Source: Pseudomonas sp. NFIX28 (lineage in GTDB: Bacteria; Pseudomonadota; Gammaproteobacteria; Pseudomonadales; Pseudomonadaceae). From it: DNA of 64,000 nucleotides. The position numbers were made by a program, and so were the translations under genes. The notes beneath the pieces were generated by a model. The model did not search any database, was not told the origin of the DNA, and was given only the letters and a program-made list of their open reading frames with translations. The stretch's first letter is position 1. Each line of letters opens with the position of its first letter. Positions 1 through 64,000 of the stretch are shown one piece after another. The stretch spans positions 1 to 64,000 of the forward strand of contig NZ_FNPW01000002.1 of NCBI RefSeq assembly GCF_900107395.1, read 5' to 3'.

Positions 1-124
1 CTCTGCATCTGTCAAGCGGTTATTTTAAGAAGTTTTCAAAGTTTCCTTTGCAACTTCAACCACTTGCGCTTCCGATCTCTCGTCAGCGGGAGGCGAATTC
101 TACAGCGTTACACGCTGCTGTCAA
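1..124 (-). promoter_or_regulatory. rRNA operon promoter region (P1 and start of P2)
   Basis: Read on the minus strand, TTGACA (124-119), a 16-nt spacer and TAGAAT (102-97) form a near-consensus sigma-70 promoter. It is followed by a long untranslated leader and a second TTGACA (15-10) whose -10 lies beyond the window edge. This tandem arrangement matches what I know of Pseudomonas rrn operons upstream of 16S rRNA. The rRNA genes should therefore begin just left of position 1 and run leftwards. The identification rests on the promoter boxes and remembered leader sequence, because no rRNA is inside the window. Confidence 0.8.
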
Positions 125-355
125 CACCTCTTTTTCTCCGCTTTCGACCGAGAAGATCGAACCGTTAACTCGGCGAAAACACACTGCCGAATCAACTCCT
201 TCGGGCTTCGATGAGCTGAAGCGTGACCGCTGCCGAAAACCGTGTAACTCGTTGAATCTCAAGGAGTTTTCCGTTTCGACTGCGCCGGAAGTGGGGCGAA
301 TTATAGACTTCCAGAATCTGCCGTCAACCCCTAATTTGCTTTTACTATGAATAAA
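125..355. other. Non-coding stretch upstream of rrn P1
   Basis: A stretch of about 230 bases lies between the rrn P1 promoter and the terminator behind gcdG. The rRNA promoter's upstream activating sites would sit here (to the right of 124 on the minus strand). An open frame of about 100 codons crosses it but begins inside the rrn leader and has no ribosome binding site or recognisable protein features. I see no gene. Confidence 0.5.
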
Positions 356-388
356 CTTGAAAACACCCTGAAACAGGGTGTTTTCAAG
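356..388. terminator. Perfect 15-bp hairpin terminator behind gcdG
   Basis: CTTGAAAACACCCTG (356-370) and its exact complement (374-388) enclose an AAA loop. The arms carry AAAA/TTTT, so it could end transcription in either direction. It lies just past the gcdG stop and before the rrn promoters, so it probably isolates the two units. Confidence 0.7.
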
Positions 389-429
389 CCTTCTATATAG
401 AAGGATTAGATGCTCTCTATATAGAAGGA
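389..429. repeat. Duplicated TCTATATAGAAGGA motif
   Basis: TCTATATAGAAGGA occurs at 392-405 and again at 416-429, exactly 24 bp apart. The first copy lies in a perfect 16-bp palindrome, CCTTCTATATAGAAGG (389-404). The repeats are AT-rich in GC-rich surroundings and sit between the gcdG stop codon and its terminator. Function unknown. Confidence 0.6.
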
Positions 430-434
430 CACAT

Positions 435-1655
435 TCACAGCACGCCCGAGGCTCGCAAGGCGTCTACGGACTCAAGCTCAAGCCCCAGCACTCGCTGCAG
501 AACCTGGGCGGTATGCTCTCCTAATAGAGGAGGCGCATAACGGTACTCAACCGGTGTTTCGGAGAGACGAATCGGACTTGCCACCTGAGGCACCAACCCC
601 GCCAATACATGAGGCAGCTCGATCGCCAAACCGCGCGCCTTGACCTGCGGATCCTCGAACATCTGCGCCAGGTCGTTGATAGGGCCACAAGGTACCCCCG
701 CCTGCTCCAACTGGGCGACCCATTCAGCGGTGGTCTTGAACACAGTGGCCTGACGAATCAGCGGAATCAGTACCGCACGATTGGCAACCCGCACTTTATT
801 AGTCGCAAAGCGCGGATCGTCCGCCCACTGCGGCTGGCCCGCCACTTCGGCAAACTTGCGGAACTGCCCGTCATTGCCCACGGTAAGAATGAAATTGCCA
901 TCCGCCGTCGGAAAGTCCTGATACGGCACGATATTCGGGTGAGCATTCCCCAAGCGCTTGGGAGAAACCCCGGTGGTCAGGTAGTTCATCGCCTGGTTGG
1001 CGAGGCACGCGACCTGCACATCCAGCAGCGCCATATCGATGTGCTGCCCGCCACCGCTGTGTTGCCGATGCGCCAGCGCGGCAAGAATCGCCACCGTCGA
1101 GTACAGCCCCGTCAGAATGTCCGTCAACGCCACGCCAACCTTCACCGGCCCAGCGCCCTCATCACCCTCGGGACGCCCGGTCAGGCTCATCAGCCCCCCC
1201 AGCCCCTGAATCATGAAGTCGTAGCCAGCACGCTTGGCGTAAGGCCCAGTCTGACCGAAGCCAGTAATGGAGCAATAAATCAGATTGGGGTTGAGCTCTT
1301 TCAGCGACTGATAGTCCAGCCCATAAGCCGCCAAACCGCCGACCTTGAAGTTCTCGATCAATATATCGGACTTGGCCGCCAGTTCGCGCACCAGGCGCTG
1401 ACCTTCCGGCCGAGTGAAGTCGATGGTCACCGATTGCTTGTTGCGATTGGCCGACAGGTAATACGCCGCCTCGGTGGTGTTCTCACCATAAGCATCCTTG
1501 AGGAAGGGCGGCCCCCAGGCGCGCGTATCGTCACCGTTGCCCGGACGCTCGACCTTGATCACCTCGGCCCCCAGGTCCGCCAGGATCTGGCCGGCCCAAG
1601 GCCCGGCCAGCACTCGCGACAAGTCCAACACCCGCAAATGAGATAACGCGCCCAT
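435..1655 (-). CDS. gcdG: Class III (CaiB/BaiF) CoA-transferase, probable glutarate CoA-transferase
   Basis: 406 aa, full length for family III CoA-transferases. The N-terminus has the typical LRVLDLSRVLAGPWAGQ segment, where R and G residues line the CoA site, followed by DLGAEVIKVERPGNGDD. It lies 13 bp downstream of gcdH on the same strand and is presumably co-transcribed with it. That context indicates it activates glutarate to glutaryl-CoA using a CoA donor such as succinyl-CoA, in lysine/5-aminovalerate breakdown. The family assignment is secure; the substrate is inferred from the gcdH-gcdR neighbourhood, where fluorescent pseudomonads carry GcdG. Confidence 0.88.
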   Translation of the reverse strand: MGALSHLRVLDLSRVLAGPWAGQILADLGAEVIKVERPGNGDDTRAWGPPFLKDAYGENTTEAAYYLSANRNKQSVTIDFTRPEGQRLVRELAAKSDILIENFKVGGLAAYGLDYQSLKELNPNLIYCSITGFGQTGPYAKRAGYDFMIQGLGGLMSLTGRPEGDEGAGPVKVGVALTDILTGLYSTVAILAALAHRQHSGGGQHIDMALLDVQVACLANQAMNYLTTGVSPKRLGNAHPNIVPYQDFPTADGNFILTVGNDGQFRKFAEVAGQPQWADDPRFATNKVRVANRAVLIPLIRQATVFKTTAEWVAQLEQAGVPCGPINDLAQMFEDPQVKARGLAIELPHVLAGLVPQVASPIRLSETPVEYRYAPPLLGEHTAQVLQRVLGLELESVDALRASGVL

Positions 1656-1668
1656 GGTCGTTCTCCTA

Positions 1669-2850
1669 TTAATAGAACGCCTGGATGCCGGTCTGCGCGC
1701 GACCCAGGATCAACGCATGGACGTCGTGGGTGCCTTCGTAGGTGTTCACTACCTCCAGGTTGACCAGGTGACGGGCGATGCCGAACTCGTCGGAAATGCC
1801 GTTGCCGCCCAACATGTCGCGAGCCATGCGCGCAATGTCCAGCGACTTGCCACAGGAGTTACGCTTCATGATCGAGGTGATTTCCACCGCCGCCGTACCT
1901 TCATCCTTCATCCGGCCCAAACGCAGGCAGCCTTGAAGGGCGAGGGTGATCTCGGTCTGCATGTCCGCCAGTTTTTTCTGGATCAGTTGGGTAGCCGCCA
2001 GCGGGCGGCCGAATTGCTGACGGTCCAACGTGTATTGGCGAGCGGTGTGCCAGCAGAACTCGGCCGCACCCAAAGCGCCCCAGGAAATGCCGTAGCGGGC
2101 AGAGTTCAGGCAAGTGAACGGACCTTTAAGGCCACGCACCTCCGGAAAGATGTTCTCTTCCGGCACAAAGACGTTGTCCATGACGATTTCGCCGGTGATG
2201 GAGGCGCGCAGGCCGACCTTGCCGTGAATGGCCGGAGCACTCAGGCCCTTCCAGCCTTTTTCCAGGACGAAGCCACGGATGTCGCCAGCATCGTCCTTGG
2301 CCCAGACCACAAACACGTCGGCGATCGGGCTGTTGGTGATCCACATTTTGCTGCCGGTCAGGCTGTAACCACCGTCCACCTTGCGAGCGCGGGTAATCAT
2401 CGCACCCGGATCGGAGCCATGGTTGGGCTCGGTCAGGCCAAAGCAACCGATCCACTCGCCGGAAGCCAGTTTCGGCAGGTACTTCTGTTTCTGGGCCTCA
2501 GTACCAAATTCGTTGATCGGCACCATCACCAGGGAGGACTGCACGCTCATCATCGAGCGGTAGCCGGAATCCACACGCTCCACTTCACGGGCAATCAGGC
2601 CGTAGCAGACATAATTCAGACCGCTGCCACCGTACTGCTCAGGAATGGTTGCGCCCAGCAGGCCGACTTCGCCCATTTCGCGGAAAATCGCCGGGTCGGT
2701 CTTTTCATGACGGAAAGCTTCGAGCACCCGCGGCGCCAGCTTGCCCTGAGCGAATTGCTCGGCACTGTCGCGCACCATGCGCTCTTCTTCAGTGAGCTGT
2801 TGATCCAGCAGAAGGGGATCGATCCAGTTGAAGCTTGCTTTACCGCCCAT
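1669..2850 (-). CDS. gcdH: Glutaryl-CoA dehydrogenase
   Basis: 393 aa from the chosen ATG at 2850 ([15 protein letters not shown]), which has a GAGGAC ribosome binding site; an upstream in-frame extension of 28 codons lacks one and would exceed the family length. It is an acyl-CoA dehydrogenase with an all-alpha N-terminal domain, a central beta domain ([13 protein letters not shown], the FAD/substrate region) and a C-terminal domain ending in [17 protein letters not shown], where the Glu of YEGT is the catalytic base. It oxidatively decarboxylates glutaryl-CoA to crotonyl-CoA, passing electrons to ETF. It is transcribed with gcdG and divergently from gcdR. Confidence 0.95.
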
Positions 2851-2927
2851 GAGTGAGTCCTCGTGAAGTAGGTCAACATTTCGTGGACTGATCCTAGGCC
2901 GGCTTTGCGGCCGCGGCAAACGAGGAT

Positions 2928-2947
2928 TTAGCATACTGTTGTGCTAA
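2928..2947. promoter_or_regulatory. Probable GcdR operator between gcdH and gcdR
   Basis: TTAGCA and TGCTAA form a perfect 6-bp inverted repeat separated by 8 bp, with the T-N11-A style geometry of LysR-family sites. It lies in the 143-bp divergent region, 46 bp before the gcdR start. LysR regulators usually bind here to control both their own gene and the divergent operon. Binding by GcdR is inference. Confidence 0.55.
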
Positions 2948-2993
2948 TTTCTCACTCCGTAACAGCCGAAAGCGGCTTTTAGCGAGTCCATTA

Positions 2994-3908
2994 GTGAGAT
3001 TGCCGTACATGCGTAGAAAGATTCCCAGCACCGCCGCCCTGATCAGCTTCGAAGCCGCCGCACGTCATGAGAGCTTTACCAAGGCGGCACAGGAGCTTTC
3101 GCTGACGCAAGGCGCCATTTGCCGACAGATCGCCAGCCTGGAAGAGTTTCTCGGGGTCGAGCTGTTTCGTCGGTCTCGACGCGGCGTCAAGCTGACCGAG
3201 GCCGGGCTCTCCTACAGCCGTCGCGTGGCCACCCAATTGGATGCGGTGGAGCGCGACACGCTTTCGGTCATGGGCCAGCAGGGCGCCAATGTCATCGAAC
3301 TGGCCGTGGTCCCGACGTTCGGCACCCAATGGCTGCTGCCCCGTCTCAAGGATTTTCAGCAACGGCACCCGGAGGTCACGGTCAACCTGACCAACCGCAC
3401 CCGGCCTTTTCTGTTCGCCGATACCGACTTTGACGCGGCGATCTATTTTGGCGACGCCGACTGGTCGGGCACCCAATCTCATCGCCTGATGGGCGAGAAC
3501 CCGATGCCGGTGTGCAGCCCGACAATGCTGGGCAACCGCACTCGGCTGAGCGCCGAGGAAATCGCCGAATTGCCGCTACTGCAACAGACCACGCGCCCCT
3601 ATGCCTGGCGCCAATGGTTCAACTCACAGCACCTGAATATCCCTCGCGACATGACAGGCCCGCGTTACGAACTATTCTCCATGCTGGCCCAGGCCGCTAT
3701 GCACGACATGGGTATCGCCCTGATCCCGCCATTCCTTATTCAACGGGAACTAAGGGAAAAGCGCCTAGTGATTGCCAACCCCGAAGCGTTGACGAGCATC
3801 AAGGCGTATTACCTGATGATTCCAGAGCGCAAGGTGGAATCGGCATCTTTAAGGGCGTTTCGCGATTGGCTGGTGGAGCAGGCTCAAAGCTACAGCCTGG
3901 AGAAATAG
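2994..3908 (+). CDS. gcdR: LysR-family regulator of glutarate catabolism
   Basis: 304 aa, usual LysR length. The N-terminal winged helix-turn-helix (about residues 12-65) contains AARHESFTKAAQELSLTQGAICRQI, close to GcvA-type LysR proteins. The rest is the effector-binding periplasmic-binding-protein-like domain. A GTG at 2994 is taken as start; an in-frame ATG at 3009 is the alternative. It is divergent from gcdH-gcdG, and by analogy with GcdR should activate that operon in response to glutarate. The effector is inferred from context. Confidence 0.85.
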   Translation: MRLPYMRRKIPSTAALISFEAAARHESFTKAAQELSLTQGAICRQIASLEEFLGVELFRRSRRGVKLTEAGLSYSRRVATQLDAVERDTLSVMGQQGANVIELAVVPTFGTQWLLPRLKDFQQRHPEVTVNLTNRTRPFLFADTDFDAAIYFGDADWSGTQSHRLMGENPMPVCSPTMLGNRTRLSAEEIAELPLLQQTTRPYAWRQWFNSQHLNIPRDMTGPRYELFSMLAQAAMHDMGIALIPPFLIQRELREKRLVIANPEALTSIKAYYLMIPERKVESASLRAFRDWLVEQAQSYSLEK

Positions 3909-4110
3909 CAGGGCAGGGAGACAAGCTGACTTCGTAGTCAATAAACACAAAACACTACAGATATAACTAAATGTCGCATTTAAGCAGACTGTATCGATAA
4001 GCGGGACAACCGTCCTACAAGCGCCTAACCACGTGGCTTGTAGGGTTTTATGGGGGTCATAAAAGCCCATTCACATGACCAATGTGAAAATTGTTTTATT
4101 TTCCGCCGAA
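3909..4110. other. Intergenic region with TACAAG inverted repeats
   Basis: There is no gene between gcdR and the pntA leader. CCTACAAGC (4014-4022) pairs with GCTTGTAGG (4036-4044), followed by GTTTTA. TTTTATG (4046-4052) pairs with CATAAAA (4058-4064). The first could end gcdR transcription; the T-run is only four bases. The TACAAG word recurs in the next 140 bp. Confidence 0.5.
4014..4049 (+). terminator. Possible gcdR terminator
   Basis: A 9-bp perfect stem with a 13-nt loop is followed by TTTT. It lies 105 bp past the gcdR stop, which is far but has no competing candidate. The loop is large and the T-run short, so termination is only plausible. Confidence 0.4.
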
Positions 4111-4359
4111 ATCCTTACAAGTCACGGCCTACAAGGGATTGAGCCGTACCCTTGCGACATTCGGTCACGGGGTGACTTGTAGTTAATTTTCCGTCACCCC
4201 TCATAATCCCTTGAAGGGCGTTATGTTCGCCTGCAAAATGCCGCGCCCCGCCTTGATTCTGGCGGGATCGTGCTGATCGGCCGCCCCAGCTGCACCATCC
4301 GCAGTGCGCTGGCCTTCTAGAAAAGATCGAAAGCAATAAGATCACGCAGGAGATTTGAC
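4111..4359 (+). promoter_or_regulatory. Structured leader upstream of the pnt operon with alternative stems
   Basis: Several complementary segments compete. GTGACTTGTA (4172-4181) pairs perfectly with TACAAGTCAC (4116-4125). Its left part with the preceding GGG, GGGGTGAC (4169-4176), pairs perfectly with GTCACCCC (4193-4200), and GTGAC also pairs with GTCAC at 4164-4168 across a GGG loop. CAAGGG (4132-4137) can pair with CCCTTG at 4149-4154 or at 4208-4213. A further hairpin, CCCGCC/GGCGGG, lies at 4247-4266. Mutually exclusive stems ahead of a start codon suggest attenuation or a regulatory leader. The transcription start is not known, so whether all of this is in the mRNA is inference. Confidence 0.5.
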
Positions 4360-5481
4360 GTGCACATTGGTGTTCCTCTCGAGACCCAAACGGGTGAAAC
4401 ACGGGTTGCTGCAACCCCGGAAACCATCAAGAAACTGATCGGCCAGGGTCATAAAGTCACTGTGCAGAGCGGCGCCGGCATCAACGCCAGCGTTGTCGAC
4501 AGTGCCTATGAAGCGGCAGGTGCAACCATTGGCAGCGCCAACGATGCATTCGGCGCCGAGCTGATTCTCAAAGTCGTAGCTCCCAGCGACAGCGAGCTGG
4601 CCCTGATCAAAAGCGGCACCGTCCTGGTGGGCATGCTCAATCCGTTCAGCAATGAGACCATCGCCAAGATGGCCGAATGCGGGATTACCGCCTTCGCCCT
4701 GGAAGCAGCGCCGCGTACCTCGCGGGCTCAGAGCCTGGATGTGCTGTCCTCGCAAGCCAACATCGCCGGATATAAGGCGGTGCTGCTGGCTGCCCATTAC
4801 TACCCGCGCTTCATGCCGATGCTGATGACCGCCGCGGGCACTGTGAAAGCCGCTCGCGTGCTGATTCTCGGTGCCGGGGTGGCCGGTCTGCAGGCCATCG
4901 CCACCGCCAAGCGCATGGGTGCCGTGATCGAAGCCTCGGATGTGCGTCCGGCGGTCAAGGAACAAATCGAATCCCTGGGCGCCAAGTTCGTCGACGTGCC
5001 TTACGAGACCGATGAAGAACGTGAATGCGCCGTCGGTGTCGGCGGCTATGCGCGCCCGATGCCGGCCAGCTGGATGCAGCGCCAGGCCCAGGCCGTACAC
5101 GAGCGCGCCAAGCAGGCGGACATCGTGATTACCACCGCACTGATTCCAGGCCGCAAGGCGCCGCTCCTGCTGAGCGCCGAAACCGTGGCCCAGATGAAGC
5201 CAGGCTCGGTGGTCATCGACCTGGCTGCGGCCCAGGGCGGCAACTGCCCGCTGACCGTGGCGGATCAGGTAGTCGTCGAGAACGGCGTGACCATTGTCGG
5301 CCCGACCAACCTGGCCGGCGCCGTAGCGGCCGACGCCTCGGCGCTGTATGCCCGCAACCTGCTGGACTTCCTGAAGCTCGTCTTCACCAAAGAAGGTCAG
5401 TTCGAGGTCAACCTAGAAGACGACATCGTCGCCGCGTGCCTGATGTGCCGCGACGGCCAAGTCATCCGTAAAAACGCCTAA
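4360..5481 (+). CDS. pntAA: NAD(P) transhydrogenase alpha subunit, part 1 (soluble NAD(H)-binding)
   Basis: 373 aa from a GTG at 4360, with AGGAG 9 bp upstream. It is the dI domain of the proton-pumping transhydrogenase: GVPLETQTGETRVAATPETI at the N-terminus, and a Rossmann fold around GAGVAGLQAIATAKRMGA (about residues 170-187) that binds NAD(H). In Pseudomonas the alpha chain is split, and the membrane part is the next gene, 15 bp downstream. The complex exchanges hydride between NADH and NADP+ using the proton gradient, supplying NADPH. It is the first gene of pntAA-AB-B. Confidence 0.95.
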   Translation: MHIGVPLETQTGETRVAATPETIKKLIGQGHKVTVQSGAGINASVVDSAYEAAGATIGSANDAFGAELILKVVAPSDSELALIKSGTVLVGMLNPFSNETIAKMAECGITAFALEAAPRTSRAQSLDVLSSQANIAGYKAVLLAAHYYPRFMPMLMTAAGTVKAARVLILGAGVAGLQAIATAKRMGAVIEASDVRPAVKEQIESLGAKFVDVPYETDEERECAVGVGGYARPMPASWMQRQAQAVHERAKQADIVITTALIPGRKAPLLLSAETVAQMKPGSVVIDLAAAQGGNCPLTVADQVVVENGVTIVGPTNLAGAVAADASALYARNLLDFLKLVFTKEGQFEVNLEDDIVAACLMCRDGQVIRKNA

Positions 5482-5496
5482 GCAGGGATTCAGACG

Positions 5497-5820
5497 ATGG
5501 AAGAGCTTATCTCCCCCGGTATCTACAACCTGATCATCTTCGTGCTGGCGATTTATGTCGGTTATCACGTGGTCTGGAACGTTACACCCGCGCTGCACAC
5601 ACCGCTGATGGCGGTAACCAACGCCATTTCGGCGATCGTCATCGTCGGTGCCATGCTGGCCGCCGCCCTGACCGTGACCCCGCTGGGCAAGACCATGGGC
5701 ACGCTGGCCGTGGCCCTGGCCGCGGTCAACGTGTTCGGTGGCTTTCTGGTAACCCGCCGCATGCTTGAGATGTTCAAGAAAAAAGCCCCGAAAGCCGTAA
5801 AAGAAGAGGCGCCCAAGTAA
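5497..5820 (+). CDS. pntAB: NAD(P) transhydrogenase alpha subunit, part 2 (membrane domain)
   Basis: 107 aa with three or four hydrophobic helices, including [36 protein letters not shown] and a third after GKTMG, and a basic, lysine-rich tail. It corresponds to the membrane-spanning (dII) segment that is fused to PntA in E. coli. Its stop codon overlaps the pntB start (TAATG), indicating translational coupling. The small size is normal for the split form. Confidence 0.93.
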
Positions 5821-7256
5821 TGAGCATGAATTTGGTAACGACGCTCTACCTGATCGCGTCGATCTGCTTTATCCAGGCCCTCAAGGGGCTGTCGCACCCA
5901 ACCACGTCGCGTCGCGGCAACCTGTTCGGCATGCTCGGCATGGCGCTGGCGATCGTCACCACCGTCGGCCTGGTGTTCAAGCTCGGCGCGGAACTGGCGA
6001 CTGTTGGCATCGGCTACGTGATCGTCGGCCTGCTGATTGGCGGCACCGCCGGTTCGATCATGGCCAAGCGCGTGGAAATGACCAAGATGCCGGAACTGGT
6101 GGCCTTCATGCACAGCATGATCGGCCTGGCAGCGGTGTTCATTGCCATCGCTGCCGTGGTGGAGCCGCAGTCCCTGGGTATCGTCAAGCAGCTGGGCGAT
6201 GCGATTCCAGCCGGTAACCGCCTGGAGCTGTTCCTCGGCGCGGCCATCGGTGCCATTACCTTCTCCGGTTCGGTGATCGCCTTCGGCAAGCTGTCGGGCA
6301 AGTACAAGTTCCGCCTGTTCCAGGGCGCACCAGTACAGTTCGGCGGCCAGCACAAGCTGAACCTGATTCTCGGCCTGGCAACCCTGGGCCTGGGCGTGAC
6401 CTTCATGCTCACCGGCAACCTCGGCGCTTTCGCCCTGATGCTGGTGCTGGCCTTCGTGCTGGGCGTGCTGATCATCATCCCGATCGGCGGTGCCGACATG
6501 CCGGTGGTGGTGTCGATGCTTAACAGCTATTCGGGCTGGGCAGCGGCGGGGATCGGCTTCTCGCTGAACAACTCGATGCTGATCATCGCCGGCTCCCTGG
6601 TGGGTTCGTCCGGTGCAATCCTGTCCTACATCATGTGCAAGGCGATGAACCGCTCGTTCTTCAACGTATTGCTTGGCGGCTTCGGCAACACTGCCGACGC
6701 TGGCGGCCCGGCAGGCGCGCAAGAGGCTCGTCCGGTGAAGTCCGGCTCGGCCGACGACGCGACCTTCCTACTGACCAACGCCGACACCGTGATCATCGTT
6801 CCAGGCTATGGCCTGGCGGTGGCTCGGGCACAGCACGCGCTGAAAGAGCTGACCGAAAAGCTGACCCACCACGGTGTGACCGTGAAGTATGCGATCCACC
6901 CGGTAGCAGGGCGCATGCCCGGCCACATGAACGTACTGCTGGCCGAGGCCGAGGTGCCGTACGACCAGGTGTTCGAGATGGAAGACATCAACTCCGAGTT
7001 CGGCCAGGCCGACGTGGTGCTGGTGCTCGGCGCCAACGACGTGGTCAACCCGGCGGCGAAGAACGATCCGAAATCGCCGATCGCCGGCATGCCGATTCTC
7101 GAGGCGTTCAAGGCCAAGACCATCATCGTCAACAAGCGCTCGATGGCCAGCGGTTATGCCGGCCTGGACAACGAACTGTTCTACCTGGACAAGACCATGA
7201 TGGTGTTTGGCGACGCCAAGAAAGTCATCGAAGACATGGTCAAAGCCGTCGAGTAA
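5820..7256 (+). CDS. pntB: NAD(P) transhydrogenase beta subunit
   Basis: 478 aa, full length. The N-terminal half is a string of membrane helices forming the proton channel with PntAB. The C-terminal dIII domain binds NADP(H); VIIVPGYGLAVARAQHA and the later VLGANDVVNPAA and NKRSMASGYAGLDNELFY are characteristic. The start overlaps the pntAB stop. It catalyses NADPH formation coupled to proton entry at the inner membrane. The operon ends at the terminator immediately downstream. Confidence 0.96.
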   Translation: MSMNLVTTLYLIASICFIQALKGLSHPTTSRRGNLFGMLGMALAIVTTVGLVFKLGAELATVGIGYVIVGLLIGGTAGSIMAKRVEMTKMPELVAFMHSMIGLAAVFIAIAAVVEPQSLGIVKQLGDAIPAGNRLELFLGAAIGAITFSGSVIAFGKLSGKYKFRLFQGAPVQFGGQHKLNLILGLATLGLGVTFMLTGNLGAFALMLVLAFVLGVLIIIPIGGADMPVVVSMLNSYSGWAAAGIGFSLNNSMLIIAGSLVGSSGAILSYIMCKAMNRSFFNVLLGGFGNTADAGGPAGAQEARPVKSGSADDATFLLTNADTVIIVPGYGLAVARAQHALKELTEKLTHHGVTVKYAIHPVAGRMPGHMNVLLAEAEVPYDQVFEMEDINSEFGQADVVLVLGANDVVNPAAKNDPKSPIAGMPILEAFKAKTIIVNKRSMASGYAGLDNELFYLDKTMMVFGDAKKVIEDMVKAVE

Positions 7257-7280
7257 AACCTGCTCCAGCGCAACACCCAA

Positions 7281-7315
7281 AACCTCAGCCTTTAGTAGGC
7301 TGGGGTTTTTTATTT
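7281..7315 (+). terminator. Terminator of the pnt operon
   Basis: CCTCAGCC pairs with GGCTGGGG (one wobble) across TTTAGTA, followed by TTTTTTATTT. It lies 25 bp after the pntB stop, a textbook intrinsic terminator. Confidence 0.9.
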
Positions 7316-7436
7316 CCCGCACAAACCCGACCAAAGGCTCTAAATCGCGGTCTTTCATTCGACCTTGGTAGCGGGACGAATTTTTTTGAAATCACTAGAC
7401 TGCGCATCTTGCTTCCGTTGCCCGAGATAACAATCC

Positions 7437-8930
7437 ATGTACCGTGATCGTATCCGCTTGCCTTCGTTGTTGGATAAGGTGATGAGCGCCGCCGACGCCG
7501 CCGCTCTGATTCAGGACGGCATGACCGTCGGCATGAGCGGCTTCACCCGCGCCGGCGAAGCCAAGGCCGTGCCCCATGCGCTGGCCGAACGCGCCAAGCT
7601 GACCCCACTGAAAATCAGCCTGATGACGGGCGCCAGCCTGGGCAATGACCTCGACAAGCAACTCACCGAGGCCGGTGTCCTGGCCCGGCGCATGCCGTTC
7701 CAGGTCGACAGCACCCTGCGCAAGGCGATCAACGCCGGTGAGGTGATGTTCATCGACCAGCACCTCTCGGAAACCGTGGAACAGCTGCGCAACCAGCAGC
7801 TCAAGCTGCCGGATATCGCCGTCATCGAAGCCGTGGCGATCACCGAGCAGGGCCATATCGTGCCGACCACCTCGGTGGGCAACTCCGCCAGTTTCGCGAT
7901 CTTCGCCAAGCACGTGATCGTCGAGATCAACCTGGCGCACAACCCGAACCTGGAAGGCCTGCACGACATCTATATACCGACCTACCGGCCGACCCGTACG
8001 CCCATTCCGCTGGTGAAGGTCGATGACCGTATCGGCAGCACGGCCATCCCGATCCCGGCGGAAAAGATCGTCGCTATCGTCATTACCAACCAGGCAGACT
8101 CGCCATCCACCGTTTCGACGCCAGATAGCGAAACCCAAGGCATCGCCAATCACCTGATCAACTTCTTCAAGCAGGAAGTGGATGCCGGCCGCATGAGCAA
8201 CAAGCTCGGCCCGCTGCAGGCGGGCATCGGCAACATTGCCAACGCGGTAATGTGCGGCCTGATCGAATCGCCGTTCGAAGACCTGACGATGTACTCCGAA
8301 GTGCTGCAGGACTCGACTTTCGACCTGATCGACGCCGGCAAGCTGAGCTTCGCCTCGGGCAGTTCGATCACCCTGTCGAGCCGCCGCAACGCCGATGTGT
8401 TCGGCAACCTGGAGCGCTACAAGGACAAGCTGGTGCTGCGCCCGCAGGAGATCTCCAACCATCCTGAGGTGGTGCGCCGCCTGGGCATCATTGGCATCAA
8501 CACCGCCCTGGAGTTCGACATCTACGGCAACGTCAACTCCACCCATGTCTGCGGTACGCGAATGATGAACGGCATCGGTGGCTCGGGAGACTTCGCCCGC
8601 AACGCCCACCTGGCGATCTTCGTCACCAAGTCGATTGCCAAGGGCGGGGCGATTTCCAGCGTGGTGCCGATGGTCAGTCATGTCGACCACACCGAACACG
8701 ACGTCGACATCCTGGTGACCGAGATCGGCCTGGCCGACCTGCGCGGCCTGGCCCCACGGGAGCGGGCACGGGTAATCATCGACAACTGTGTGCACCCGGA
8801 CTATCGCCAGGCGTTGAATGATTACTTCACCGCCGCCTGCGCGCTGGGCGGTCACACCCCCCACATCCTGCGCGATGCGCTGCGCTGGCACATGAACCTG
8901 GAAGAAACCGGGCGCATGCTCGCTGTGTGA
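7437..8930 (+). CDS. Acetyl-CoA hydrolase / succinyl-CoA:acetate CoA-transferase family protein
   Basis: 497 aa, the usual length for the Ach1/Cat1 type of CoA-transferase. The C-terminal domain contains NSTHVCGTRMMNGIGGSGDF and ARNAHLAIFVTKS, typical of the family, and FDIYGNVNSTHV includes the region around the catalytic glutamate. It probably moves CoA from succinyl-CoA to acetate or propionate, as shown for related bacterial enzymes; older annotation as acetyl-CoA hydrolase reflects a side activity. It is a single gene, separated from pntB by a terminator and from the next gene by over 300 bp. The exact donor and acceptor are inferred. Confidence 0.88.
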   Translation: MYRDRIRLPSLLDKVMSAADAAALIQDGMTVGMSGFTRAGEAKAVPHALAERAKLTPLKISLMTGASLGNDLDKQLTEAGVLARRMPFQVDSTLRKAINAGEVMFIDQHLSETVEQLRNQQLKLPDIAVIEAVAITEQGHIVPTTSVGNSASFAIFAKHVIVEINLAHNPNLEGLHDIYIPTYRPTRTPIPLVKVDDRIGSTAIPIPAEKIVAIVITNQADSPSTVSTPDSETQGIANHLINFFKQEVDAGRMSNKLGPLQAGIGNIANAVMCGLIESPFEDLTMYSEVLQDSTFDLIDAGKLSFASGSSITLSSRRNADVFGNLERYKDKLVLRPQEISNHPEVVRRLGIIGINTALEFDIYGNVNSTHVCGTRMMNGIGGSGDFARNAHLAIFVTKSIAKGGAISSVVPMVSHVDHTEHDVDILVTEIGLADLRGLAPRERARVIIDNCVHPDYRQALNDYFTAACALGGHTPHILRDALRWHMNLEETGRMLAV

Positions 8931-9249
8931 TGGGTACAGTCGGGGGCTGGCACAAGAACAGTTGCGCCAGCTCATCGATACCCCTCAAGCAGCTTTCAAA
9001 AACTGTACTACTGTACCGGTCTTTTAACCCCTAAAACGCTGGTCACTTTCGACAAAACACCTCGAAACGCACCTAAATGGTGCTGACAGGTACAGTTGCA
9101 TCATTTCCGAACAGTACAGCACCTATAAACAGTTAACTGGTCCCTCACAATACAGATGAACTGTATCTACAGAGACTGGCGCGAGAGGAGGATCATGGGC
9201 ACCAGTTAAACCACTACCTAATCCCGCCACAAGCGGAAGGATGCACACC
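8931..9249 (+). promoter_or_regulatory. Upstream region of the first DUF1127 gene with repeated GTACAG sites
   Basis: There is no gene apart from a four-codon frame. GTACAG or its complement CTGTAC occurs at 8934, 9003, 9011, 9090 and 9114, and the variant pair ATACAG (9150-9155)/CTGTAT (9161-9166) forms an inverted repeat. CTGTACCGGT (9011-9020) recurs in opposite orientation at 9613-9622 before the second DUF1127 gene. Such clustered dyads resemble binding sites of GntR/MocR-type regulators, although no such regulator gene is nearby. At 9195-9209 ATG GGC ACC AGT TAA follows a perfect GAGGAGG. Confidence 0.55.
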
Positions 9250-9465
9250 ATGGAACGTACACTCAGTTCCGAACTGTTCTTCGAAGACAAAGCTGCAAAA
9301 ACCCAGGCTTCCCTGCCTCTGCGCGTTCTCGCCAACCTGATGCTGTGGCAGCGCCGCATCTCCAGCCGCCACCAACTGGCTCGCCTGGATTCGCGTCTGC
9401 TGGCTGACGCAGGTATCAGCGAAGCTCAACGCTACGAAGAGCTGAGCAAGCCGTTCTGGCGCTAA
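9250..9465 (+). CDS. DUF1127 small protein (YjiS-like), copy 1
   Basis: 71 aa. The ATG at 9250 is chosen because AAGGA ends 8 bp upstream; an ATG at 9241 would abut that ribosome binding site. The C-terminal half is the DUF1127 signature: WQRRISSRHQLARLDSRLLAD, then AGIS and a terminal KPFWR. Such arginine-rich micro-proteins are common in proteobacteria. Some have been linked to phosphate/carbon control or RNA-related regulation, but the role of this one is unknown. Its paralogue lies 278 bp downstream; each has its own GTACAG-rich upstream region. Confidence 0.82.
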   Translation: MERTLSSELFFEDKAAKTQASLPLRVLANLMLWQRRISSRHQLARLDSRLLADAGISEAQRYEELSKPFWR

Positions 9466-9525
9466 GTTAGCGTCGCTGGCCTTGACCCACCGGGTCCACC
9501 GCCAGCACCCCGAATTGAAAAAACG

Positions 9526-9556
9526 AAACCCGTCGCGGGCAACCGCGACGGGTTTT
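9526..9556 (+). terminator. Terminator after DUF1127 copy 1
   Basis: A perfect 13-bp stem, AAACCCGTCGCGG (9526-9538), pairs with its complement at 9543-9555 across a GCAA tetraloop, followed by TTTTGTCGTTTT. Strong intrinsic terminator. Confidence 0.92.
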
Positions 9557-9591
9557 GTCGTTTTGGCAGTCCGGCAACCCAAGATTTAGCC

Positions 9592-9690
9592 GTACAGAAA
9601 GGTTCAAGCATGACCGGTACAGTTTTAATATAAATACAACTGAACCAGTACAATTTGACCCTGGTGTATCTGTATACGCCGCTGTACGAG
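9592..9690 (+). promoter_or_regulatory. GTACAG-type sites upstream of DUF1127 copy 2
   Basis: GTACAG occurs at 9592-9597 and inside ACCGGTACAGT (9613-9623), GTACAA at 9648, CTGTAT at 9670 and CTGTAC at 9682-9687. The spacing and the shared ten-mer with 9011-9020 suggest that one regulator controls both DUF1127 genes. Confidence 0.5.
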
Positions 9691-9743
9691 TAGCAACATG
9701 GTGTCCCAAGTCCCTGACTTCGGCCTGCCGAAAGGACCGCACC

Positions 9744-9953
9744 ATGAACCACATACCAGGACGTATCGCACCTCTAACCTTTTCCCATCCTCAGATTAGC
9801 GCATGGCAACGCCTGTACCGCGCCTTGTGTCAGATGCACCAGAACGCCCGAACACGCCGTGTGCTGGCGGGGCTCAACGATCAGCAATTGTCCGACGTTG
9901 GCATCAGCCACAGCGATCGCATGGCGGAACTGGAAAAGCCCTTCTGGCGCTAG
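9744..9953 (+). CDS. DUF1127 small protein (YjiS-like), copy 2
   Basis: 69 aa from the ATG at 9744, preceded by AAAGGA 7 bp upstream; a longer in-frame extension would run through the previous terminator. The core WQRLYRALCQMHQNARTRRVL, then GISHSDRMAELEKPFWR, matches copy 1, with the same terminal KPFWR. Function unknown. No terminator separates it from the structured leader and DUF2388 genes downstream, so read-through into them is possible. Confidence 0.82.
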   Translation: MNHIPGRIAPLTFSHPQISAWQRLYRALCQMHQNARTRRVLAGLNDQQLSDVGISHSDRMAELEKPFWR

Positions 9954-9985
9954 TTCGTCCCCAGACAGCAGAAGAGGGCTATTCG

Positions 9986-10097
9986 AACAGATAGGGTGGG
10001 CCTAATATCCTGTAGCGTGTAGCGATATTCCTGATGGGGCGCCTGATTCTGCCCCGCAGTGGCTACCCGGTGCCCACTCAGCACCACCCTATCTGTT
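9986..10097 (+). promoter_or_regulatory. Cloverleaf-like structured leader before the DUF2388 genes
   Basis: AACAGATAGGGTGG (9986-9999) and CCACCCTATCTGTT (10084-10097) are perfect 14-bp complements. Three local stems lie between them: AATATC/GATATT (10004-10009 with 10024-10029), GGGGC/GCCCC (10036-10040 with 10051-10055) and AGTGG/CCACT (10058-10062 with 10074-10078). Together they form a four-way junction ending 3 nt before the AAGGAG of the next gene. The element could be a regulatory RNA leader; a small palindromic mobile element is the alternative. Confidence 0.55.
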
Positions 10098-10115
10098 ATC
10101 AAGGAGTTTTTACCT

Positions 10116-10433
10116 ATGTCCCGTCTTCGCCTGCTCAGCGCTGCTGCCTTGCTGGCCTTGGCCTCCAATGCCCACGCCTCCAGCTTTATCGTTACCACCG
10201 ATGCGCTAGTCGGTGCGCTCAAAGCCACTTCCGATGCAACTTCCGACGTCACATCCTCGCTTCGCGACAATAAAATCGTGCGCGCCGCTCGTGACGACGC
10301 CGCCAGCTTTGTCGCCACCGAAGGCGCCATTCGCGGTGTGAAACTGGAAAGCGCGTTTGACCATATCCGCCAACAGTTGCCACAACTGAGCGCTACCGAC
10401 GCCCAGCTCGCTCAGGCCATCCTGACGATCTGA
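10116..10433 (+). CDS. DUF2388 secreted protein, copy 1 of 3
   Basis: 105 aa. The ATG at 10116 is supported by AAGGAG 9 bp upstream. A signal peptide (about residues 1-22, LLSAAALLALASNAHA) is followed by a mature domain with the family core SLRDNKIVRAARDDAASFVA, then IRGVKLESAF. The family (TIGR02448/DUF2388) is about 100 aa, largely restricted to pseudomonads, often in tandem, and of unknown function. It probably acts in the periplasm or is secreted. First gene of a tandem of three, followed by a coupled DUF4105 gene. Confidence 0.88.
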   Translation: MSRLRLLSAAALLALASNAHASSFIVTTDALVGALKATSDATSDVTSSLRDNKIVRAARDDAASFVATEGAIRGVKLESAFDHIRQQLPQLSATDAQLAQAILTI

Positions 10434-10540
10434 CCCTCGGTCCGGCGACGGGTGCGCCCAACGCACCCGAAACCCTGGGCGCTGGCTCTCGCCCGGGCAT
10501 TGCGCTAGCCTTGCCGCTGGTTTTCCAGCTGTCGAGACTC

Positions 10541-10849
10541 ATGCGTTTTTTCACATCCTTGCTTACCGTCCCTTCCTTGATTGCCGCGTGCTGGGCAGCC
10601 CCAGTCGCAGCCTTCGACCTGAGCACACAAGGCCTGGTCATCACGGGCTACGCCACCAGCAAGGTGACGTCCGCGCCTTTCGACAACAAACGCATCGTGG
10701 CCGCCCAGGATGACGCCGCGGCGTTCGTCGCCACTGACGGCCACCTGCGTGGAGCCCGGCTGGAGTCAGCCCTGAAATACCTGCGTAAAACCCAGCCACA
10801 ACTTCATGTCGGCGACCTTGAACTGGCGCAGGCAATTCTCGTCCAATAA
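10541..10849 (+). CDS. DUF2388 secreted protein, copy 2 of 3
   Basis: 102 aa from the ATG at 10541; a TTG 30 bp upstream is in frame but would put extra residues before the signal peptide. Signal peptide about 1-24 (LLTVPSLIAACWAAPVAA). The core is more divergent than in its neighbours: KRIVAAQDDAAAFVATDG, then LRGARLESALKYLR. It lacks the S-L/I-R-D stretch seen in copies 1 and 3, having APFDNKRIV instead. Function unknown. The ribosome binding site is weak (GAG only), so translation may depend on the upstream gene. Confidence 0.85.
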   Translation: MRFFTSLLTVPSLIAACWAAPVAAFDLSTQGLVITGYATSKVTSAPFDNKRIVAAQDDAAAFVATDGHLRGARLESALKYLRKTQPQLHVGDLELAQAILVQ

Positions 10850-10876
10850 CTATCCCTGTCATCCCGGAGTCGTTCC

Positions 10877-11197
10877 ATGCGTAGCCCGCTGATTGCTGCC
10901 ACCCTTGGCCTGTTGCTGTTGGCCGATGTGGCCCAGGCACAAACCCTGGTAGCCACCAGTAACATCATCGTTCGAGCCTTTGAGCGCACCATCGATTTCA
11001 CCTCGGACACCACCACCTCCATCCGCGACTCGAAAATCGTACGGGCCGCGCATGACGATGCCGCCAGTTTTGTCGCCAGCGATGGCGGCATTCGTGGTGT
11101 CCAGCTGGAAGCCGCTTTCGATACCTTGCGTAACCGCGTGCCGGAAGCCCGCGACGCCAGTGACCAGGTGCTCGCCGAAGCCATCCTCGCATTGTGA
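10877..11197 (+). CDS. DUF2388 secreted protein, copy 3 of 3
   Basis: 106 aa with signal peptide (about 1-21, LGLLLLADVAQA) and the core SIRDSKIVRAAHDDAASFVA, then IRGVQLEAAF, closest to copy 1. It lies 27 bp after copy 2. Its TGA stop overlaps the GTG start of the next gene (GTGA), so the downstream HELTH/DUF4105 protein is translationally coupled to it. That coupling suggests a shared envelope process. Function unknown. Confidence 0.87.
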   Translation: MRSPLIAATLGLLLLADVAQAQTLVATSNIIVRAFERTIDFTSDTTTSIRDSKIVRAAHDDAASFVASDGGIRGVQLEAAFDTLRNRVPEARDASDQVLAEAILAL

Positions 11198-13155
11198 GGC
11201 CGCTCGCTGCCTGGCTGCTGGGCGCAGCGCTGTTACTCCTGGGCAACAGCGCTCAGGCCGGCTTGCAACTGCGGCTCAAGGCCGAAGGCTTGAGCCCGCA
11301 GCAACAGCACGCCACCCAGGCGCTGCTGGATGAGGCGATGCAAGCGCTACCGCCGCGCTTCATCGAGCAACTGGACCGTCGCATCGACGTCGGCTGGACC
11401 GACAACATGCCTCATAACGCCTATGGCCAGGCATCGCTGGTCGACGAGCTCGACCTGAATCGCAAACTGCTGGCCAGCCTCGCCGACGGCAGCGCGGCCA
11501 CCCAGAAAACCCATCGCCCTCATGGCACCGTGCGCCGGGAAATGCTCGCCACCGTGCTGCATGAACTCACCCATATCTATGACCGCTCGCGCCTGTGGTC
11601 GGGCGCCGAGCGCACGTTAATCCAGCGTTGCAGCCGCCAGAACAGCGCCTCGGGCCTGATCGGGCTGCCGGACCAGTGCCGTGGCCAGACTGCGCGCCGC
11701 TTCACCCTCAGCGACGACCCGCGCCTGCTCGACCTCGCCGGCTGGCCGCAATACGTCGGCCGCCGCGGCGAACGCGAGCAATACAACCGCCAGGTCGCCC
11801 GCAGCCCGGATATCTACGAAACGACCAACCCGAAAGAGTTCGTCGCGGTAAACATGGAGTATTTCCTCCTCGACCCGAGCTACGCCTGCCGGCGCCCGGC
11901 GCTTTACCGCTATTACCAGGAACACTTCGGCTGGGCGCCGAAGGCCAAGGACACGTGTGCCCAGTCCTTTGCCTTCCTCAACGCCGGCAATGACTTCGCC
12001 AAGCAGCCGCTGGGCAAGGTCGACCCGGAACGGGTCTATGCCGTGGATTACCTGCTGGCCGAAGCCAACCAGAATTGGGTCAGCCGCTGGGGGCACAGCA
12101 TGCTGCGCCTGGTGATCTGCGCACCTGGCCGGCCGCGCGGGCCGGATTGCCGGTTGGACCTGGACCAGCACCTGGTGCTGTCCTACCGGGCCTTTGTCGG
12201 CGACGTGCAGCTGTCGAGCTGGGACGGCCTGGTCGGCAAATACCCGTCCCGCCTGTTTATCCTGCCGCTGGCCCAGGTCATCGACGAATACACCAAGACC
12301 GAGTTGCGCAGCCTGGCCTCGGTGCCGCTGAAGCTGTCGCGCAGCGAGATCGAAGAAGTGGTCGAGCGCGCGGCCGAGATGCATTGGAGCTACGACGGCA
12401 ACTATTACTTCCTGTCCAACAACTGCGCCGTGGAAAGCCTGAAGCTGCTGCGCAGTGGCAGCAACAATGCCCAGTTCACCGGGCTGGACAGCATCATGCC
12501 CAATGGCTTGCTGGAAGTGCTCAAGGGCCGTGGCCTGGCCGACACCAGCGTGCTGGACGATCCTCGCGAAGCGTTGCGCCTGGGGTATCGCTTCGACTCC
12601 TTCCGCGACCGTTACCAGGCGATGTTCGAGGTGCTGAAAAAGCACCTGCCGATCAAGCAGAACAGCGTGGAAGACTGGCTGTCCCTGAGTGCCGCGCAGC
12701 GTCGCCAGTGGTTCGACCAGGCGGACCTGCGCACCAGCGCGGCCTTGCTGCTGCTCGAACAGGCGAGCTTCCGGCGTCAGCTGCTGCTGGCCCAGGATGA
12801 GGTCAAGCAGCGGTATCTGGGGGCTCGCGAGCTGCAGAACGGCGGCATGGACAAGGCCAACAAGACCCTGCAGGAAATCCTCGCCAGCAGCGGTTTCCTC
12901 AGTCGTCCGGCCGAATTGCTCGGTAGCAGCGGGTATGGCTTGCCGCAGCCGGGCGAATGGCAACGCCTGGAAGCGGAAAGCAGCCTGCGCCAGAAACAGT
13001 TGCAGGCCCTGACCGGCGACCTGGACAAGGAGGTGCGGGCCTTGCTGGAACCGAGCCGCGCCGCCGAAATCGCCGCCAACGAGGCCAACCTGAAACAGCT
13101 CGGCGAACACCTGCGGGCCTTGCACAAGGCGGCGGGCGGGCTGGAGTTGCCGTAA
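11194..13155 (+). CDS. DUF4105 protein with N-terminal HELTH metallopeptidase-like domain
   Basis: 653 aa, GTG start overlapping the DUF2388 stop. A signal peptide (about 1-22) is followed by an N-terminal domain with the zinc motif HELTH (123-127) and a candidate third ligand in NPKEFVAVN (E215). The DUF4105 domain follows, with WGHSMLRL (H301) and SNNCAVESLK (C411), spaced like the His and Cys of permuted NlpC/P60- or LRAT-like thiol hydrolases. The C-terminus (about 480-653) is helical and charged. Location is probably periplasmic. A dual hydrolase acting on proteins or envelope material is possible, but no substrate is known. Coupling to three DUF2388 genes is the strongest context. Confidence 0.85.
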   Translation: MRPLAAWLLGAALLLLGNSAQAGLQLRLKAEGLSPQQQHATQALLDEAMQALPPRFIEQLDRRIDVGWTDNMPHNAYGQASLVDELDLNRKLLASLADGSAATQKTHRPHGTVRREMLATVLHELTHIYDRSRLWSGAERTLIQRCSRQNSASGLIGLPDQCRGQTARRFTLSDDPRLLDLAGWPQYVGRRGEREQYNRQVARSPDIYETTNPKEFVAVNMEYFLLDPSYACRRPALYRYYQEHFGWAPKAKDTCAQSFAFLNAGNDFAKQPLGKVDPERVYAVDYLLAEANQNWVSRWGHSMLRLVICAPGRPRGPDCRLDLDQHLVLSYRAFVGDVQLSSWDGLVGKYPSRLFILPLAQVIDEYTKTELRSLASVPLKLSRSEIEEVVERAAEMHWSYDGNYYFLSNNCAVESLKLLRSGSNNAQFTGLDSIMPNGLLEVLKGRGLADTSVLDDPREALRLGYRFDSFRDRYQAMFEVLKKHLPIKQNSVEDWLSLSAAQRRQWFDQADLRTSAALLLLEQASFRRQLLLAQDEVKQRYLGARELQNGGMDKANKTLQEILASSGFLSRPAELLGSSGYGLPQPGEWQRLEAESSLRQKQLQALTGDLDKEVRALLEPSRAAEIAANEANLKQLGEHLRALHKAAGGLELP

Positions 13156-13165
13156 CCTCAAGAGC

Positions 13166-13210
13166 TTCGCGGGCAAGCCTCGCTCCTACGCATTCAAGGC
13201 TCGCCCGCGA
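13166..13210. repeat. REP-type palindromic repeat (family A, pair with degenerate second half)
   Basis: CGCGGGCAAGCCTCGCTCCTAC is followed by an inverted, shortened copy ending GGCTCGCCCGCGA. It lies between the convergent DUF4105 and GFA genes. The same 22-mer recurs near 24171, 45158 and 63882. Confidence 0.8.
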
Positions 13211-13211
13211 C

Positions 13212-13613
13212 CTATAACGTCTCCTCGGCCTCTCCCGGCAAGTGCTCATCCAGATGCAGCCAGGGCAAACGGCTGTCGGTCCAGATATGCCGCTCGGCCG
13301 GCGCCAGCTCGGGATGGTCCAGGGTGGCGATGGTCACGTCGATGCTGTCCGGGCTCAACTGGGTAACCAGCGCCAGATGCGCGCCGCAGTTCGGGCAGAA
13401 ATACCGCGCACAGCCGGGCGAAGAATCGTAGCGCGCCGGCGTCCCGGCCAGCCATTGAAAAGCCGGGCGGGGCAGGGTGATCCAGGTGGTCACCAGGCCG
13501 CCGCTGACCCGTCGGCAGATCGAACAATGGCAATGAGCGATATCGCGCAGCGGCCCGCTGAACTGATAACGCAGCTGGCCGCAGTGGCAACCGCCGGTAT
13601 GCAACAGGCTCAT
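13212..13613 (-). CDS. GFA/CENP-V family zinc protein
   Basis: 133 aa from the ATG at 13613 with GGAGG upstream; a longer frame extends 23 codons but lacks a ribosome binding site. Zinc-binding cysteines are visible in GGCHCGQLRYQF, AHCHCSICRRVSGG and YFCPNCGAHLA, the standard GFA pattern. Relatives were named glutathione-dependent formaldehyde-activating enzymes, but most small GFA proteins have no proven activity. It is a single gene between convergent and divergent neighbours, so the context gives no clue. Confidence 0.85.
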   Translation of the reverse strand: MSLLHTGGCHCGQLRYQFSGPLRDIAHCHCSICRRVSGGLVTTWITLPRPAFQWLAGTPARYDSSPGCARYFCPNCGAHLALVTQLSPDSIDVTIATLDHPELAPAERHIWTDSRLPWLHLDEHLPGEAEETL

Positions 13614-13956
13614 GAAAAGAACCTCCCATCGAATGCTCCGGAAACCCGGCCAGCGAGCCCGCTGGTTATTTTTTAACCGCACATCGGCTCGCGGCCCCTC
13701 TCATCATTGCTTTCCATAACGAAAGGTAGCTGAAAGCTTCCGCGATTAGGATCGCCCCCACTACCGGCAATAGACCGGTTGGCCAATGAGCGTTTTCGCG
13801 CCCTCCCGGCCCAATTAACAACAACAATGGTGATTCTGATGTCCGTTCGTACCCGCCTTTTCGCCCCGCTTCCTCCAGCACGTCCCGCGCTTCCCGTTCT
13901 GCGCTGATCCCCCTCGGTTCGCCATTCCCTAGCCGCGCTACGCCTGGAGTATTCCC
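13614..13956. other. GFA and citrate-transporter upstream region with a short leader frame
   Basis: A small stem, ACCGG/CCGGT, lies near 13759-13775. A 26-codon frame (13827-13907, ATG with an in-frame second ATG at 13839) is rich in Arg, Pro and Leu, but it has no clear ribosome binding site. The region otherwise shows only the divergent promoters expected for the two genes. Confidence 0.4.
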
Positions 13957-15264
13957 ATGCTGACTTTCCTTGGCTTCGCCATGGTCATCACCTTCATGTT
14001 CCTGATCATGACCAAGCGCCTGTCCGCGCTGATCGCCCTGATCATCATTCCTATCCTGTTCGCGTTGTTCGGCGGCTTTGCCCCGAAGATCGGCCCGATG
14101 ATGCTCGAAGGCATCACCAAGCTGGCGCCGACTGGCGTGATGCTGATGTTCGCCATCCTGTATTTCGCCCTGATGATCGACTCCGGCCTGTTCGACCCGG
14201 CCGTGCGCAAGATCCTCAAGCTGGTCAAGGGTGACCCGCTGAAGGTTTCGGTCGGTACCGCCGTGCTCGCGCTGGTGGTGTCCCTGGACGGCGACGGCGC
14301 CACCACCTACATGATCTGCGTGGCGGCCATGCTGCCGCTCTACAGCCGCATCGGCATGAGCCCGCGGATCATGGCCGGCCTGATCATCCTGGCCGGCGGC
14401 GTGATGAACATGACCCCGTGGGGCGGCCCGACCGCGCGTGCCGCCAGTGCGCTGCATGTCGATCCGTCGGATATTTTCGTGCCGATGATCCCGGCGATGC
14501 TGGCCGGCGTGGTGGCGATCCTGGTGATTGCCTATATGTACGGCAAGCGCGAACGTGCGCGCCTGGGTGAACTGCACCTGCAGGGCGACGAGATCGACCA
14601 CAGCGAAATCAGCGTGTCGCAATTCCCGGACGCCCGCCGTCCGAAGCTGATCTGGTTCAACGGCGCCCTGACCTTCGGCCTGATGTGCACCCTGATTGCC
14701 GGCCTATTGCCGCTGCCCGTGCTGTTCATGGTGGCGTTCAGTATCGCGATGATCGTCAACTACCCGTGCCTGCAACAGCAGAAGGATCGCGTCGCGGCCC
14801 ATGCTGGCAGCGTGCTGGCGGTGGTCGGGCTGATCTTCGCCGCGGGTATCTTCACCGGCATCCTGTCCGGTACCGGCATGGTCGACGCCATGTCCAAGAG
14901 CCTGCTGGCCGTGATCCCCGAAGCCATGGGCCCATACCTGGCGGTGATTACCGCGCTGGTGAGCATGCCGTTCACCTTCTTCATGTCCAACGACGCCTTC
15001 TATTACGGTGTGTTGCCCGTCCTCGCCGAGGCCGCCAGCCACTACGGCATCACCGCGGTGGAAATGGCACGTGCCTCGATCGTCGGCCAACCCGTCCACT
15101 TGCTCAGCCCGCTGGTACCATCCACCTACCTGCTGGTAGCCCTGGCCGGTATCGAGTTTGGCGATCACCAGCGCTTCACCCTCAAGTGGGCAGTACTGGT
15201 TTGCCTGTGCATAATGTTCGCCGCCTTGCTGATGGGGATTTTTCCGCTGTTCAGCGCTCTATAA
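13957..15264 (+). CDS. CitMHS-family citrate (metal-citrate) transporter
   Basis: 435 aa with about 12 hydrophobic segments. The start MLTFLGFAMVITFMFLIMTK, the VSLDGDGATTYMICVAAMLP segment and MNMTPWGGPTARAASAL are typical of CitMHS carriers, which take up citrate complexed with Mg2+ or Ca2+ in symport with protons. GGAG lies 8 bp upstream of the ATG. It is monocistronic. PAO1 has a similar citrate transporter. Metal preference cannot be read from the sequence. Confidence 0.9.
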   Translation: MLTFLGFAMVITFMFLIMTKRLSALIALIIIPILFALFGGFAPKIGPMMLEGITKLAPTGVMLMFAILYFALMIDSGLFDPAVRKILKLVKGDPLKVSVGTAVLALVVSLDGDGATTYMICVAAMLPLYSRIGMSPRIMAGLIILAGGVMNMTPWGGPTARAASALHVDPSDIFVPMIPAMLAGVVAILVIAYMYGKRERARLGELHLQGDEIDHSEISVSQFPDARRPKLIWFNGALTFGLMCTLIAGLLPLPVLFMVAFSIAMIVNYPCLQQQKDRVAAHAGSVLAVVGLIFAAGIFTGILSGTGMVDAMSKSLLAVIPEAMGPYLAVITALVSMPFTFFMSNDAFYYGVLPVLAEAASHYGITAVEMARASIVGQPVHLLSPLVPSTYLLVALAGIEFGDHQRFTLKWAVLVCLCIMFAALLMGIFPLFSAL

Positions 15265-15352
15265 AAAGCAATTGACTCACTGCGCCGGCCGCTAGACTTC
15301 GTTGTCGAAAGCCTCGACTGGCGCGGTACAACACTCGCTCAAAGGAATACAC

Positions 15353-16120
15353 ATGGAATGGCTGACCAACCCGGAAATCTGGGTTGCCTTCTTTACCTTG
15401 ACTGCCCTGGAAATCGTCCTGGGTATCGACAACATCATCATGATCTCGATCCTGGTCAGCCGCATGCCCAAGCACATGCAGGCACGGACCCGGATTTTCG
15501 GCCTGGCGCTGGCCATGATCACGCGGATTCTCCTGCTGCTGTCGATCACCTGGGTCATGCGCCTGACCGCCGACCTGTTCGTGATCTTCGGCCAGGGTAT
15601 TTCCGGGCGTGACCTGATCCTGTTCTTCGGTGGCCTGTTCCTGCTCTGGAAAAGCTCCCAGGAGATGTACCACGCCCTGGAAGGCGAGGACGAAACCGCG
15701 GAAGAGCCAAGCGGCAAGGGCGGCAACTTCCTCTACACCATCATCCAGATCGCGATCATCGACATCGTGTTCTCCCTGGACTCGGTGATCACCGCCGTCG
15801 GCATGGTTTCCCATGTACCGGTCATGGTGGCGGCGATCATCGTTGCCGTACTGGTGATGATGCTGGCTTCGGGCACCATCAGCGAGTTCATCGACAAGCA
15901 CCCGTCGCTGAAGATGCTGGCGCTGTCGTTCCTGCTGGTGGTCGGTACCGTCCTGATCGCCGAGGCGTTCGAAGTGCACGTACCAAAAGGCTACGTCTAC
16001 TTCGCCATGGCCTTCTCGCTGGCGGTGGAGGCGATCAACATCAAGATGCGCACTGCCATCGCGAAAAAGAAAAAGCAGCAGGAGCCAGTGAAACTGCGCA
16101 AGGACATCCCGGGTCAATAA
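15353..16120 (+). CDS. TerC-family integral membrane protein
   Basis: 255 aa from the ATG at 15353 with AAAGGA 6 bp upstream. Seven or so membrane helices; ALEIVLGIDNIIMISIL and the second acidic repeat IIDIVFSLDSVITAVG carry the paired aspartates conserved in TerC proteins. Relatives include tellurite-resistance TerC and Mn2+ exporters acting with exported metalloproteins, so export of a divalent metal (manganese) is the likely role. Monocistronic with its own terminator. Confidence 0.88.
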   Translation: MEWLTNPEIWVAFFTLTALEIVLGIDNIIMISILVSRMPKHMQARTRIFGLALAMITRILLLLSITWVMRLTADLFVIFGQGISGRDLILFFGGLFLLWKSSQEMYHALEGEDETAEEPSGKGGNFLYTIIQIAIIDIVFSLDSVITAVGMVSHVPVMVAAIIVAVLVMMLASGTISEFIDKHPSLKMLALSFLLVVGTVLIAEAFEVHVPKGYVYFAMAFSLAVEAINIKMRTAIAKKKKQQEPVKLRKDIPGQ

Positions 16121-16135
16121 CCGGAGAGCGCAATG

Positions 16136-16161
16136 AAAAAGGGGCTTTCGAGCCCCTTTTT
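16136..16161 (+). terminator. Terminator after the TerC gene
   Basis: AAAAAGGGGCT, a TTCG tetraloop, then AGCCCCTTTTT: a perfect symmetrical intrinsic terminator that could work on both strands. Confidence 0.93.
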
Positions 16162-16334
16162 CACGCCTGCAGAAAGTCGTTTTCTTTATGACAGTTTTGT
16201 TTCAATCGCCGCATCGGCTATGCGATGCTGGCGCACAGACCGTTAGCCAACTACAGCTTAAGTACAGAACGTAGAACAACGCGCGGCACCGTTAACTTGC
16301 CCCTCTGGGGCGCTATTCACCACAGGGGGCCGTT

Positions 16335-17993
16335 ATGCTCACCCTGCTCAATTTGCTATCCGCCGTGGCCCTGCTGATCTGGGGCACGCACATCGTCCGC
16401 ACCGGCATCCTGCGGGTCTATGGCTCGAACCTGCGGCACCTCATCGGCCAGAACATGGCCAAGCGCCCCTTGGCGTTCATCTCCGGAATCCTGGTCACCG
16501 CCATGGTGCAGAGCAGCAACGCCACGGCGATGCTGGTCACCTCGTTCGTCGGCCAGGGGCTGATGGCGCTGACGCCCGCCCTGGCGACCATGCTCGGCGC
16601 CGACGTCGGCACCGCGCTGATGGCCCGGGTCCTGACTTTCGACCTGTCCTGGCTGTCGCCGCTGCTGATCTTTCTCGGGGTGATCTTCTTCCTGTCGCGC
16701 AAACAGACCCGGGCCGGCCAGCTCGGACGGGTGGGAATCGGCCTGGGGCTGATCATCCTAGCGTTGCAATTGATCGTCGAGGCCGCCGCGCCCATCACCC
16801 ATGCCCAGGGTGTGAAAGTCCTGTTCGCCTCGCTGACCGGCGACATCCTGCTCGACGCCCTGATGGGCGCGTTGTTCGCCATGATTTCCTACTCCAGTCT
16901 GGCGGCGGTGCTGCTTACCGCGACCCTGGCCGGCGCCGGCGTGATCAGCCTGCCGGTGGCCATCGGCCTGGTGATCGGCGCCAACATCGGCAGCGGGGTG
17001 CTGGCCTTTCTCAGCACCAACATGCAGAACGCCGCCGGCCGCCAGGTGGCGCTGGGCAGCCTGCTGTACAAGCTGATCGGCCTGGTGCTGATCATTCCGG
17101 TGCTCGACCCGCTCGCCCAGTGGATGGACGGCCTGGACTTCAGCCCGCAAGAAGTGGTGATCGGTTTCCACCTGCTCTACAACACCCTGCGCTGCCTGGT
17201 ACTGCTGCCGACAGTCGGGCCAATGGCCAAAGTCTGTGCCTGGTTGCTGCCGGAACGCCCGGAAACCAATGGCCGGGCCAAGCCTCGCCACCTCGATCTG
17301 GCGGCCTTGGCCACGCCCAGCCTGGCCCTGGCCAACGCAGCGCGGGAAACCCTGCGCATCGGCGACCTGATCGACAACATGCTCGAGGCCATGCTCGATG
17401 TGCTGCGCGGCAAGCAGACCGCCATCACCCAGGAAATGCGCAACCTCAACGACGACGTCGAAGTGCTCTACAGCGCGATCAAGCTCTACCTGGCGCAAAT
17501 GCCCCGCGAGGACCTGGGCGAGCAGGACAGCCGGCGCTGGGCCGAAATCATCGAACTGGCCATCAACCTGAAGCTGGCCAGCGACCTGATCGAACGCATG
17601 CTGCGCAAGGTCCAGCAGCAGAAGACCGCGCAACGCCGCTCCTTCTCCGAAGTCGGCCTGGAAGAACTGGCCGGCCTGCATAACCAGCTGATCGCCAACC
17701 TGCGCCTCGGGCTGTCGGTGTTTCTCAGCGCCGATCCGGAAAGCGCGCGGCAGCTGCTGCGGGAAAAACGCCGCTTTCGCGCCCAGGAACGTCGCCTGGC
17801 CCATGCCCATGTCAGCCGCCTGCAACGTAAAATCGTCCAGAGCATCGAGACCAGTTCGCTGCACCTGGAGCTGATCGCCGATATGAAGCGCTTGAATTCG
17901 CTGTTTTGCGGCAGTGCCTATGTGGTGCTGGGCTCCTCCGAAACCGGCGCGCTCGCCGTGGACGATATGGCTGACATCACTCATTCACCCTGA
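16335..17993 (+). CDS. Na/Pi cotransporter family protein with PhoU-like C-terminus
   Basis: 552 aa. The N-terminal 310 residues hold two inverted NptA repeats; the QSSNATAMLVTSFV and second SYSSLAAVLLTATL signatures are the QSS-type motifs of the family. The C-terminal 230 residues are helical and charged and resemble PhoU. It probably moves phosphate across the inner membrane with sodium, possibly as an exporter as shown for E. coli YjbB. Ribosome binding site AGGGGG. A GTACAGAAC word lies 73 bp upstream. Confidence 0.87.
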   Translation: MLTLLNLLSAVALLIWGTHIVRTGILRVYGSNLRHLIGQNMAKRPLAFISGILVTAMVQSSNATAMLVTSFVGQGLMALTPALATMLGADVGTALMARVLTFDLSWLSPLLIFLGVIFFLSRKQTRAGQLGRVGIGLGLIILALQLIVEAAAPITHAQGVKVLFASLTGDILLDALMGALFAMISYSSLAAVLLTATLAGAGVISLPVAIGLVIGANIGSGVLAFLSTNMQNAAGRQVALGSLLYKLIGLVLIIPVLDPLAQWMDGLDFSPQEVVIGFHLLYNTLRCLVLLPTVGPMAKVCAWLLPERPETNGRAKPRHLDLAALATPSLALANAARETLRIGDLIDNMLEAMLDVLRGKQTAITQEMRNLNDDVEVLYSAIKLYLAQMPREDLGEQDSRRWAEIIELAINLKLASDLIERMLRKVQQQKTAQRRSFSEVGLEELAGLHNQLIANLRLGLSVFLSADPESARQLLREKRRFRAQERRLAHAHVSRLQRKIVQSIETSSLHLELIADMKRLNSLFCGSAYVVLGSSETGALAVDDMADITHSP

Positions 17994-18018
17994 ACGTCCA
18001 CAGTTACCCGAAGTCAGA

Positions 18019-18065
18019 AGGTTCTGTACGGAAAGTCGCCAAGCGGCGGTTTGGGTACAGAACCT
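18019..18065. promoter_or_regulatory. 11-bp inverted repeat before the M16 peptidase gene
   Basis: AGGTTCTGTAC (18019-18029) and GTACAGAACCT (18055-18065) are perfect complements 25 bp apart. It could be an operator or an mRNA hairpin between the Na/Pi and M16 genes. GTACAGAAC also occurs alone at 16262 upstream of the Na/Pi gene. Confidence 0.5.
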
Positions 18066-18094
18066 GAACTTACGCCCGTCGTAAGGAACCTGTT

Positions 18095-19480
18095 ATGCGT
18101 TGTCTGTTGTTCGCCTGCCTGCTGCTCGGATCAGCCCACTCGTTTGCCCTGGATCGCTTCCAGGTCGAAGGCTACATGCTGCCCAACGGCCTGCAATTGC
18201 TGCTCAAGCCGGGGAACGAACGCGGCCATGTGGCGATTCGCCTGGTGGTCGGGGTAGGGCTGGACGACTTCGGCTGCGCCGACAAGGAACTGCCGCACCT
18301 GCTCGAGCACTTGCTGTTCAGCGGGATCGACGCCGGCGGCGAGGGTGGGCTGGAGGAGCGCATGCAAGCCCTGGGCGGCGAATGGAACGCCTATACCAGC
18401 AATGCCGACACCACCTTCGTCATCGAGGCCCCGGCGAAAAACCAGCGCAAGGTCCTGGACCTGCTGTTGGCCCTGCTGACCCGCACCGAGCTCAACGACC
18501 ACGCGCTGCAAACGGCAAAAAGGGTGGTCGAACGCGAAGACGGCGGCCATTACTCGCACCTGCAACGCTGGCTGGACCGCCAGGACCTGGGCCACACCGC
18601 CAGCAACCAGCTGGCGGTGGAACTGGGCCTGAAGTGCGCCGAACGGGCCGAAGTCGATCAACTGACCCTCGAACAGCTGGAGAAGCTGCGCAAGGACTGG
18701 TACGCGCCGAACAACATGACCCTGATCGTCGTCGGCGACCTCGACCGCCTGTTGCCCGCCTACCTGGAGCGCAGCTACGGCGCGCTGGAACCGGTGGAGC
18801 CGAGCGAGCACCAGGGCCTGCCGGACATCCAGCAAACGGCCGCCGCCGAGCGCAACCTGATCCGTGGCTGGGTCGGCGACAGCGCCAAACTGCATTGGTT
18901 GTTCCCCGAACCGGCCCTCGAACGGCAGCACGACGAAACCTTCGATCTGCTCAAGAACTACCTGGACTGGGCGTTGTACCGCAAGCTGCGCCTGCAGCAT
19001 GAACTCTCCTACGGACCGAGCAGCGAGCGCGAAGTATTCGGCGGCGTCGGCTTTCTTAGCCTGAATGCCGACCTGGAACGCGCCGACGTGCCCGAGGCCC
19101 GGCAGGCGATCGAGGATCTCAAGGCGCAACTGCTCAAGGACGGCCTGGACCCGGCGACCTTCGCTCGCCTGCAACAGGCCGCCATTGCTCGCCAGGCCTG
19201 GGCGGTGCAGGGCAACAGCGCACTGGCGGATTATTACTGGAGTGCCTTGAGCGACTACGCGGACGGGCGTTTCAGCGACCCGGCCAAGCGCCTGCAAGCC
19301 GTCAGCCTGAAGCAGGCCAACCAGGCCATGCGCAAGCTACTGGAGCAGCCCGGCTACCTGCGGATCGAAAAACCGCTGCTGAGCTACGCGGCGTTGAGCG
19401 GGCTGGTCCTGGGGATGCTGGCACTGATTGTTCTGGTGCTGTGCGGATGGCGGGCTTATCGCAAACGAATCCGTGCCTGA
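18095..19480 (+). CDS. M16 (pitrilysin-type) zinc peptidase, membrane-anchored
   Basis: 461 aa. A signal sequence (about 1-19) is followed by an M16 catalytic domain with the inverted zinc motif HLLEH (68-72) and candidate third-ligand glutamates in VVERED (about 146-148), so the active site looks intact. The middle is the second M16 domain (about 200-400). A hydrophobic helix near 426-445 (LSGLVLGMLALIVLVLCGW) and a basic tail suggest inner-membrane anchoring with the catalytic part in the periplasm. AAGGA lies 6 bp before the start. Substrate unknown. Confidence 0.87.
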   Translation: MRCLLFACLLLGSAHSFALDRFQVEGYMLPNGLQLLLKPGNERGHVAIRLVVGVGLDDFGCADKELPHLLEHLLFSGIDAGGEGGLEERMQALGGEWNAYTSNADTTFVIEAPAKNQRKVLDLLLALLTRTELNDHALQTAKRVVEREDGGHYSHLQRWLDRQDLGHTASNQLAVELGLKCAERAEVDQLTLEQLEKLRKDWYAPNNMTLIVVGDLDRLLPAYLERSYGALEPVEPSEHQGLPDIQQTAAAERNLIRGWVGDSAKLHWLFPEPALERQHDETFDLLKNYLDWALYRKLRLQHELSYGPSSEREVFGGVGFLSLNADLERADVPEARQAIEDLKAQLLKDGLDPATFARLQQAAIARQAWAVQGNSALADYYWSALSDYADGRFSDPAKRLQAVSLKQANQAMRKLLEQPGYLRIEKPLLSYAALSGLVLGMLALIVLVLCGWRAYRKRIRA

Positions 19481-19531
19481 TGCGTCTTTTACCCAGCTAA
19501 ACCGTTATTCTGTCGGGGATTTTTTTCTAGT

Positions 19532-20575
19532 GTGAATCGCCGAATGCCAAACCTGACTCATTACGTACAGCGCATCCTGGAATTGATGAAGCGCTACCCG
19601 GGAGTCATTGCACTCGGCGGTTTCATTTCCGGCGTCGGCAGTTTCATCCTGGTGGACCGCCAACAGGGCCTGGCCACCTGGATCGCCGTGATCATGCTGG
19701 TGAGCTGGATCTGGCTGATGCTGGAAAACAGCCTGACCCAACTGTTCACCCGGGTCTTCAAGCGGGAAATTCCCCAGCCGCTACTGCGCTACGCCACGCA
19801 GATGATCCACCAGGAAAGCCTGTTCTTCGTCCTGCCGTTCTTCTTCATCACCACCGCCTGGAACAGCGGGCAACTGGTCTTCACCGGCCTGCTGGCGGCC
19901 TCGGCGCTGGTCTCGATCATCGACCCGCTGTACTACAAATGGCTGGCCCCGCGCCGCTGGCTGTTCCTCGCCCTGCACACCCTGACGCTGTTCGCCGCGC
20001 TGCTGACCGCGCTGCCGATCATCCTGCACCTGACCACCGCGCAGAGCTTCAAGCTGGCCCTGGGCATCGCCATGCTGCTGTCGTTCCCCAGCCTCGCGTC
20101 GATCTTTCCGATCCGCAACCTGCGCGGCGCGCTGATGCTGCTGGGCATGACCCTGGCCATCGGCGGCACGGGCTGGCTGCTGCGCTCCTGGGTCCCGCCG
20201 GCGACCTTGTGGATCACCGAGGAAGCCATCAGCACCCATTTGCAGGACCGCACCCCCGGCGCCAGCCTCAAGGAAGTCAGCGTGAACGACGTGCGCAGCA
20301 GCGGGCTGTATGCCTACACCGCGATCAATGCGCCGCGCGGGCTGGACGAGCGCATTTATCACGTCTGGCAATTCAACGGCAAAGAGGTCGACCGGGTGGC
20401 CCTGGATATCCACGGCGGGCGCAAGGAGGGCTACCGCGCCTGGTCGCACAAGCAGAATTTCCCCGGCGATCCGGCCGGCAGCTGGCAGGTCCGGGTGCTG
20501 ACCGAAGACGGGCAGGTCATTGGCGTGCTGCGCTTCAAGATCGTCGGCAGCGGCGCACAGAACACAGCACCTTAG
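19532..20575 (+). CDS. DUF5924/DUF2914 membrane protein
   Basis: 347 aa from a GTG at 19532; the ATG at 19544 (MPNLTHYV) is an equal alternative because neither has a clear ribosome binding site. Six or seven hydrophobic helices fill residues 20-230. The soluble C-terminal domain (about 260-345) carries YHVWQFNGKEVDRVALDI and GSWQVRVLTEDGQVIGVLRF, the DUF2914 pattern. Function unknown. It precedes the lipid transport operon with a 69-bp gap, so co-transcription is possible. Confidence 0.8.
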   Translation: MNRRMPNLTHYVQRILELMKRYPGVIALGGFISGVGSFILVDRQQGLATWIAVIMLVSWIWLMLENSLTQLFTRVFKREIPQPLLRYATQMIHQESLFFVLPFFFITTAWNSGQLVFTGLLAASALVSIIDPLYYKWLAPRRWLFLALHTLTLFAALLTALPIILHLTTAQSFKLALGIAMLLSFPSLASIFPIRNLRGALMLLGMTLAIGGTGWLLRSWVPPATLWITEEAISTHLQDRTPGASLKEVSVNDVRSSGLYAYTAINAPRGLDERIYHVWQFNGKEVDRVALDIHGGRKEGYRAWSHKQNFPGDPAGSWQVRVLTEDGQVIGVLRFKIVGSGAQNTAP

Positions 20576-20644
20576 TACAAGGCAAAGTCGCTTTGATCGT
20601 GGTATTACGTAGCACTGCGTAAAAGCCATACAAGCACGGAGCCT

Positions 20645-21793
20645 ATGACCCAGAGCGCGACGGCCGGCAATGCCCAACTGGATGCGTCGAGTTCCCCCTC
20701 GCGGTTGCGAGTCACGGGGGACTGGACGCTCGCCCATTACACCGAGCTCAAGCAGCTGTGCGAACAGCTGGCCGGACAATACGACAGCAGCACCCACATC
20801 GACCTCAACGGCCTCGGCGCCCTGGATACCGCGGGCGCCTCGCTGCTGGTGGAGATGCTGGGCTCGGAGCGGCTCGGCCAGTCCACCGAACACCCGGACT
20901 GCACCCTGTCCGCGGCCGACCGCGCGCTGCTGCAGACCGTCTACTGCTCGCTGAGCGATTTCTGCGTGCCGCTCAAGGAGCCGGAAATCTCGGTCGGCAT
21001 CCTGCTGCTGACGCGGATCGGCAAGGCGGTCGATGCCGTCTGGCAAGACACCTTGAAGCTGCTGGGGTTTGTCGGCCTGATCCTCGAAACCCTGGCCCGC
21101 GGCCTGCTGCGCCCCAAGCGCTGGCGCATCACGCCGATGGTCGCGCATATCGAGCAGACCGGCCTCGACGCCGCGCCCATCGTCGCCTTGCTGACTTTCC
21201 TGGTGGGCGCCGTGGTGGCGTTCCTCGGCGCCACGGTGCTGCAGAGTTTCGGCGCCAGCATCTTTACCGTGGACCTGGTGGCGTTTTCCTTCCTGCGCGA
21301 GTTCGGCGTGCTGCTCACCGCTATCCTCATGGCCGGGCGGACCGCGAGTGCCTTTACCGCGCAGATCGGCTCGATGAAGGCCAACGAGGAAATCGACGCG
21401 ATCCGCACCCTGGGCCTGGACCCCATGGAGCTGCTGGTGCTGCCGAGGGTCCTGGCGCTGCTGGTGGCGCTGCCGATGCTGACCTTCCTGGCGATGCTCT
21501 CGGGCATCGTCGGTGGCGGGGTGGTCTGCGCGCTGTCGCTGGATATCTCACCGGCGATGTTCCTTGCGCTGCTGCAATCGGACATCGGCGTGCAGCATTT
21601 CCTGGTGGGCATGGTCAAGGCGCCGATCTTCGCCTTCCTGATCGCCGCCATCGGCTGCCTGGAAGGCTTCAAGGTCAGCGGCAGCGCCGAGTCCGTGGGC
21701 GCCCACACCACCTCCAGCGTGGTGCAATCGATTTTTGTGGTGATCGTCCTCGACGCCGTCGCCGCACTGTTCTTCATGGAGATGGGCTGGTGA
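20645..21793 (+). CDS. MlaE-type lipid ABC transporter permease with fused N-terminal STAS domain
   Basis: 382 aa. Residues about 1-105 are a STAS (MlaB-like) domain (HIDLNGLGALDTAGASLLVEM). The rest is an MlaE permease with helices and the signature GRTASAFTAQIGSMKANEEIDA, which contacts the ATPase. In E. coli MlaB and MlaE are separate, so this is a natural fusion. It forms a four-gene operon with an ATPase, an MCE protein and a lipoprotein, a layout I recall for PAO1 PA3211-PA3214. It probably moves phospholipid between the inner and outer membranes. Its TGA overlaps the next start. Confidence 0.9.
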   Translation: MTQSATAGNAQLDASSSPSRLRVTGDWTLAHYTELKQLCEQLAGQYDSSTHIDLNGLGALDTAGASLLVEMLGSERLGQSTEHPDCTLSAADRALLQTVYCSLSDFCVPLKEPEISVGILLLTRIGKAVDAVWQDTLKLLGFVGLILETLARGLLRPKRWRITPMVAHIEQTGLDAAPIVALLTFLVGAVVAFLGATVLQSFGASIFTVDLVAFSFLREFGVLLTAILMAGRTASAFTAQIGSMKANEEIDAIRTLGLDPMELLVLPRVLALLVALPMLTFLAMLSGIVGGGVVCALSLDISPAMFLALLQSDIGVQHFLVGMVKAPIFAFLIAAIGCLEGFKVSGSAESVGAHTTSSVVQSIFVVIVLDAVAALFFMEMGW

Positions 21794-22593
21794 ACCGTTC
21801 AACCCGTGCGCCCACCGAGGCGGTGATCGAAGTCCGCGGCCTGTGCAATCGCTTCGGCCCGCAGAGCGTGCACGAAAACCTCGACCTGGACCTGTACAAG
21901 GGCGAGATTCTGGCCGTGGTCGGCGGTTCGGGCAGCGGCAAGTCGGTGCTGCTGCGCAGCATCATCGGCCTGCGCCAGCCCAGCGAGGGTTCGGTGCGGG
22001 TGTTCGGCCAGAACCTGCCGAGCCTGGCGGAACATGAGCGCTCGCTGATCGAACGGCGCTTTGGCGTGCTGTTCCAGAAGGGCGCGCTGTTCTCGTCGCT
22101 GACCGTGACCGAAAACGTCGCCCTGCCGCTGATCGAGCATGCCGGCCTGAGCCGCGCCGACGCCGAACACCTGGCGGCGGTAAAACTGGCGCTGGCCGGG
22201 CTGCCGCTGTCGGCGGCCGACAAATACCCGGCCTCGCTGTCCGGCGGCATGATCAAGCGCGCCGCCCTGGCCCGGGCGCTGGCCCTGGACCCGGACATTC
22301 TGTTTCTCGACGAACCCACCGCCGGCCTCGACCCGATCGGCGCCGCGGCGTTCGACCAACTGATCCTGACCCTGCGTGACGCCCTGGGCCTGAGCGTGTT
22401 CCTGGTCACCCACGACCTGGACACGCTGTACACCATCACCGACCGGGTGGCGGTGCTGGCACAGAAAAAGGTGCTGGTGGCCGATGCCATCGACCAGGTC
22501 GCCGAGACCGACGACGCCTGGATTCACGAATACTTCCATGGCCCTCGCGGCCGCGCGGCGTATCAGGCCGCTACACAGCTCAACGAGGTATGA
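21790..22593 (+). CDS. MlaF-type lipid ABC transporter ATP-binding protein
   Basis: 267 aa, GTG start overlapping the permease stop (GTGA). An in-frame extension into the permease gene exists but is out of phase with the permease and not coding. Walker A GGSGSGKS (45-52), signature LSGGMIKR and Walker B LFLDEPTAGLDP are intact. It powers the permease at the cytoplasmic face of the inner membrane. Ends 1 bp before the MCE gene start. Confidence 0.92.
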   Translation: MNRSTRAPTEAVIEVRGLCNRFGPQSVHENLDLDLYKGEILAVVGGSGSGKSVLLRSIIGLRQPSEGSVRVFGQNLPSLAEHERSLIERRFGVLFQKGALFSSLTVTENVALPLIEHAGLSRADAEHLAAVKLALAGLPLSAADKYPASLSGGMIKRAALARALALDPDILFLDEPTAGLDPIGAAAFDQLILTLRDALGLSVFLVTHDLDTLYTITDRVAVLAQKKVLVADAIDQVAETDDAWIHEYFHGPRGRAAYQAATQLNEV

Positions 22594-22594
22594 C

Positions 22595-23533
22595 ATGGAA
22601 ACCCGAGCCCATCATGTACTGATCGGCCTGTTCACCGTGATTGTGGTGGTCGGCGCCCTGCTGTTCGGCCTGTGGCTGGCCAAGTCCAGCGTCGACACGG
22701 AGTTCAAGGACTACGAGATCGTGTTCAACGAGGCTGTCAGCGGCCTGTCCAAAGGCAGCGCCGTGCAGTACAGCGGGATCAAGGTCGGCGATGTGATCAG
22801 CCTGCGCCTGGACCCGAACGACCCGCGCCGGGTCCTGGCGCGGATCCGCCTGAGCGGCGAAACCCCGATCAAGGAAGACACCCAGGCCAAGCTGACCCTG
22901 ACCGGCATCACCGGGACCTCGATCATCCAGCTCAGTGGCGGCACCCCGCAAAGCCAGCCGCTCAAGGGCAAGGACGGCAAACTGCCGGTGATCGTCGCCT
23001 CGCCTTCGCCGATCGCCCGCCTGCTGAACAACAGCGAAGACCTGATGACCAGCGTCAACCTGCTGCTGCATAACGCCAACAGCATGTTCTCGCCAGAGAA
23101 CGTCGAACGCGTCAGCAAAACCCTCGAACACCTGGAGCAGACCACCGGGGTCATCGCCGAACAGCGCGGCGACGTGCGCCAGGCCATGCAGCAGCTGGCG
23201 TCCATCGGCAAGCAGGCCAGCGCCACCCTGGAACAGACCAGCGCACTGATGCGCAACGCCAACGGCCTGCTCAACGAGCAGGGCAAGCAGATGTTCAGCA
23301 GCGCCGAGCTGGCCATGCAGTCGCTGGAACAGAGCAGCGCCACCATCAACAAACTGCTGACCGATAACCAGGACTCGCTGAACAACGGCATCCAGGGCCT
23401 CAATGGCCTGGCGCCGGCGGTACGCGAGCTGCGCGATACCCTGAGCTCGCTGCGGGCCATTTCGCGCCGCCTGGAAGCCAACCCCAGCGGCTACCTGCTG
23501 GGCAGTGACAAGAACAAGGAGTTCACGCCATGA
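22595..23533 (+). CDS. MCE-domain lipid-binding protein (MlaD-like)
   Basis: 312 aa. An N-terminal membrane helix (about 8-27) is followed by one MCE domain (about 38-115, FNEAVSGLSKGSAVQYSGIKVGDV). The long helical region (about 165-300) is rich in Gln, Ser and Leu and is likely a coiled-coil tube that spans the periplasm. It is longer than E. coli MlaD (183 aa), closer to PqiB/LetB-type spans in concept. It forms a hexameric conduit in known systems. It overlaps the next gene by 4 bp. Confidence 0.9.
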   Translation: METRAHHVLIGLFTVIVVVGALLFGLWLAKSSVDTEFKDYEIVFNEAVSGLSKGSAVQYSGIKVGDVISLRLDPNDPRRVLARIRLSGETPIKEDTQAKLTLTGITGTSIIQLSGGTPQSQPLKGKDGKLPVIVASPSPIARLLNNSEDLMTSVNLLLHNANSMFSPENVERVSKTLEHLEQTTGVIAEQRGDVRQAMQQLASIGKQASATLEQTSALMRNANGLLNEQGKQMFSSAELAMQSLEQSSATINKLLTDNQDSLNNGIQGLNGLAPAVRELRDTLSSLRAISRRLEANPSGYLLGSDKNKEFTP

Positions 23534-24162
23534 CGCGTGCCTATCGCCCATTCAGCCGCCTGGCCCTGGTCGCCGGCCTCGCCTTGAGCGGCGCCTGCTC
23601 GATTCTGCCCCAGGCCGACCCGGTGGATATCTATCGCCTGCCCACCACCCAGGGCGCCGCAGCCAAGGCGCAGGGCCAGGCGCAGCCCTGGTCGCTGCGC
23701 CTGACCAAGCCCCAGGCGAGCGACGCCTTGAACAGCGCGAGAATCGCCGTCATCCCTCAAGGCGATGTGATCAGCAGCTACAAGGACGCGCGCTGGAGCG
23801 ATCCGGCGCCGGTGTTGCTGCGCAATCGGCTGCTGGACGGGTTCCTCGCCGATGGCCGGGTGCAGCTGCTGGGCACCGACGACAGCGATGTGCAGACCGA
23901 CCTCGAGCTGGGCGGCAACCTGCAGGCGTTCCAGAGCGAATATCAGGGCCAGGCGGTAGCGGTGGTGATTCGCCTGGATGCGCGCCTGGTGCGCGGCTAC
24001 GACCAGAAGATCCTGGCCAGCCAGCGCTTTGAAGTGCGCCAGCCGCTGAGCGATACCCAGGTGCCGGCGGTGGTCGCCGGGTTTGGCCAGGCGGGAGATG
24101 CCTTGAACCGGCAGGTGGTGGAGTGGACGGTGAAGCAGGGTAGCCAGTTGGTACGGCGCTGA
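23530..24162 (+). CDS. ABC-type transport auxiliary lipoprotein (PqiC-like)
   Basis: 210 aa. The N-terminus LALVAGLALSGAC is a lipobox with Cys at 23, so the protein should be lipidated. The mature part (VDIYRLPTTQG, LTKPQASDALNSARIAVIP) resembles the PqiC/YmbA domain that docks MCE proteins to the outer membrane. Fourth gene of the operon, start overlapping the MCE stop. It takes the place of the MlaC/MlaA parts in this system. A REP pair follows directly. Confidence 0.87.
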   Translation: MTRAYRPFSRLALVAGLALSGACSILPQADPVDIYRLPTTQGAAAKAQGQAQPWSLRLTKPQASDALNSARIAVIPQGDVISSYKDARWSDPAPVLLRNRLLDGFLADGRVQLLGTDDSDVQTDLELGGNLQAFQSEYQGQAVAVVIRLDARLVRGYDQKILASQRFEVRQPLSDTQVPAVVAGFGQAGDALNRQVVEWTVKQGSQLVRR

Positions 24163-24170
24163 GGTTTTTT

Positions 24171-24221
24171 CGCGGGCAAGCCTAGCTCCTACGGTCTTGG
24201 TAGGAGCGAGGCTTGCCCGCG
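24171..24221. repeat. REP palindrome pair (family A)
   Basis: CGCGGGCAAGCCTAGCTCCTAC (24171-24192) and GTAGGAGCGAGGCTTGCCCGCG (24200-24221) form a 22-bp inverted repeat with one mismatch and a 7-nt loop. It lies between the convergent lipoprotein and SpmAB-like genes and may protect or end both transcripts. Confidence 0.88.
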
Positions 24222-24235
24222 AACCGCTCCAACCC

Positions 24236-25465
24236 TTAACCGAAGAACCAGTAGCACACCGCAATCGCCGCCACCACACCGGCCAGTTCGGCCAGCAGCG
24301 CGCAGCCGACCGCATGTCGCGCGCGCTGGATGCCGACCGAACCGAAGTACACCGCCAGCACGTAGAACGTGGTCTCGGTGCTGCCCTGGATAGTCGCGGC
24401 GGCCAGCGCCGGGAAACTGTCCACGCCTTGGGTCTGCATGGTCTCGATCAGCATCGCCCGCGCGGCACTGCCGGAGAACGGCTTGACCAGCGCCGTCGGC
24501 AGGGCATCGACGAAACGCGTGTCCCAGCCGGCCCATTCCACCAGGTGACGGATACCGTCCAGGCCGAAGTCCAGGGCTCCGGAGGCGCGCAGTACGCCGA
24601 TCGCGCAGAGCATGGCCACCAGGTACGGCAACAGGTTCTTGGCGACGTCGAAACCTTCCTTGGCGCCCTCGACGAAGGTCTCGTAGACCTTGACCTTGCG
24701 TAACGCGCCAACCACCAGGAACAGCATGATCAGGCCGAACAGGGTGAGGTTGCCGAGGATCGACGACAGCGACGACAGCGCGGTGGCCGACATCGTCGCC
24801 AGCAAGGCCATGAAGCCGCCCAAGGCCAGCGCGCCGGGGATCAGGTAAGCCAGCACCACCGGGTCCCACAGGCGCAGGCGCTGCATCACCGCGACCGACA
24901 GCAGGCCGACCAGGGTCGAGGCGCTGGTGGCCAGCAGGATCGGCAGGAACACCAGGGTCGGGTCGGCGGCGCCTTGCTGGGCGCGGTACATGAAGATGGT
25001 CACCGGCAGCAGGGTCAGCGACGAGGCATTCAGCACCAGGAACAGGATCTGCGCGTTGCTCGCCGTGGTCTCGCTGGGGTTGAGGTCCTGCAGGGCGCGC
25101 ATGGCCTTGAGGCCGATCGGCGTGGCGGCGTTGTCCAGCCCCAGGCCGTTGGCGGCGAAGTTCAGGGTGATCAGGCCGATGGCCGGGTGCCCCGGCGGCA
25201 CATCCGGCATCAGGCGGGTGAACAGCGGGCCCAGGGCCTTGGCCAGCCAGTCGACGATCCCGGCCTTTTCGGCGATGCGCAAGAAGCCCAGCCACAGAGT
25301 CAGGGTGCCGAACAACAGCACCATCACTTCCACCGACAGCTTGGCCATGGCAAAGATGCTTTCCACCATCGCCGCGAAGATCCCGGCGTTACCGCCAACC
25401 AGCCACTGCGCCAGCGCGGAAACGGCCGCCACGACGAAGAAGCCAAGCCACAGGCCATTGAGCAT
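24236..25465 (-). CDS. Nucleoside-recognition (Gate) domain protein, SpmA-SpmB fusion type
   Basis: 409 aa, very hydrophobic with about ten helices. It contains two Gate-type domains: LITLNFAANGLGLDNAATPI near 100-120 and the second near 320-370 (KPFSGSAARAMLIETMQ, ATIQGSTETTFYVLAVYFG), which correspond to Bacillus SpmA and SpmB fused into one chain. In non-sporulating bacteria the function is not settled; transport of a small solute across the inner membrane is assumed. It runs convergent to the lipid operon and lies downstream of gltP on the same strand, 200 bp away. Confidence 0.85.
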   Translation of the reverse strand: MLNGLWLGFFVVAAVSALAQWLVGGNAGIFAAMVESIFAMAKLSVEVMVLLFGTLTLWLGFLRIAEKAGIVDWLAKALGPLFTRLMPDVPPGHPAIGLITLNFAANGLGLDNAATPIGLKAMRALQDLNPSETTASNAQILFLVLNASSLTLLPVTIFMYRAQQGAADPTLVFLPILLATSASTLVGLLSVAVMQRLRLWDPVVLAYLIPGALALGGFMALLATMSATALSSLSSILGNLTLFGLIMLFLVVGALRKVKVYETFVEGAKEGFDVAKNLLPYLVAMLCAIGVLRASGALDFGLDGIRHLVEWAGWDTRFVDALPTALVKPFSGSAARAMLIETMQTQGVDSFPALAAATIQGSTETTFYVLAVYFGSVGIQRARHAVGCALLAELAGVVAAIAVCYWFFG

Positions 25466-25515
25466 CGGTTATTCCCCCAAAAGATGCGGCGAATGATAGC
25501 GGGGCAGACAGAAAC

Positions 25516-25544
25516 GACAAACCCCGGATTAACCGGGGTTTGTC
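25516..25544 (-). terminator. Hairpin between gltP and the SpmAB-like gene
   Basis: GACAAACCCCGG (25516-25527) and its exact complement (25533-25544) flank ATTAA. On the minus strand it is followed by GTTTCTG, a weak T-run. It probably ends leftward transcription from gltP ahead of the next gene. Confidence 0.7.
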
Positions 25545-25568
25545 GATGATGACGGCGTAAAGACTTCT

Positions 25569-25666
25569 GTAGCCGCTACCGCAGGCTGCGATCGGCCGGG
25601 ACGGCCGCGGCGTATTCAAGATCGCTGAAGGCCTTCGGCCTTATCGCAGCCTTCGGCAGCGGCTAC
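25569..25666. repeat. REP-like repeat pair (family B)
   Basis: GTAGCCGCTACCGCAGGCTG (from 25569) and the inverted ATCGCAGCCTTCGGCAGCGG (25643 onwards, ending GCTAC at 25666) are near-complementary 24-bp arms about 50 bp apart. The same pair occurs at 54113-54212. It lies directly behind the gltP stop codon. Confidence 0.82.
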
Positions 25667-25671
25667 AGGTA

Positions 25672-27003
25672 TCAGCCTTTGGTGACTTCACCGGCCGGCA
25701 GCGGCTCCTTGCTGCGCCAGTGCGGCAGGGAGTTCCAGTAGCGCTGGCCCTTGGCGTCGTCGTACATGCCTTCCCAGCGAGCGATGACCAGGACCGCCAG
25801 GGCGTTGCCGATCACGTTCAGCGCGGTACGGGCCATGTCCATGATGCGGTCGACACCGGCGATGAAGGCCAGGCCTTCCAGCGGAATGCCCACGCTGCCC
25901 AGGGTTGCCAGCAGCACCACGAAGGACACGCCCGGTACGCCGGCGATGCCTTTGGAGGTGACCATCAGGGTCAGGACCAGCAGCAGCTGCTGGCTGATCG
26001 ACAGGTCGATGCCGTACAGCTGGGCGATGAAGATCGCCGCGATGCTCTGGTACAGGGTCGAACCGTCGAGGTTGAACGAATAGCCGGTCGGTACCACGAA
26101 GCTGCAGATGGCTTTCGGCGCACCGTAGGCTTCCATCTTCTCGATCACGCGCGGCAGCACGGTTTCCGAACTGGCGGTGGAGTAGGCCAGCACCAGCTCA
26201 TCCTTGAAGATGCGCATCAGCTTGATCACCGAGAAGCCGAACAGGCGAGCGATCAGGCCCAGGATCACGAAGGCGAAGAAGGCGATGGCCACGTAGACCA
26301 GGATCACCAGCTTGGCCAATGGCAGCAGGGAAGCGAAACCGAAGTTGGCCACGGTCACCGCGATCAGGGCGAATACGCCGATCGGGGCGTAGTTCATGAT
26401 CATGTGGGTGACTTTGAACATGCTTTCCGAAACGCCCTGGAACATCTTCACCAGCGGCTCGCGCAGGTCGGCCTGCAGGCTCGACAGGCCGAGACCGAAC
26501 AGCACCGAGAAGAAGATGATCGGCAGCATCTCGCCACGGGCCATGGCCGCGAAGATGTTCGACGGGATCAGGTTGAGGATGGTTTCGATGAACGCATGTT
26601 CATGCTGTACCTCGGCGGCGGTCGCCTGGTACTTGGAAATATCCACGGTCCCCAGGGTGCTCATGTCGATGCCGGCGCCCGGGTGGAACACATTGGCCAG
26701 CACCAGGCCAACGAGGATGGCGATGGTGGTGACGATTTCGAAATAGATGATGGTCTTCAGGCCGATACGCCCGAGTTTCTTGGCGTCGCCCACGCCGGCG
26801 ATACCGACGATCAGCGAGGAGATCACGATCGGGATCACGATCATCTTGATCAAGCGGATAAAGATATCGCCCGCAGGTTGCAGGACGTTGCTGATCCACC
26901 AGGCTTTTTCGGCACTGAAATGGTTGAGCAGCGCACCAATTGCAATCCCCAGCACCAGACCAATGAGGATCTGCCAGGCGAGGCTTAGTTTTGCCTTCTT
27001 CAT
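25672..27003 (-). CDS. gltP: Proton/glutamate-aspartate symporter
   Basis: 443 aa, DAACS family. Eight helices and two re-entrant loops are expected; the serine-rich tip STASSETVLPRVIEKM, the NLDGSTLYQSIAAIF segment and MVTSKGIAGVPGVSFVVL are diagnostic. It takes up L-glutamate and L-aspartate with protons at the inner membrane. In PAO1 gltP is PA5479, immediately before the block that follows here. Monocistronic; its promoter lies in the long non-coding region on its right. Confidence 0.93.
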   Translation of the reverse strand: MKKAKLSLAWQILIGLVLGIAIGALLNHFSAEKAWWISNVLQPAGDIFIRLIKMIVIPIVISSLIVGIAGVGDAKKLGRIGLKTIIYFEIVTTIAILVGLVLANVFHPGAGIDMSTLGTVDISKYQATAAEVQHEHAFIETILNLIPSNIFAAMARGEMLPIIFFSVLFGLGLSSLQADLREPLVKMFQGVSESMFKVTHMIMNYAPIGVFALIAVTVANFGFASLLPLAKLVILVYVAIAFFAFVILGLIARLFGFSVIKLMRIFKDELVLAYSTASSETVLPRVIEKMEAYGAPKAICSFVVPTGYSFNLDGSTLYQSIAAIFIAQLYGIDLSISQQLLLVLTLMVTSKGIAGVPGVSFVVLLATLGSVGIPLEGLAFIAGVDRIMDMARTALNVIGNALAVLVIARWEGMYDDAKGQRYWNSLPHWRSKEPLPAGEVTKG

Positions 27004-27734
27004 ATCATTACCCTTACTTCAGTTGGACTCGGGCTGATGCGCGAACTGGAACGCTCAATGGCGGAAAAGTCTGTGCATCGGCCCCCGTATAAGGTCACCC
27101 CGAGCGAGTATTTACGGCTCTCTGCGGGCGAAAAAAGGCGCAACTATTCCGACGCAAGGGGAGCGCGTCTAATGCCGTAAACGCCTACCCTATGCCGAAT
27201 CGGCATGAGTTTTTATAAACGAAACGGGCGTCCCAACCGGTTCGAATGCGACATTTCGGCCCGGTCATCTACCGTGAAACGGCCATTTCAGGCGGCATTC
27301 AGCGCTTTTGAGAGGGTTCGAAATGACCCTTGAAAGAAGGGAAAGTTCTTACGTTAGAACCAGAAAACCCATCTGGAAAAAGACAAAAGTTTCTCGATGT
27401 ACGGTCGCAAAGAAATACCGTGAAACGGTTAGGCCACGCATCTTGGGAATATTTGTCGCGCCCCGCCTGAAGAAAGCAGGCCAGCGCTCTGCCACAACGG
27501 TTTGTGACAGACAAACACGACGCAAGTCGCCAAGCCTGAACGGCTGGCGAGCTTGCGTCGCAGTTTCCTGACCCGGCCCTTGCGGAGGCACTCCCTGTAC
27601 CCCTAGGTCACTCCGATCCAATTCGATCAGAACGTCCCGGCCCCCTGGTCATGCGCTGCCCCTCCTCGGGGCCGTGCAACGGAAAGCAGGCCCGGGGGCG
27701 CTTGCTTTCCATGATCGAACCTTGCGAACCGCGT
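27004..27734. other. Long non-coding region with several dyads between gltP and the Ivy gene
   Basis: 730 bp without a convincing gene. It holds the gltP promoter region and four dyads: ATGCCGA/TCGGCAT around one A (27192-27206), GTTCT/AGAAC (27345-27360), GTTTGT/ACAAAC (27500-27516), and a long bulged hairpin (27519-27559, arms beginning GACGCAAG and ending CTTGCGTC). An 87-codon frame (27308-27571) spans the last three but has atypical codon use and no ribosome binding site. A small RNA or transcription boundary is possible near 27500-27560. Confidence 0.5.
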
Positions 27735-28199
27735 TCAGTACCAGTTCGGGTCCTTTTTCAGCTGCTCCATGAGCAAGCCCTGCATGCCAGCATCCGGCTT
27801 GCCGAGAAAGCGGTATTGGGCATGGCGGGTCGGCGACTTGTCCGCGGGCAGGCCCGCCGGCACTTCGACCAACATGGCGTAGGCATCTTTCTTGTCGAAA
27901 CTGAACGCCACGATCAGGCGCTGGTTGCGACAGGTATCGGCGGTTTCGCACAGCGGCCCGACCAGATACTTTTCGCCGTCTTCTTCCACCGCATTCATTT
28001 GCTGCGCATCACCGGAGAGGTTCATCACCCATTCCGACAGGCGCTCTTCCTTTTCGACGACTTCCTGCCAGGTTTCACGGTATTGCGGGTCGCTGTTCAG
28101 CAGTTCGCTGACCCGGGCCTGACCGTCGTTGGCCGCTATCGCCGTGGCCGCGCCGCCCAGCAACAGGGCGGCGGCCAATGCTTTCAAAGAAACGCTCAT
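27735..28199 (-). CDS. Ivy-family (inhibitor of vertebrate lysozyme) protein
   Basis: 154 aa from the ATG at 28199, preceded by GAGG. Signal peptide about 1-22 (AAALLLGGAATAIA). The Ivy signature is present: GEKYLVGPLCETADTCRNQR with a Cys84-Cys90 disulfide loop, followed by LIVAFSFDKKDAYAMLVEVP. The loop is CETADTC rather than E. coli's CKPHDC, so the key His for lysozyme inhibition is absent; the target may be another lytic enzyme. It matches the position of PA5481 (a second Ivy homologue) next to algB. Third gene of a small leftward operon. Confidence 0.85.
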   Translation of the reverse strand: MSVSLKALAAALLLGGAATAIAANDGQARVSELLNSDPQYRETWQEVVEKEERLSEWVMNLSGDAQQMNAVEEDGEKYLVGPLCETADTCRNQRLIVAFSFDKKDAYAMLVEVPAGLPADKSPTRHAQYRFLGKPDAGMQGLLMEQLKKDPNWY

Positions 28200-28201
28200 G
28201 T

Positions 28202-28724
<523 letters not shown>

Positions 28725-29173
28725 CCTGAAGCTCCTCCCACGCGGGTCGTTATTCTCAGGCGCTTGTTGCTGCGCCTGCGGCTTGTCTGCCGAGTCTGAT
28801 CAGCTCGTTGCAGGCTGCATGCCAGCTTTTGCCCATATAAATAAACTCAATAAAAACAATTAGTTAACAAATATCAGGGCTATTCTTCATACGCCATCCT
28901 GCACGATGGCACCGTGGATACCGTGCGATTTGCACGATTGGCCCGGCATTCGAGGACAAAACCCGGCTGAAAAATGCATGGCGTACCCTGAGCAGGTACC
29001 GAGCGGTTCGAGGAAAAGTCCTAAAAATAATAAAAACCTATTGTTTTCAACCGATTAGCAATACCTCCCGCAGATGGCTTACCTGCAAGCGCGGGAATCG
29101 ATCAGAATTAACCATGCAACTTGCCCGATTTTTCCGGGACTAAATAAAACCACTCACTTCAGGAGCCTCGGAC
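28725..29173. other. Divergent control region before algB
   Basis: About 450 bp without a gene, between the small membrane protein gene and algB. Base composition drops to AT-rich around 28840-29060. One small dyad is visible, CGTGC/GCACG (28922-28936). The promoters of both units should be here, but I cannot identify reliable boxes. Confidence 0.45.
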
Positions 29174-30520
<1,347 letters not shown>

Positions 30521-30530
30521 GCCGCACCTC

Positions 30531-32318
30531 ATGAAGTTAGCGATGAAACTGCGCACGAGATTGTTTCTGAGCATCTCGGCGCTGATCACCGTGGCGCTGC
30601 TCGGATTGTTGCTCGGGCTGGTCAGCGTGATGCAGATGGCCAAGACCCAGGAAGCGTTGATCCGCAACAACTTCATCACCCTGGATTTGGGGCTCAAGCT
30701 GCGGCAGACCCTGGGCGACCAGTTGATCATCATGCTCAACCACAACCCTGACCGCGCGGCGCTGGATGAATCCAGGCAGGAATACCTGGCGCTGCTCGAC
30801 CAAGGCATCGAGCATGAACGGCAGAACAACGTGCACAACGGCTTCACCCAGGCACGCGATGACTACCAGAAGTTCTTCGAAGCCTTCGAGCGCGCCGACG
30901 GGAGCTCGGCAGGGGTCAATGGCAATACCGAACTGACCCACCGCTTCAATACCCTGCGCAATGGCTTGATCGGCGAGCACAAGCAGGCCCTGGACAACAT
31001 CAATGACATCGAACACCAGGCCCGCAATCGCGCCTTGCTGATCGCCGGCCTGCTGGGCCTGGTCGGCCTGGCTGTGCTGATCATCGGTTTCATCACCGCC
31101 CACGGCATCGCCCGGCGCTTTGGCGGCCCCATCGAAGCACTGGCCAAGGCCGCCGACAATATCGGCCAGGGCAACTTCGACGTGACCCTGCCGCTGTCTG
31201 CGGCTGCCGAGATGAACTTGCTGACCCGGCGCTTCGGGATCATGGCCCAAGCCCTGCGCGAGCATCAGGCGACCAATGTCGATGAACTGCTGGCCGGCCA
31301 GCAGCGCCTGCAATCGGTGCTCGACAGCATCGACGACGGCTTGCTGATGATCGACCGCCAGGGCCACCTGGAACACCTCAACCCAGTGGCGCAACGTCAG
31401 CTGGGCTGGGACGAGGAGCGTCTCGGGCAAGGATTGGGCACCGCCCTGGGGCGCCCGGAGCTCGATGAACAGCTGCAACTGGTGCTGCGCGGCGGCACCC
31501 TGGAGCGGGCGCCGGAGGACTTAAGCATCGAGGTCGATGGCGAGTCGCGCTTGCTGACGTACAGCCTGACCCCGGTCAGCCATCCCCAGGGGCATATCCT
31601 CGGCGCGGTGATGGTGCTGCACGACGTCACCGAGCAGCGAGCCTTCGAGCGTGTGCGCAGCGAGTTCGTATTGCGTGCCTCCCATGAATTGCGCACGCCG
31701 GTGACCGGCATGCACATGGCGTTCGGCCTGTTGCAGGAGCGCCTGCGCTTTCCCGAAGAGTCCCGCGAAGCCGACCTGCTGAACACCGTCAACGAAGAAA
31801 TGCAGCGCCTGATGCAACTGATCAACGACCTGCTGAACTTTTCCCGCTATCAGAACGGCCTGCAGAAACTCACCCTGGCGCCCTGCATCCTCGAAGAACT
31901 GCTGGACCAGGCGCGCAACCGCTTCCTTGGCGCGGCCACGGCGCAGGACATCGAGTTGCTGGTGGAAATACAGGCACCGCTGCCGCGGCTGCACGCCGAC
32001 CGCATGCAGCTGGAACGGGTGCTCGACAACCTGATCGACAACGCCCTGCGGCATACCGCCAAGGGTGGGCTGATCCGCTTGCAGGCTCGTCGGCACGGCG
32101 AACGGGTGATCATCAGCGTCGAAGACAATGGCGAAGGCATCGCCTACGGGCAGCAGGGGCGGATTTTCGAACCTTTCGTCCAGGTCGGACGCAAGAAAGG
32201 CGGCGCCGGCCTGGGCCTGGCGCTGTGCAAGGAGATCGTGCAACTGCATGGCGGGCGCATGGGGGTGTACTCGCGGCCCGGGCAAGGAACGCAGTTTTAC
32301 CTGGCCCTGCCGCTCTAG
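30531..32318 (+). CDS. kinB: Sensor histidine kinase KinB
   Basis: 595 aa. TM1 about 11-33, periplasmic sensor about 34-167, TM2 about 168-190, HAMP about 191-245, PAS about 258-370, HisKA with FVLRASHELRTP (H385), and a HATPase_c domain with DNLIDNALRHT, EDNGEGIAYG and GGAGLGLALCKEIV. The domain order matches KinB, the kinase/phosphatase for AlgB. An in-frame ATG four codons later (30543) is an alternative start. Its stop is 3 bp from the stop of the convergent EAL gene, with no terminator visible. Confidence 0.95.
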   Translation: MKLAMKLRTRLFLSISALITVALLGLLLGLVSVMQMAKTQEALIRNNFITLDLGLKLRQTLGDQLIIMLNHNPDRAALDESRQEYLALLDQGIEHERQNNVHNGFTQARDDYQKFFEAFERADGSSAGVNGNTELTHRFNTLRNGLIGEHKQALDNINDIEHQARNRALLIAGLLGLVGLAVLIIGFITAHGIARRFGGPIEALAKAADNIGQGNFDVTLPLSAAAEMNLLTRRFGIMAQALREHQATNVDELLAGQQRLQSVLDSIDDGLLMIDRQGHLEHLNPVAQRQLGWDEERLGQGLGTALGRPELDEQLQLVLRGGTLERAPEDLSIEVDGESRLLTYSLTPVSHPQGHILGAVMVLHDVTEQRAFERVRSEFVLRASHELRTPVTGMHMAFGLLQERLRFPEESREADLLNTVNEEMQRLMQLINDLLNFSRYQNGLQKLTLAPCILEELLDQARNRFLGAATAQDIELLVEIQAPLPRLHADRMQLERVLDNLIDNALRHTAKGGLIRLQARRHGERVIISVEDNGEGIAYGQQGRIFEPFVQVGRKKGGAGLGLALCKEIVQLHGGRMGVYSRPGQGTQFYLALPL

Positions 32319-32321
32319 GTT

Positions 32322-33944
32322 CTAGCCCTTGTCATCCACGCGCCGCGAATTCACCCGGCGCCCGCAGGTGATCAGATCGATGAACTGCACCGCGCTGAGC
32401 GCCTGGGCGAACAGCCAGCCCTGGCCGAAATGCACGCCCTCGCTGCTCAGCAACACCGCCTGATCCTCGAACTCGATGCCCTCGGCAATCACCTTGAGCT
32501 GCAGGGCATGGGCCATGCGAATGATGTGCGGGGCGACGCCGCTGCTGGCCGCGTCATGCCCCAGGGCATCGATGAAAGCCTTGTCGATCTTCAGGCAATC
32601 CACCGGCAGGGTCTGCAGGTAGGCCAGGCTGCAATAGCCGGTGCCGAAGTCGTCGATCAGCACCTGATGGCCGACATCGCGCAAGGCTTGCAGGTTATGC
32701 CGGGCGACCACCACGTCGATCAGCCCGCGCTCCGTGACTTCAAAGGCAATCTGCCGCGCGGCCACCCGATGCAGCGCCAGCAGGCGCGCCATCACCTTGC
32801 CGATCCGCGGGACCATGACATCGCAGGCCGCCAGGTTGACCGAGATGTACAGGTGCGGATTGGCGCGCAGCAAATGCCCCAGCTGCTCGAGCAGGCGTTG
32901 CAGGACAAAGTCGGTAATGGGGCGGATCTGCCCGGTGTTCTCCGCCATGGGAATGAACAGCTCCGGGCTGGTCAGGGAGCCATCCGGACGTCGCCAGCGC
33001 AGCAGCGCCTCGGCACCGACGCACTGGCGCGTTCGTAGATCGAAGATGGGTTGATACAGCACCTGCAGCTCGCCACGGCGCAATGCCCCTTGCAATTCCG
33101 CCCCCAGGGACTGGCGTTGCCGGGCCAGCTGGAAAGTCAGGCCGCCGATGAAGATCGCCAGCACCAGGCTGCTGGGCAGCAACCACCACCAACTCTCGAA
33201 CATTTCCCGCTGCATGTTGTAGCGAGGGGTGACGAGCACCAACTGATACTCCGGGTTGGTGGTCGGCATGCGGTAAATCAGTTGGTCCTCGGTCACGTGC
33301 AGCAGGCTTCGGCCTTTGGGCGGCCACGGCTCGGTCGGCGGCCAGCCCAGCGCCGGGCCCAGCACCGGGACGGCACGCGTGCCCTGGTCGAGTACCACCA
33401 TCAGGCTGCTATTGGCGGGCAAGTCGACCATGTCGGTCAGGTGCCCGCGCGACGTGGCCACGCGAAAATTGCCGCGCCCGAGCATCAGCGCGGCGCGGTT
33501 TTCATTGGGTTCGGTGGAGGTGTTCAGCCAGTAGCTGTAGGTCGGCCCGCGGATATCCGGTGGCCGCATCACGGCCAGGTTGTCCTGGTGTGGCCAGCTG
33601 GTACAGGCCTGGGAAGCATCGACGTAGGCCGCTTCATAAATGAAGCGATAGCTGAAGCTGATCTGCTGCAGGGTCACCAACATGTCGGGGCTGCATTCGC
33701 GCAGCGGCTGCGCCTCGAGCACATCCAGGCCTTCACGCAGCTGGCCGAACAGTTGCTCGAGGCGTTCGAGAAAGCGCTGGCCCTGGGCATTCATCTGCTC
33801 GCTTTCGCGCAGCTGCGCCTCATGCATCGCAACGCCCAAACTCGCCGCCAGCAGCAAGGCCGCACTCAGCACAGCCGCACACATCGCCAACAGCCAGGGG
33901 CGATAGAACCAACTGCGAAGGGGTTCACGAACGGCCGGCATCAT
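32322..33944 (-). CDS. CSS-motif sensor c-di-GMP phosphodiesterase (EAL)
   Basis: 540 aa from the ATG at 33944 (a TTG seven codons earlier is possible). An N-terminal helix, then a periplasmic domain with two cysteines in RECSPDML and SQACTSW (CSS-type redox sensor), a second helix near 240, and a C-terminal EAL domain. The catalytic set looks complete: GAEALLRW, SVNLAACD, FEVTERG, DDFGTGYCSL, KIDKAF, AEGIE and FGQGWLFA. It should hydrolyse c-di-GMP, with activity possibly controlled by periplasmic thiol state through DsbA. Inserted here between kinB and ampDh2. Confidence 0.88.
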   Translation of the reverse strand: MMPAVREPLRSWFYRPWLLAMCAAVLSAALLLAASLGVAMHEAQLRESEQMNAQGQRFLERLEQLFGQLREGLDVLEAQPLRECSPDMLVTLQQISFSYRFIYEAAYVDASQACTSWPHQDNLAVMRPPDIRGPTYSYWLNTSTEPNENRAALMLGRGNFRVATSRGHLTDMVDLPANSSLMVVLDQGTRAVPVLGPALGWPPTEPWPPKGRSLLHVTEDQLIYRMPTTNPEYQLVLVTPRYNMQREMFESWWWLLPSSLVLAIFIGGLTFQLARQRQSLGAELQGALRRGELQVLYQPIFDLRTRQCVGAEALLRWRRPDGSLTSPELFIPMAENTGQIRPITDFVLQRLLEQLGHLLRANPHLYISVNLAACDVMVPRIGKVMARLLALHRVAARQIAFEVTERGLIDVVVARHNLQALRDVGHQVLIDDFGTGYCSLAYLQTLPVDCLKIDKAFIDALGHDAASSGVAPHIIRMAHALQLKVIAEGIEFEDQAVLLSSEGVHFGQGWLFAQALSAVQFIDLITCGRRVNSRRVDDKG

Positions 33945-34016
33945 TGGATATCCGAAGGTTACCAATGAGTTATAGCTACTGATTGAGAAAAAGCCCTGAC
34001 CGTCGGGCGGGCGTCA

Positions 34017-34796
34017 TTATTTTGTCTGGTTGAGAACCTGCAGGATCGCAGCGCTCTCCGCATCCGGCTGGCCGTCGAAACGCGACGGCCGATAATGCAT
34101 CTGGAATGCGGCCAGCACATGGCGGGTTGCTACATCCAGTTGGCCGGTCTGTGGCGTCTCGTAGCCCAGGCGTGCCAGCTCCTGCTGGAACCAGGAGATG
34201 CTTGGCAGCGAGGCGGCGAAGAACGCTTGCTGGCGCGCCACGGCCTGGGCATTCGGCCACCGGCCCAACCCGGCTTCGGCCAGGCGCTTCCAGGGGAACA
34301 GCGGGCCCGGATCGAGCTTGCGCAGCGGGGCAATATCGCTGTGACCAATGATGTGCTGCGGCGCGATGTTGTTACGCTTGCTGATGTCCTTGAGCAGCAC
34401 GATCAGGCTCTGCACCTGCGCTTCGCTGTAGGGATACCAGACGCGGCCGGTGGGCAGGTCGCGAAAACCCGGATTGACGATCTCGATCCCGATGGAACTG
34501 GAGTTCAGCCAGGTGCGGCCTTGCCACTGGCTCTCGCCGGCGTGCCAGGCGCGGTATTGCTCATCCACCAGTTTGTAGATGGTCCCCGCCTTGTCGTCGC
34601 CGATCAGGTAGTGGCTGCTGACCTGGCCGTGAGTCAGCAATTGCAGGGAGCGCTCCATCGAAGCCGAGGTGTAATGCACCACCACGAACTGCACCCGTTC
34701 ATCGAAGTTGACCGAGGGGTGGCTGGTGTCGATGCGCGGGCCGCTGGTGCAACCAGCGAGCAATAAAAGAGACAGGGCGAGAGCAAGAACTTTCAT
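34017..34796 (-). CDS. ampDh2: N-acetylmuramoyl-L-alanine amidase AmpDh2 (lipoprotein)
   Basis: 259 aa from the ATG at 34796. The lipobox LLLLAGC has Cys16, so it is anchored in the outer membrane. Amidase_2 domain: zinc ligands in VVHYTS (H41) and the IGHSDIAPLRKLDPG region (His and Asp), catalytic Glu in IGIEIVNPG. The C-terminal 70 residues are a peptidoglycan-binding domain (LARLGYETPQTGQLDVAT). It cleaves the lactyl-Ala bond of peptidoglycan. The order algB-kinB-ampDh2 is that of PAO1, apart from the EAL gene. Confidence 0.93.
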   Translation of the reverse strand: MKVLALALSLLLLAGCTSGPRIDTSHPSVNFDERVQFVVVHYTSASMERSLQLLTHGQVSSHYLIGDDKAGTIYKLVDEQYRAWHAGESQWQGRTWLNSSSIGIEIVNPGFRDLPTGRVWYPYSEAQVQSLIVLLKDISKRNNIAPQHIIGHSDIAPLRKLDPGPLFPWKRLAEAGLGRWPNAQAVARQQAFFAASLPSISWFQQELARLGYETPQTGQLDVATRHVLAAFQMHYRPSRFDGQPDAESAAILQVLNQTK

Positions 34797-34901
34797 GGCG
34801 GAAGGCAGTACGCTGGAGAAAATAATGCAACAGTGTAACGTACTGCCCCGGCGGAAAACCGGCAAAAACAGCGGTTTATACAAAATGGAACAAATTATGC
34901 G

Positions 34902-37067
34902 TCAGCCCAGTTCCACCCGGTTGCGCCCCGCTTCCTTGGCCCGGTACAGCGCCTGATCGGCTCTTTTAAGCACCAGTTCGCTGCGCTCTCCCGATTTGAA
35001 AGCACTCATGCCGATGGACATGGTGATGGTCACTCGCTCGCCCTTGAAGTGGAACGGGCAGGCTTCGATGGCGGCGCGCAAGGTTTCCACCAGACGCATG
35101 CCGACCGGCAATGAAGTATTGGGTATCAGCAGGACAAACTCCTCACCGCCGAAGCGGGCGATGAAGTCACTGCCCCGCAGGCGCTTGCGCAGCACGCCGG
35201 CAATGATCTTCAACACCTTGTCGCCGGCCAGGTGACCGTAGTTGTCGTTGATGCGCTTGAAGTGGTCGAGGTCGAGCATCGCCAGCAGCAAGGTGTTGCC
35301 GTGCTGCTGCCACTGCGCCACTTCGTGTTCCAGGCGTTCGCTCCAGGCCGCGCGATTGGGCAGGCCGGTGAGGGGGTCGATCAAGGCTTTCTGCCGCTGC
35401 TCTTCCAGGTGTTCACGGTAGCCCTGGGCTTCCTGCTCCATGCTCGCCACCCGTTCGGCCAGGCTTTGCAGGCGCGCGGCCACTTCCTTCTCGCGCTCGT
35501 CACGCTGCCTCTGGTGGTGGTCCATGGTGCCAAGCAGGCCTTCCAGGTGGCTTTCCAGGACGTGTTTGAGGTCGTCCAGATCCGCCGCTTCCTGAACGCT
35601 GCTTTGCAGGCCATCGACTTGCTCGCGGATTTGCGTGTCCATCTCGCGCGCCGCGGAGCTGCTGTCGGCATGCCCGTCGCTGGCGGCCTGCAGATGGCTC
35701 TGGAAGGTTTCCAGGCGCTCGTTGAGCTGCTTGAGATACGCCTCGAATTCATGCTGGCCGCTGTCGGTGATCGCCAGCATCAAAACTGCCAGATCATCGA
35801 GGATCGGCAACAGTTCGTACCAGTTCAACCCATGTTGCAGGCGATCGCGCATCGACTCGGCTTGCGGTCGGTGGCGCTCGGGCAGGCTCAGGTCGTCCAG
35901 CAGGCCGAGCAGGGTATGTTCGATGTGCCTGGCCACCGAACTGTAGGACGGTTCCGGCGAGTCGGGCAGGGCGTACAGCACATCTTGCCCGGCCTGCTGC
36001 GGGTCGACCGTCGCCAGCATCTCGGCCATGGCGGCCGGCAACGGCAAGCGGTCGAGCAATACTGGCGCCGGCGCGGCCTCGGCGGGCGCGGTAACGATCA
36101 ACTCGTCCGGGTTGCCAGGGCTGACGGCAACCGAAGGTTCGACAGTCGCCGGCAAGACCGCTGGCGGTGCTTCGACAGGCTCAGGCGCGACTGGCAACGG
36201 CGGTGTGTGTGGTTCCGGCATCGGCGGCAGCGGCTCGACGGCGGGGGGCTTCTCCAACTCAAGCACCGGCGGCACAAAAGCCTCGACCTGGGCCACCGCA
36301 CTGAGCTCGGGCGCAACTTGCGGCTGCGGCTGCGGCTGCGGCTGAGACTCGGGCTCGGGCGGCGGGCTGACGGCGGCAACCTTGTCGATCACCGGCGCTG
36401 GCGCTACGGCCGGCCGTGCGGGCGCGGCCTCGACACGAGGTGACGGCGCTTCGGTTTTTTCCACAGGTGGCGGTTGCACCGCAGCCGGCACCGCCACCAA
36501 CACAGGCGTCCCGGCCTCGGCCGGTGCAGGCGCTTCGTCAGCCTCACGGCCACCAAACAGGCGCTGCAGCAAACCTGGGCGACTCGGCTCGGCAGGGTTC
36601 TCCAACAGGCTCAGCGCCTTGCCTTGCAGGCCGCTCAGTTCGCCGAGCAACAGCGGGATTTCCCGCGCCTGGCCAACGCGGCCATCCAGTTGCTTGGCAA
36701 AATTTTTCAGCGGCCGGCTGACCTCGCGAGGCAGCGGCAGCTTCTGCAACTGGCCGACTAGCGAAGTCAGGGCGCTGCTCATTTGCTCGACGCGGGTTTC
36801 GCGGCGCTGCTCGGAATCCAGCACGGCTTTTTCCAGGCGCGGCAACAGGGCCGCCAGGGCCGCATCCATTTCGTCCGTGCGCACCACTTCACGCATTTCC
36901 TTCATGCACTGGTCGACGGCGCGGTCAGTGCCCTCGGCCGCCAGCGTGCTGCGCACCAGGCCACGGCGAAGCAGGTCGAGGCGGGCATTCCAGCGTCGCT
37001 CGAGTTTTTCCTGTTGTTCGATACTTTTGAGGTATTTCTCTTTCCAACGTTGGGCGTCGTCGCTCAT
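34902..37067 (-). CDS. GGDEF diguanylate cyclase (DgcH-like)
   Basis: 721 aa. The N-terminal 170 residues form a charged helical region, and about 170-330 is a Pro/Ala/Glu-rich linker including a PQPQPQPQ run. A helical middle (about 360-545) leads to a C-terminal GGDEF domain with FGGEEFVLLIP and the inhibitory I-site RGSD five residues before it. No membrane helix is seen, so it is cytoplasmic. It makes c-di-GMP from GTP. Its position matches PA5487 (DgcH). The ATG overlaps the EEP stop by 4 bp, so both are coupled. Confidence 0.88.
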   Translation of the reverse strand: MSDDAQRWKEKYLKSIEQQEKLERRWNARLDLLRRGLVRSTLAAEGTDRAVDQCMKEMREVVRTDEMDAALAALLPRLEKAVLDSEQRRETRVEQMSSALTSLVGQLQKLPLPREVSRPLKNFAKQLDGRVGQAREIPLLLGELSGLQGKALSLLENPAEPSRPGLLQRLFGGREADEAPAPAEAGTPVLVAVPAAVQPPPVEKTEAPSPRVEAAPARPAVAPAPVIDKVAAVSPPPEPESQPQPQPQPQVAPELSAVAQVEAFVPPVLELEKPPAVEPLPPMPEPHTPPLPVAPEPVEAPPAVLPATVEPSVAVSPGNPDELIVTAPAEAAPAPVLLDRLPLPAAMAEMLATVDPQQAGQDVLYALPDSPEPSYSSVARHIEHTLLGLLDDLSLPERHRPQAESMRDRLQHGLNWYELLPILDDLAVLMLAITDSGQHEFEAYLKQLNERLETFQSHLQAASDGHADSSSAAREMDTQIREQVDGLQSSVQEAADLDDLKHVLESHLEGLLGTMDHHQRQRDEREKEVAARLQSLAERVASMEQEAQGYREHLEEQRQKALIDPLTGLPNRAAWSERLEHEVAQWQQHGNTLLLAMLDLDHFKRINDNYGHLAGDKVLKIIAGVLRKRLRGSDFIARFGGEEFVLLIPNTSLPVGMRLVETLRAAIEACPFHFKGERVTITMSIGMSAFKSGERSELVLKRADQALYRAKEAGRNRVELG

Positions 37068-37942
37068 TCATGGGTTCCGCGAGGGGCAGGACTCAACGCG
37101 GGCAATGCATCGGCCGTGAGCGAACCCGGCAGACGAATCTCTACCGCGACCGGCAGGTGATCGGAAATCGGTTGGGCCAAAACTTCGACCCGCTCCAGCG
37201 TCAGGCTGGGGCTGAGCAAAATATGATCAAGGCAGCGTTGCGGGCGCCAGCTGGGAAACGTCGCTTCCAGTTGCGGCGCCAGCAAGCCGAGGTCGCGCAA
37301 CGGCGAGTGTTCCAGCAGATCGCTGGCATGGGTGTTCATGTCGCCCATCAACACCTGGTGCTTGTAGCCGCCGATCATTTCGCGGATATAGGCCAGCTGC
37401 CGGGTACGCGTTCGAGCCCCCAGGGCCAGGTGCATCATCACCACTACCAAGGCCTCGGGGCCATCGCCGAAGCGCACCAGGATCGCGCCACGGCCCTTGG
37501 GCCCGGGCAGCGGATGGTCTTCGATCGCCCAGGGACGCAGGCGGCTGAGCACACCATTGCTGTGCTGGGCCAGGCGACCGAGATTGCGATTGAGCTGTTG
37601 ATACCAGTAGGGGAAGGCACCGAGCTGGGCCAGGTGCTCGACCTGGTTGACGTAGCCCGAGCGCAGGCTGCCGCCATCGGCCTCCTGCAGGGCGACCAGA
37701 TCGAAGTCGCCCAGCAGCTCACCGATTTTCTGCAGATTGTCGGCGCGGCCATTGTGCGGCAGCAGGTGCTGCCAGCCACGGGTCAGGTAATGCCGATAGC
37801 GTTCGGTACTGATACCGACCTGGATATTGAAACTGAGCAGCCGCAGGCGGCTGTCTGCCGGCAGGCCGGAGGATGCCACATGATGCTCGTTGACCCGCGG
37901 ATCATGCAGGCCAACGATGCGTTCCGTACCCCAACGTCGCAT
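37064..37942 (-). CDS. Endonuclease/exonuclease/phosphatase (EEP) family protein
   Basis: 292 aa. EEP fold motifs are present: LLSFNIQVGIST near the N-terminus (metal-binding Asn), VALQEADGG (catalytic Glu), LMGDMNTHASD (Asp/Asn) and SDHLPVAVEI (Asp-His). It is a Mg2+-dependent phosphoesterase whose substrate (nucleic acid, phospholipid or sugar phosphate) cannot be told. It lies 13 bp behind dsbA and overlaps the diguanylate cyclase start, suggesting an operon. Position corresponds to PA5488. Confidence 0.85.
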   Translation of the reverse strand: MRRWGTERIVGLHDPRVNEHHVASSGLPADSRLRLLSFNIQVGISTERYRHYLTRGWQHLLPHNGRADNLQKIGELLGDFDLVALQEADGGSLRSGYVNQVEHLAQLGAFPYWYQQLNRNLGRLAQHSNGVLSRLRPWAIEDHPLPGPKGRGAILVRFGDGPEALVVVMMHLALGARTRTRQLAYIREMIGGYKHQVLMGDMNTHASDLLEHSPLRDLGLLAPQLEATFPSWRPQRCLDHILLSPSLTLERVEVLAQPISDHLPVAVEIRLPGSLTADALPALSPAPRGTHE

Positions 37943-37955
37943 GGACCAGGCTCGC

Positions 37956-38585
37956 TTACTTGGCCGCCCGCTCTTTGGCGATCAACTGGTCGGCGACGTT
38001 CAAGGCACCTTCAGGGCCACCGGCGGTGCCCAGGTCGAAACGGTACTTGCCGTTGACGACCATGGTCGGTACGCCGGAGATCTGATAGGCCTGGGCCTTT
38101 TTCTTCGCGTCTTCGACCTTGCCTTTGACGGCGAACGAATTGTAGGTGCTCAGGAACTTGTCCTTGTCGACGCCTTCGCCAGCCAGGAATTCGGCCATTT
38201 CCTCAGGGGAAGCGAGCTTCTTGCCGTCGTGGATGGCTTCGAATACAGCCTTGTGGACTTTGTGCTCGACACCCATGGATTCCAGGGTGATGAACAGTTG
38301 GCCGTGAACGTTCCAGATACCGCCGAACATGGCCGGGATACGCACGAAGTTGACATCGGCCGGCAGTTTTTCAGCCCATGGGTTGATGGTCGGTTCGAAG
38401 GCGTAGCAGTGCGGGCAGCCATACCAGAACAGCTCGACCACTTCGATCTTGCCAGGCACCGCAACCGGAACGGCGCTGCTCAGCTCTACGTATTGTTTAC
38501 CAGCTTCGAGGGGCTCGGCGGCTTGAGCAGTCATGCCAAACACGCTGGCGGTGACGAGAGCGGCGCTGAGAATCAGATTACGCAT
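37956..38585 (-). CDS. dsbA: Periplasmic thiol:disulfide oxidoreductase DsbA
   Basis: 209 aa. Signal peptide about 1-22, then a thioredoxin fold with insertion. Active site CPHC (57-60) in FWYGCPHCYAF; the cis-proline loop is VPTMVV near the C-terminus. It introduces disulfides in exported proteins and is re-oxidised by DsbB. AGGAG lies 8 bp before the ATG. A terminator separates it from the cytochrome c4 gene upstream. Confidence 0.95.
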   Translation of the reverse strand: MRNLILSAALVTASVFGMTAQAAEPLEAGKQYVELSSAVPVAVPGKIEVVELFWYGCPHCYAFEPTINPWAEKLPADVNFVRIPAMFGGIWNVHGQLFITLESMGVEHKVHKAVFEAIHDGKKLASPEEMAEFLAGEGVDKDKFLSTYNSFAVKGKVEDAKKKAQAYQISGVPTMVVNGKYRFDLGTAGGPEGALNVADQLIAKERAAK

Positions 38586-38679
38586 GCTTTACTCCTGAAC
38601 AAGTAAGGTCGCCTCGCGCGGCCTGTTCGCAGACAGGTCATGGCAGGCTTGAGTTCGCTAGTGTAGCGGCAGACGCCAT

Positions 38680-38706
38680 AAAAAAGGGCGGCCTGAGCCA
38701 CCCTTT
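38680..38706 (-). terminator. Terminator behind cytochrome c4
   Basis: On the minus strand AAAGGGTGGC and GCCGCCCTTT pair (one wobble) around TCAG, followed by TTTT and ATGG. It ends the cytochrome c transcripts before dsbA. Confidence 0.85.
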
Positions 38707-38779
38707 ATGCTTTCATCAACAGATTAATCGATCATTAACGTTGCGCAAGCTAGACCCTTTCGCAACATGATCGCCGGCC

Positions 38780-39385
38780 TCAGTGCAGGCCCTGGATGTA
38801 GCTGGATACTGCTTCGATATCCTTGTTGCTCAACTTGGCGGCGATGCTGCGCATGATCATGGTGTCGCCGTCGTTGGTGCGGTTGCCTTCGCGGAAGTCG
38901 GTCAACTGCTTGGCTACGTACTGCGCATGCTGGCCACTCAAGTGCGGGAAGCCGGCAGCCGCGTTACCCGTGCCGTTAGGCGCATGGCAACCGGTGCAGG
39001 AAGGCATGCCTTGATCCAGCTTGCCGCCACGGAACAACTCTTCACCGCGAGCCACGACTTTCGGGTCCGCTGCACCGACGCTGCCTTTCTGGCTGGCGAA
39101 GTAGGCGGAGAGGTCGGCCAGGTCCTGATCGCTCAGGTTGGTCAGCAGGCCAGTCATTTCCAACACCTGGCGCTTGCCGGACTTGATGTCGTGCAACTGC
39201 TTGTTCAGGTAACGCTCACCCTGACCCGCCAGCTTTGGAAAGTTAGGCGCCATGCTGTTCCCATCCGGACCATGGCAAGCGCCACATACAGCGGCTTTCG
39301 CCTGACCGGCAGCAGCGTCGCCTGCAGCATGGGCGACACCTGTGATGCCCAAGGTCAACAGCAGACTCACGAGTAATTTGTTCAT
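38780..39385 (-). CDS. cc4: Diheme cytochrome c4
   Basis: 201 aa. Signal peptide about 1-20, then two c-type heme sites: CGACH (34-38) and CTGCH (130-134), each in a similar roughly 90-residue domain with Met ligands further on. Cytochrome c4 is a periplasmic, membrane-associated electron carrier to terminal oxidases such as cbb3 and denitrification enzymes. It is co-oriented with, and 45 bp downstream of, the cytochrome c5-type gene. Confidence 0.94.
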   Translation of the reverse strand: MNKLLVSLLLTLGITGVAHAAGDAAAGQAKAAVCGACHGPDGNSMAPNFPKLAGQGERYLNKQLHDIKSGKRQVLEMTGLLTNLSDQDLADLSAYFASQKGSVGAADPKVVARGEELFRGGKLDQGMPSCTGCHAPNGTGNAAAGFPHLSGQHAQYVAKQLTDFREGNRTNDGDTMIMRSIAAKLSNKDIEAVSSYIQGLH

Positions 39386-39430
39386 CAGCTAATCCAACTA
39401 CGGCTAAGGGTTAAGAGTTATGGACCGGGA

Positions 39431-39721
39431 TCACTCGCTCATCCAAAGGATGATGGCTCGGTAATCCTCGGCACTGCAGTCCATGCACAAACCACGCGGC
39501 GGCATCGCCTTGAAACCCTGGGTCACGTGTTGCACCAGCGTCTCCATACCTTGCGCCAGCCTCGGCGCCCAAGCTCCCTGGTCCCCCTTGCGGGGAGCCG
39601 TTGGTAGTTGGCCGGAATGACAAGCCCCACAAACACGGTTGTACACAGCTTCCGGATCCTGTGTAGCCTGAGCGCTGTAAAGCGGTATCAGGACGCCGGC
39701 AGCCAGCAGCCATTTCGTCAT
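39431..39721 (-). CDS. Small monoheme cytochrome c5-type protein
   Basis: 96 aa. Signal peptide about 1-20 (LLAAGVLIPLYSAQA), heme site CGACH (31-35), axial Met in KAMPPRG, and a second pair of cysteines in CMDCS, the disulfide typical of cytochrome c5. A longer in-frame extension on the same strand runs into the divergent engB promoter and is not credible. It probably feeds electrons to oxidases with c4. Position corresponds to PA5491. Confidence 0.88.
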   Translation of the reverse strand: MTKWLLAAGVLIPLYSAQATQDPEAVYNRVCGACHSGQLPTAPRKGDQGAWAPRLAQGMETLVQHVTQGFKAMPPRGLCMDCSAEDYRAIILWMSE

Positions 39722-39912
39722 AAAACGACCTTTTCAGGGTTGAGAGCGTTCTGCGTTCTAATGCGCAATCAAGGTCTATCGCTCTCGTGAACTTCATCCT
39801 ACGCTGGGACAAAGCGCACACAAAATCTGCGGCATTATATACTGGCGTTACTGAAACGGAAACGACACCGCTCGCCGCGCCCATTCTCGGCACCGCCCCT
39901 ATCGGAAATCCC

Positions 39913-40554
39913 ATGCAACTGAAAAACCCCATTCTTGGTCTGTGCCAACAGTCCACTTTCATGCTCAGCGCCGCCAAAGTCGATCAATGCCCGGACGACG
40001 AAGGCTTCGAAGTGGCCTTCGCCGGGCGTTCCAACGCTGGCAAATCCAGCGCCCTGAATACCCTGACCCATGCCAGCCTGGCACGCACCTCGAAAACTCC
40101 GGGCCGTACGCAGCTGTTGAACTTCTTCAAGCTAGACGACGATCGCCGTCTGGTCGACCTGCCGGGTTACGGTTACGCGAAAGTACCGATCCCGCTCAAG
40201 CAACACTGGCAGCGTCACCTGGAAGCCTACCTGGGCAGCCGCGAGAGTCTGAAAGGGTTGATTCTGATGATGGACATCCGCCATCCGATGACCGACTTCG
40301 ACCTGCTGATGCTCGACTGGGCCGTCGCCAGCGGCATGCCGATGCACATCCTGCTGACCAAGGCCGACAAACTGACCTACGGCGCGGCCAAGAACACCCT
40401 GCTCAAGGTGCAGTCGCAAATCCGTAAGGGCTGGGGCGACAACGTCACCATCCAGCTGTTTTCGGCACCAAAACGCATGGGCCTGGAAGAGGCCTACACT
40501 GTACTGGCGGGCTGGATGGAACTGGCGGACAAAGGCGCCGAAACCGAGGCCTGA
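39913..40554 (+). CDS. engB: Ribosome biogenesis GTPase EngB (YihA/YsxC)
   Basis: 213 aa from the ATG at 39913; a 42-codon upstream extension covers the promoter and has no family homology. G motifs: G1 GRSNAGKS (38-45), G3 DLPGYGYA, G4 TKADK, G5 SAPKRMG (SA). The second switch [14 protein letters not shown] is typical. EngB helps assemble the 50S subunit. It faces polA, with the ErsA sRNA between, the arrangement also known for Spot 42 in E. coli. Confidence 0.95.
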
Positions 40555-40565
40555 AAGACATACGC

Positions 40566-40696
40566 AAAACTGCCTGTGGGGTGATCAGGCAAGGCAAAAA
40601 CTGGCGGGAACGGCTGGGGTCGCATTCGACTTAGGGGCCTAAATGAGCATTTCCCGCCCGTTTTTAACGCAACATGATCGCGCCACAGGCAGTTTT
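40566..40696. repeat. 131-bp nested palindromic element between engB and ErsA
   Basis: Outer arms AAAACTGCCTGTGG (40566-40579) and CCACAGGCAGTTTT (40683-40696) are perfect 14-bp complements. Inner arms AAAAACTGGCGGGAA (40596-40610) and TTCCCGCCCGTTTTT (40651-40665) pair with one mismatch; the inner stem ends in TTTTT and could terminate engB. The TGATC words at 40581 and 40675 are partially symmetrical too. The unit may be a bidirectional terminator or a MITE-like element. Confidence 0.6.
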
Positions 40697-40701
40697 GGGG
40701 C

Positions 40702-40833
40702 AAAAAAAACCCCGGACTTCGTATGGGGAGGAGAAGTTCGGGGTCCAAGTTCCGGACCGCTAGGGCGGGGTCCAGATATCTGCCAACACTTAACACAACA
40801 TAGGAGCATCGAAGGGCTTCACCAGCCATTCAG
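40702..40833 (-). ncRNA. ersA: Small regulatory RNA ErsA
   Basis: About 131 nt on the minus strand in the engB-polA intergenic space, the locus and length of ErsA in P. aeruginosa. It ends in a strong terminator: CCCCGAACTTC pairs with GAAGTCCGGGG, followed by TTTTTTTT (40709-40702). The loop contains CTCCTCCCC, a C-rich unpaired stretch suited to base pair with ribosome binding sites. A second stem, GACC...GGTC, precedes it. ErsA is Hfq-dependent, envelope-stress induced, and in P. aeruginosa targets algC, oprD and amrZ. The 5' end is predicted from the promoter, so it is approximate. Confidence 0.85.
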
Positions 40834-40837
40834 ATAC

Positions 40838-40865
40838 TCTGAGTGGGCGTTGACTGATTAAGTTC
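40838..40865 (-). promoter_or_regulatory. AlgT/sigma-22 (RpoE-type) promoter of ErsA
   Basis: On the minus strand GAACTT (40865-40860), 17 nt, then TCAGA (40842-40838) matches the AlgU/T (sigma-22) consensus GAACTT-N16/17-TCnGA. Transcription from about 40832 gives an RNA of about 131 nt to the T-run, agreeing with the known ErsA size and its sigma-22 dependence. Confidence 0.8.
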
Positions 40866-40968
40866 CGGGGGCTTTCAAAAACTATTGGTAATAGTCGATG
40901 AAAGTTTCCGCACTAAAGCCCTCCGCCAGCCTTTTACCGCGGCACTATGCCGCGGCAAAAAGCGACTG
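40866..40968. other. polA 3' flank with hairpin
   Basis: CCGCGGCA (40937-40944) and TGCCGCGG (40948-40955) form a perfect hairpin just past the polA stop. Flanking TTTT and AAAAA are on the wrong sides for a standard terminator in the polA direction, so it may stabilise the mRNA end or mark the ErsA boundary. Confidence 0.5.
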
Positions 40969-43776
40969 TCAGTGCGCCTCGTCCCAGTTGCTGCCCACGC
41001 CGACTTCGACCAGCAGCGGCACATCCAGGGTCGCGGCCTTGCTCATGTGGTCGCGAATCTCCTCGCTCACTCGTTCCACCAGGTCTTCGCGCACTTCCAG
41101 CACTAGTTCGTCGTGCACTTGCAGGATGACTTTGGCATCCAGGCCTGACGTCGCCAGCCAATTATCCACCGCCACCATGGCCTTCTTGATGATGTCGGCC
41201 GCCGTGCCCTGCATCGGCGCGTTGATCGCCGTACGTTCGGCGGCGGCGCGCTCCTGCGGCTTGCTGGAGTTGATTTCGGGCAGGTACAGGCGACGCCCGA
41301 ACAGGGTTTCCACATAACCCTGGTCCGCGGCCTGGGCACGGGTACGGTCCATGTATTCACGCACCCCGGGGTAGCGGGCAAAGTAAGTGTCGATATAGGC
41401 CTTGGCGGTCTTGGTATCGACACCGATGTCCTTGCCGAGCTTCTGGGCGCCCATGCCATAGATCAGGCCGAAGTTGATCGCCTTGGCACTGCGGCGCTGG
41501 TCCGAGGTAACGTCCTTGAGCTCGACCTTGAACACCTCGGCCGCCGTGGCGGTGTGCACATCGAGGTTGTTGCGGAAGGCGTTCATCAACCCTTCGTCAC
41601 GGGACAGGTGCGCCATGATCCGCAGTTCGATCTGCGAATAGTCCGCCGCCAGCAGCTTGTAGCCAGGTGGCGCGATAAAGGCCTGGCGGATACGCCGGCC
41701 CTCGGCGGTACGCACCGGGATGTTCTGCAGGTTCGGATCGCTGGACGACAAGCGCCCGGTAGACGCCACCGCCTGATGGTAGGAGGTGTGGATCCGCCCG
41801 GTACGCGGGTTGATCTGCTCCGGCAGGCGGTCGGTGTAGGTGCTCTTGAGTTTGCTCAAAGTGCGGTATTGCATCAACACCTTGGGCAGCGGGTAATCAT
41901 CCTCGGCCAGTTTGGCCAGCACTTCTTCGGCGGTGGACGGCTGGCCTTTGGCGGTTTTCTTCAGCACCGGCAGGCCGAGCTTGTCGTAGAGAATCACACC
42001 CAGTTGCTTGGGCGAACCCAGGTTGAATTCTTCGCCGGCGATATCCACGGCTTCCCGCTCCAGCGCCACCATCTTGTCGCCAAGCTCGATGCTCTGCACA
42101 CGCAGCAAGTCGGCATCCACCAGCGCGCCTTGGCGCTCGATCCGCGCCAGCACCGGCACCACGGGCATTTCGATATCGCTCAGCACGCTGGCCAGGCTTG
42201 GGATCGCGGCCAGTTTTTCATGCAGGACCTGATGCAGGCGCAGGGTCACATCGGCGTCCTCGGCGGCATAAGGCCCGGCCAGTTCGAGGTCGATCTGATC
42301 GAACGTCAGCTGCTTGGCGCCCTTGCCGGCGATGTCCTGGAAACTCACGGTGGTGTGGCCCAGGTACTTTTCCGCGAGGCTGTCCATGTCATGCCGGGTG
42401 GCCGTGGAATTGAGCACGTAGGATTCGAGCATGGTGTCAAAGGCGACACCGCGCACGGTGATGCCGTTGGCTTGATCGCCGCCGATGGCGCAATTGGCCA
42501 GGATGTTCATGTCGAACTTGGCGTGCTGGCCGACCTTGAGTTTGTCCGGGTCTTCAAGAATCGGTTTCAGGGCCCGCAGGACAGTGTCACGATCCAACTG
42601 CTGCGGCGCCCCCATATAAGAGTGGGCGAGCGGAATATAGGCTGCTTCGTTGGCCTGCACGGCGAAGGACAGCCCCACGAGCTGCGCCTGCTGGGCGTCG
42701 ATGCCGGTGGTTTCGGTATCGAAGGCGAACAGCTTGGCGTTCTTCAGCTTTTCCAGCCAGACATCGAAACGCGCCTGATCGAGGATGGTTTCGTACTGTG
42801 CCTCGATACTGACCGGCGCAGCGACTTCGACCTCGACAACCGTCAGCAGGTCGACCGTCACCTCGGGCGCCACCACGGCGCTTAGCTCAAGACGCTTGGC
42901 ATCGCGCTGCAACTCGTCGAGCCAGCTCTTGAACTCCAGCAGGCTATACAGCTCGACCAGTTTTTCGCGATCCGGTTCGCCCAGATGCAGGTCGTCCAGG
43001 CCGATATCCAGCGGCACATCGACCTTGATCGTCGCCAGCTGATAGGAGAGGAAAGCCATCTCCTTGTGCTCCTCGAGCTTGGCCGGCAGGGTCTTGGCCC
43101 CGCGAATCGGCAGGCTCGGGACGATATCGAGCTGCGCGTACAACTCGTTCAGACCGCCGTTCACTCCCACCAGCAGGCCGGAAGCGGTTTTCGGGCCGAT
43201 GCCCGGCACCCCCGGAATGTTGTCGGAGGAGTCACCCATCAGCGCCAGGTAATCGATGATCTGCTCGGGAGCGACGCCGAATTTCTCCTTCACGCCCTCC
43301 ACGTCCATGCTGCTACCGGACATGGTGTTGACCAGCGTAATGTGCCCATCCACCAACTGCGCCATGTCCTTGTCGCCGGTCGAGATCACCACCGGGCGGT
43401 CGGCCGCCGCGCTGCTACGGGCCAGGGTGCCGATCACATCGTCCGCCTCGACGCCCTCGACGCACAACAGCGGAAAGCCCAGGGCAATCACGCTGGCGTG
43501 CAGCGGCTCGATCTGTACGCGCATGTCATCGGGCATGCTCGGGCGATTGGCCTTGTACTCGGCGTACATGTCATCGCGGAAGGTCCCGCCCTTGGCATCG
43601 AACACCACGGCGAACGGGCTGTCCGGGTACTGCTTGCGCAGACTCTTGAGCATGTTCAGCACGCCCTTGACCGCACCGGTCGGCATGCCTTTGGAAGTGG
43701 TCAGCGGTGGCAGCGCGTGAAAGGCGCGGTACAGGTAGGACGAACCGTCCACCAGGACGAGGGGGGCTTGGCTCAT
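40969..43776 (-). CDS. polA: DNA polymerase I
   Basis: 935 aa from the ATG at 43776 (MSQAPLVLVDGSSYLYRAF); a TTG four codons upstream is too close to the AAGG. 5'-3' exonuclease domain (about 1-290), 3'-5' exonuclease domain (about 330-520) with the active-site pair in FAFDTETTG, and polymerase domain with SSDPNLQNIP, DYSQIELRIMAHLS, the O-helix RRSAKAINFGLIYG and QVHDELVLEV. It acts in lagging-strand maturation and excision repair. Convergent to engB, with ErsA transcribed in the same direction behind it. Confidence 0.97.
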   Translation of the reverse strand: MSQAPLVLVDGSSYLYRAFHALPPLTTSKGMPTGAVKGVLNMLKSLRKQYPDSPFAVVFDAKGGTFRDDMYAEYKANRPSMPDDMRVQIEPLHASVIALGFPLLCVEGVEADDVIGTLARSSAAADRPVVISTGDKDMAQLVDGHITLVNTMSGSSMDVEGVKEKFGVAPEQIIDYLALMGDSSDNIPGVPGIGPKTASGLLVGVNGGLNELYAQLDIVPSLPIRGAKTLPAKLEEHKEMAFLSYQLATIKVDVPLDIGLDDLHLGEPDREKLVELYSLLEFKSWLDELQRDAKRLELSAVVAPEVTVDLLTVVEVEVAAPVSIEAQYETILDQARFDVWLEKLKNAKLFAFDTETTGIDAQQAQLVGLSFAVQANEAAYIPLAHSYMGAPQQLDRDTVLRALKPILEDPDKLKVGQHAKFDMNILANCAIGGDQANGITVRGVAFDTMLESYVLNSTATRHDMDSLAEKYLGHTTVSFQDIAGKGAKQLTFDQIDLELAGPYAAEDADVTLRLHQVLHEKLAAIPSLASVLSDIEMPVVPVLARIERQGALVDADLLRVQSIELGDKMVALEREAVDIAGEEFNLGSPKQLGVILYDKLGLPVLKKTAKGQPSTAEEVLAKLAEDDYPLPKVLMQYRTLSKLKSTYTDRLPEQINPRTGRIHTSYHQAVASTGRLSSSDPNLQNIPVRTAEGRRIRQAFIAPPGYKLLAADYSQIELRIMAHLSRDEGLMNAFRNNLDVHTATAAEVFKVELKDVTSDQRRSAKAINFGLIYGMGAQKLGKDIGVDTKTAKAYIDTYFARYPGVREYMDRTRAQAADQGYVETLFGRRLYLPEINSSKPQERAAAERTAINAPMQGTAADIIKKAMVAVDNWLATSGLDAKVILQVHDELVLEVREDLVERVSEEIRDHMSKAATLDVPLLVEVGVGSNWDEAH

Positions 43777-43850
43777 GAGCAGGATCAACCTTTTCGGCGG
43801 GTCCGGCGCTAGAATAGCGGGACCGTTGACGACAAAGGGACAAGGTTATC

Positions 43851-44138
43851 ATGCGCACACTAAATCGCTTGCTGCTGGCCAGCCTGATTGCAATCGCGCC
43901 GATGGCCGTGATTGCGGCGGAGGATGCGCCGTCGGCGGATCCGGAAGTGACCATTCGCACGGAAGGCGACAAGACCATCCAGGAGTACCGCCAGAACGGT
44001 TTCCTGTACGCCATCAAGGTCACACCGAAGGGCGGCAAACCCTACTTTCTGGTGCGTGCCGACGGTTCCGATGGCAACTTCATTCGTTCGGACCAGCCGG
44101 ATATGCTGATTCCGGCATGGAAAATTTTCGAGTGGTAA
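43851..44138 (+). CDS. DUF2782 exported protein
   Basis: 95 aa. Signal peptide about 1-22 (LLLASLIAIAPMAVIAA), then the DUF2782 domain with VTIRTEGDKTIQEYRQNGFLYAIKV and the terminal IPAWKIFEW. These small periplasmic proteins lie next to polA or thrB in many gammaproteobacteria (PA5494 in PAO1). Function unknown. It is divergent from polA and 62 bp upstream of thrB, possibly co-transcribed. Confidence 0.87.
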   Translation: MRTLNRLLLASLIAIAPMAVIAAEDAPSADPEVTIRTEGDKTIQEYRQNGFLYAIKVTPKGGKPYFLVRADGSDGNFIRSDQPDMLIPAWKIFEW

Positions 44139-44200
44139 ACCGCTCCTAACTTCAACCGGCGCTGCCTCGACAGCAGCGCCCGCAACGGCAGTTTTTAACC

Positions 44201-45151
44201 ATGTCTGTGTTTACTCCCCTGGCTCGGCCCGAGCTGGAAACCTTTCTCGCCCCTTACGGGCTCGGCCGCCTGCTTGACTTCCAGGGGATTGCCGCTGGTA
44301 GCGAAAACACCAATTTCTTCATCAGCCTGGAACAGGGCGAGTTCGTCCTGACCCTGGTCGAGCGCGGCCCGGTCCAGGAAATGCCGTTCTTCATCGAGCT
44401 ACTGGACGTGCTGCACGACGCCGACCTGCCGGTACCTTACGCGCTGCGCACCACCGACGGCGTGGCCCTGCGCGAGCTGGCCGGCAAGCCGGCGCTGCTG
44501 CAACCGCGCCTGGCCGGCAAGCACATCAAGGAGGCCAATGCCCAGCATTGCGCGCAGGTCGGCGAGCTGCTGGCGCATCTGCACCTGGCCACCCGGGACA
44601 ACATGATCAAGCGCAAGACCGATCGCGGCCTGGACTGGATGCAGGAAGAGGGCACGCACATGCTGTCGCATCTCGACGCCCAGGCGCGGGAGCTGCTGCA
44701 ACGAGCCCTGGATGAAATCGCCGAGCAGAAAGTGAAAATCCTCGCGCTGCCGCGGGCCAATATCCACGCCGACCTGTTCCGCGACAACGCGATGTTCGAA
44801 GGCACGCACCTGACCGGGCTGATCGATTTCTACAACGCCTGCTCCGGGCCGATGCTGTACGACGTGGCAATTGCCCTCAACGATTGGTGCTCCGACGCCG
44901 ACGGCCAGCTCGACGGCGCCCGCGCCCGGGCCTTGCTGGGTGCCTACGCGGCCCTGCGGCCGTTCACCGCCGCCGAGGCCGAGCTGTGGCCCACCATGTT
45001 GCGGGTCGCCTGCGTGCGCTTCTGGCTGTCGCGCCTGATTGCCGCCGAGTCCTTCGCCGGGCAGGACGTGCTGATTCACGACCCGATGGAATTCCAGCTG
45101 CGCCTGGCCCAGCGCCAGCAAGTCAGCGCGCCATTGCCTTTCGCCCTATGA
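44201..45151 (+). CDS. thrB: Homoserine kinase (ThrB, aminoglycoside phosphotransferase type)
   Basis: 316 aa. It belongs to the APH-like homoserine kinases of pseudomonads rather than the GHMP family of enterics. Motifs: GSENTNFFISLEQGEFVLTL (nucleotide loop), ANIHADLFRDNAMFEG (catalytic His-x-Asp loop) and GLIDFYNACSGP (metal-binding Asp). It phosphorylates homoserine on the way to threonine. A REP pair follows the stop. Confidence 0.93.
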   Translation: MSVFTPLARPELETFLAPYGLGRLLDFQGIAAGSENTNFFISLEQGEFVLTLVERGPVQEMPFFIELLDVLHDADLPVPYALRTTDGVALRELAGKPALLQPRLAGKHIKEANAQHCAQVGELLAHLHLATRDNMIKRKTDRGLDWMQEEGTHMLSHLDAQARELLQRALDEIAEQKVKILALPRANIHADLFRDNAMFEGTHLTGLIDFYNACSGPMLYDVAIALNDWCSDADGQLDGARARALLGAYAALRPFTAAEAELWPTMLRVACVRFWLSRLIAAESFAGQDVLIHDPMEFQLRLAQRQQVSAPLPFAL

Positions 45152-45157
45152 AAGCCT

Positions 45158-45210
45158 CGCGGGCAAGCCTCGCTCCTACAAATCCCCTGTAGGAGCGAGG
45201 CTTGCCCGCG
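45158..45210. repeat. REP palindrome pair (family A, perfect)
   Basis: CGCGGGCAAGCCTCGCTCCTAC (45158-45179) and its exact complement (45189-45210) enclose nine bases. The unit lies between the convergent thrB and znuA genes and can fold in either transcript. Confidence 0.92.
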
Positions 45211-45226
45211 ATAGCGCCAGCAGCCG

Positions 45227-46147
45227 TTACAACGATTCCAGGCAACCTGCCAGATCGTTGCCCAGCTTCTCCAGCAATTGCTCATAACCCTGCGCGGTGG
45301 CCGGGGTGTAGCCGCCCAACGCATCGAGCTCCGCCAGCTTCACCGGCAAGCCCGCCACCAGGGTTTCGGCCAGGCGCGGGCGCAATGGCGGCTCGCTGAA
45401 CACACAGGTCTTGCCGACTTCCTGCAAGCGCTTGCGCATCGCCGCGACGTGCTGCGCGCCCGGCTGCACCTCGGCCGCCACGCTGAACACCCCGGCGTGC
45501 TTGAGGCCATAGGCGTCTTCGAAGTAATCGAAGGCTTCGTGGAAGACGAAATAAGGCTTGCCGGCGATCGGCGCCAGGCGGGCTTTCAAGCGCGCATCCA
45601 GGGCATCCAGGCGCTGGTCGAAGGCCTTGGCGTTGCTCTGGTAACGCGCGGCGTTGGCCGGGTCGATGGCGCTCAGGTCGGCCGCCATGCGGTCGGCAAT
45701 GACCCGTGCATTAACCGATGACAGCCAGAGGTGCGCGTCGAGGCTGCCGGGGCGGTGATCGTGGTCATGTTCGTCGGCTTCTTCGGCGTGCGAGTGTTCA
45801 TCTTCGGCGAAATGACGGAGTTTCAATCCCGGCAGGTCCTGTACCGCCAGCACTGGTTGGGTGCGTCCCTTGAGCACTCGTGGCAGGAAGCCCTCCATGT
45901 CCGGGCCGATCCAGTAGAGCAAATCCACCGACTGCACCTTGCGCACGTCGGAAGGGCGCAACGCATAGTTGTGCGGCGAGGCCCCCGGCGGCAGCAGAAC
46001 CTCGGGCACGGCGATGCCGTCCTGGACGGCGGCGGCGATCAATTGCAGGGGTTTGATGCTGGTCAGGACCCGGACTTCGGCCTGGGCCGAGCTGATCACG
46101 AACAAACTGGTGGAAAAAGCGACAAAAAGGCTAAAAAGTCGGGACAC
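45227..46147 (-). CDS. znuA: Zinc ABC transporter, periplasmic zinc-binding protein ZnuA
   Basis: 306 aa from the GTG at 46147; another GTG at 46156 adds three residues and neither has a strong ribosome binding site. Signal peptide ends near SAQA. ZnuA features: the histidine/acid-rich loop around EDEHSHAEEADEHDHDH that samples zinc, and conserved His in PPGASPHNYALRP, DAHLWLS and FVFHEAFDYF. It delivers Zn2+ to ZnuBC. Divergent from zur-znuC-znuB, sharing a 66-bp control region. Confidence 0.93.
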   Translation of the reverse strand: MSRLFSLFVAFSTSLFVISSAQAEVRVLTSIKPLQLIAAAVQDGIAVPEVLLPPGASPHNYALRPSDVRKVQSVDLLYWIGPDMEGFLPRVLKGRTQPVLAVQDLPGLKLRHFAEDEHSHAEEADEHDHDHRPGSLDAHLWLSSVNARVIADRMAADLSAIDPANAARYQSNAKAFDQRLDALDARLKARLAPIAGKPYFVFHEAFDYFEDAYGLKHAGVFSVAAEVQPGAQHVAAMRKRLQEVGKTCVFSEPPLRPRLAETLVAGLPVKLAELDALGGYTPATAQGYEQLLEKLGNDLAGCLESL

Positions 46148-46174
46148 GATGACCACTCGAAGAGGCGAGAACGG

Positions 46175-46187
46175 GTAACATAATAAC
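46175..46187. promoter_or_regulatory. Possible Zur site between znuA and zur
   Basis: The AT-rich GTAACATAATAAC in the short divergent region resembles the GTTAT-type half of gammaproteobacterial Zur boxes, but its symmetry is imperfect. The position, overlapping both promoters, is the main support. Confidence 0.4.
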
Positions 46188-46213
46188 GTCTCTCACCATT
46201 ATCGTCGCCGCTC

Positions 46214-46696
46214 ATGCCTAAAACCCCTCTTGCCAGTCGCCCCCACGACCATTCTCACTGCGTGCACAGCGCGCTGTCCGAGGCCGATGCCCTGTGCGCA
46301 CGCCAAGGCCTGCGCCTGACCGCCCTGCGTCGGCGGGTGCTGGAACTGGTCTGGCAAAGCCACAAGCCACTGGGTGCCTACGACATCCTCGCGGTGCTCA
46401 GTGAGCAGGACGGGCGCCGCGCCGCGCCGCCAACCGTGTACCGCGCCCTGGATTTCCTGCTGGAAAACGGTCTGGTGCACCGCATCGCTTCGCTCAACGC
46501 CTTCGTCGGCTGCAACCACCCGGAACACGCGCACCAGGGCCAGTTCCTGATCTGCCGCGTCTGCCACGCCGCCATCGAGCTTGAACAGAAATCCATCAGC
46601 GACGCGATCATCAGCAGCGCCCGCGATGTCGGCTTTGTCGTCGAGGGCCAGACGGTCGAAGTGGTCGGCCTCTGCTCGGGTTGCCAGGGGGCTTGA
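46214..46696 (+). CDS. zur: Fur-family zinc uptake regulator Zur (Np20)
   Basis: 160 aa. Winged-helix DNA-binding domain (about 20-95) with [24 protein letters not shown] and [20 protein letters not shown]. The dimer/metal domain has CRVCH and CSGC pairs for structural zinc, plus histidines ([12 protein letters not shown]) for sensing. It represses zinc import genes when zinc is sufficient. First gene of zur-znuC-znuB; its TGA overlaps the znuC ATG. Confidence 0.93.
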
Positions 46697-47481
46697 TGAG
46701 CACTGCCTTGATCCGCCTCGATCAGGTCGCGGTGACCTTTGCCGGGCAGGCCGTGCTGGATAACATCCAGCTCAGCGTCGAACCGGGGCAGATCGTCACC
46801 CTGATCGGCCCCAACGGTGCCGGCAAGACCACCCTGGTGCGTGCCGTGCTCGGCCTGCTCAAGCCCGACAGCGGCAGCGTCTGGCGCAAGCCGAAATTAC
46901 GGGTCGGCTATATGCCGCAGAAGCTGCACGTCGACCCGACATTGCCGCTGTCGGTGCTGCGCTTCCTGCGCCTGGTGCCCGGCGTGGACCGTGCCAGAGC
47001 CCTGGCCGCGCTGAATGAAGTCGGTGCCGAGCAGGTGATCGACAGCCCGGTGCAAAGCATCTCCGGCGGTGAAATGCAGCGCGTGCTGCTGGCTCGCGCC
47101 CTGCTGCGCGAGCCGGAACTGCTGGTTCTCGACGAACCGGTGCAAGGCGTGGACGTCGCCGGCCAGGCCGAGCTGTACAGCCTGATCACCCGCTTGCGCG
47201 ATCGCCACGGCTGCGGCGTGCTGATGGTTTCCCACGACCTGCACCTGGTGATGAGCACCACCGACCAGGTGGTCTGCCTCAACCGCCACGTGTGCTGCTC
47301 CGGCCACCCGGAACAGGTCAGCGGCGACCCGGCCTTCGTCGAGCTGTTCGGCCAGAACGCGCCCAGCCTGGCGATCTACCACCACCATCACGACCACGCC
47401 CACGACCTGCACGGTTCGGTGGTCACCGGGGCCGCGGCCGGCCACGTTCATGTTCACGGAGATAGCTGCAAGCATGGCTGA
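46696..47481 (+). CDS. znuC: Zinc ABC transporter ATP-binding protein ZnuC
   Basis: 261 aa, ATG overlapping the zur stop (TGATG). Walker A GPNGAGKT (38-45), signature [17 protein letters not shown], Walker [13 protein letters not shown], and H-loop VSHDLHLV. The C-terminal 45 residues are His-rich ([25 protein letters not shown]), seen in many ZnuC proteins and probably a zinc-sensing or storage tail. The last 8 bp overlap znuB. Confidence 0.94.
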
Positions 47482-48262
47482 TTTTCTGTTGTACGCCCTG
47501 CTCGCAGGTTTGGCGCTGGCGCTGGTGGCGGGTCCCCTCGGATCGTTCGTGGTCTGGCGGCGCATGGCCTATTTCGGCGACACCCTGTCCCATGCCGCCT
47601 TGCTCGGCGTGGCCCTGGGCTTCCTGCTGGACGTCAGCCCGGCGGTGGCGGTAACCGTCGGCTGCCTGCTGCTGGCGGTGCTGCTGGTCACCCTGCAACA
47701 GCGCCAGCCGCTGGCTTCGGATACGTTGCTGGGGATTCTCGCTCCCAGCACCCTCTCCCTCGGGCTGGTGGTACTAAGCTTCATGCATGACGTGCGGATC
47801 GACCTGATGGCCTATCTGTTCGGCGACCTGCTGGCGATCAGCCCTGGCGACCTGGCGTGGATTCTCGGCGGCAGCGCCGCGGTCCTGCTGCTGTTGGTAG
47901 CCCTGTGGCGACCATTGCTGGCGATTACCGTGCACGAGGAGCTGGCCAGGGTCGAAGGCTTGCCGGTGGCGTCGCTGCGCCTGGCGCTGATGCTGTTGAT
48001 CGCGGTGGTGATCGCGGTGGCGATGAAAATCGTCGGGGTCTTGCTGATTACCTCGTTGCTGATCATTCCGGCGGCTGCGGCCCAACGTCACGCCCGCTCC
48101 CCGGAGCAGATGGCGCTGGGCGCGAGCCTGCTGGGCATACTCGCGGTCTGTGGCGGGCTGGCGTTGTCGTGGTTCAAGGACACCCCCGCGGGGCCGTCGA
48201 TTGTGGTCACGGCCGCCGCATTGTTTCTGCTGAGTTTTGTCCTGCCTCGTCGAGGGGTGTAG
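47474..48262 (+). CDS. znuB: Zinc ABC transporter permease ZnuB
   Basis: 262 aa from the ATG at 47474 ([12 protein letters not shown]), which overlaps the end of znuC by 8 bp. Seven or eight helices; [27 protein letters not shown] near the N-terminus is the family signature, and the [16 protein letters not shown] and [20 protein letters not shown] segments are also typical. It forms the Zn2+ channel with ZnuC. A lipoprotein gene follows 37 bp later. Confidence 0.94.
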
Positions 48263-48299
48263 ACTTGCTCGCTTTTTGCGCAATTAGAGAGTCGCAGGA

Positions 48300-49013
48300 A
48301 TGAAGCCGTTCGCCTCCCGTTATCTGCTCCTTGTCGCATTTTCCCTGATGCTGGGGGCCTGCCAGAGCACGCCGCCGGCCGAAGTGCCCGACGCCCGGGC
48401 CACGGCCATCGCACAGCTGCAACAAAATATCGCCAGCAGCGAACTGGCCACCGCCGAAGACCAGTTGAGCGCCTTGCAGGCCCAGTCGCCCAACGATCCG
48501 CAGCTCGAGCAATACCAGCGCCAGCTGGCCGAAGCCTATTTGCAGCGCAGCCAGATCGTGCTGCAGAAGGGTGACGTCAATGCAGCCGCCACGGCCCTGA
48601 GCCGTGCACGCGCGCTGATGCCCAAGGCCCCGGCCCTGACCGGTGGCGTCAACGGCGCCATCACCCAGGCCCGCAAAGCCGAGCTGGAAAAAGCCGAAGC
48701 CGCGCTCAAGGCCGCCGAAGCCAGGCCAGCGGCCAAGCTGATCGACCCGGCCGCCGAAAGCACCACGGTTGCGCTGAACCTCACCGATATCAAGCAACTG
48801 CGCCGGCAACTCGATGCGATCGCCGCCGATGTGGTGAATTATCAGTGCGACGTGACCATCCAGGCACCGCGCACCGAGGATTACCCCTGGCTGAACACCC
48901 TGCTGAGCAAGCGGGTGAAGAAGCTCGACAGCGAGTTCGACCTGCAAGTCGAACGGCAGATCCTGCGCCACGTCCCGGCCCAGATGGTGCTGACCCCACG
49001 CAAACCGCAGTAA
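48300..49013 (+). CDS. Predicted lipoprotein of the znu locus, unrecognised family
   Basis: 237 aa. The N-terminus LLVAFSLMLGACQS is a lipobox with Cys21. The mature part is mainly helical: residues 35-130 read like TPR repeats (LATAEDQLSALQAQSPNDPQ, GDVNAAATALSRARALMPK), followed by a Lys/Glu/Ala helix and a C-terminal domain with one Cys (VNYQCDVTIQAP). It matches PA5502 by position. It probably belongs to the zur-znuCB transcript but has no known role in zinc uptake. Confidence 0.8.
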   Translation: MKPFASRYLLLVAFSLMLGACQSTPPAEVPDARATAIAQLQQNIASSELATAEDQLSALQAQSPNDPQLEQYQRQLAEAYLQRSQIVLQKGDVNAAATALSRARALMPKAPALTGGVNGAITQARKAELEKAEAALKAAEARPAAKLIDPAAESTTVALNLTDIKQLRRQLDAIAADVVNYQCDVTIQAPRTEDYPWLNTLLSKRVKKLDSEFDLQVERQILRHVPAQMVLTPRKPQ

Positions 49014-49023
49014 CGCCACCTCC

Positions 49024-49110
49024 GTAGGAGCGAGCGGGCGGCGATCCGGCTTGCCCGCGCTCAATTAGCGCGGCGCCAAACCCTTTCGCACGCAAGCTGT
49101 GCTCCTACGC
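49024..49110. repeat. Degenerate REP elements between the lipoprotein and katE genes
   Basis: GTAGGAGCGAGCGGGCGGCG... then CTTGCCCGCG is an altered family-A unit with extra bases. CGCACGCAAGCTGTGCTCCTAC, a variant also seen at 63947-63968, follows at the right end. Confidence 0.7.
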
Positions 49111-49123
49111 AAGCGTCATCGCA

Positions 49124-51262
49124 TCAGGCCGGAATCGCCTTGGCCTTCGGCTCCCGCTCCCAGACCCGGTGATGGGCAATCGCATTGAAGAACGCCTTCA
49201 ACGCCTGGGCATCGTCGCCAACGATCAACCCCGCATCCACCTCCAGCTTGAGCACATCCAGCAATTGCTTGGCCTCGCCGTGCAAGGCAATCGCCTTGAG
49301 GTGCTTGTAGGCTTCGAGCAGGTAATGCAAAGCCACGCCATCGTTGCTCAAGGCCTGTATCGACTTGGCGCCACCCGGCACGAACACCGCGTCGAACGCC
49401 ACTGACGGCAGTCCTTCCATGGAAGCGTCCACCGCCAGGGTCTTACCATCCGCCGTGGTCACCGGCGCCGAGGTCGGCCCCAGCAACTTGGCGCGGGCGC
49501 CTTCGGCTTCCAGGGCCTTTTTCAACCCGGCGATGGCCCTGCCGTCGACCCCGTTGGCCGCCAGGATCGCCACCTTGCGAGTCTTGATGTCGCCAGAAAG
49601 CAGATTGGCCTGGCTCAGGGCCGGCGAATGATCGGGGGTCAGTTCAGGCACCTCGACAGTGCCCGCCTTGGGCACCGGCAAGCCCAGGTTCTGGGCGACC
49701 CGCTTGGCCAGCTCGAGATCGATATTGGCCAGGATCTCGTTGACCTGGCGTGCGCGGATCGCTTCGCGCTCGACCTTGCCCAGCTCGAAGCTGTAGGCGG
49801 CGATGATGTGTTCCTGCTCATGCTTGCTCATGCTGTTGAAGAACAGCCGCGCCTGGGAAAAATGGTCGCTGAAGGACGGGCTGCGCTGGCGGATCTTGTG
49901 CGCGTCGATACGCTCGTTATGGCTCTCGAAGCCACCGTCCTCGGCCGCTGGCGGCGTCTCTTTCGGCCAGCCGCCATCGATGGAATTCGGCTCATAGGAC
50001 GCCCGGCCCTTGTCGATGGTGCTGCGGTGCATGGCATCGCGCTGGCCATTGTGGAAGGGCGCCACCGGGCGGTTGATCGGCAGTTCGTGGAAGTTCGGCC
50101 CGCCGAGGCGGCTGAGCTGGGTGTCGGTGTAGGAAAACAGCCGGCCTTGCAGCAGCGGGTCATTGGAGAAGTCGATACCCGGCACGATATTCCCCGGGCA
50201 GAAGGCAACCTGCTCGGTCTCGGCGAAGAAGTTGTCCGGGTTGCGGTTGAGCACCATCTTGCCCAGCGGCGTGATCGGCACCAGTTCCTCGGGAACCAGC
50301 TTGGTCGGGTCAAGGATGTCGAAATCGAACTTGTGCTCGTTTTCCTCGACTATCACCTGCACGCCCAGCTCCCATTCCGGGTAATCGCCGCTCTCGATCG
50401 ACTCCCACAAGTCGCGACGATGGAAGTCGGTGTCCTTGCCCGCCAGTTTCTGCGCCTCGTCCCAGACCAGCGAGCAGGTGCCCACTGTCGGTTGCCAATG
50501 GAATTTGACGAAGCTGGAGGTGCCTTCGGCGTTGATAAAACGAAAGGTGTTCACGCCAAAACCCTGCATGCTGCGCAGGCTTTTCGGGATTGCCCGGTCG
50601 GACATCACCCACATCACCATGTGCGCCGACTCCGGCTGCAGCGACACGAAGTCCCAGAAGGTGTCGTGGGCCGAGGCGCCGGTGGGGATCTCGTTGTGCG
50701 GCTCGGGTTTGACCGCATGGACGAAGTCGGGAAACTTGACCGCGTCCTGGATGAAGAACACCGGAATGTTGTTGCCCACCAGGTCGAAGTTGCCTTCGTC
50801 GGTGAAGAACTTCACGGCGAAACCGCGCACGTCGCGCACGGTGTCGCCGGACCCGCGCGGCCCCTGCACCGTGGAAAAACGCACGAACACCGGCGTCTTC
50901 TTGCCCGGGTCGCGCAGGAAGCCGGCCTTGGTCAGGGCCGAATGGTTCTCGTAGGCCTGGAAGTAGCCATGGGCGCCGGTGCCGCGGGCATGCACGACAC
51001 GCTCGGGGATCCGCTCATGATCGAAGTGCGTGATCTTCTCACGCATGATGAAGTCTTCCAGCAACGAAGGCCCGCGGGCGCCGGCCTTCAAGGTGTTCTG
51101 GTTATCGGCGACCTTCACCCCCTGGTTGGTGCGCAGCGCCTGTTCGCTGGCATCGGAGCGGAAGGTCTCCAGGCTTTGCAGCTTGCTGTTGGTGTTGCCG
51201 CGGTCCAGGGTATCGGTCCCGGCCAGCTGGCTTTTCGGTAGGCTCGGCTTCTTGCTGCTCAT
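49124..51262 (-). CDS. katE: Large-subunit catalase (HPII type)
   Basis: 712 aa from the ATG at 51262 with GAGGAG upstream; a 24-codon extension is rejected. Clade-2 catalase: catalytic His in [14 protein letters not shown], Asn in [21 protein letters not shown], and proximal heme Tyr in [16 protein letters not shown]. The extra C-terminal domain (about 560-712, [27 protein letters not shown]) is the flavodoxin/GAT-like domain of HPII. It removes H2O2, typically in stationary phase. It sits between the znu and met loci, which are adjacent in PAO1 as I recall them, so it is an insertion relative to that order. Confidence 0.95.
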
Positions 51263-51530
51263 CAGACAAAACTCCTCGTTGGCAAAGTCCCGGCAGGCCG
51301 GGGCTTCATCGGTCAAAATCGCCAGGCAAGGCACCTGGCTTTTTTCGAGTGGCTTAAGCAGTGACTGACAAGGCTTGGGTGCCGTTCCTTTTTTATGACC
51401 TTTGATCGCGTTATTGCCAAATCGAAGGATGAATACAAAATAAATGCTAAGAACCTCTATACGGACAGGCTAAAATGCGCGCCCGGCTAACCGCTGATCC
51501 TTTTCTAACGCGCCCCACAAGGTTCGCTAC
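51263..51530. promoter_or_regulatory. Divergent katE-metN control region
   Basis: The 268 bp contain the promoters of both units. A likely sigma-70 -10 box, TAAAAT (51471-51476), lies 55 bp before metN. I see no convincing S-box, operator palindrome or SAM-responsive motif. Confidence 0.4.
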
Positions 51531-52538
51531 GTGATCGAGTTTCAAAACGTCCATAAAACCTACCGGGTCGCCGGTAAGGATATTCCCGCCCTGCATCCGA
51601 CCAGCCTGAAGGTCGAGAATGGCCAGGTATTCGGCCTGATCGGCCATTCCGGCGCGGGTAAAAGCACCCTGCTGCGCCTGATCAACCGCCTGGAAAACCC
51701 CAGCGGCGGCAAGATCATCGTCGACGACGAAGAAGTCACCGCCCTGGACGCCAATGGCCTGCGCCGTTTCCGCCAGCAGGTCGGGATGATCTTCCAGCAC
51801 TTCAACCTGCTGGCCTCCAAGACCGTGGCCGACAACGTCGCGCTGCCGCTGACCCTGGCCGGCGAGCTGTCGCGCAGCGCGATCGACCAGCGCGTGGCCG
51901 AGCTGCTGGCCCGCGTCGGTCTTTCCGATCACGCCAAAAAATACCCGGCCCAGCTGTCCGGCGGGCAGAAGCAGCGCGTCGGCATCGCCCGCGCCCTGGC
52001 GACCAAGCCGAAGATCCTGCTGTGCGACGAAGCCACCAGCGCCCTGGACCCGCAAACCACTGCGTCGGTCCTGCAGCTGCTGGCCGAGATCAATCGCGAA
52101 CTGCAACTGACCATCGTGCTGATCACCCATGAAATGGACGTGATCCGTCGCGTCTGCGACCAGGTGGCGGTGATGGATGCCGGGGAGATCGTCGAGCAGG
52201 GTTCGGTGGCCGAGGTGTTCCTGCACCCCAAGCACCCGACCACCAAGCGTTTCGTCCAGGAAGACGAGCAGATCGACGAAAGCGAGCAGCGCGACGACTT
52301 CGCCCACGTGCCGGGCCGCATCGTGCGCCTGACCTTCCAGGGCGATGCCACCTACGCGCCGCTGCTGGGCACCGTGGCCCGCGAGACCGGGGTCGACTAC
52401 AGCATCCTCGCCGGCCGCATCGACCGCATCAAAGACGTCCCCTACGGGCAACTGACCCTGGCCATCACCGGCGGTGACATGGAGGCGGCGTTCGCCCACT
52501 TCAGCGCGGCGGATGTCCACATGGAGGTGCTGCGCTAA
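51531..52538 (+). CDS. metN: Methionine ABC transporter ATP-binding protein MetN
   Basis: 335 aa, GTG start. Walker A GHSGAGKS (38-45), signature [16 protein letters not shown], Walker [14 protein letters not shown]. The C-terminal 90 residues form the NIL regulatory domain ([20 protein letters not shown]) that binds methionine and inhibits transport. It drives D/L-methionine import with MetI and MetQ. Its stop overlaps metI (TAATG). Corresponds to PA5503. Confidence 0.94.
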
Positions 52539-53212
52539 TGGAACTGCTGACAAGTTTCTTCGCCAATATCGACTGGTACGAAATCTGGCTGGCCACCGGC
52601 GACACCCTGCTGATGCTCGGTGGCTCGCTGCTGTTCACCGTGCTGCTGGGCCTGCCGCTGGGCGTGTTGCTGTTCCTCTGCAGCCCGCGCCAGCTGCTGG
52701 AGCAGAAGAGCCTCTACGCCTTGCTGTCGCTGCTGGTGAACATCCTGCGCTCGCTGCCGTTCATCATCCTGCTGATCGTGATGATTCCTTTCACCGTGCT
52801 CATTACCGGCACCTCGCTGGGTGTCGCCGGGGCGATCCCGCCCCTGGTGGTCGGTGCCACGCCGTTCTTCGCCCGCCTGGTGGAAACCGCGCTGCGCGAA
52901 GTGGACCGCGGCATCATCGAAGCCACCCAGTCGATGGGCGCGACCACCCGGCAGATCATCACCAATGCCCTGCTGCCGGAAGCCCGTCCGGGTATTTTCG
53001 CGGCAATTACCGTGACAGCGATTACCCTTGTTTCCTACACCGCCATGGCGGGCGTGGTAGGCGCGGGCGGTCTCGGCGACCTGGCGATCCGCTTCGGTTA
53101 CCAGCGCTTCCAGACCGATGTGATGGTGGTCACCGTGGTGCTGTTGCTGGTGCTGGTTCAAGTTCTGCAAACCGTCGGCGACAAGCTGGTGGTGCACTTT
53201 TCCCGAAAATAA
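52538..53212 (+). CDS. metI: Methionine ABC transporter permease MetI
   Basis: 224 aa, five helices. The EAA-type loop EVDRGIIEATQSMGATTRQIITNALLPEA contacts MetN; GLPLGVLLFL and TAMAGVVGAGGLGDLAIRFGYQRF are typical. Start overlaps the metN stop; metQ follows 56 bp later. Confidence 0.94.
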   Translation: MELLTSFFANIDWYEIWLATGDTLLMLGGSLLFTVLLGLPLGVLLFLCSPRQLLEQKSLYALLSLLVNILRSLPFIILLIVMIPFTVLITGTSLGVAGAIPPLVVGATPFFARLVETALREVDRGIIEATQSMGATTRQIITNALLPEARPGIFAAITVTAITLVSYTAMAGVVGAGGLGDLAIRFGYQRFQTDVMVVTVVLLLVLVQVLQTVGDKLVVHFSRK

Positions 53213-53268
53213 GTCGGCCCTGGCCGGCAGGCGTCCGGCACCCGGGCGCCTCACAAGGAGCTAGCTGG

Positions 53269-54042
53269 ATGAAAAAACTACTCGTCGCTTTCGCCGCCGT
53301 TGCCGCGTTCTCCGCGCACGCCGCTGACACCCTGACCGTGGCCGCCACTCCGGTGCCTCACGCCGAGATCCTCGAATTCGTGAAGCCGGCGCTGGCCAAG
53401 GAAGGCGTGGACCTGAAGGTCAAGGTCTTCACCGACTACATCCAGCCAAACGTGCAGGTCGCCGAAAAGCGCCTGGACGCCAACTTCTTCCAGCACCAGC
53501 CGTACCTGGATGAGTTCAACAAGGCCAAGGGCACCCACCTGGTGAGCGTCGCCGGCGTGCACCTGGAGCCGCTGGGCGCCTACTCCAACAAGTTCAAGAA
53601 GCTCGAGGAACTGCCGGGTGGCGCCAACGTGGTGATCCCCAACGACGCCACCAACGGCGGCCGCGCCTTGCTGCTGCTGGCCAAGGCCGGCCTGATCAAG
53701 CTCAAGGATTCCAACAACATCCTGTCCACGGTCAAAGACATCACCGAGAACACCAAGGACCTGAAATTCCGTGAGCTGGAAGCCGCGACCATCCCGCGCG
53801 TGCTGACCCAGGTCGACCTGGCGCTGATCAACACCAACTACGCCCTGGAAGCCAAGCTGGACCCGTCCAAGGACGCCCTGGTGATCGAAGGCAAGGACTC
53901 GCCTTACGTGAACATCCTGGTGGCCCGTCCTGACGACAAGGATTCGGCCGCCATGAAGAAACTGGTTGCCGCCCTGCACAGCGCGGAGGTGAAGCAGTTC
54001 ATTCTCGAGAAGTACAAAGGCGCCGTGGTGCCGGCGTTCTGA
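53269..54042 (+). CDS. metQ: Methionine-binding periplasmic protein MetQ
   Basis: 257 aa from the ATG at 53269 with AAGGAG 8 bp upstream. Signal peptide about 1-18 (LLVAFAAVAAFSAHA) has no lipobox Cys, so it is free rather than lipid-anchored as in E. coli. NlpA-family motifs: VPHAEILEFVKPALAKEGVD, DANFFQHQPYLDEFN and IPNDATNGGRALLLL. It delivers methionine to MetNI. The operon ends at the terminator immediately downstream. Confidence 0.93.
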   Translation: MKKLLVAFAAVAAFSAHAADTLTVAATPVPHAEILEFVKPALAKEGVDLKVKVFTDYIQPNVQVAEKRLDANFFQHQPYLDEFNKAKGTHLVSVAGVHLEPLGAYSNKFKKLEELPGGANVVIPNDATNGGRALLLLAKAGLIKLKDSNNILSTVKDITENTKDLKFRELEAATIPRVLTQVDLALINTNYALEAKLDPSKDALVIEGKDSPYVNILVARPDDKDSAAMKKLVAALHSAEVKQFILEKYKGAVVPAF

Positions 54043-54058
54043 TCGGTTGCAGAGACAC

Positions 54059-54092
54059 AAACGGGGCGCCTCAAGGCGCCCCGTTTCGTTTC
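54059..54092 (+). terminator. Terminator of metNIQ
   Basis: AAACGGGGCGCC and its complement (ending 54086) pair around TCAA, followed by CGTTTC. Strong stem, short T-run. Confidence 0.85.
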
Positions 54093-54112
54093 AGTTGCCT
54101 ACCGAGTTCCCT

Positions 54113-54212
54113 GTAGCCGCTGCCGCAGGCTGCGATCGGCTCCGCAGGAGACGTGCTCTTGAGGCCCTCGGAAGGCGCTACGCGCCTTATCGCAGCCTGC
54201 GACAGCGGCTAC
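54113..54212. repeat. REP-like repeat pair (family B)
   Basis: GTAGCCGCTGCCGCAGGCTG (from 54113) and the inverted ATCGCAGCCTGCGACAGCGG (from 54189, ending GCTAC at 54212) are near-complementary arms about 52 bp apart. Second copy of the unit at 25569-25666, also at a transcript end. Confidence 0.85.
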
Positions 54213-54231
54213 AGGATTCAGGCGTCCCGGG

Positions 54232-54867
54232 TTACTTGCGTTGCAACATCACCGGCAGCTGGGCCACCAGCTTCTGGTTGTTCAACGGCGCGCGGATGAA
54301 GCCGCGCTGGGTGCCGTCCGGGCCGATCACCGCCAGGTTGCCGCTGTGGTCGACGGTGTAGTTGGGCTTGCTGGTATCGGCCGGAATGAACGGGATGCTC
54401 ACCGCATTGGCAAGCTTCTGCACGTCTTCCACCGAAGTCGCGGTCAGGCCCTTGAAGTCCTTGTCGAAGTAGCCCAGGTACTGCTTCAGCTGCTGCGGCG
54501 TGTCGCGGTTCGGGTCGACGCTGACCAGCACCACCTGCAGGTTATCCACCGCCTCCTTGGGCAGCTCGCTCTTGATCTGGCGCAGTTGGGCGAGGGTGGT
54601 CGGGCAGATATCCGGGCAGAAGGTGTAGCCGAAGAACAGCAGGCTCCACTTGCCCTTGAGCTCATTGAGCACCACCGGCTGGCCTTCCTGGTCGGTCATT
54701 TTCACGTCCGGCAGGTTGCGGCTCTGGGGCAGCAGGATGATCCCGGCATCGATCAATGCGGTCGGGTCCCCCTGGTTCTTGCCGGTCAGCACTTTGTTGA
54801 CGGTGAGCCCCAGCACCAGGGCCACCAGCGCCACGAGAATAAAGACGGTTTTCTGAGTTCGAGTCAT
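54232..54867 (-). CDS. SCO1/SenC copper chaperone for cytochrome oxidase
   Basis: 211 aa from the ATG at 54867; the frame stays open upstream inside cyoE but that is not coding. N-terminal membrane helix (about 8-26), then a thioredoxin-like domain with the copper site FCPDIC (C84, C88) and distal His in YTVDHSGN. It delivers copper to the CuA centre of subunit II. It overlaps the cyoE stop by 4 bp (ATGA), last gene of the operon. PA0114-like. Confidence 0.93.
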
Positions 54868-55763
54868 AGGTTCAACAATAGGTAGTGGTCTACGAGCAGC
54901 GCGATAAACAGCAGGAACAAGTAATAAATAGAGTACTTGAAGGTGTTGATCGCCGCGTGCGGCCGGCTGCCACGGTACAGCACCCAGGCCCATTGCAGAA
55001 AGCGCGCGCCCAGGCCCAGGGCACAAATCAGGTAGAGCAGGCCGCTCATGTGGATCGCATAGGGCAGCAGGCTGACCGCCAGCAGGGCGCAGGTATAAAG
55101 CAGGATATGCACCTTGGTGTAATGCTCGCCGTGGGTCACCGGCAGCATCGGGATGTCGGCCTTGGCGTATTCCTCCTTGCGGTGAATGGCCAGGGCCCAG
55201 AAGTGCGGCGGGGTCCAGGCGAAGATGATGAGCACCAGCAGCAGCGGTTCGGCGGTCACATGCCCGGTGGCCGCAACCCAGCCCAGCAGCGGCGGCGCGG
55301 CGCCGGCCAGGCCGCCGATCACAATGTTCTGCGGGGTCGCCCGCTTGAGAAAGCCGGTGTAGATCACCGCATAACCGAGCAGCGACGCCAGGGTCAGCCA
55401 GGCGGTCAGCGGGTTGGTGAACGCCAGCAGCAAGGCTTGCCCGGCAATGGCCAGCAGCAGGGCGAAACCCAGCGCCGCCGCCGGCGCTACCCGGCCTTCG
55501 GCCAGCGGCCGCTTGTGGGTGCGCGCCATGACCGCATCGATCCGCCGGTCCACCACATGGTTCACCGCCGCCGCCGCGCCGGCGCACAGGGCGATGCCCA
55601 GGTTGCCGAACACCAGCACCGTCCACGGCACCCCGGCGCGGGTGGCGAGGAACATGCCCACCAGCGAAGTAATGAGCATCAGCACCACCACCTTGGGCTT
55701 GGTCAGCTCCAGGTAGTCTCGCCAGATCGCCTGGCTGTGACGCTCGCCGGTCAGAGTCGCCAT
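54864..55763 (-). CDS. cyoE: Protoheme IX farnesyltransferase (heme O synthase)
   Basis: 299 aa, UbiA-type prenyltransferase with nine helices. [19 protein letters not shown] is the Mg-prenyl-diphosphate site, with a second acidic loop around [16 protein letters not shown]. It farnesylates heme B to heme O, which CtaA oxidises to heme A for the cox enzyme of this cluster. RBS AAAGGAG. The start lies inside the end of ctaA (13-bp overlap). Confidence 0.94.
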
Positions 55764-56830
55764 GGCATTTCTCCTTTAATGGTGATGGGCCCGGCGGCAT
55801 GTTTGCGCGGGCTCAGGCGCCAGCCCAGCGGCAGGTGCGAACGGGCGCGAACCAGGCTGGTACGGGCGTGATAGTTGACCAGCACCAGGGTCAGCAGCAG
55901 CGCCGCGCCGCCGGCGTTGTGCGCCACGGCCACCGGCAGCGGCAGGTGGAACAACACATTGCTGATACCCAGGCCGACCTGCGCCGCCAGCGCCACCAGC
56001 ACCAGCCCGGCGAGACGAGTCATGCCCACATGCTTGAGTTGCCAGGCCAGGCCGAGCAGCACCAGGGTCACCAGCAGCGCGCCGATGCGATGGGTCAGGT
56101 GGATGGCCGTGCGCGCGTCGCTGTCGAGCTGCCCGCCCAGGTAGTTGGGGCCGATGTGCTGGGTCAGGTGAAAGCCGTTGGCGAAATCCGCCGCCGGCCA
56201 CCATTGGCCGTGGCAGGTCGGCAGGTCGATGCAGGCCACCGCCGCGTAGTTGGAGCTGACCCAGCCGCCCAGGGCGATCTGCCCGATTACCAGCACCAGC
56301 CCGGCCGTGGCCCAGTATTGCAGGCGCCGCGGCACGATCAGCGCCGGCAGCACGCCGGACAGGCGCAGCGTCAGCAAGAACAGCAGGCTCAGGGTGGCGA
56401 AACCGCCCAGCAGGTGCGCGGTGACGACTTGCGGCCACAGCTTGAGGGTCACCGTCCACATGCCGAACAAGGCCTGGGCGAATACCACCGCCAGCAGGAA
56501 CAGCGGCAACTTCAGCGGTTGCCCGGGATGATGCCGGTGGCTCCAGGAGCGTGCCGCCAGCAGCACGATCAACAGGCCCAGGGTGCCGGCGAAATAGCGG
56601 TGGATCATCTCGTTCCAGCCCTTGTGGGCTTCCACCGGGGTCTCGGGAAAATGCAGTTCGGCATGGGCCAGCTGGGCTTCGCTTTTCGGCACGCCGATGA
56701 AGCCGTAGCAACCCGGCCAGTCCGGGCAGCCGAGGCCGGCGTGGGTCAGCCGGGTGTAGGCGCCGAGCAGCACCACGATCAGCGCCAGCAAGGTGGCAAA
56801 CAAGGCGAGGCGAAATCCAGGCTTGGCCAT
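55751..56830 (-). CDS. ctaA: Heme A synthase (CtaA/COX15)
   Basis: 359 aa with eight helices. Conserved His/Glu sites: [19 protein letters not shown] with the catalytic Glu in [15 protein letters not shown], and later [19 protein letters not shown] and VAHNAGGAA. Two Cys pairs (CPDWPGC, CIDLPTC) match the long COX15-type. It oxidises the methyl group of heme O to the formyl of heme A. It is 10 bp downstream of the CxxxC protein gene. Confidence 0.93.
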
Positions 56831-56840
56831 GACGATGCCC

Positions 56841-57422
56841 TTATCCGATGTTCGACAGTTTCAGCAGATGGCGCAGGTCGTTGAGCAGGTCCTTGCCCTT
56901 GACCCGGGCGTCGTAGCGCAAAACCAGGTTGCCGTGCGGGTCGACGATCCACAGCTGCGGCGCGCCCTGTTCGCTGGCGCCCTTGGCGTAGGCCGGCAGG
57001 TCCAGCGGGTAGCGTTGCAGTTGCGGGTATTCGCGCTGCAGCTTGGCCTGGTAATCGTCGGCCAGCGGCTGGGCGGCGGCCAGGGCGTGGCTGGCCCGCG
57101 AGGCGTCGCGGCCCAGGGAGATCTGGATCTGCCGCGCCAGGTACACCAGTTGCTGGCAATCCGCGGCGCAATCCCGTGGGGCGGTGACCAGGATCTGCCA
57201 GCGCGTCTCGTCGGCCTGGACCCCGATGTCGGCGCGGCTCTGGCCGTTGCCGATCAGCTCGCCGTGGTAGCTGCGGCTTTCCGGTACCCAGAACTGCAGC
57301 TTGTACATGCCGGTGGCGAGGATCATCGGGCCGATCACCATGGCCACGATCAGCAACAGCTGCCAGCGCCCGCGACGTCGGTTGCGCGGCGCCTGGGCCT
57401 CAGAAATGTTGGGTGGATTCAT
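56841..57422 (-). CDS. Membrane-anchored CxxxC (Sco-like) protein of the cox cluster
   Basis: 193 aa from the ATG at 57422 (GGGAG upstream). A basic N-terminus and membrane helix (about 20-39) are followed by a thioredoxin-like domain. CAADC (C85-C89) lies 10 residues after Trp75, the same spacing as Trp74 to CPDIC in the Sco protein of this operon. The C-terminal QLWIVDPHGNLVLRYD looks like the Sco C-terminal strands, but the distal copper-binding His is not in the usual place. PA0111-type proteins are listed as hypothetical. A redox or copper role in oxidase assembly is inferred. Confidence 0.75.
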   Translation of the reverse strand: MNPPNISEAQAPRNRRRGRWQLLLIVAMVIGPMILATGMYKLQFWVPESRSYHGELIGNGQSRADIGVQADETRWQILVTAPRDCAADCQQLVYLARQIQISLGRDASRASHALAAAQPLADDYQAKLQREYPQLQRYPLDLPAYAKGASEQGAPQLWIVDPHGNLVLRYDARVKGKDLLNDLRHLLKLSNIG

Positions 57423-58140
57423 GGCCGCTCCCATGGTTTTTCTCCCTTGCGTTATGCCATCCGAAATAGAGGTACAAAGCGCACAGGGCCAGCGCCAGGG
57501 CGAACCACTGCACGGCGTAGCCCAGATGTTTTTCCGGCCCCATGGCCACCACCGGCCACTCGGTCATGTAGGCGCCCGGGCCACGCTCCTGGCGCAGCTC
57601 ATAGGCAAAGCCGCTGCGGCCCAGCTCACTCCAGAGCCTGGCCGGATCGACCGTCGTCACCAGCCGCGGCCACTGGGCATTCAGTGGGTCGGCATGCAGT
57701 TGAAAGGTCGCGCCGGGGGCGACATAGACCCAGGCATCAAGGCTCAACGACTGTTCCGGAGTGCTGAACGCCACAGGCGTGCGCCGGTCCGGCCAGGGCA
57801 GCCAGCCACGGTTGAGCAGCAGCCATTGACCGCTGGCCTGGTCGAGAAAGGGTTGCAGCAGCTCGACCCCGACCTTGCCGTCGTGCAGGCGGTTATCCAG
57901 CAGCAGGCTGTGGGCGGCATCGAAGCGGCCGTGCAACCGCACCCGGCGAAAAGCCGGATCGGTCGCGACCCGCAGCTCATCCACGGTCAAAGGCTCGGCC
58001 ACCCGCCGTTCGGCGTAGCTGGCCAGCAATTCGCGCTTCTGTTCGCCCCGGCCCAGTTGCCAGCAGCCGAGCGCCACCAGCACCGGCAGCAACGCCAGCA
58101 CCACCAGGGTCGGCAGCACGCCCGGGCGAAAGCCGTTCAT
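57400..58140 (-). CDS. SURF1-family oxidase assembly protein
   Basis: 246 aa from the ATG at 58140; a 55-codon upstream extension overlaps the divergent gene and is rejected. Two helices, N-terminal (about 9-24) and C-terminal (about 215-232), enclose a periplasmic domain with the SURF1 signatures LGCWQLGRGEQKRELLASY, RGWLPWP and GYAVQWFALALAL. It helps insert heme A into subunit I. Overlaps the next gene by 23 bp, strongly suggesting coupling. Confidence 0.92.
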   Translation of the reverse strand: MNGFRPGVLPTLVVLALLPVLVALGCWQLGRGEQKRELLASYAERRVAEPLTVDELRVATDPAFRRVRLHGRFDAAHSLLLDNRLHDGKVGVELLQPFLDQASGQWLLLNRGWLPWPDRRTPVAFSTPEQSLSLDAWVYVAPGATFQLHADPLNAQWPRLVTTVDPARLWSELGRSGFAYELRQERGPGAYMTEWPVVAMGPEKHLGYAVQWFALALALCALYLYFGWHNAREKNHGSGHESTQHF

Positions 58141-58209
58141 GCCAGGGCCCGAAAGTGGCGAGATCGACTGGCTATACTCAAGCGCATCGCGTTTCTCCCG
58201 GAGCCCACC

Positions 58210-58413
58210 ATGCTTAAAGCGGCCATCGTCCTGTTGCTGATCGCCACGCTTGCCAGCCTGTTCAGTGGCCTGTTCTTCCTGGTCAAGGACGACAGCAGCT
58301 CCCATCGCCTGCTCCGTTCGCTAACCGTTCGTGTGTGCCTGGCCGCGCTCACCGTCGGCTTGATCGCCTGGGGTTTCTTCAGCGGCCAGCTGGTGTCCCG
58401 CGCGCCCTGGTAA
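58210..58413 (+). CDS. DUF2909 twin-transmembrane protein
   Basis: 67 aa on the opposite strand to the cox genes. Two helices: AAIVLLLIATLASLFSGLFFL and LTVRVCLAALTVGLIAWGFF. DUF2909 proteins occur in cox clusters of pseudomonads and related bacteria (PA0109 by position) and have unknown function; a role in oxidase assembly is suspected. The start lies 69 bp from the divergent SURF1 gene, and its stop is 9 bp from the coxC stop. Confidence 0.85.
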   Translation: MLKAAIVLLLIATLASLFSGLFFLVKDDSSSHRLLRSLTVRVCLAALTVGLIAWGFFSGQLVSRAPW

Positions 58414-58422
58414 CCAGGCGGT

Positions 58423-59310
58423 TCAGAGCACGTAGACGAAGACAAACAAGCCGATCCACACCACATCGACGAAGTGCCAATACCAACTGGCCGCCTCGAA
58501 GCCGAACTGATGCTCGGCGTCGAAGTGGCCCTTCATGATGCGCATCAGCATCACGAACAGAATCAGCGTGCCGATGGTCACGTGGGCACCGTGGAACCCG
58601 GTGAGCATGAAGAACGTGGCGCCGTAGATGCCCGATCCCAGGGTCAGCCCCAGTTCCTGGTAGGCGTGCAGGTATTCCTCGGCCTGGAAACCGAGGAAGG
58701 CACAGCCCAGCAACACGGTGATCGCCAGCCAGAGCTTCAGCGCGCCGCGGTGGCCTTTCTTCAGGGCGTGGTGGGCGATGGTCACGGTGACACTGGAACT
58801 CACCAGCAGCACGGTGTTGAGCAACGGCAAGCCCCAGGGGCTGATGACGTCCTTGGGCGGCGGGAACAGCTTGGAATCGGGGTTGTTGAGCAACGGCCAG
58901 ACATACTCGAAACTCGGCCAGAGCATGTGCGCGATGCCCTTGCTGCCTTCGCCGCCCAGCGCCGGGCCGGACACCTGGCGCACGTAGAACAGCGCGCCGA
59001 AGAAGGCGATGAAAAACATCACTTCGGAAAAGATGAACCAGCTCATGCCCCAGCGGAATGAGCGATCGAGCTGGGCGCTGTACAGGCCGGCGCGGCTTTC
59101 CTTGATCACCGCGCCGAACCAGCCGAACAGCATGTAGGCCAGCAACAGGCTGCCGATGAAGAAAATCAGCGGGCCATGGGATTCCGCGCGCTCGGCCTTG
59201 AGGTCGTTGAACCAGGTGGCCAGGCCGAACACGGTAACGAACATGCCCACCGTGGCGATGATCGGCCACTTGCTCTGGGCGGGAACGTAATAATGCTCAT
59301 GAGTTGCCAT
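58423..59310 (-). CDS. coxC: Cytochrome c oxidase subunit III
   Basis: 295 aa, seven helices. WFIFSEVMFFIAFFGALFYVRQ (conserved Glu), HGAHVTIGTLILFVMLMRIM and FEAASWYWHFVDVVWIGLFVFVYVL are diagnostic. AAGGAG 9 bp before the ATG. It stabilises the proton-pumping core of subunits I/II. Follows ctaG by 34 bp. Confidence 0.96.
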   Translation of the reverse strand: MATHEHYYVPAQSKWPIIATVGMFVTVFGLATWFNDLKAERAESHGPLIFFIGSLLLAYMLFGWFGAVIKESRAGLYSAQLDRSFRWGMSWFIFSEVMFFIAFFGALFYVRQVSGPALGGEGSKGIAHMLWPSFEYVWPLLNNPDSKLFPPPKDVISPWGLPLLNTVLLVSSSVTVTIAHHALKKGHRGALKLWLAITVLLGCAFLGFQAEEYLHAYQELGLTLGSGIYGATFFMLTGFHGAHVTIGTLILFVMLMRIMKGHFDAEHQFGFEAASWYWHFVDVVWIGLFVFVYVL

Positions 59311-59344
59311 TTATTGTTCTCCTTATCGGGCACGCTTGAACGTC

Positions 59345-59899
59345 TTAGCCGCCGGTGCGGGTGCTCACCGCCACCGGTGGATGACGCGCGGTGATATCGA
59401 ACAGCGTGTAAGCCAGCGTCAGGTGCTTCACATCCTTGGGCATGTCGCGGTCAACGATGAAACGTACCGGCATCTCGATCTGCTGACCGGGCTGCAGCAC
59501 TTGCTGGGTAAAGCAGAAGCATTCGGTCTTGTGGAAATACATCGCGGCGCTGCTTGGCGAAATGCTCGGGACCGCCTGGGCGCTCATCGGCCGATCGCTG
59601 GGGTTGCGCGCGATGAAGATCATCTCGTTCACCGCGCCGGGATGAACCACGATGTCGTCGGCCTTGGGATAGAAATCCCAGACCATGTCGATCGCGTTGG
59701 TCGACAGGAACTGCACCCGCACCTGGCGCGAGGCATCCACCTGCTGCTCGCCGGAATACTGCCCGCCGGTCTTGCCGTTGATGCCCAGCGCCTTGCACAT
59801 CACGTCGTAGATCGGCACCAGGGCAAAACCGAAGACGAACATCGCCGTCACCACCAGCAGCAGGCGGGTGACCAGTTTCTTCATCGAAATTTCGGCCAT
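59345..59899 (-). CDS. ctaG: Cytochrome c oxidase assembly protein CtaG/Cox11
   Basis: 184 aa. N-terminal helix (about 9-31), then an immunoglobulin-like copper domain with the CFCF motif (C127, C129) in HKTECFCFTQQVL and QIEMPVRFIVD. It delivers copper to CuB of subunit I. It lies 124 bp downstream of coxA. Confidence 0.95.
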   Translation of the reverse strand: MAEISMKKLVTRLLLVVTAMFVFGFALVPIYDVMCKALGINGKTGGQYSGEQQVDASRQVRVQFLSTNAIDMVWDFYPKADDIVVHPGAVNEMIFIARNPSDRPMSAQAVPSISPSSAAMYFHKTECFCFTQQVLQPGQQIEMPVRFIVDRDMPKDVKHLTLAYTLFDITARHPPVAVSTRTGG

Positions 59900-60023
59900 G
59901 CCGGCAACCTCCCTGCAGGGGCGAACCTGCTCGCGAAAAAGTCGCCGCCGATAACCCGCGCTGGCTGGCGGATCGCCGCTGCGCGGCTATCGCGCACGCG
60001 CTCGCTCGCGCAGCGACAGCTGT
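59900..60023. other. Gap between coxA and ctaG
   Basis: 124 bp, GC-rich with short GCGCG/CGCGC complementarities, and no reading frame with a start and ribosome binding site. It may fold and adjust expression of ctaG relative to coxA. Confidence 0.35.
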
Positions 60024-61625
60024 TCATTTCACTTCCGGCGGCGTGGTGAAGGTGTGGTACGGCGCGGGCGACGGCACGCTCCACTCCAGCCCTTCGGCAC
60101 CGTCCCAGGGCTTGGCCGGCGCGGGCTCGCCGCCACGGATGCACTTGATGACGATGAACAGGAAGAAGATCTGCGTCGCGCCGAAGGTGAACGCGCCGAT
60201 GGACGACACCATGTTGAAATCGGCGAACTGCAGGTTGTAGTCCGGGATCCGCCGTGGCATCCCCGCCAGGCCGACGAAGTGCATCGGGAAGAACGCCAGG
60301 TTCATGCCGACGAAAGACAGCCAGAAGTGCAGCTTGCCCAGGGTTTCGTCGTACATGTGCCCGGTCCACTTCGGCAGCCAGTAATAGGCCGAGGCGAAGA
60401 TGCCGAAGATCGCTCCCGGCACCAACACATAGTGGAAGTGCGCGACCACGAAGTAGGTGTCCTGGTACTGGAAGTCCGCCGGCGCGATCGCCAGCATCAG
60501 CCCGGAAAAACCACCGATGGTGAACAGGATCACGAAGGCCACGGCAAACAGCATTGGCGTCTCGAAGGTCAGCGAGCCTTGCCACATGGTGCTGACCCAG
60601 TTGAAGACCTTGACCCCGGTCGGCACCGCGATAAGCATCGTGGCGTACATGAAGAACAGCTCGCCCACCAGCGGAATGCCGACCACGAACATGTGGTGCG
60701 CCCAGACGATGAACGACAGGAAGGCAATACTCGCGGTGGCGTAGACCATCGAGGTGTAGCCGAACAGCGGCTTGCGCGAGAAGGCCGGGATGATCGCGCT
60801 GACGGCGCCGAAGGCCGGCAGGATCATGATGTACACCTCGGGGTGGCCGAAGAACCAGAACACATGCTGGAACAGCACCGGGTCGCCGCCGCCGGCGGCG
60901 CTGAAGAAGCTGGTGCCGAAGTGGATGTCCATCAGCATCATGGTCACGCAGCCGGCCAGCACCGGCATCACCGCGATCAGCAAGAACGCGGTGATCAGCC
61001 AGGTCCAGACGAACAGCGGCATCTTCATCAGGGTCATGCCAGGGGCGCGCAGGTTGAGGATGGTGGCGATCACGTTGATCGCGCCCATGATCGAGCTGAT
61101 GCCCATCAGGTGGATGGCGAAGATAAAGAAGGTCACGCTTTCCGGCGCGTAGGTGGTGGACAGCGGGGCGTAGAAGGTCCAGCCGAAATTGGGCCCGCCG
61201 CCCGGCATGAACAGGGTCGAGACCAGCATCAGGAAGGCCGCCGGCAGCAGCCAGAAACTGAAGTTGTTCATCCGCGGCAAGGCCATGTCCGGCGCGCCGA
61301 CCATCAGCGGGATCATCCAGTTGGCCAGGCCGACGAAGGCCGGCATCACCGCGCCGAAGACCATCACCAGGCCGTGCATGGTGGTCATCTGGTTGAAGAA
61401 TTCCGGCTGCACGATCTGCAGGCCGGGCTGGAACAGCTCGGCGCGGATCACCATGGCGAACGAGCCGCCGAGCAGGAACATGGAGAAGGCGAACCACAGG
61501 TACAGGGTGCCGATGTCCTTGTGGTTGGTGGTCAGCACCCAGCGCATCAGGCCCTTGGCGGGACCGTGGGCGTGGTCGTGATCGCCAACGATTGCATGAC
61601 CCTGTTCATCGCTCACAGCGTTCAT
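60024..61625 (-). CDS. coxA: Cytochrome c oxidase subunit I
   Basis: 533 aa from the ATG at 61625 (MNAVSDEQGHAIVG), AGGAG upstream; 27 extra codons in the same frame are rejected. Twelve helices. Heme/CuB ligands: MTTMHGLVMVFGAVMP, FFGHPEVYIMILPAFG (His-Tyr cross-link), WAHHMFVVG, and YFVVAHFHYVL. It is an aa3-type heme-copper oxidase. The H-rich N-terminus (HAIVGDHDHAHG) is unusual but common in this group. Confidence 0.97.
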   Translation of the reverse strand: MNAVSDEQGHAIVGDHDHAHGPAKGLMRWVLTTNHKDIGTLYLWFAFSMFLLGGSFAMVIRAELFQPGLQIVQPEFFNQMTTMHGLVMVFGAVMPAFVGLANWMIPLMVGAPDMALPRMNNFSFWLLPAAFLMLVSTLFMPGGGPNFGWTFYAPLSTTYAPESVTFFIFAIHLMGISSIMGAINVIATILNLRAPGMTLMKMPLFVWTWLITAFLLIAVMPVLAGCVTMMLMDIHFGTSFFSAAGGGDPVLFQHVFWFFGHPEVYIMILPAFGAVSAIIPAFSRKPLFGYTSMVYATASIAFLSFIVWAHHMFVVGIPLVGELFFMYATMLIAVPTGVKVFNWVSTMWQGSLTFETPMLFAVAFVILFTIGGFSGLMLAIAPADFQYQDTYFVVAHFHYVLVPGAIFGIFASAYYWLPKWTGHMYDETLGKLHFWLSFVGMNLAFFPMHFVGLAGMPRRIPDYNLQFADFNMVSSIGAFTFGATQIFFLFIVIKCIRGGEPAPAKPWDGAEGLEWSVPSPAPYHTFTTPPEVK

Positions 61626-61719
61626 GGCCTGTCTCCTGCGAAGGTGTGGGTTGAACGACGGGCTGGGCGGGCGAGGCGACTGGCCCCCGACCGGTTTCGA
61701 AAACACGCGACAGGCCGGC

Positions 61720-62847
61720 TCATTTGCTTTCCGCCTGTTTCAGAGCCAGGACTTCCTTGGGCGTCACCATGTCGCCCTTGTTGTTGCCCCAGGCGTTGCG
61801 TTCGTAGGTAACCACCGCCGCCAGGTCGACTTCCGACAACTGCTTGCCAAAGGCCGCCATGGCGGTGCCGGGCTTGCCGTGGAAGACGATGTTCAGGTGG
61901 TCCGCCACCGGCCCGGTGGCGATCTTCGAGCCCTTGAGCGCCGGGAACATCGGCGGCAGGCCCTGGCCTTCGGCCTGGTGACAGGACACGCAGGCGGTGT
62001 GGTAGACCTTGTCGCCACGGGCCACCAGCTCTTCGAGGGTCCATTCCTTGCTGGTCAGCTCCTTGAGCTTGAGGGCTTCGGCCTTACGCTCGCCCAGCCA
62101 GGTGTCGTAGTCGGCCTGGGTCTTGACGTCGACCACGATCGGCATGAAGCCGTGGTCCTTGCCGCACAGTTCGGCGCACTGGCCGCGATACAGGCCGGGC
62201 TTGTCGACGCGGGTCCAGGCTTCGTTGACGAAACCGGGGATCGCGTCGCGCTTGACCGCGAAGGCCGGGACCCACCAGGAATGGATGACGTCGGCGGAAG
62301 TCACCAGAAAGCGCACCTTGGCGCCGATCGGCAGCACCAGCGGCTGATCGACTTCCAGCAGGTAATGTTCGCCCTTGGCGCTCTGGTTATGAATCTGTTC
62401 GGCGGGAGTGGCCATGTTGCTGAAGAACTCGACGTCCTGGCCCAGGTACTTGTAGTGCCACTTCCACTGATAGCCGGTGATCTGGATGTCCACGTCCGGT
62501 TCGCTGGCGTCGTACATCTTGATCAGGGTCGCGGTGGCAGGAACGGCCATGGCCACCAGGATCAGCAGCGGCACCACCGTCCAGAGGATTTCCACCGTCG
62601 TGCTTTCATGGAACCGCGCGGCCACCTGGCCGGTGGAGCGGCGGTGCAGGATCATCGACCAGAACATGGCGCCGAAGACGATGACGCCGATCACCACACA
62701 GATCCAGAAGATGGTCATGTGCAGGTCGAATACCGCGTGACTTATGTCAGTCGCTCCAGGCGCCATATTCACGGTCCAGGCGCCGTGCGCCTGGCTGAAT
62801 ACTGACCACAACAGGAGGCCCATCCAGACTGGTGGATGTCGCATCAT
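61720..62847 (-). CDS. coxB: Cytochrome c oxidase subunit II with fused cytochrome c domain
   Basis: 375 aa. Signal/helix region then two helices (about 41-63, 85-108), the CuA domain with CAELCGKDHGF (C224, C228, H232) and IHSWWVPAFAVK, and a C-terminal cytochrome c domain with CVSCH (286-290) and Met in PPMFPALKG. The fusion makes this a caa3-type oxidase that can accept electrons on its own heme c. First gene of the leftward operon coxB-coxA-ctaG-coxC. RBS AAGGGG. Confidence 0.96.
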   Translation of the reverse strand: MMRHPPVWMGLLLWSVFSQAHGAWTVNMAPGATDISHAVFDLHMTIFWICVVIGVIVFGAMFWSMILHRRSTGQVAARFHESTTVEILWTVVPLLILVAMAVPATATLIKMYDASEPDVDIQITGYQWKWHYKYLGQDVEFFSNMATPAEQIHNQSAKGEHYLLEVDQPLVLPIGAKVRFLVTSADVIHSWWVPAFAVKRDAIPGFVNEAWTRVDKPGLYRGQCAELCGKDHGFMPIVVDVKTQADYDTWLGERKAEALKLKELTSKEWTLEELVARGDKVYHTACVSCHQAEGQGLPPMFPALKGSKIATGPVADHLNIVFHGKPGTAMAAFGKQLSEVDLAAVVTYERNAWGNNKGDMVTPKEVLALKQAESK

Positions 62848-63219
62848 TGCGGGTTCCCCTTATCGTTCTTGTTATCCCGCCGGCTTTCGCCTGCGGCCAA
62901 GGGAGCGGCTGCCTAGACTACGAACTTAAACCGCCGAGCCTTGCTGCAGACTGCAGTCGGGCGTCATCAGCTAACTTCATACAGACCCGAGTATAGACAG
63001 CGACTTCGACCTCGCAACGCGCTGCCGTAAATCAGCTGAGACAGTTGGCCCCCGGCTTATAGGCCACGGTTGGAAAGGGATGGGCGACGAATGGTGGCGA
63101 AGCGATATAACCCAGGCGACTAACCATGAAATAATTATGAGAAATAGGTCTTAAGCGCTTTCGTGAGCAGGCTAACTTATGTCTTCCCTAATTAATTGCC
63201 CTTGTTTCCTGGAGTATTC
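62848..63219. other. Control region between coxB and the 216-aa protein gene
   Basis: About 370 bp. Promoters for the leftward cox operon and the rightward gene must lie here. AT-rich bases occur near 63126-63196. In P. aeruginosa the cox promoter is stationary-phase (RpoS) dependent, but I cannot assign boxes. No reading frame of interest. Confidence 0.45.
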
Positions 63220-63870
63220 ATGAACACCGCCGCATTGCGCGAGCAGATCCAACGAGCCCATCAACACGAGTCCGACACCGGCCAGTTGCGCCGCCAGCTG
63301 GAAGTCCAATTGCCCCACCTGCACCCCTCCATCCATCTGCCGGAAGTGGATGCCCAGGGCGTGATGACCCGTTTTGTCGCCGCTTATATCGACCAGGTTC
63401 CAGAGCTGCTGGACGCCGCCAACGAAGTCGCGCGCGAAGCCGGCATCGAATCGCAGGTCAAGCCGGTGCTGAAGATCGCCGAACAGTTCTTCCTCCAGCC
63501 GCCCGCCATCATGGCCGGCCACGAAGGCCTGGACAGCCTGCTGGACGAGGCCTACCTGGCCCATCGCCTGGTGGAAGAGGTCAACGACCTGTACATCACC
63601 CATTTCGGCCAGCCGCTGATCCCGCTGGACACCACGGTCGCCAACCTGATCGCCCACCAGTTGATCGGCGAGACCTTCGCCAACCAGCTGGACGAAGCGG
63701 TGCACCACGCGGTCGACACCATGCTCGACGGAGAGAGCTTCGCCCTGGAATCGGTCGAGGCCTACCGGGAAAAACTCAACAGCCCCGACACCGACGCCGC
63801 CTGGAAACGCTGGCCCTGCCTGTCGCGCCAGCTGGGCGTGGAACTGGAACTCGACCAACCCGCCGCCTGA
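63220..63870 (+). CDS. Conserved protein, unrecognised (PA0104-like position)
   Basis: 216 aa from the ATG at 63220 with TGGAG upstream (an upstream in-frame start at 63196 lacks a ribosome binding site). The protein is acidic, mostly helical and soluble; one Cys (RWPCLSRQ), no membrane segment and no signal peptide. Segments such as DSLLDEAYLAHRLVEEVND and LIAHQLIGETFANQLDEAV suggest helical bundles. I do not recognise a domain. It is divergent from cox, without an obvious link. Confidence 0.8.
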   Translation: MNTAALREQIQRAHQHESDTGQLRRQLEVQLPHLHPSIHLPEVDAQGVMTRFVAAYIDQVPELLDAANEVAREAGIESQVKPVLKIAEQFFLQPPAIMAGHEGLDSLLDEAYLAHRLVEEVNDLYITHFGQPLIPLDTTVANLIAHQLIGETFANQLDEAVHHAVDTMLDGESFALESVEAYREKLNSPDTDAAWKRWPCLSRQLGVELELDQPAA

Positions 63871-63881
63871 CCCACAAAGCC

Positions 63882-64000
63882 GTAGGAGCGAGGCTTGCCC
63901 GCGAAAAACCCAACGCGGTCCCCCAGACAGACCGCGGCGCATTCTTCGCACGCAAGCTGTGCTCCTACGGAAGCGGGGTCGGCCGTAGGAGCGAGGCTTG
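63882..64000. repeat. REP cluster (family A) at the right edge
   Basis: GTAGGAGCGAGGCTTGCCCGCG (63882-63903), the variant CGCACGCAAGCTGTGCTCCTAC (63947-63968) and a partial GTAGGAGCGAGGCTTG (63985-64000, cut by the window end) alternate in orientation. ACCGCGG and CGCGGTC segments between them are complementary. Confidence 0.85.

Follow-up and report, generated by a model that had tools for sequence, protein, structure and literature searches.

Genes and features around the DUF2388 leader

The window, by which we mean the whole 64,000-nucleotide stretch of Pseudomonas sp. NFIX28 DNA that was analysed, carries two DUF1127 genes followed by the first of three DUF2388 genes. A long inverted repeat, designated P1, lies in the leader between the second DUF1127 gene and the first DUF2388 gene. 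The features of this region are as follows.

9241-9465 (+), DUF1127 gene 1, an open reading frame (Pfam DUF1127, E = 2.9e-9)
9526-9563 (+), terminator-like hairpin 3′ of DUF1127 gene 1, a 12-bp perfect stem and then a T-rich stretch (terminator scan and inverted-repeat listing)
9744-9953 (+), DUF1127 gene 2, directly 5′ of the leader (Pfam DUF1127, E = 1.1e-9)
9979-9984 (+), weak candidate -35-like element, CTATTC, 18 bp before the -10
9986-9999 (+), P1 5′ arm, AACAGATAGGGTGG, within the predicted promoter spacer and identical in the relative L196
10003-10008 (+), predicted -10 hexamer, TAATAT (TANNAT in 100 of 100 aligned matches of the model R1, described below)
10014-10017 (+), predicted transcription start, placed 6 to 9 nt after the -10 from the position of the latter
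10017-10025 (+), conserved block 1, consensus ACGTGGCGA, window copy GTGTAGCGA (leader alignment)
10019-10023 and 10062-10066 (+), P2, GTAGC/GCTAC, from the minimum-energy fold and identical in L196
10036-10040 and 10051-10055 (+), P3, GGGGC/GCCCC, which is GGGAC/GTCCC in L196
10039-10046 (+), conserved block 2, consensus GCGTCTGA, window copy GCGCCTGA (leader alignment)
10084-10097 (+), P1 3′ arm, CCACCCTATCTGTT, ending 3 nt 5′ of the Shine-Dalgarno sequence
10101-10106 (+), Shine-Dalgarno sequence, AAGGAG, read from the sequence
10116-10433 (+), DUF2388 gene 1, the first of three (Pfam DUF2388, E = 2.3e-30)

The hairpin at 9526 to 9563 was also called on the opposite strand. Downstream of the leader, at 11194 to 13155 (+), a 653-amino-acid frame with DUF7844 and Lnb_N domains has a GTG start that overlaps the stop codon of the third DUF2388 gene, an arrangement that suggests translational coupling and a single operon. 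Boxes of sequence GTACAGTT flank the DUF1127 genes at 9001 to 9008 (-), 9090 to 9097 (+) and 9617 to 9624 (+), and a fourth is present at 6333; four in the window compares with an expected 0.35. Boxes judged similar by eye were seen 5′ of a number of homologous leaders, and these boxes are possibly operator sites for some regulator. In the literature, PP_3743, a DUF2388 gene, is listed as raised in an alr mutant of P. putida (PMC6034422) and DUF2388 is named in gene-cluster tables (PMC11963402); the passages concerned in these two papers make no mention of a leader of DUF2388 genes.

The inverted repeat and its predicted fold

The initial annotation had described a four-helix, cloverleaf-like leader in which a perfect 14-bp closing stem encloses three further perfect stems of 6, 5 and 5 bp and ends 3 nt before AAGGAG. 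The closing stem was confirmed (9986 to 9999 with 10084 to 10097, 84 nt between the arms), as was the position of its base 3 nt before the AAGGAG at 10101. The 112-nt stretch had a predicted fold of -52.2 kcal/mol (z = -4.86), with 0 of 200 shuffled sequences as good, and with flanks included (171 nt) z was -2.78 and 2 of 200 shuffles were as good. Four perfect repeats of at least 14 bp with a loop of 20 to 120 nt were detected in the window, whereas 40 first-order Markov sequences contained 0.1 on average. These results indicated that the P1 repeat is not a product of chance, yet it is not the sole repeat of this kind in the window.

The cloverleaf itself was not borne out. The minimum-energy fold was a single long closed structure with P1 closing it and P2 placed around a P3 hairpin. 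Complementary strings are present as AATATC (10004-10009)/GATATT (10024-10029), GGGGC (10036-10040)/GCCCC (10051-10055) and AGTGG (10058-10062)/CCACT (10074-10078), and we take these three pairs to be the 6-, 5- and 5-bp stems of the initial description, but the 6-bp helix and the AGTGG/CCACT helix were absent from the minimum-energy fold. The 6-bp helix overlaps the -10 hexamer.

The stretch had been distinguished from a simple terminator and from a REP-type repeat, and both distinctions were upheld. A strict scan of 9954 to 10115 detected no terminator-like hairpin between DUF1127 gene 2 and DUF2388, and the general terminator listing was also empty there. A search of the strain's own genome matched the full length at the site itself only, the six other matches at E <= 10 each spanning 15 to 19 nt, and the leader sequence had no match in plasmid or phage collections. 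REP and MITE palindromes share with this leader a perfect intergenic inverted repeat, whereas here there is a single genomic copy; a mobile palindrome was rejected because no second genomic copy was found and the homologues stand before the same gene. The expectation that no named RNA element would apply was likewise correct for Rfam, in which no match was found here at the gathering score or at E <= 5, nor any in 10 relatives.

Other structured elements were noted elsewhere in the window. Rfam matches were detected at 40694 to 40809 (-), to the ErsA/Pseudomon-1 small RNA (RF01719, 131.6 bits), and at 27561 to 27651 (-), to the ivy-DE cis-regulatory RNA motif (RF02999, 94.6 bits). An inverted repeat with 23-nt arms (40565-40587 and 40675-40697) adjoins ErsA/Pseudomon-1 with a 4-nt overlap. 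Two palindromes that closely resemble each other, presumably REP-like and with arms of 24 nt, are located at 24169 to 24223 and 45157 to 45211, and a palindrome cluster with 13- to 15-nt arms occupies 356 to 428.

Assembly of homologous leaders

A scan that used the DUF2388 protein as query yielded 36 loci, and a common upstream block was recognised in 20 of them. A sequence-only model, R1, was made from 22 sequences, comprising the window, locus L008 and those 20 loci. The 16 loci left out were those in which the TANNAT/ACGTGGCGA block was unrecognised (L022, L028, L029, L031, L032, L034 to L036, L038 and L040 to L045) together with L047, which was excluded uninspected; several of the 16 have other -10-like boxes as judged by eye. 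With a permissive cut-off of E <= 1, under which weak matches also pass, R1 matched in 366 of the 398 genomes searched within the genus. Thirty-nine genomes with weaker matches were searched again, and the best match was at E <= 0.002 in each; five second block matches (L208 to L212) were found in these 39 genomes, with L208 lying inside a long open frame. Apart from these five, the fetched R1 places adjoin, on its 5′ side, a frame with a DUF2388 motif.

Leaders were taken from 100 places by coordinate among the matches listed (E to ~1.4e-10) and from the 30 loci given. A total of 191 loci entered the analysis and gave 179 distinct leaders, 10 identical leaders having been merged and two lost (L202, with a wrong start, and L221, which was too short). 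The tree-based covariation and folding z analyses used the first 145 of these. The leader filter demanded TANNAT, so the 145-leader set and the class counts are partly a matter of construction. The 100 aligned R1 matches were obtained without this filter, but they are shaped by R1, which itself derives from sequences picked by the motif.

A leader was termed DUF1127 adjacent when a DUF1127 gene ends at most 200 nt from the DUF2388 start. Adjacency was scored in three ways, the second of which missed known cases, and the third scoring was used; two leaders for which the upstream sequence is too short, L026 and L187, were placed among the 79 non-adjacent ones. One clade, referred to by its arms as TTAATATC/TTAAGATC, was drawn from 43 leaders with the TTAATATC base. 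Four of these (L017, L195, L205 and L207, all non-adjacent and with longest stems of 3 to 5) were removed by hand as another group, leaving 39. Named members are L037 (P. simiae) and L039 (P. cedrina), the latter without the stem.

A widely conserved promoter-like core

The best-conserved feature of the 179 distinct homologous leaders was a -10-like hexamer. In the 100 aligned R1 matches, its successive positions were T (100), A (100), A (99, with one C), T (93, with six G and one A), A (100) and T (100); fixed ends and a variable middle are typical of a -10 hexamer. The sigma-70 -10 pattern, with positions 1, 2 and 6 fixed, was found at 10003 to 10008. TANNAT was present in both DUF1127-adjacent and non-adjacent leaders, partly because of the TANNAT filter. 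On the 3′ side of the hexamer there are ~9 variable nucleotides and then ACGTGGCGA, and CGTCTGA or a variant was located 22 nt from the GTG of ACGTGGCGA in 134 of 138 leaders. The upstream CTATTC is a poor fit to TTGACA; its C and T were invariant in 22 aligned sequences. A consensus promoter scan listed no promoter in the region of 10003 to 10008, and we know of no AlgU/ECF or sigma-54 motif that fits blocks 1 and 2.

The DUF2388 genes are probably driven by a widely conserved sigma-70-type promoter with its -10 at 10003 to 10008. Given this position, transcription would probably start within the fold, at about 10014 to 10017, and mRNA made from the promoter itself would therefore lack the P1 5′ arm, which occupies the position of the predicted promoter spacer.

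A leader peptide starting at the GTG of block 1 was considered and set aside; with the DUF2388 ATG as reference, this GTG falls into each of the three frames (58, 77 and 25 of 160 leaders). The median open length was 77 codons in the GTG frame compared with 52 and 8 in the two others. No ribosome-binding site was seen by eye before the block 1 GTG, and some ATG is present 3′ of the -10 in 120 of 179 leaders.

Behaviour of P1 in related leaders

The spacer arm was compared with the 34-nt stretch 5′ of the Shine-Dalgarno sequence in each leader. The longest Watson-Crick run was 14 in both the window and L196, 9 to 11 in 22 of the 39 leaders of the TTAATATC/TTAAGATC clade, 7 in part of the P. mandelii (L013) group and mostly less elsewhere, and some leaders, such as L084 and L085, had almost no arm complementarity. 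In total, 155 of 179 leaders were without 8 or more contiguous pairs; homologous leaders lacking the stem, an observation that the initial annotation had itself named as counting against its reading, were thus found.

The closest relative found was L196 (genome G435), which has 85% identity over 421 nt; closer relatives were sought and none was found. Both P1 arms (14 of 14 pairs) and P2 are identical to those of the window, and P3 differs by a two-sided compensatory change (GGGAC/GTCCC compared with GGGGC/GCCCC). The AGTGG/CCACT strings of the window are AGTGG/CTACT in L196, and other loop bases and lengths differ. As L196 is without GATATT, the 6-bp helix is not kept. All positions from 9978 to the -10 are identical in L196, and hence promoter constraint alone could explain the conservation of the 5′ arm.

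Pairing between the arms was examined by swapping arms between leaders. Own arms paired at -13.12 kcal/mol and swapped arms at -11.04 kcal/mol (27 representatives below 70% identity, p = 5e-5). The signal was detected with 57, 27 and 11 clade representatives (p <5e-5, 5e-5 and 0.006, respectively) and also without the window (p <5e-5, 8e-4 and 0.04). A reversed-arm control gave p values of 0.02 and 0.04 with 57 representatives and 0.28 to 0.74 with 27 and 11, while a complemented-arm control gave 0.44 to 0.54. Swapping of the opposite-strand arms produced a weaker signal (p = 0.002, 0.005 and 0.009), and there was no signal when the segment after the predicted start was set against the same 3′ stretch (p = 0.94, 0.30 and 0.08 with 57, 27 and 11). 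Adjacent leaders alone had p values of <=5e-5 at three thresholds, and the signal was weaker in non-adjacent leaders (p = 0.005, 0.018 and 0.05).

Covariation, which had been proposed as support for an RNA, was not detected at any pair at significance against our own tree-based null in 145 leaders (best E = 2.1, with arms from separate clades partly out of register in the alignment). Within the 39 clade leaders, 93.0% of P1 cells were paired and three pairs showed two-sided changes; when P1 and P2 were scored jointly, 8 of 500 shuffles attained the covariation score and 5 of 500 the paired-cell share. In the 33 adjacent clade leaders, P1 was 95.7% paired, with 30 of 330 cells G-U and one two-sided pair, and shuffles reached the covariation score in 96 of 500 cases and the paired share in 44 of 500 (P1 and P2). 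RNAalifold picked P1 for these 33 leaders, along with P2 under RIBOSUM scoring, and for the 23 shorter of them, but not for all 39 clade leaders nor for the 10 longer adjacent ones alone. Of the clade members, 29 of the 33 adjacent ones and 2 of the 6 non-adjacent ones had P1 in their own minimum-energy fold, and the whole-leader folding z had a mean of -2.4 in 37 leaders of that type compared with -0.7 in 108 others.

With the arm swap, pairing relative to shuffles, RNAalifold and the tree-based null taken together, the evidence that P1 is a selected RNA helix is moderate. Of the original proposal of a regulatory RNA, what stands to this moderate degree is the behaviour of P1 as a + strand RNA helix in those lineages that carry it, from the arm swap, the G-U pairs and L196; the riboswitch-like multibranched leader is not supported.

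Association of P1 with a DUF1127 neighbour

A DUF1127 gene was adjacent in 100 of the 179 leaders. Stems of at least 8 contiguous Watson-Crick pairs, a threshold picked after the data had been seen, were detected in 24 of 100 adjacent and 0 of 79 other leaders, and stems of at least 7 in 37 adjacent and 6 other leaders; a stem of at least 8 was absent from 76 of the 100 adjacent leaders. Within the clade, 22 of 33 adjacent and 0 of 6 non-adjacent members had a stem of this length (Fisher p = 0.004; p = 0.005 for energies), the six non-adjacent members falling at five places in a 318-nt gene tree without support values. Pairing energy was lower with the neighbour in clade representatives at 90, 80 and 70% (p = 0.009, 0.016 and 0.003). 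Among leaders from outside the clade, the arms were paired in the minimum-energy fold no more often with the DUF1127 neighbour (25 of 67) than without it (31 of 73). On this distribution, the long stem is a lineage-restricted addition that is partly tied to the DUF1127 neighbour.

A strict terminator-like hairpin was present 5′ of the promoter in 53 of the 77 non-adjacent leaders with enough upstream sequence (4 expected from shuffles). Between DUF1127 and the ATG, such hairpins were found in 7 of 100 adjacent leaders (0.4 expected), over stretches whose lengths differ from those of the non-adjacent scan. None of the six non-adjacent clade members had a strict terminator upstream, so that read-through may occur there too; a laxer hairpin search, run without a control, detected some hairpin near a T-rich stretch in four of these and none in two.

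The same observations could mean that the promoter alone matters and that the inverted repeat arose incidentally, for instance when a single templated mutation made an imperfect palindrome perfect, and plays no part in RNA. Such an explanation would account for a widespread -10 with a patchy P1, for the absence of a significant pair against the tree-based null, for arm pairing being unlinked to the neighbour outside one clade and for the ease with which shuffles reached the covariation score on 33 leaders (96 of 500). It is less readily reconciled with an arm-swap signal that survives removal of the window, with 95.7% of P1 cells paired over those 33 leaders, with the link of P1 to DUF1127 adjacency or with the retention of 14 of 14 P1 pairs in L196 despite loop changes, although promoter constraint could hold the 5′ arm. 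We regard this explanation as possible, if rather doubtful.

A proposed role for P1 on read-through RNA

The combination that we put forward, tentatively and as quite possible, is of a widespread promoter overlaid by a lineage-restricted helix, P1, that forms only on read-through RNA. The leader stretch is probably not a sensor RNA; its fold, available only to longer messages arriving from upstream, would have the transcription start within it. RNA started at the promoter would begin past the P1 5′ arm, giving a leader with P2 and P3 only, and this short message would be more open. P1 would form only on RNA entering from upstream, most likely the unterminated message of DUF1127 gene 2. Read-through RNA with both P1 arms would have a closed leader with its base 3 nt before the Shine-Dalgarno sequence, so that the stretch on which the ribosome lands would be folded away and DUF2388 would be translated less, or differently, from this RNA. 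We infer the start site, the read-through and the effect on translation from the sequence.

The predicted costs of opening the leader were calculated for long and short RNAs. In the window, opening of -45 to -20 required 19.3 kcal/mol on the long RNA and 6.7 on the short one, and opening of -20 to +6 required 6.1 and 3.7, respectively; for the Shine-Dalgarno sequence, the values were 2.8 and 3.2. The mean long and short values for these three stretches were 14.3 and 8.8, 9.5 and 6.5, and 4.4 and 4.8 in the 24 leaders with P1; 9.5 and 8.3, 7.7 and 6.1, and 4.0 and 4.3 in the 76 adjacent leaders without P1; and 7.6 and 7.4, 6.6 and 6.3, and 4.0 and 4.1 in the 79 non-adjacent leaders. These predictions suggest that P1 would close the landing stretch on read-through RNA while the Shine-Dalgarno sequence itself would stay open.

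P1 on read-through RNA might otherwise protect or process the DUF1127 message, through 3′-end stability or as an RNase barrier, and have no part in the control of DUF2388 translation. This would fit the company that P1 keeps with the DUF1127 neighbour and a 5′ arm that begins 32 nt past the stop of DUF1127 gene 2; the stem, however, encloses a loop of 84 nt and lacks a T-run, and we consider this role improbable.

A classical cis-regulatory RNA or riboswitch, with a ligand or protein acting on a multibranched leader to control DUF2388, seems very improbable. Helices differ from clade to clade with no significant covarying pair, the 6-bp helix that overlaps the -10 is lost in L196, and Rfam gave no match even at E <= 5. 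A structured leader beside the Shine-Dalgarno sequence and two conserved blocks 3′ of the -10 are features that such an element would have. So is an 8-bp hairpin found in six related leaders (L021, L191, L197, L200, L215 and L217), where it joins the conserved blocks and lies 3′ of the predicted start; by hand count, 48 of its 48 cells are paired, with one two-sided compensatory change (G-C to A-U) in L217. Rfam cis-regulatory elements and riboswitches have a structured 5′ leader in common with this locus, whereas the conserved core here is promoter-like and the helices are not conserved in relatives.

That the two arms are paired operator sites of a DNA-looping regulator is scarcely credible: one arm does lie in the promoter spacer with the other inverted and ~86 to 111 bp downstream, but the centre-to-centre distances of stems of at least 9 pairs (86 to 90, 94, 97, 105 and 111) do not step by whole helical turns, the arm sequences change together between clades, and G-U-type pairs leave the DNA palindrome imperfect.

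Comparison with known leaders and implications

A promoter overlaid by a helix on read-through RNA has counterparts in phage. In the passage on T4 gene e, late promoters occupy the DNA that encodes the 5′ strand of an inhibitory helix, which forms on a longer RNA started upstream (PMC3014915). The passages concerned describe inhibitory helices for the gene e, soc, 49 and I-TevI leaders and, for gene e and I-TevI, place a promoter in the 5′ strand (PMC3014915, PMC2988022). The present locus would resemble gene e and I-TevI, as so described, in that DNA of the predicted promoter encodes the 5′ strand of a leader helix, with the start here predicted from the -10. In the T4 leaders as described there, the helix covers the Shine-Dalgarno sequence and/or the AUG, whereas P1 stops 3 nt before the Shine-Dalgarno sequence and lies over neither this sequence nor the start codon; with the Shine-Dalgarno sequence uncovered, the leader is not filed as a member of the T4 gene e type. 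The gene e effect was measured, according to the passage, and in a phage, whereas the present locus is on a bacterial chromosome and its effect is predicted. For seg43(25) in Aeromonas phage 25, a hairpin predicted to be very stable is described directly 5′ of an open ribosome-binding site (PMC2988022), and like P1 it stops just before an uncovered site; unlike the locus described here, with its predicted promoter, no internal promoter is named in that passage.

A fuller version of the proposal is a chromosomal isoform-switching leader, in which read-through RNA is folded at the standby region and promoter-started RNA is open, and in which the helix is kept only where a DUF1127 neighbour feeds it and decays when the neighbour is lost. 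This would place the logic of T4 gene e outside phages. We think this version unlikely as a whole, though by no means far-fetched.

The proposal, if correct, is also a caution for the reading of conspicuous leader folds: a promoter may lie within such a fold, in which case the main transcript is not the RNA that folds. Because the DUF1127 neighbour is naturally present beside some leaders and absent from others, the idea can be tested. If it is true, the DUF2388 gene would tell its own messages from those that run in from upstream, and the promoter DNA would be half of the switch.
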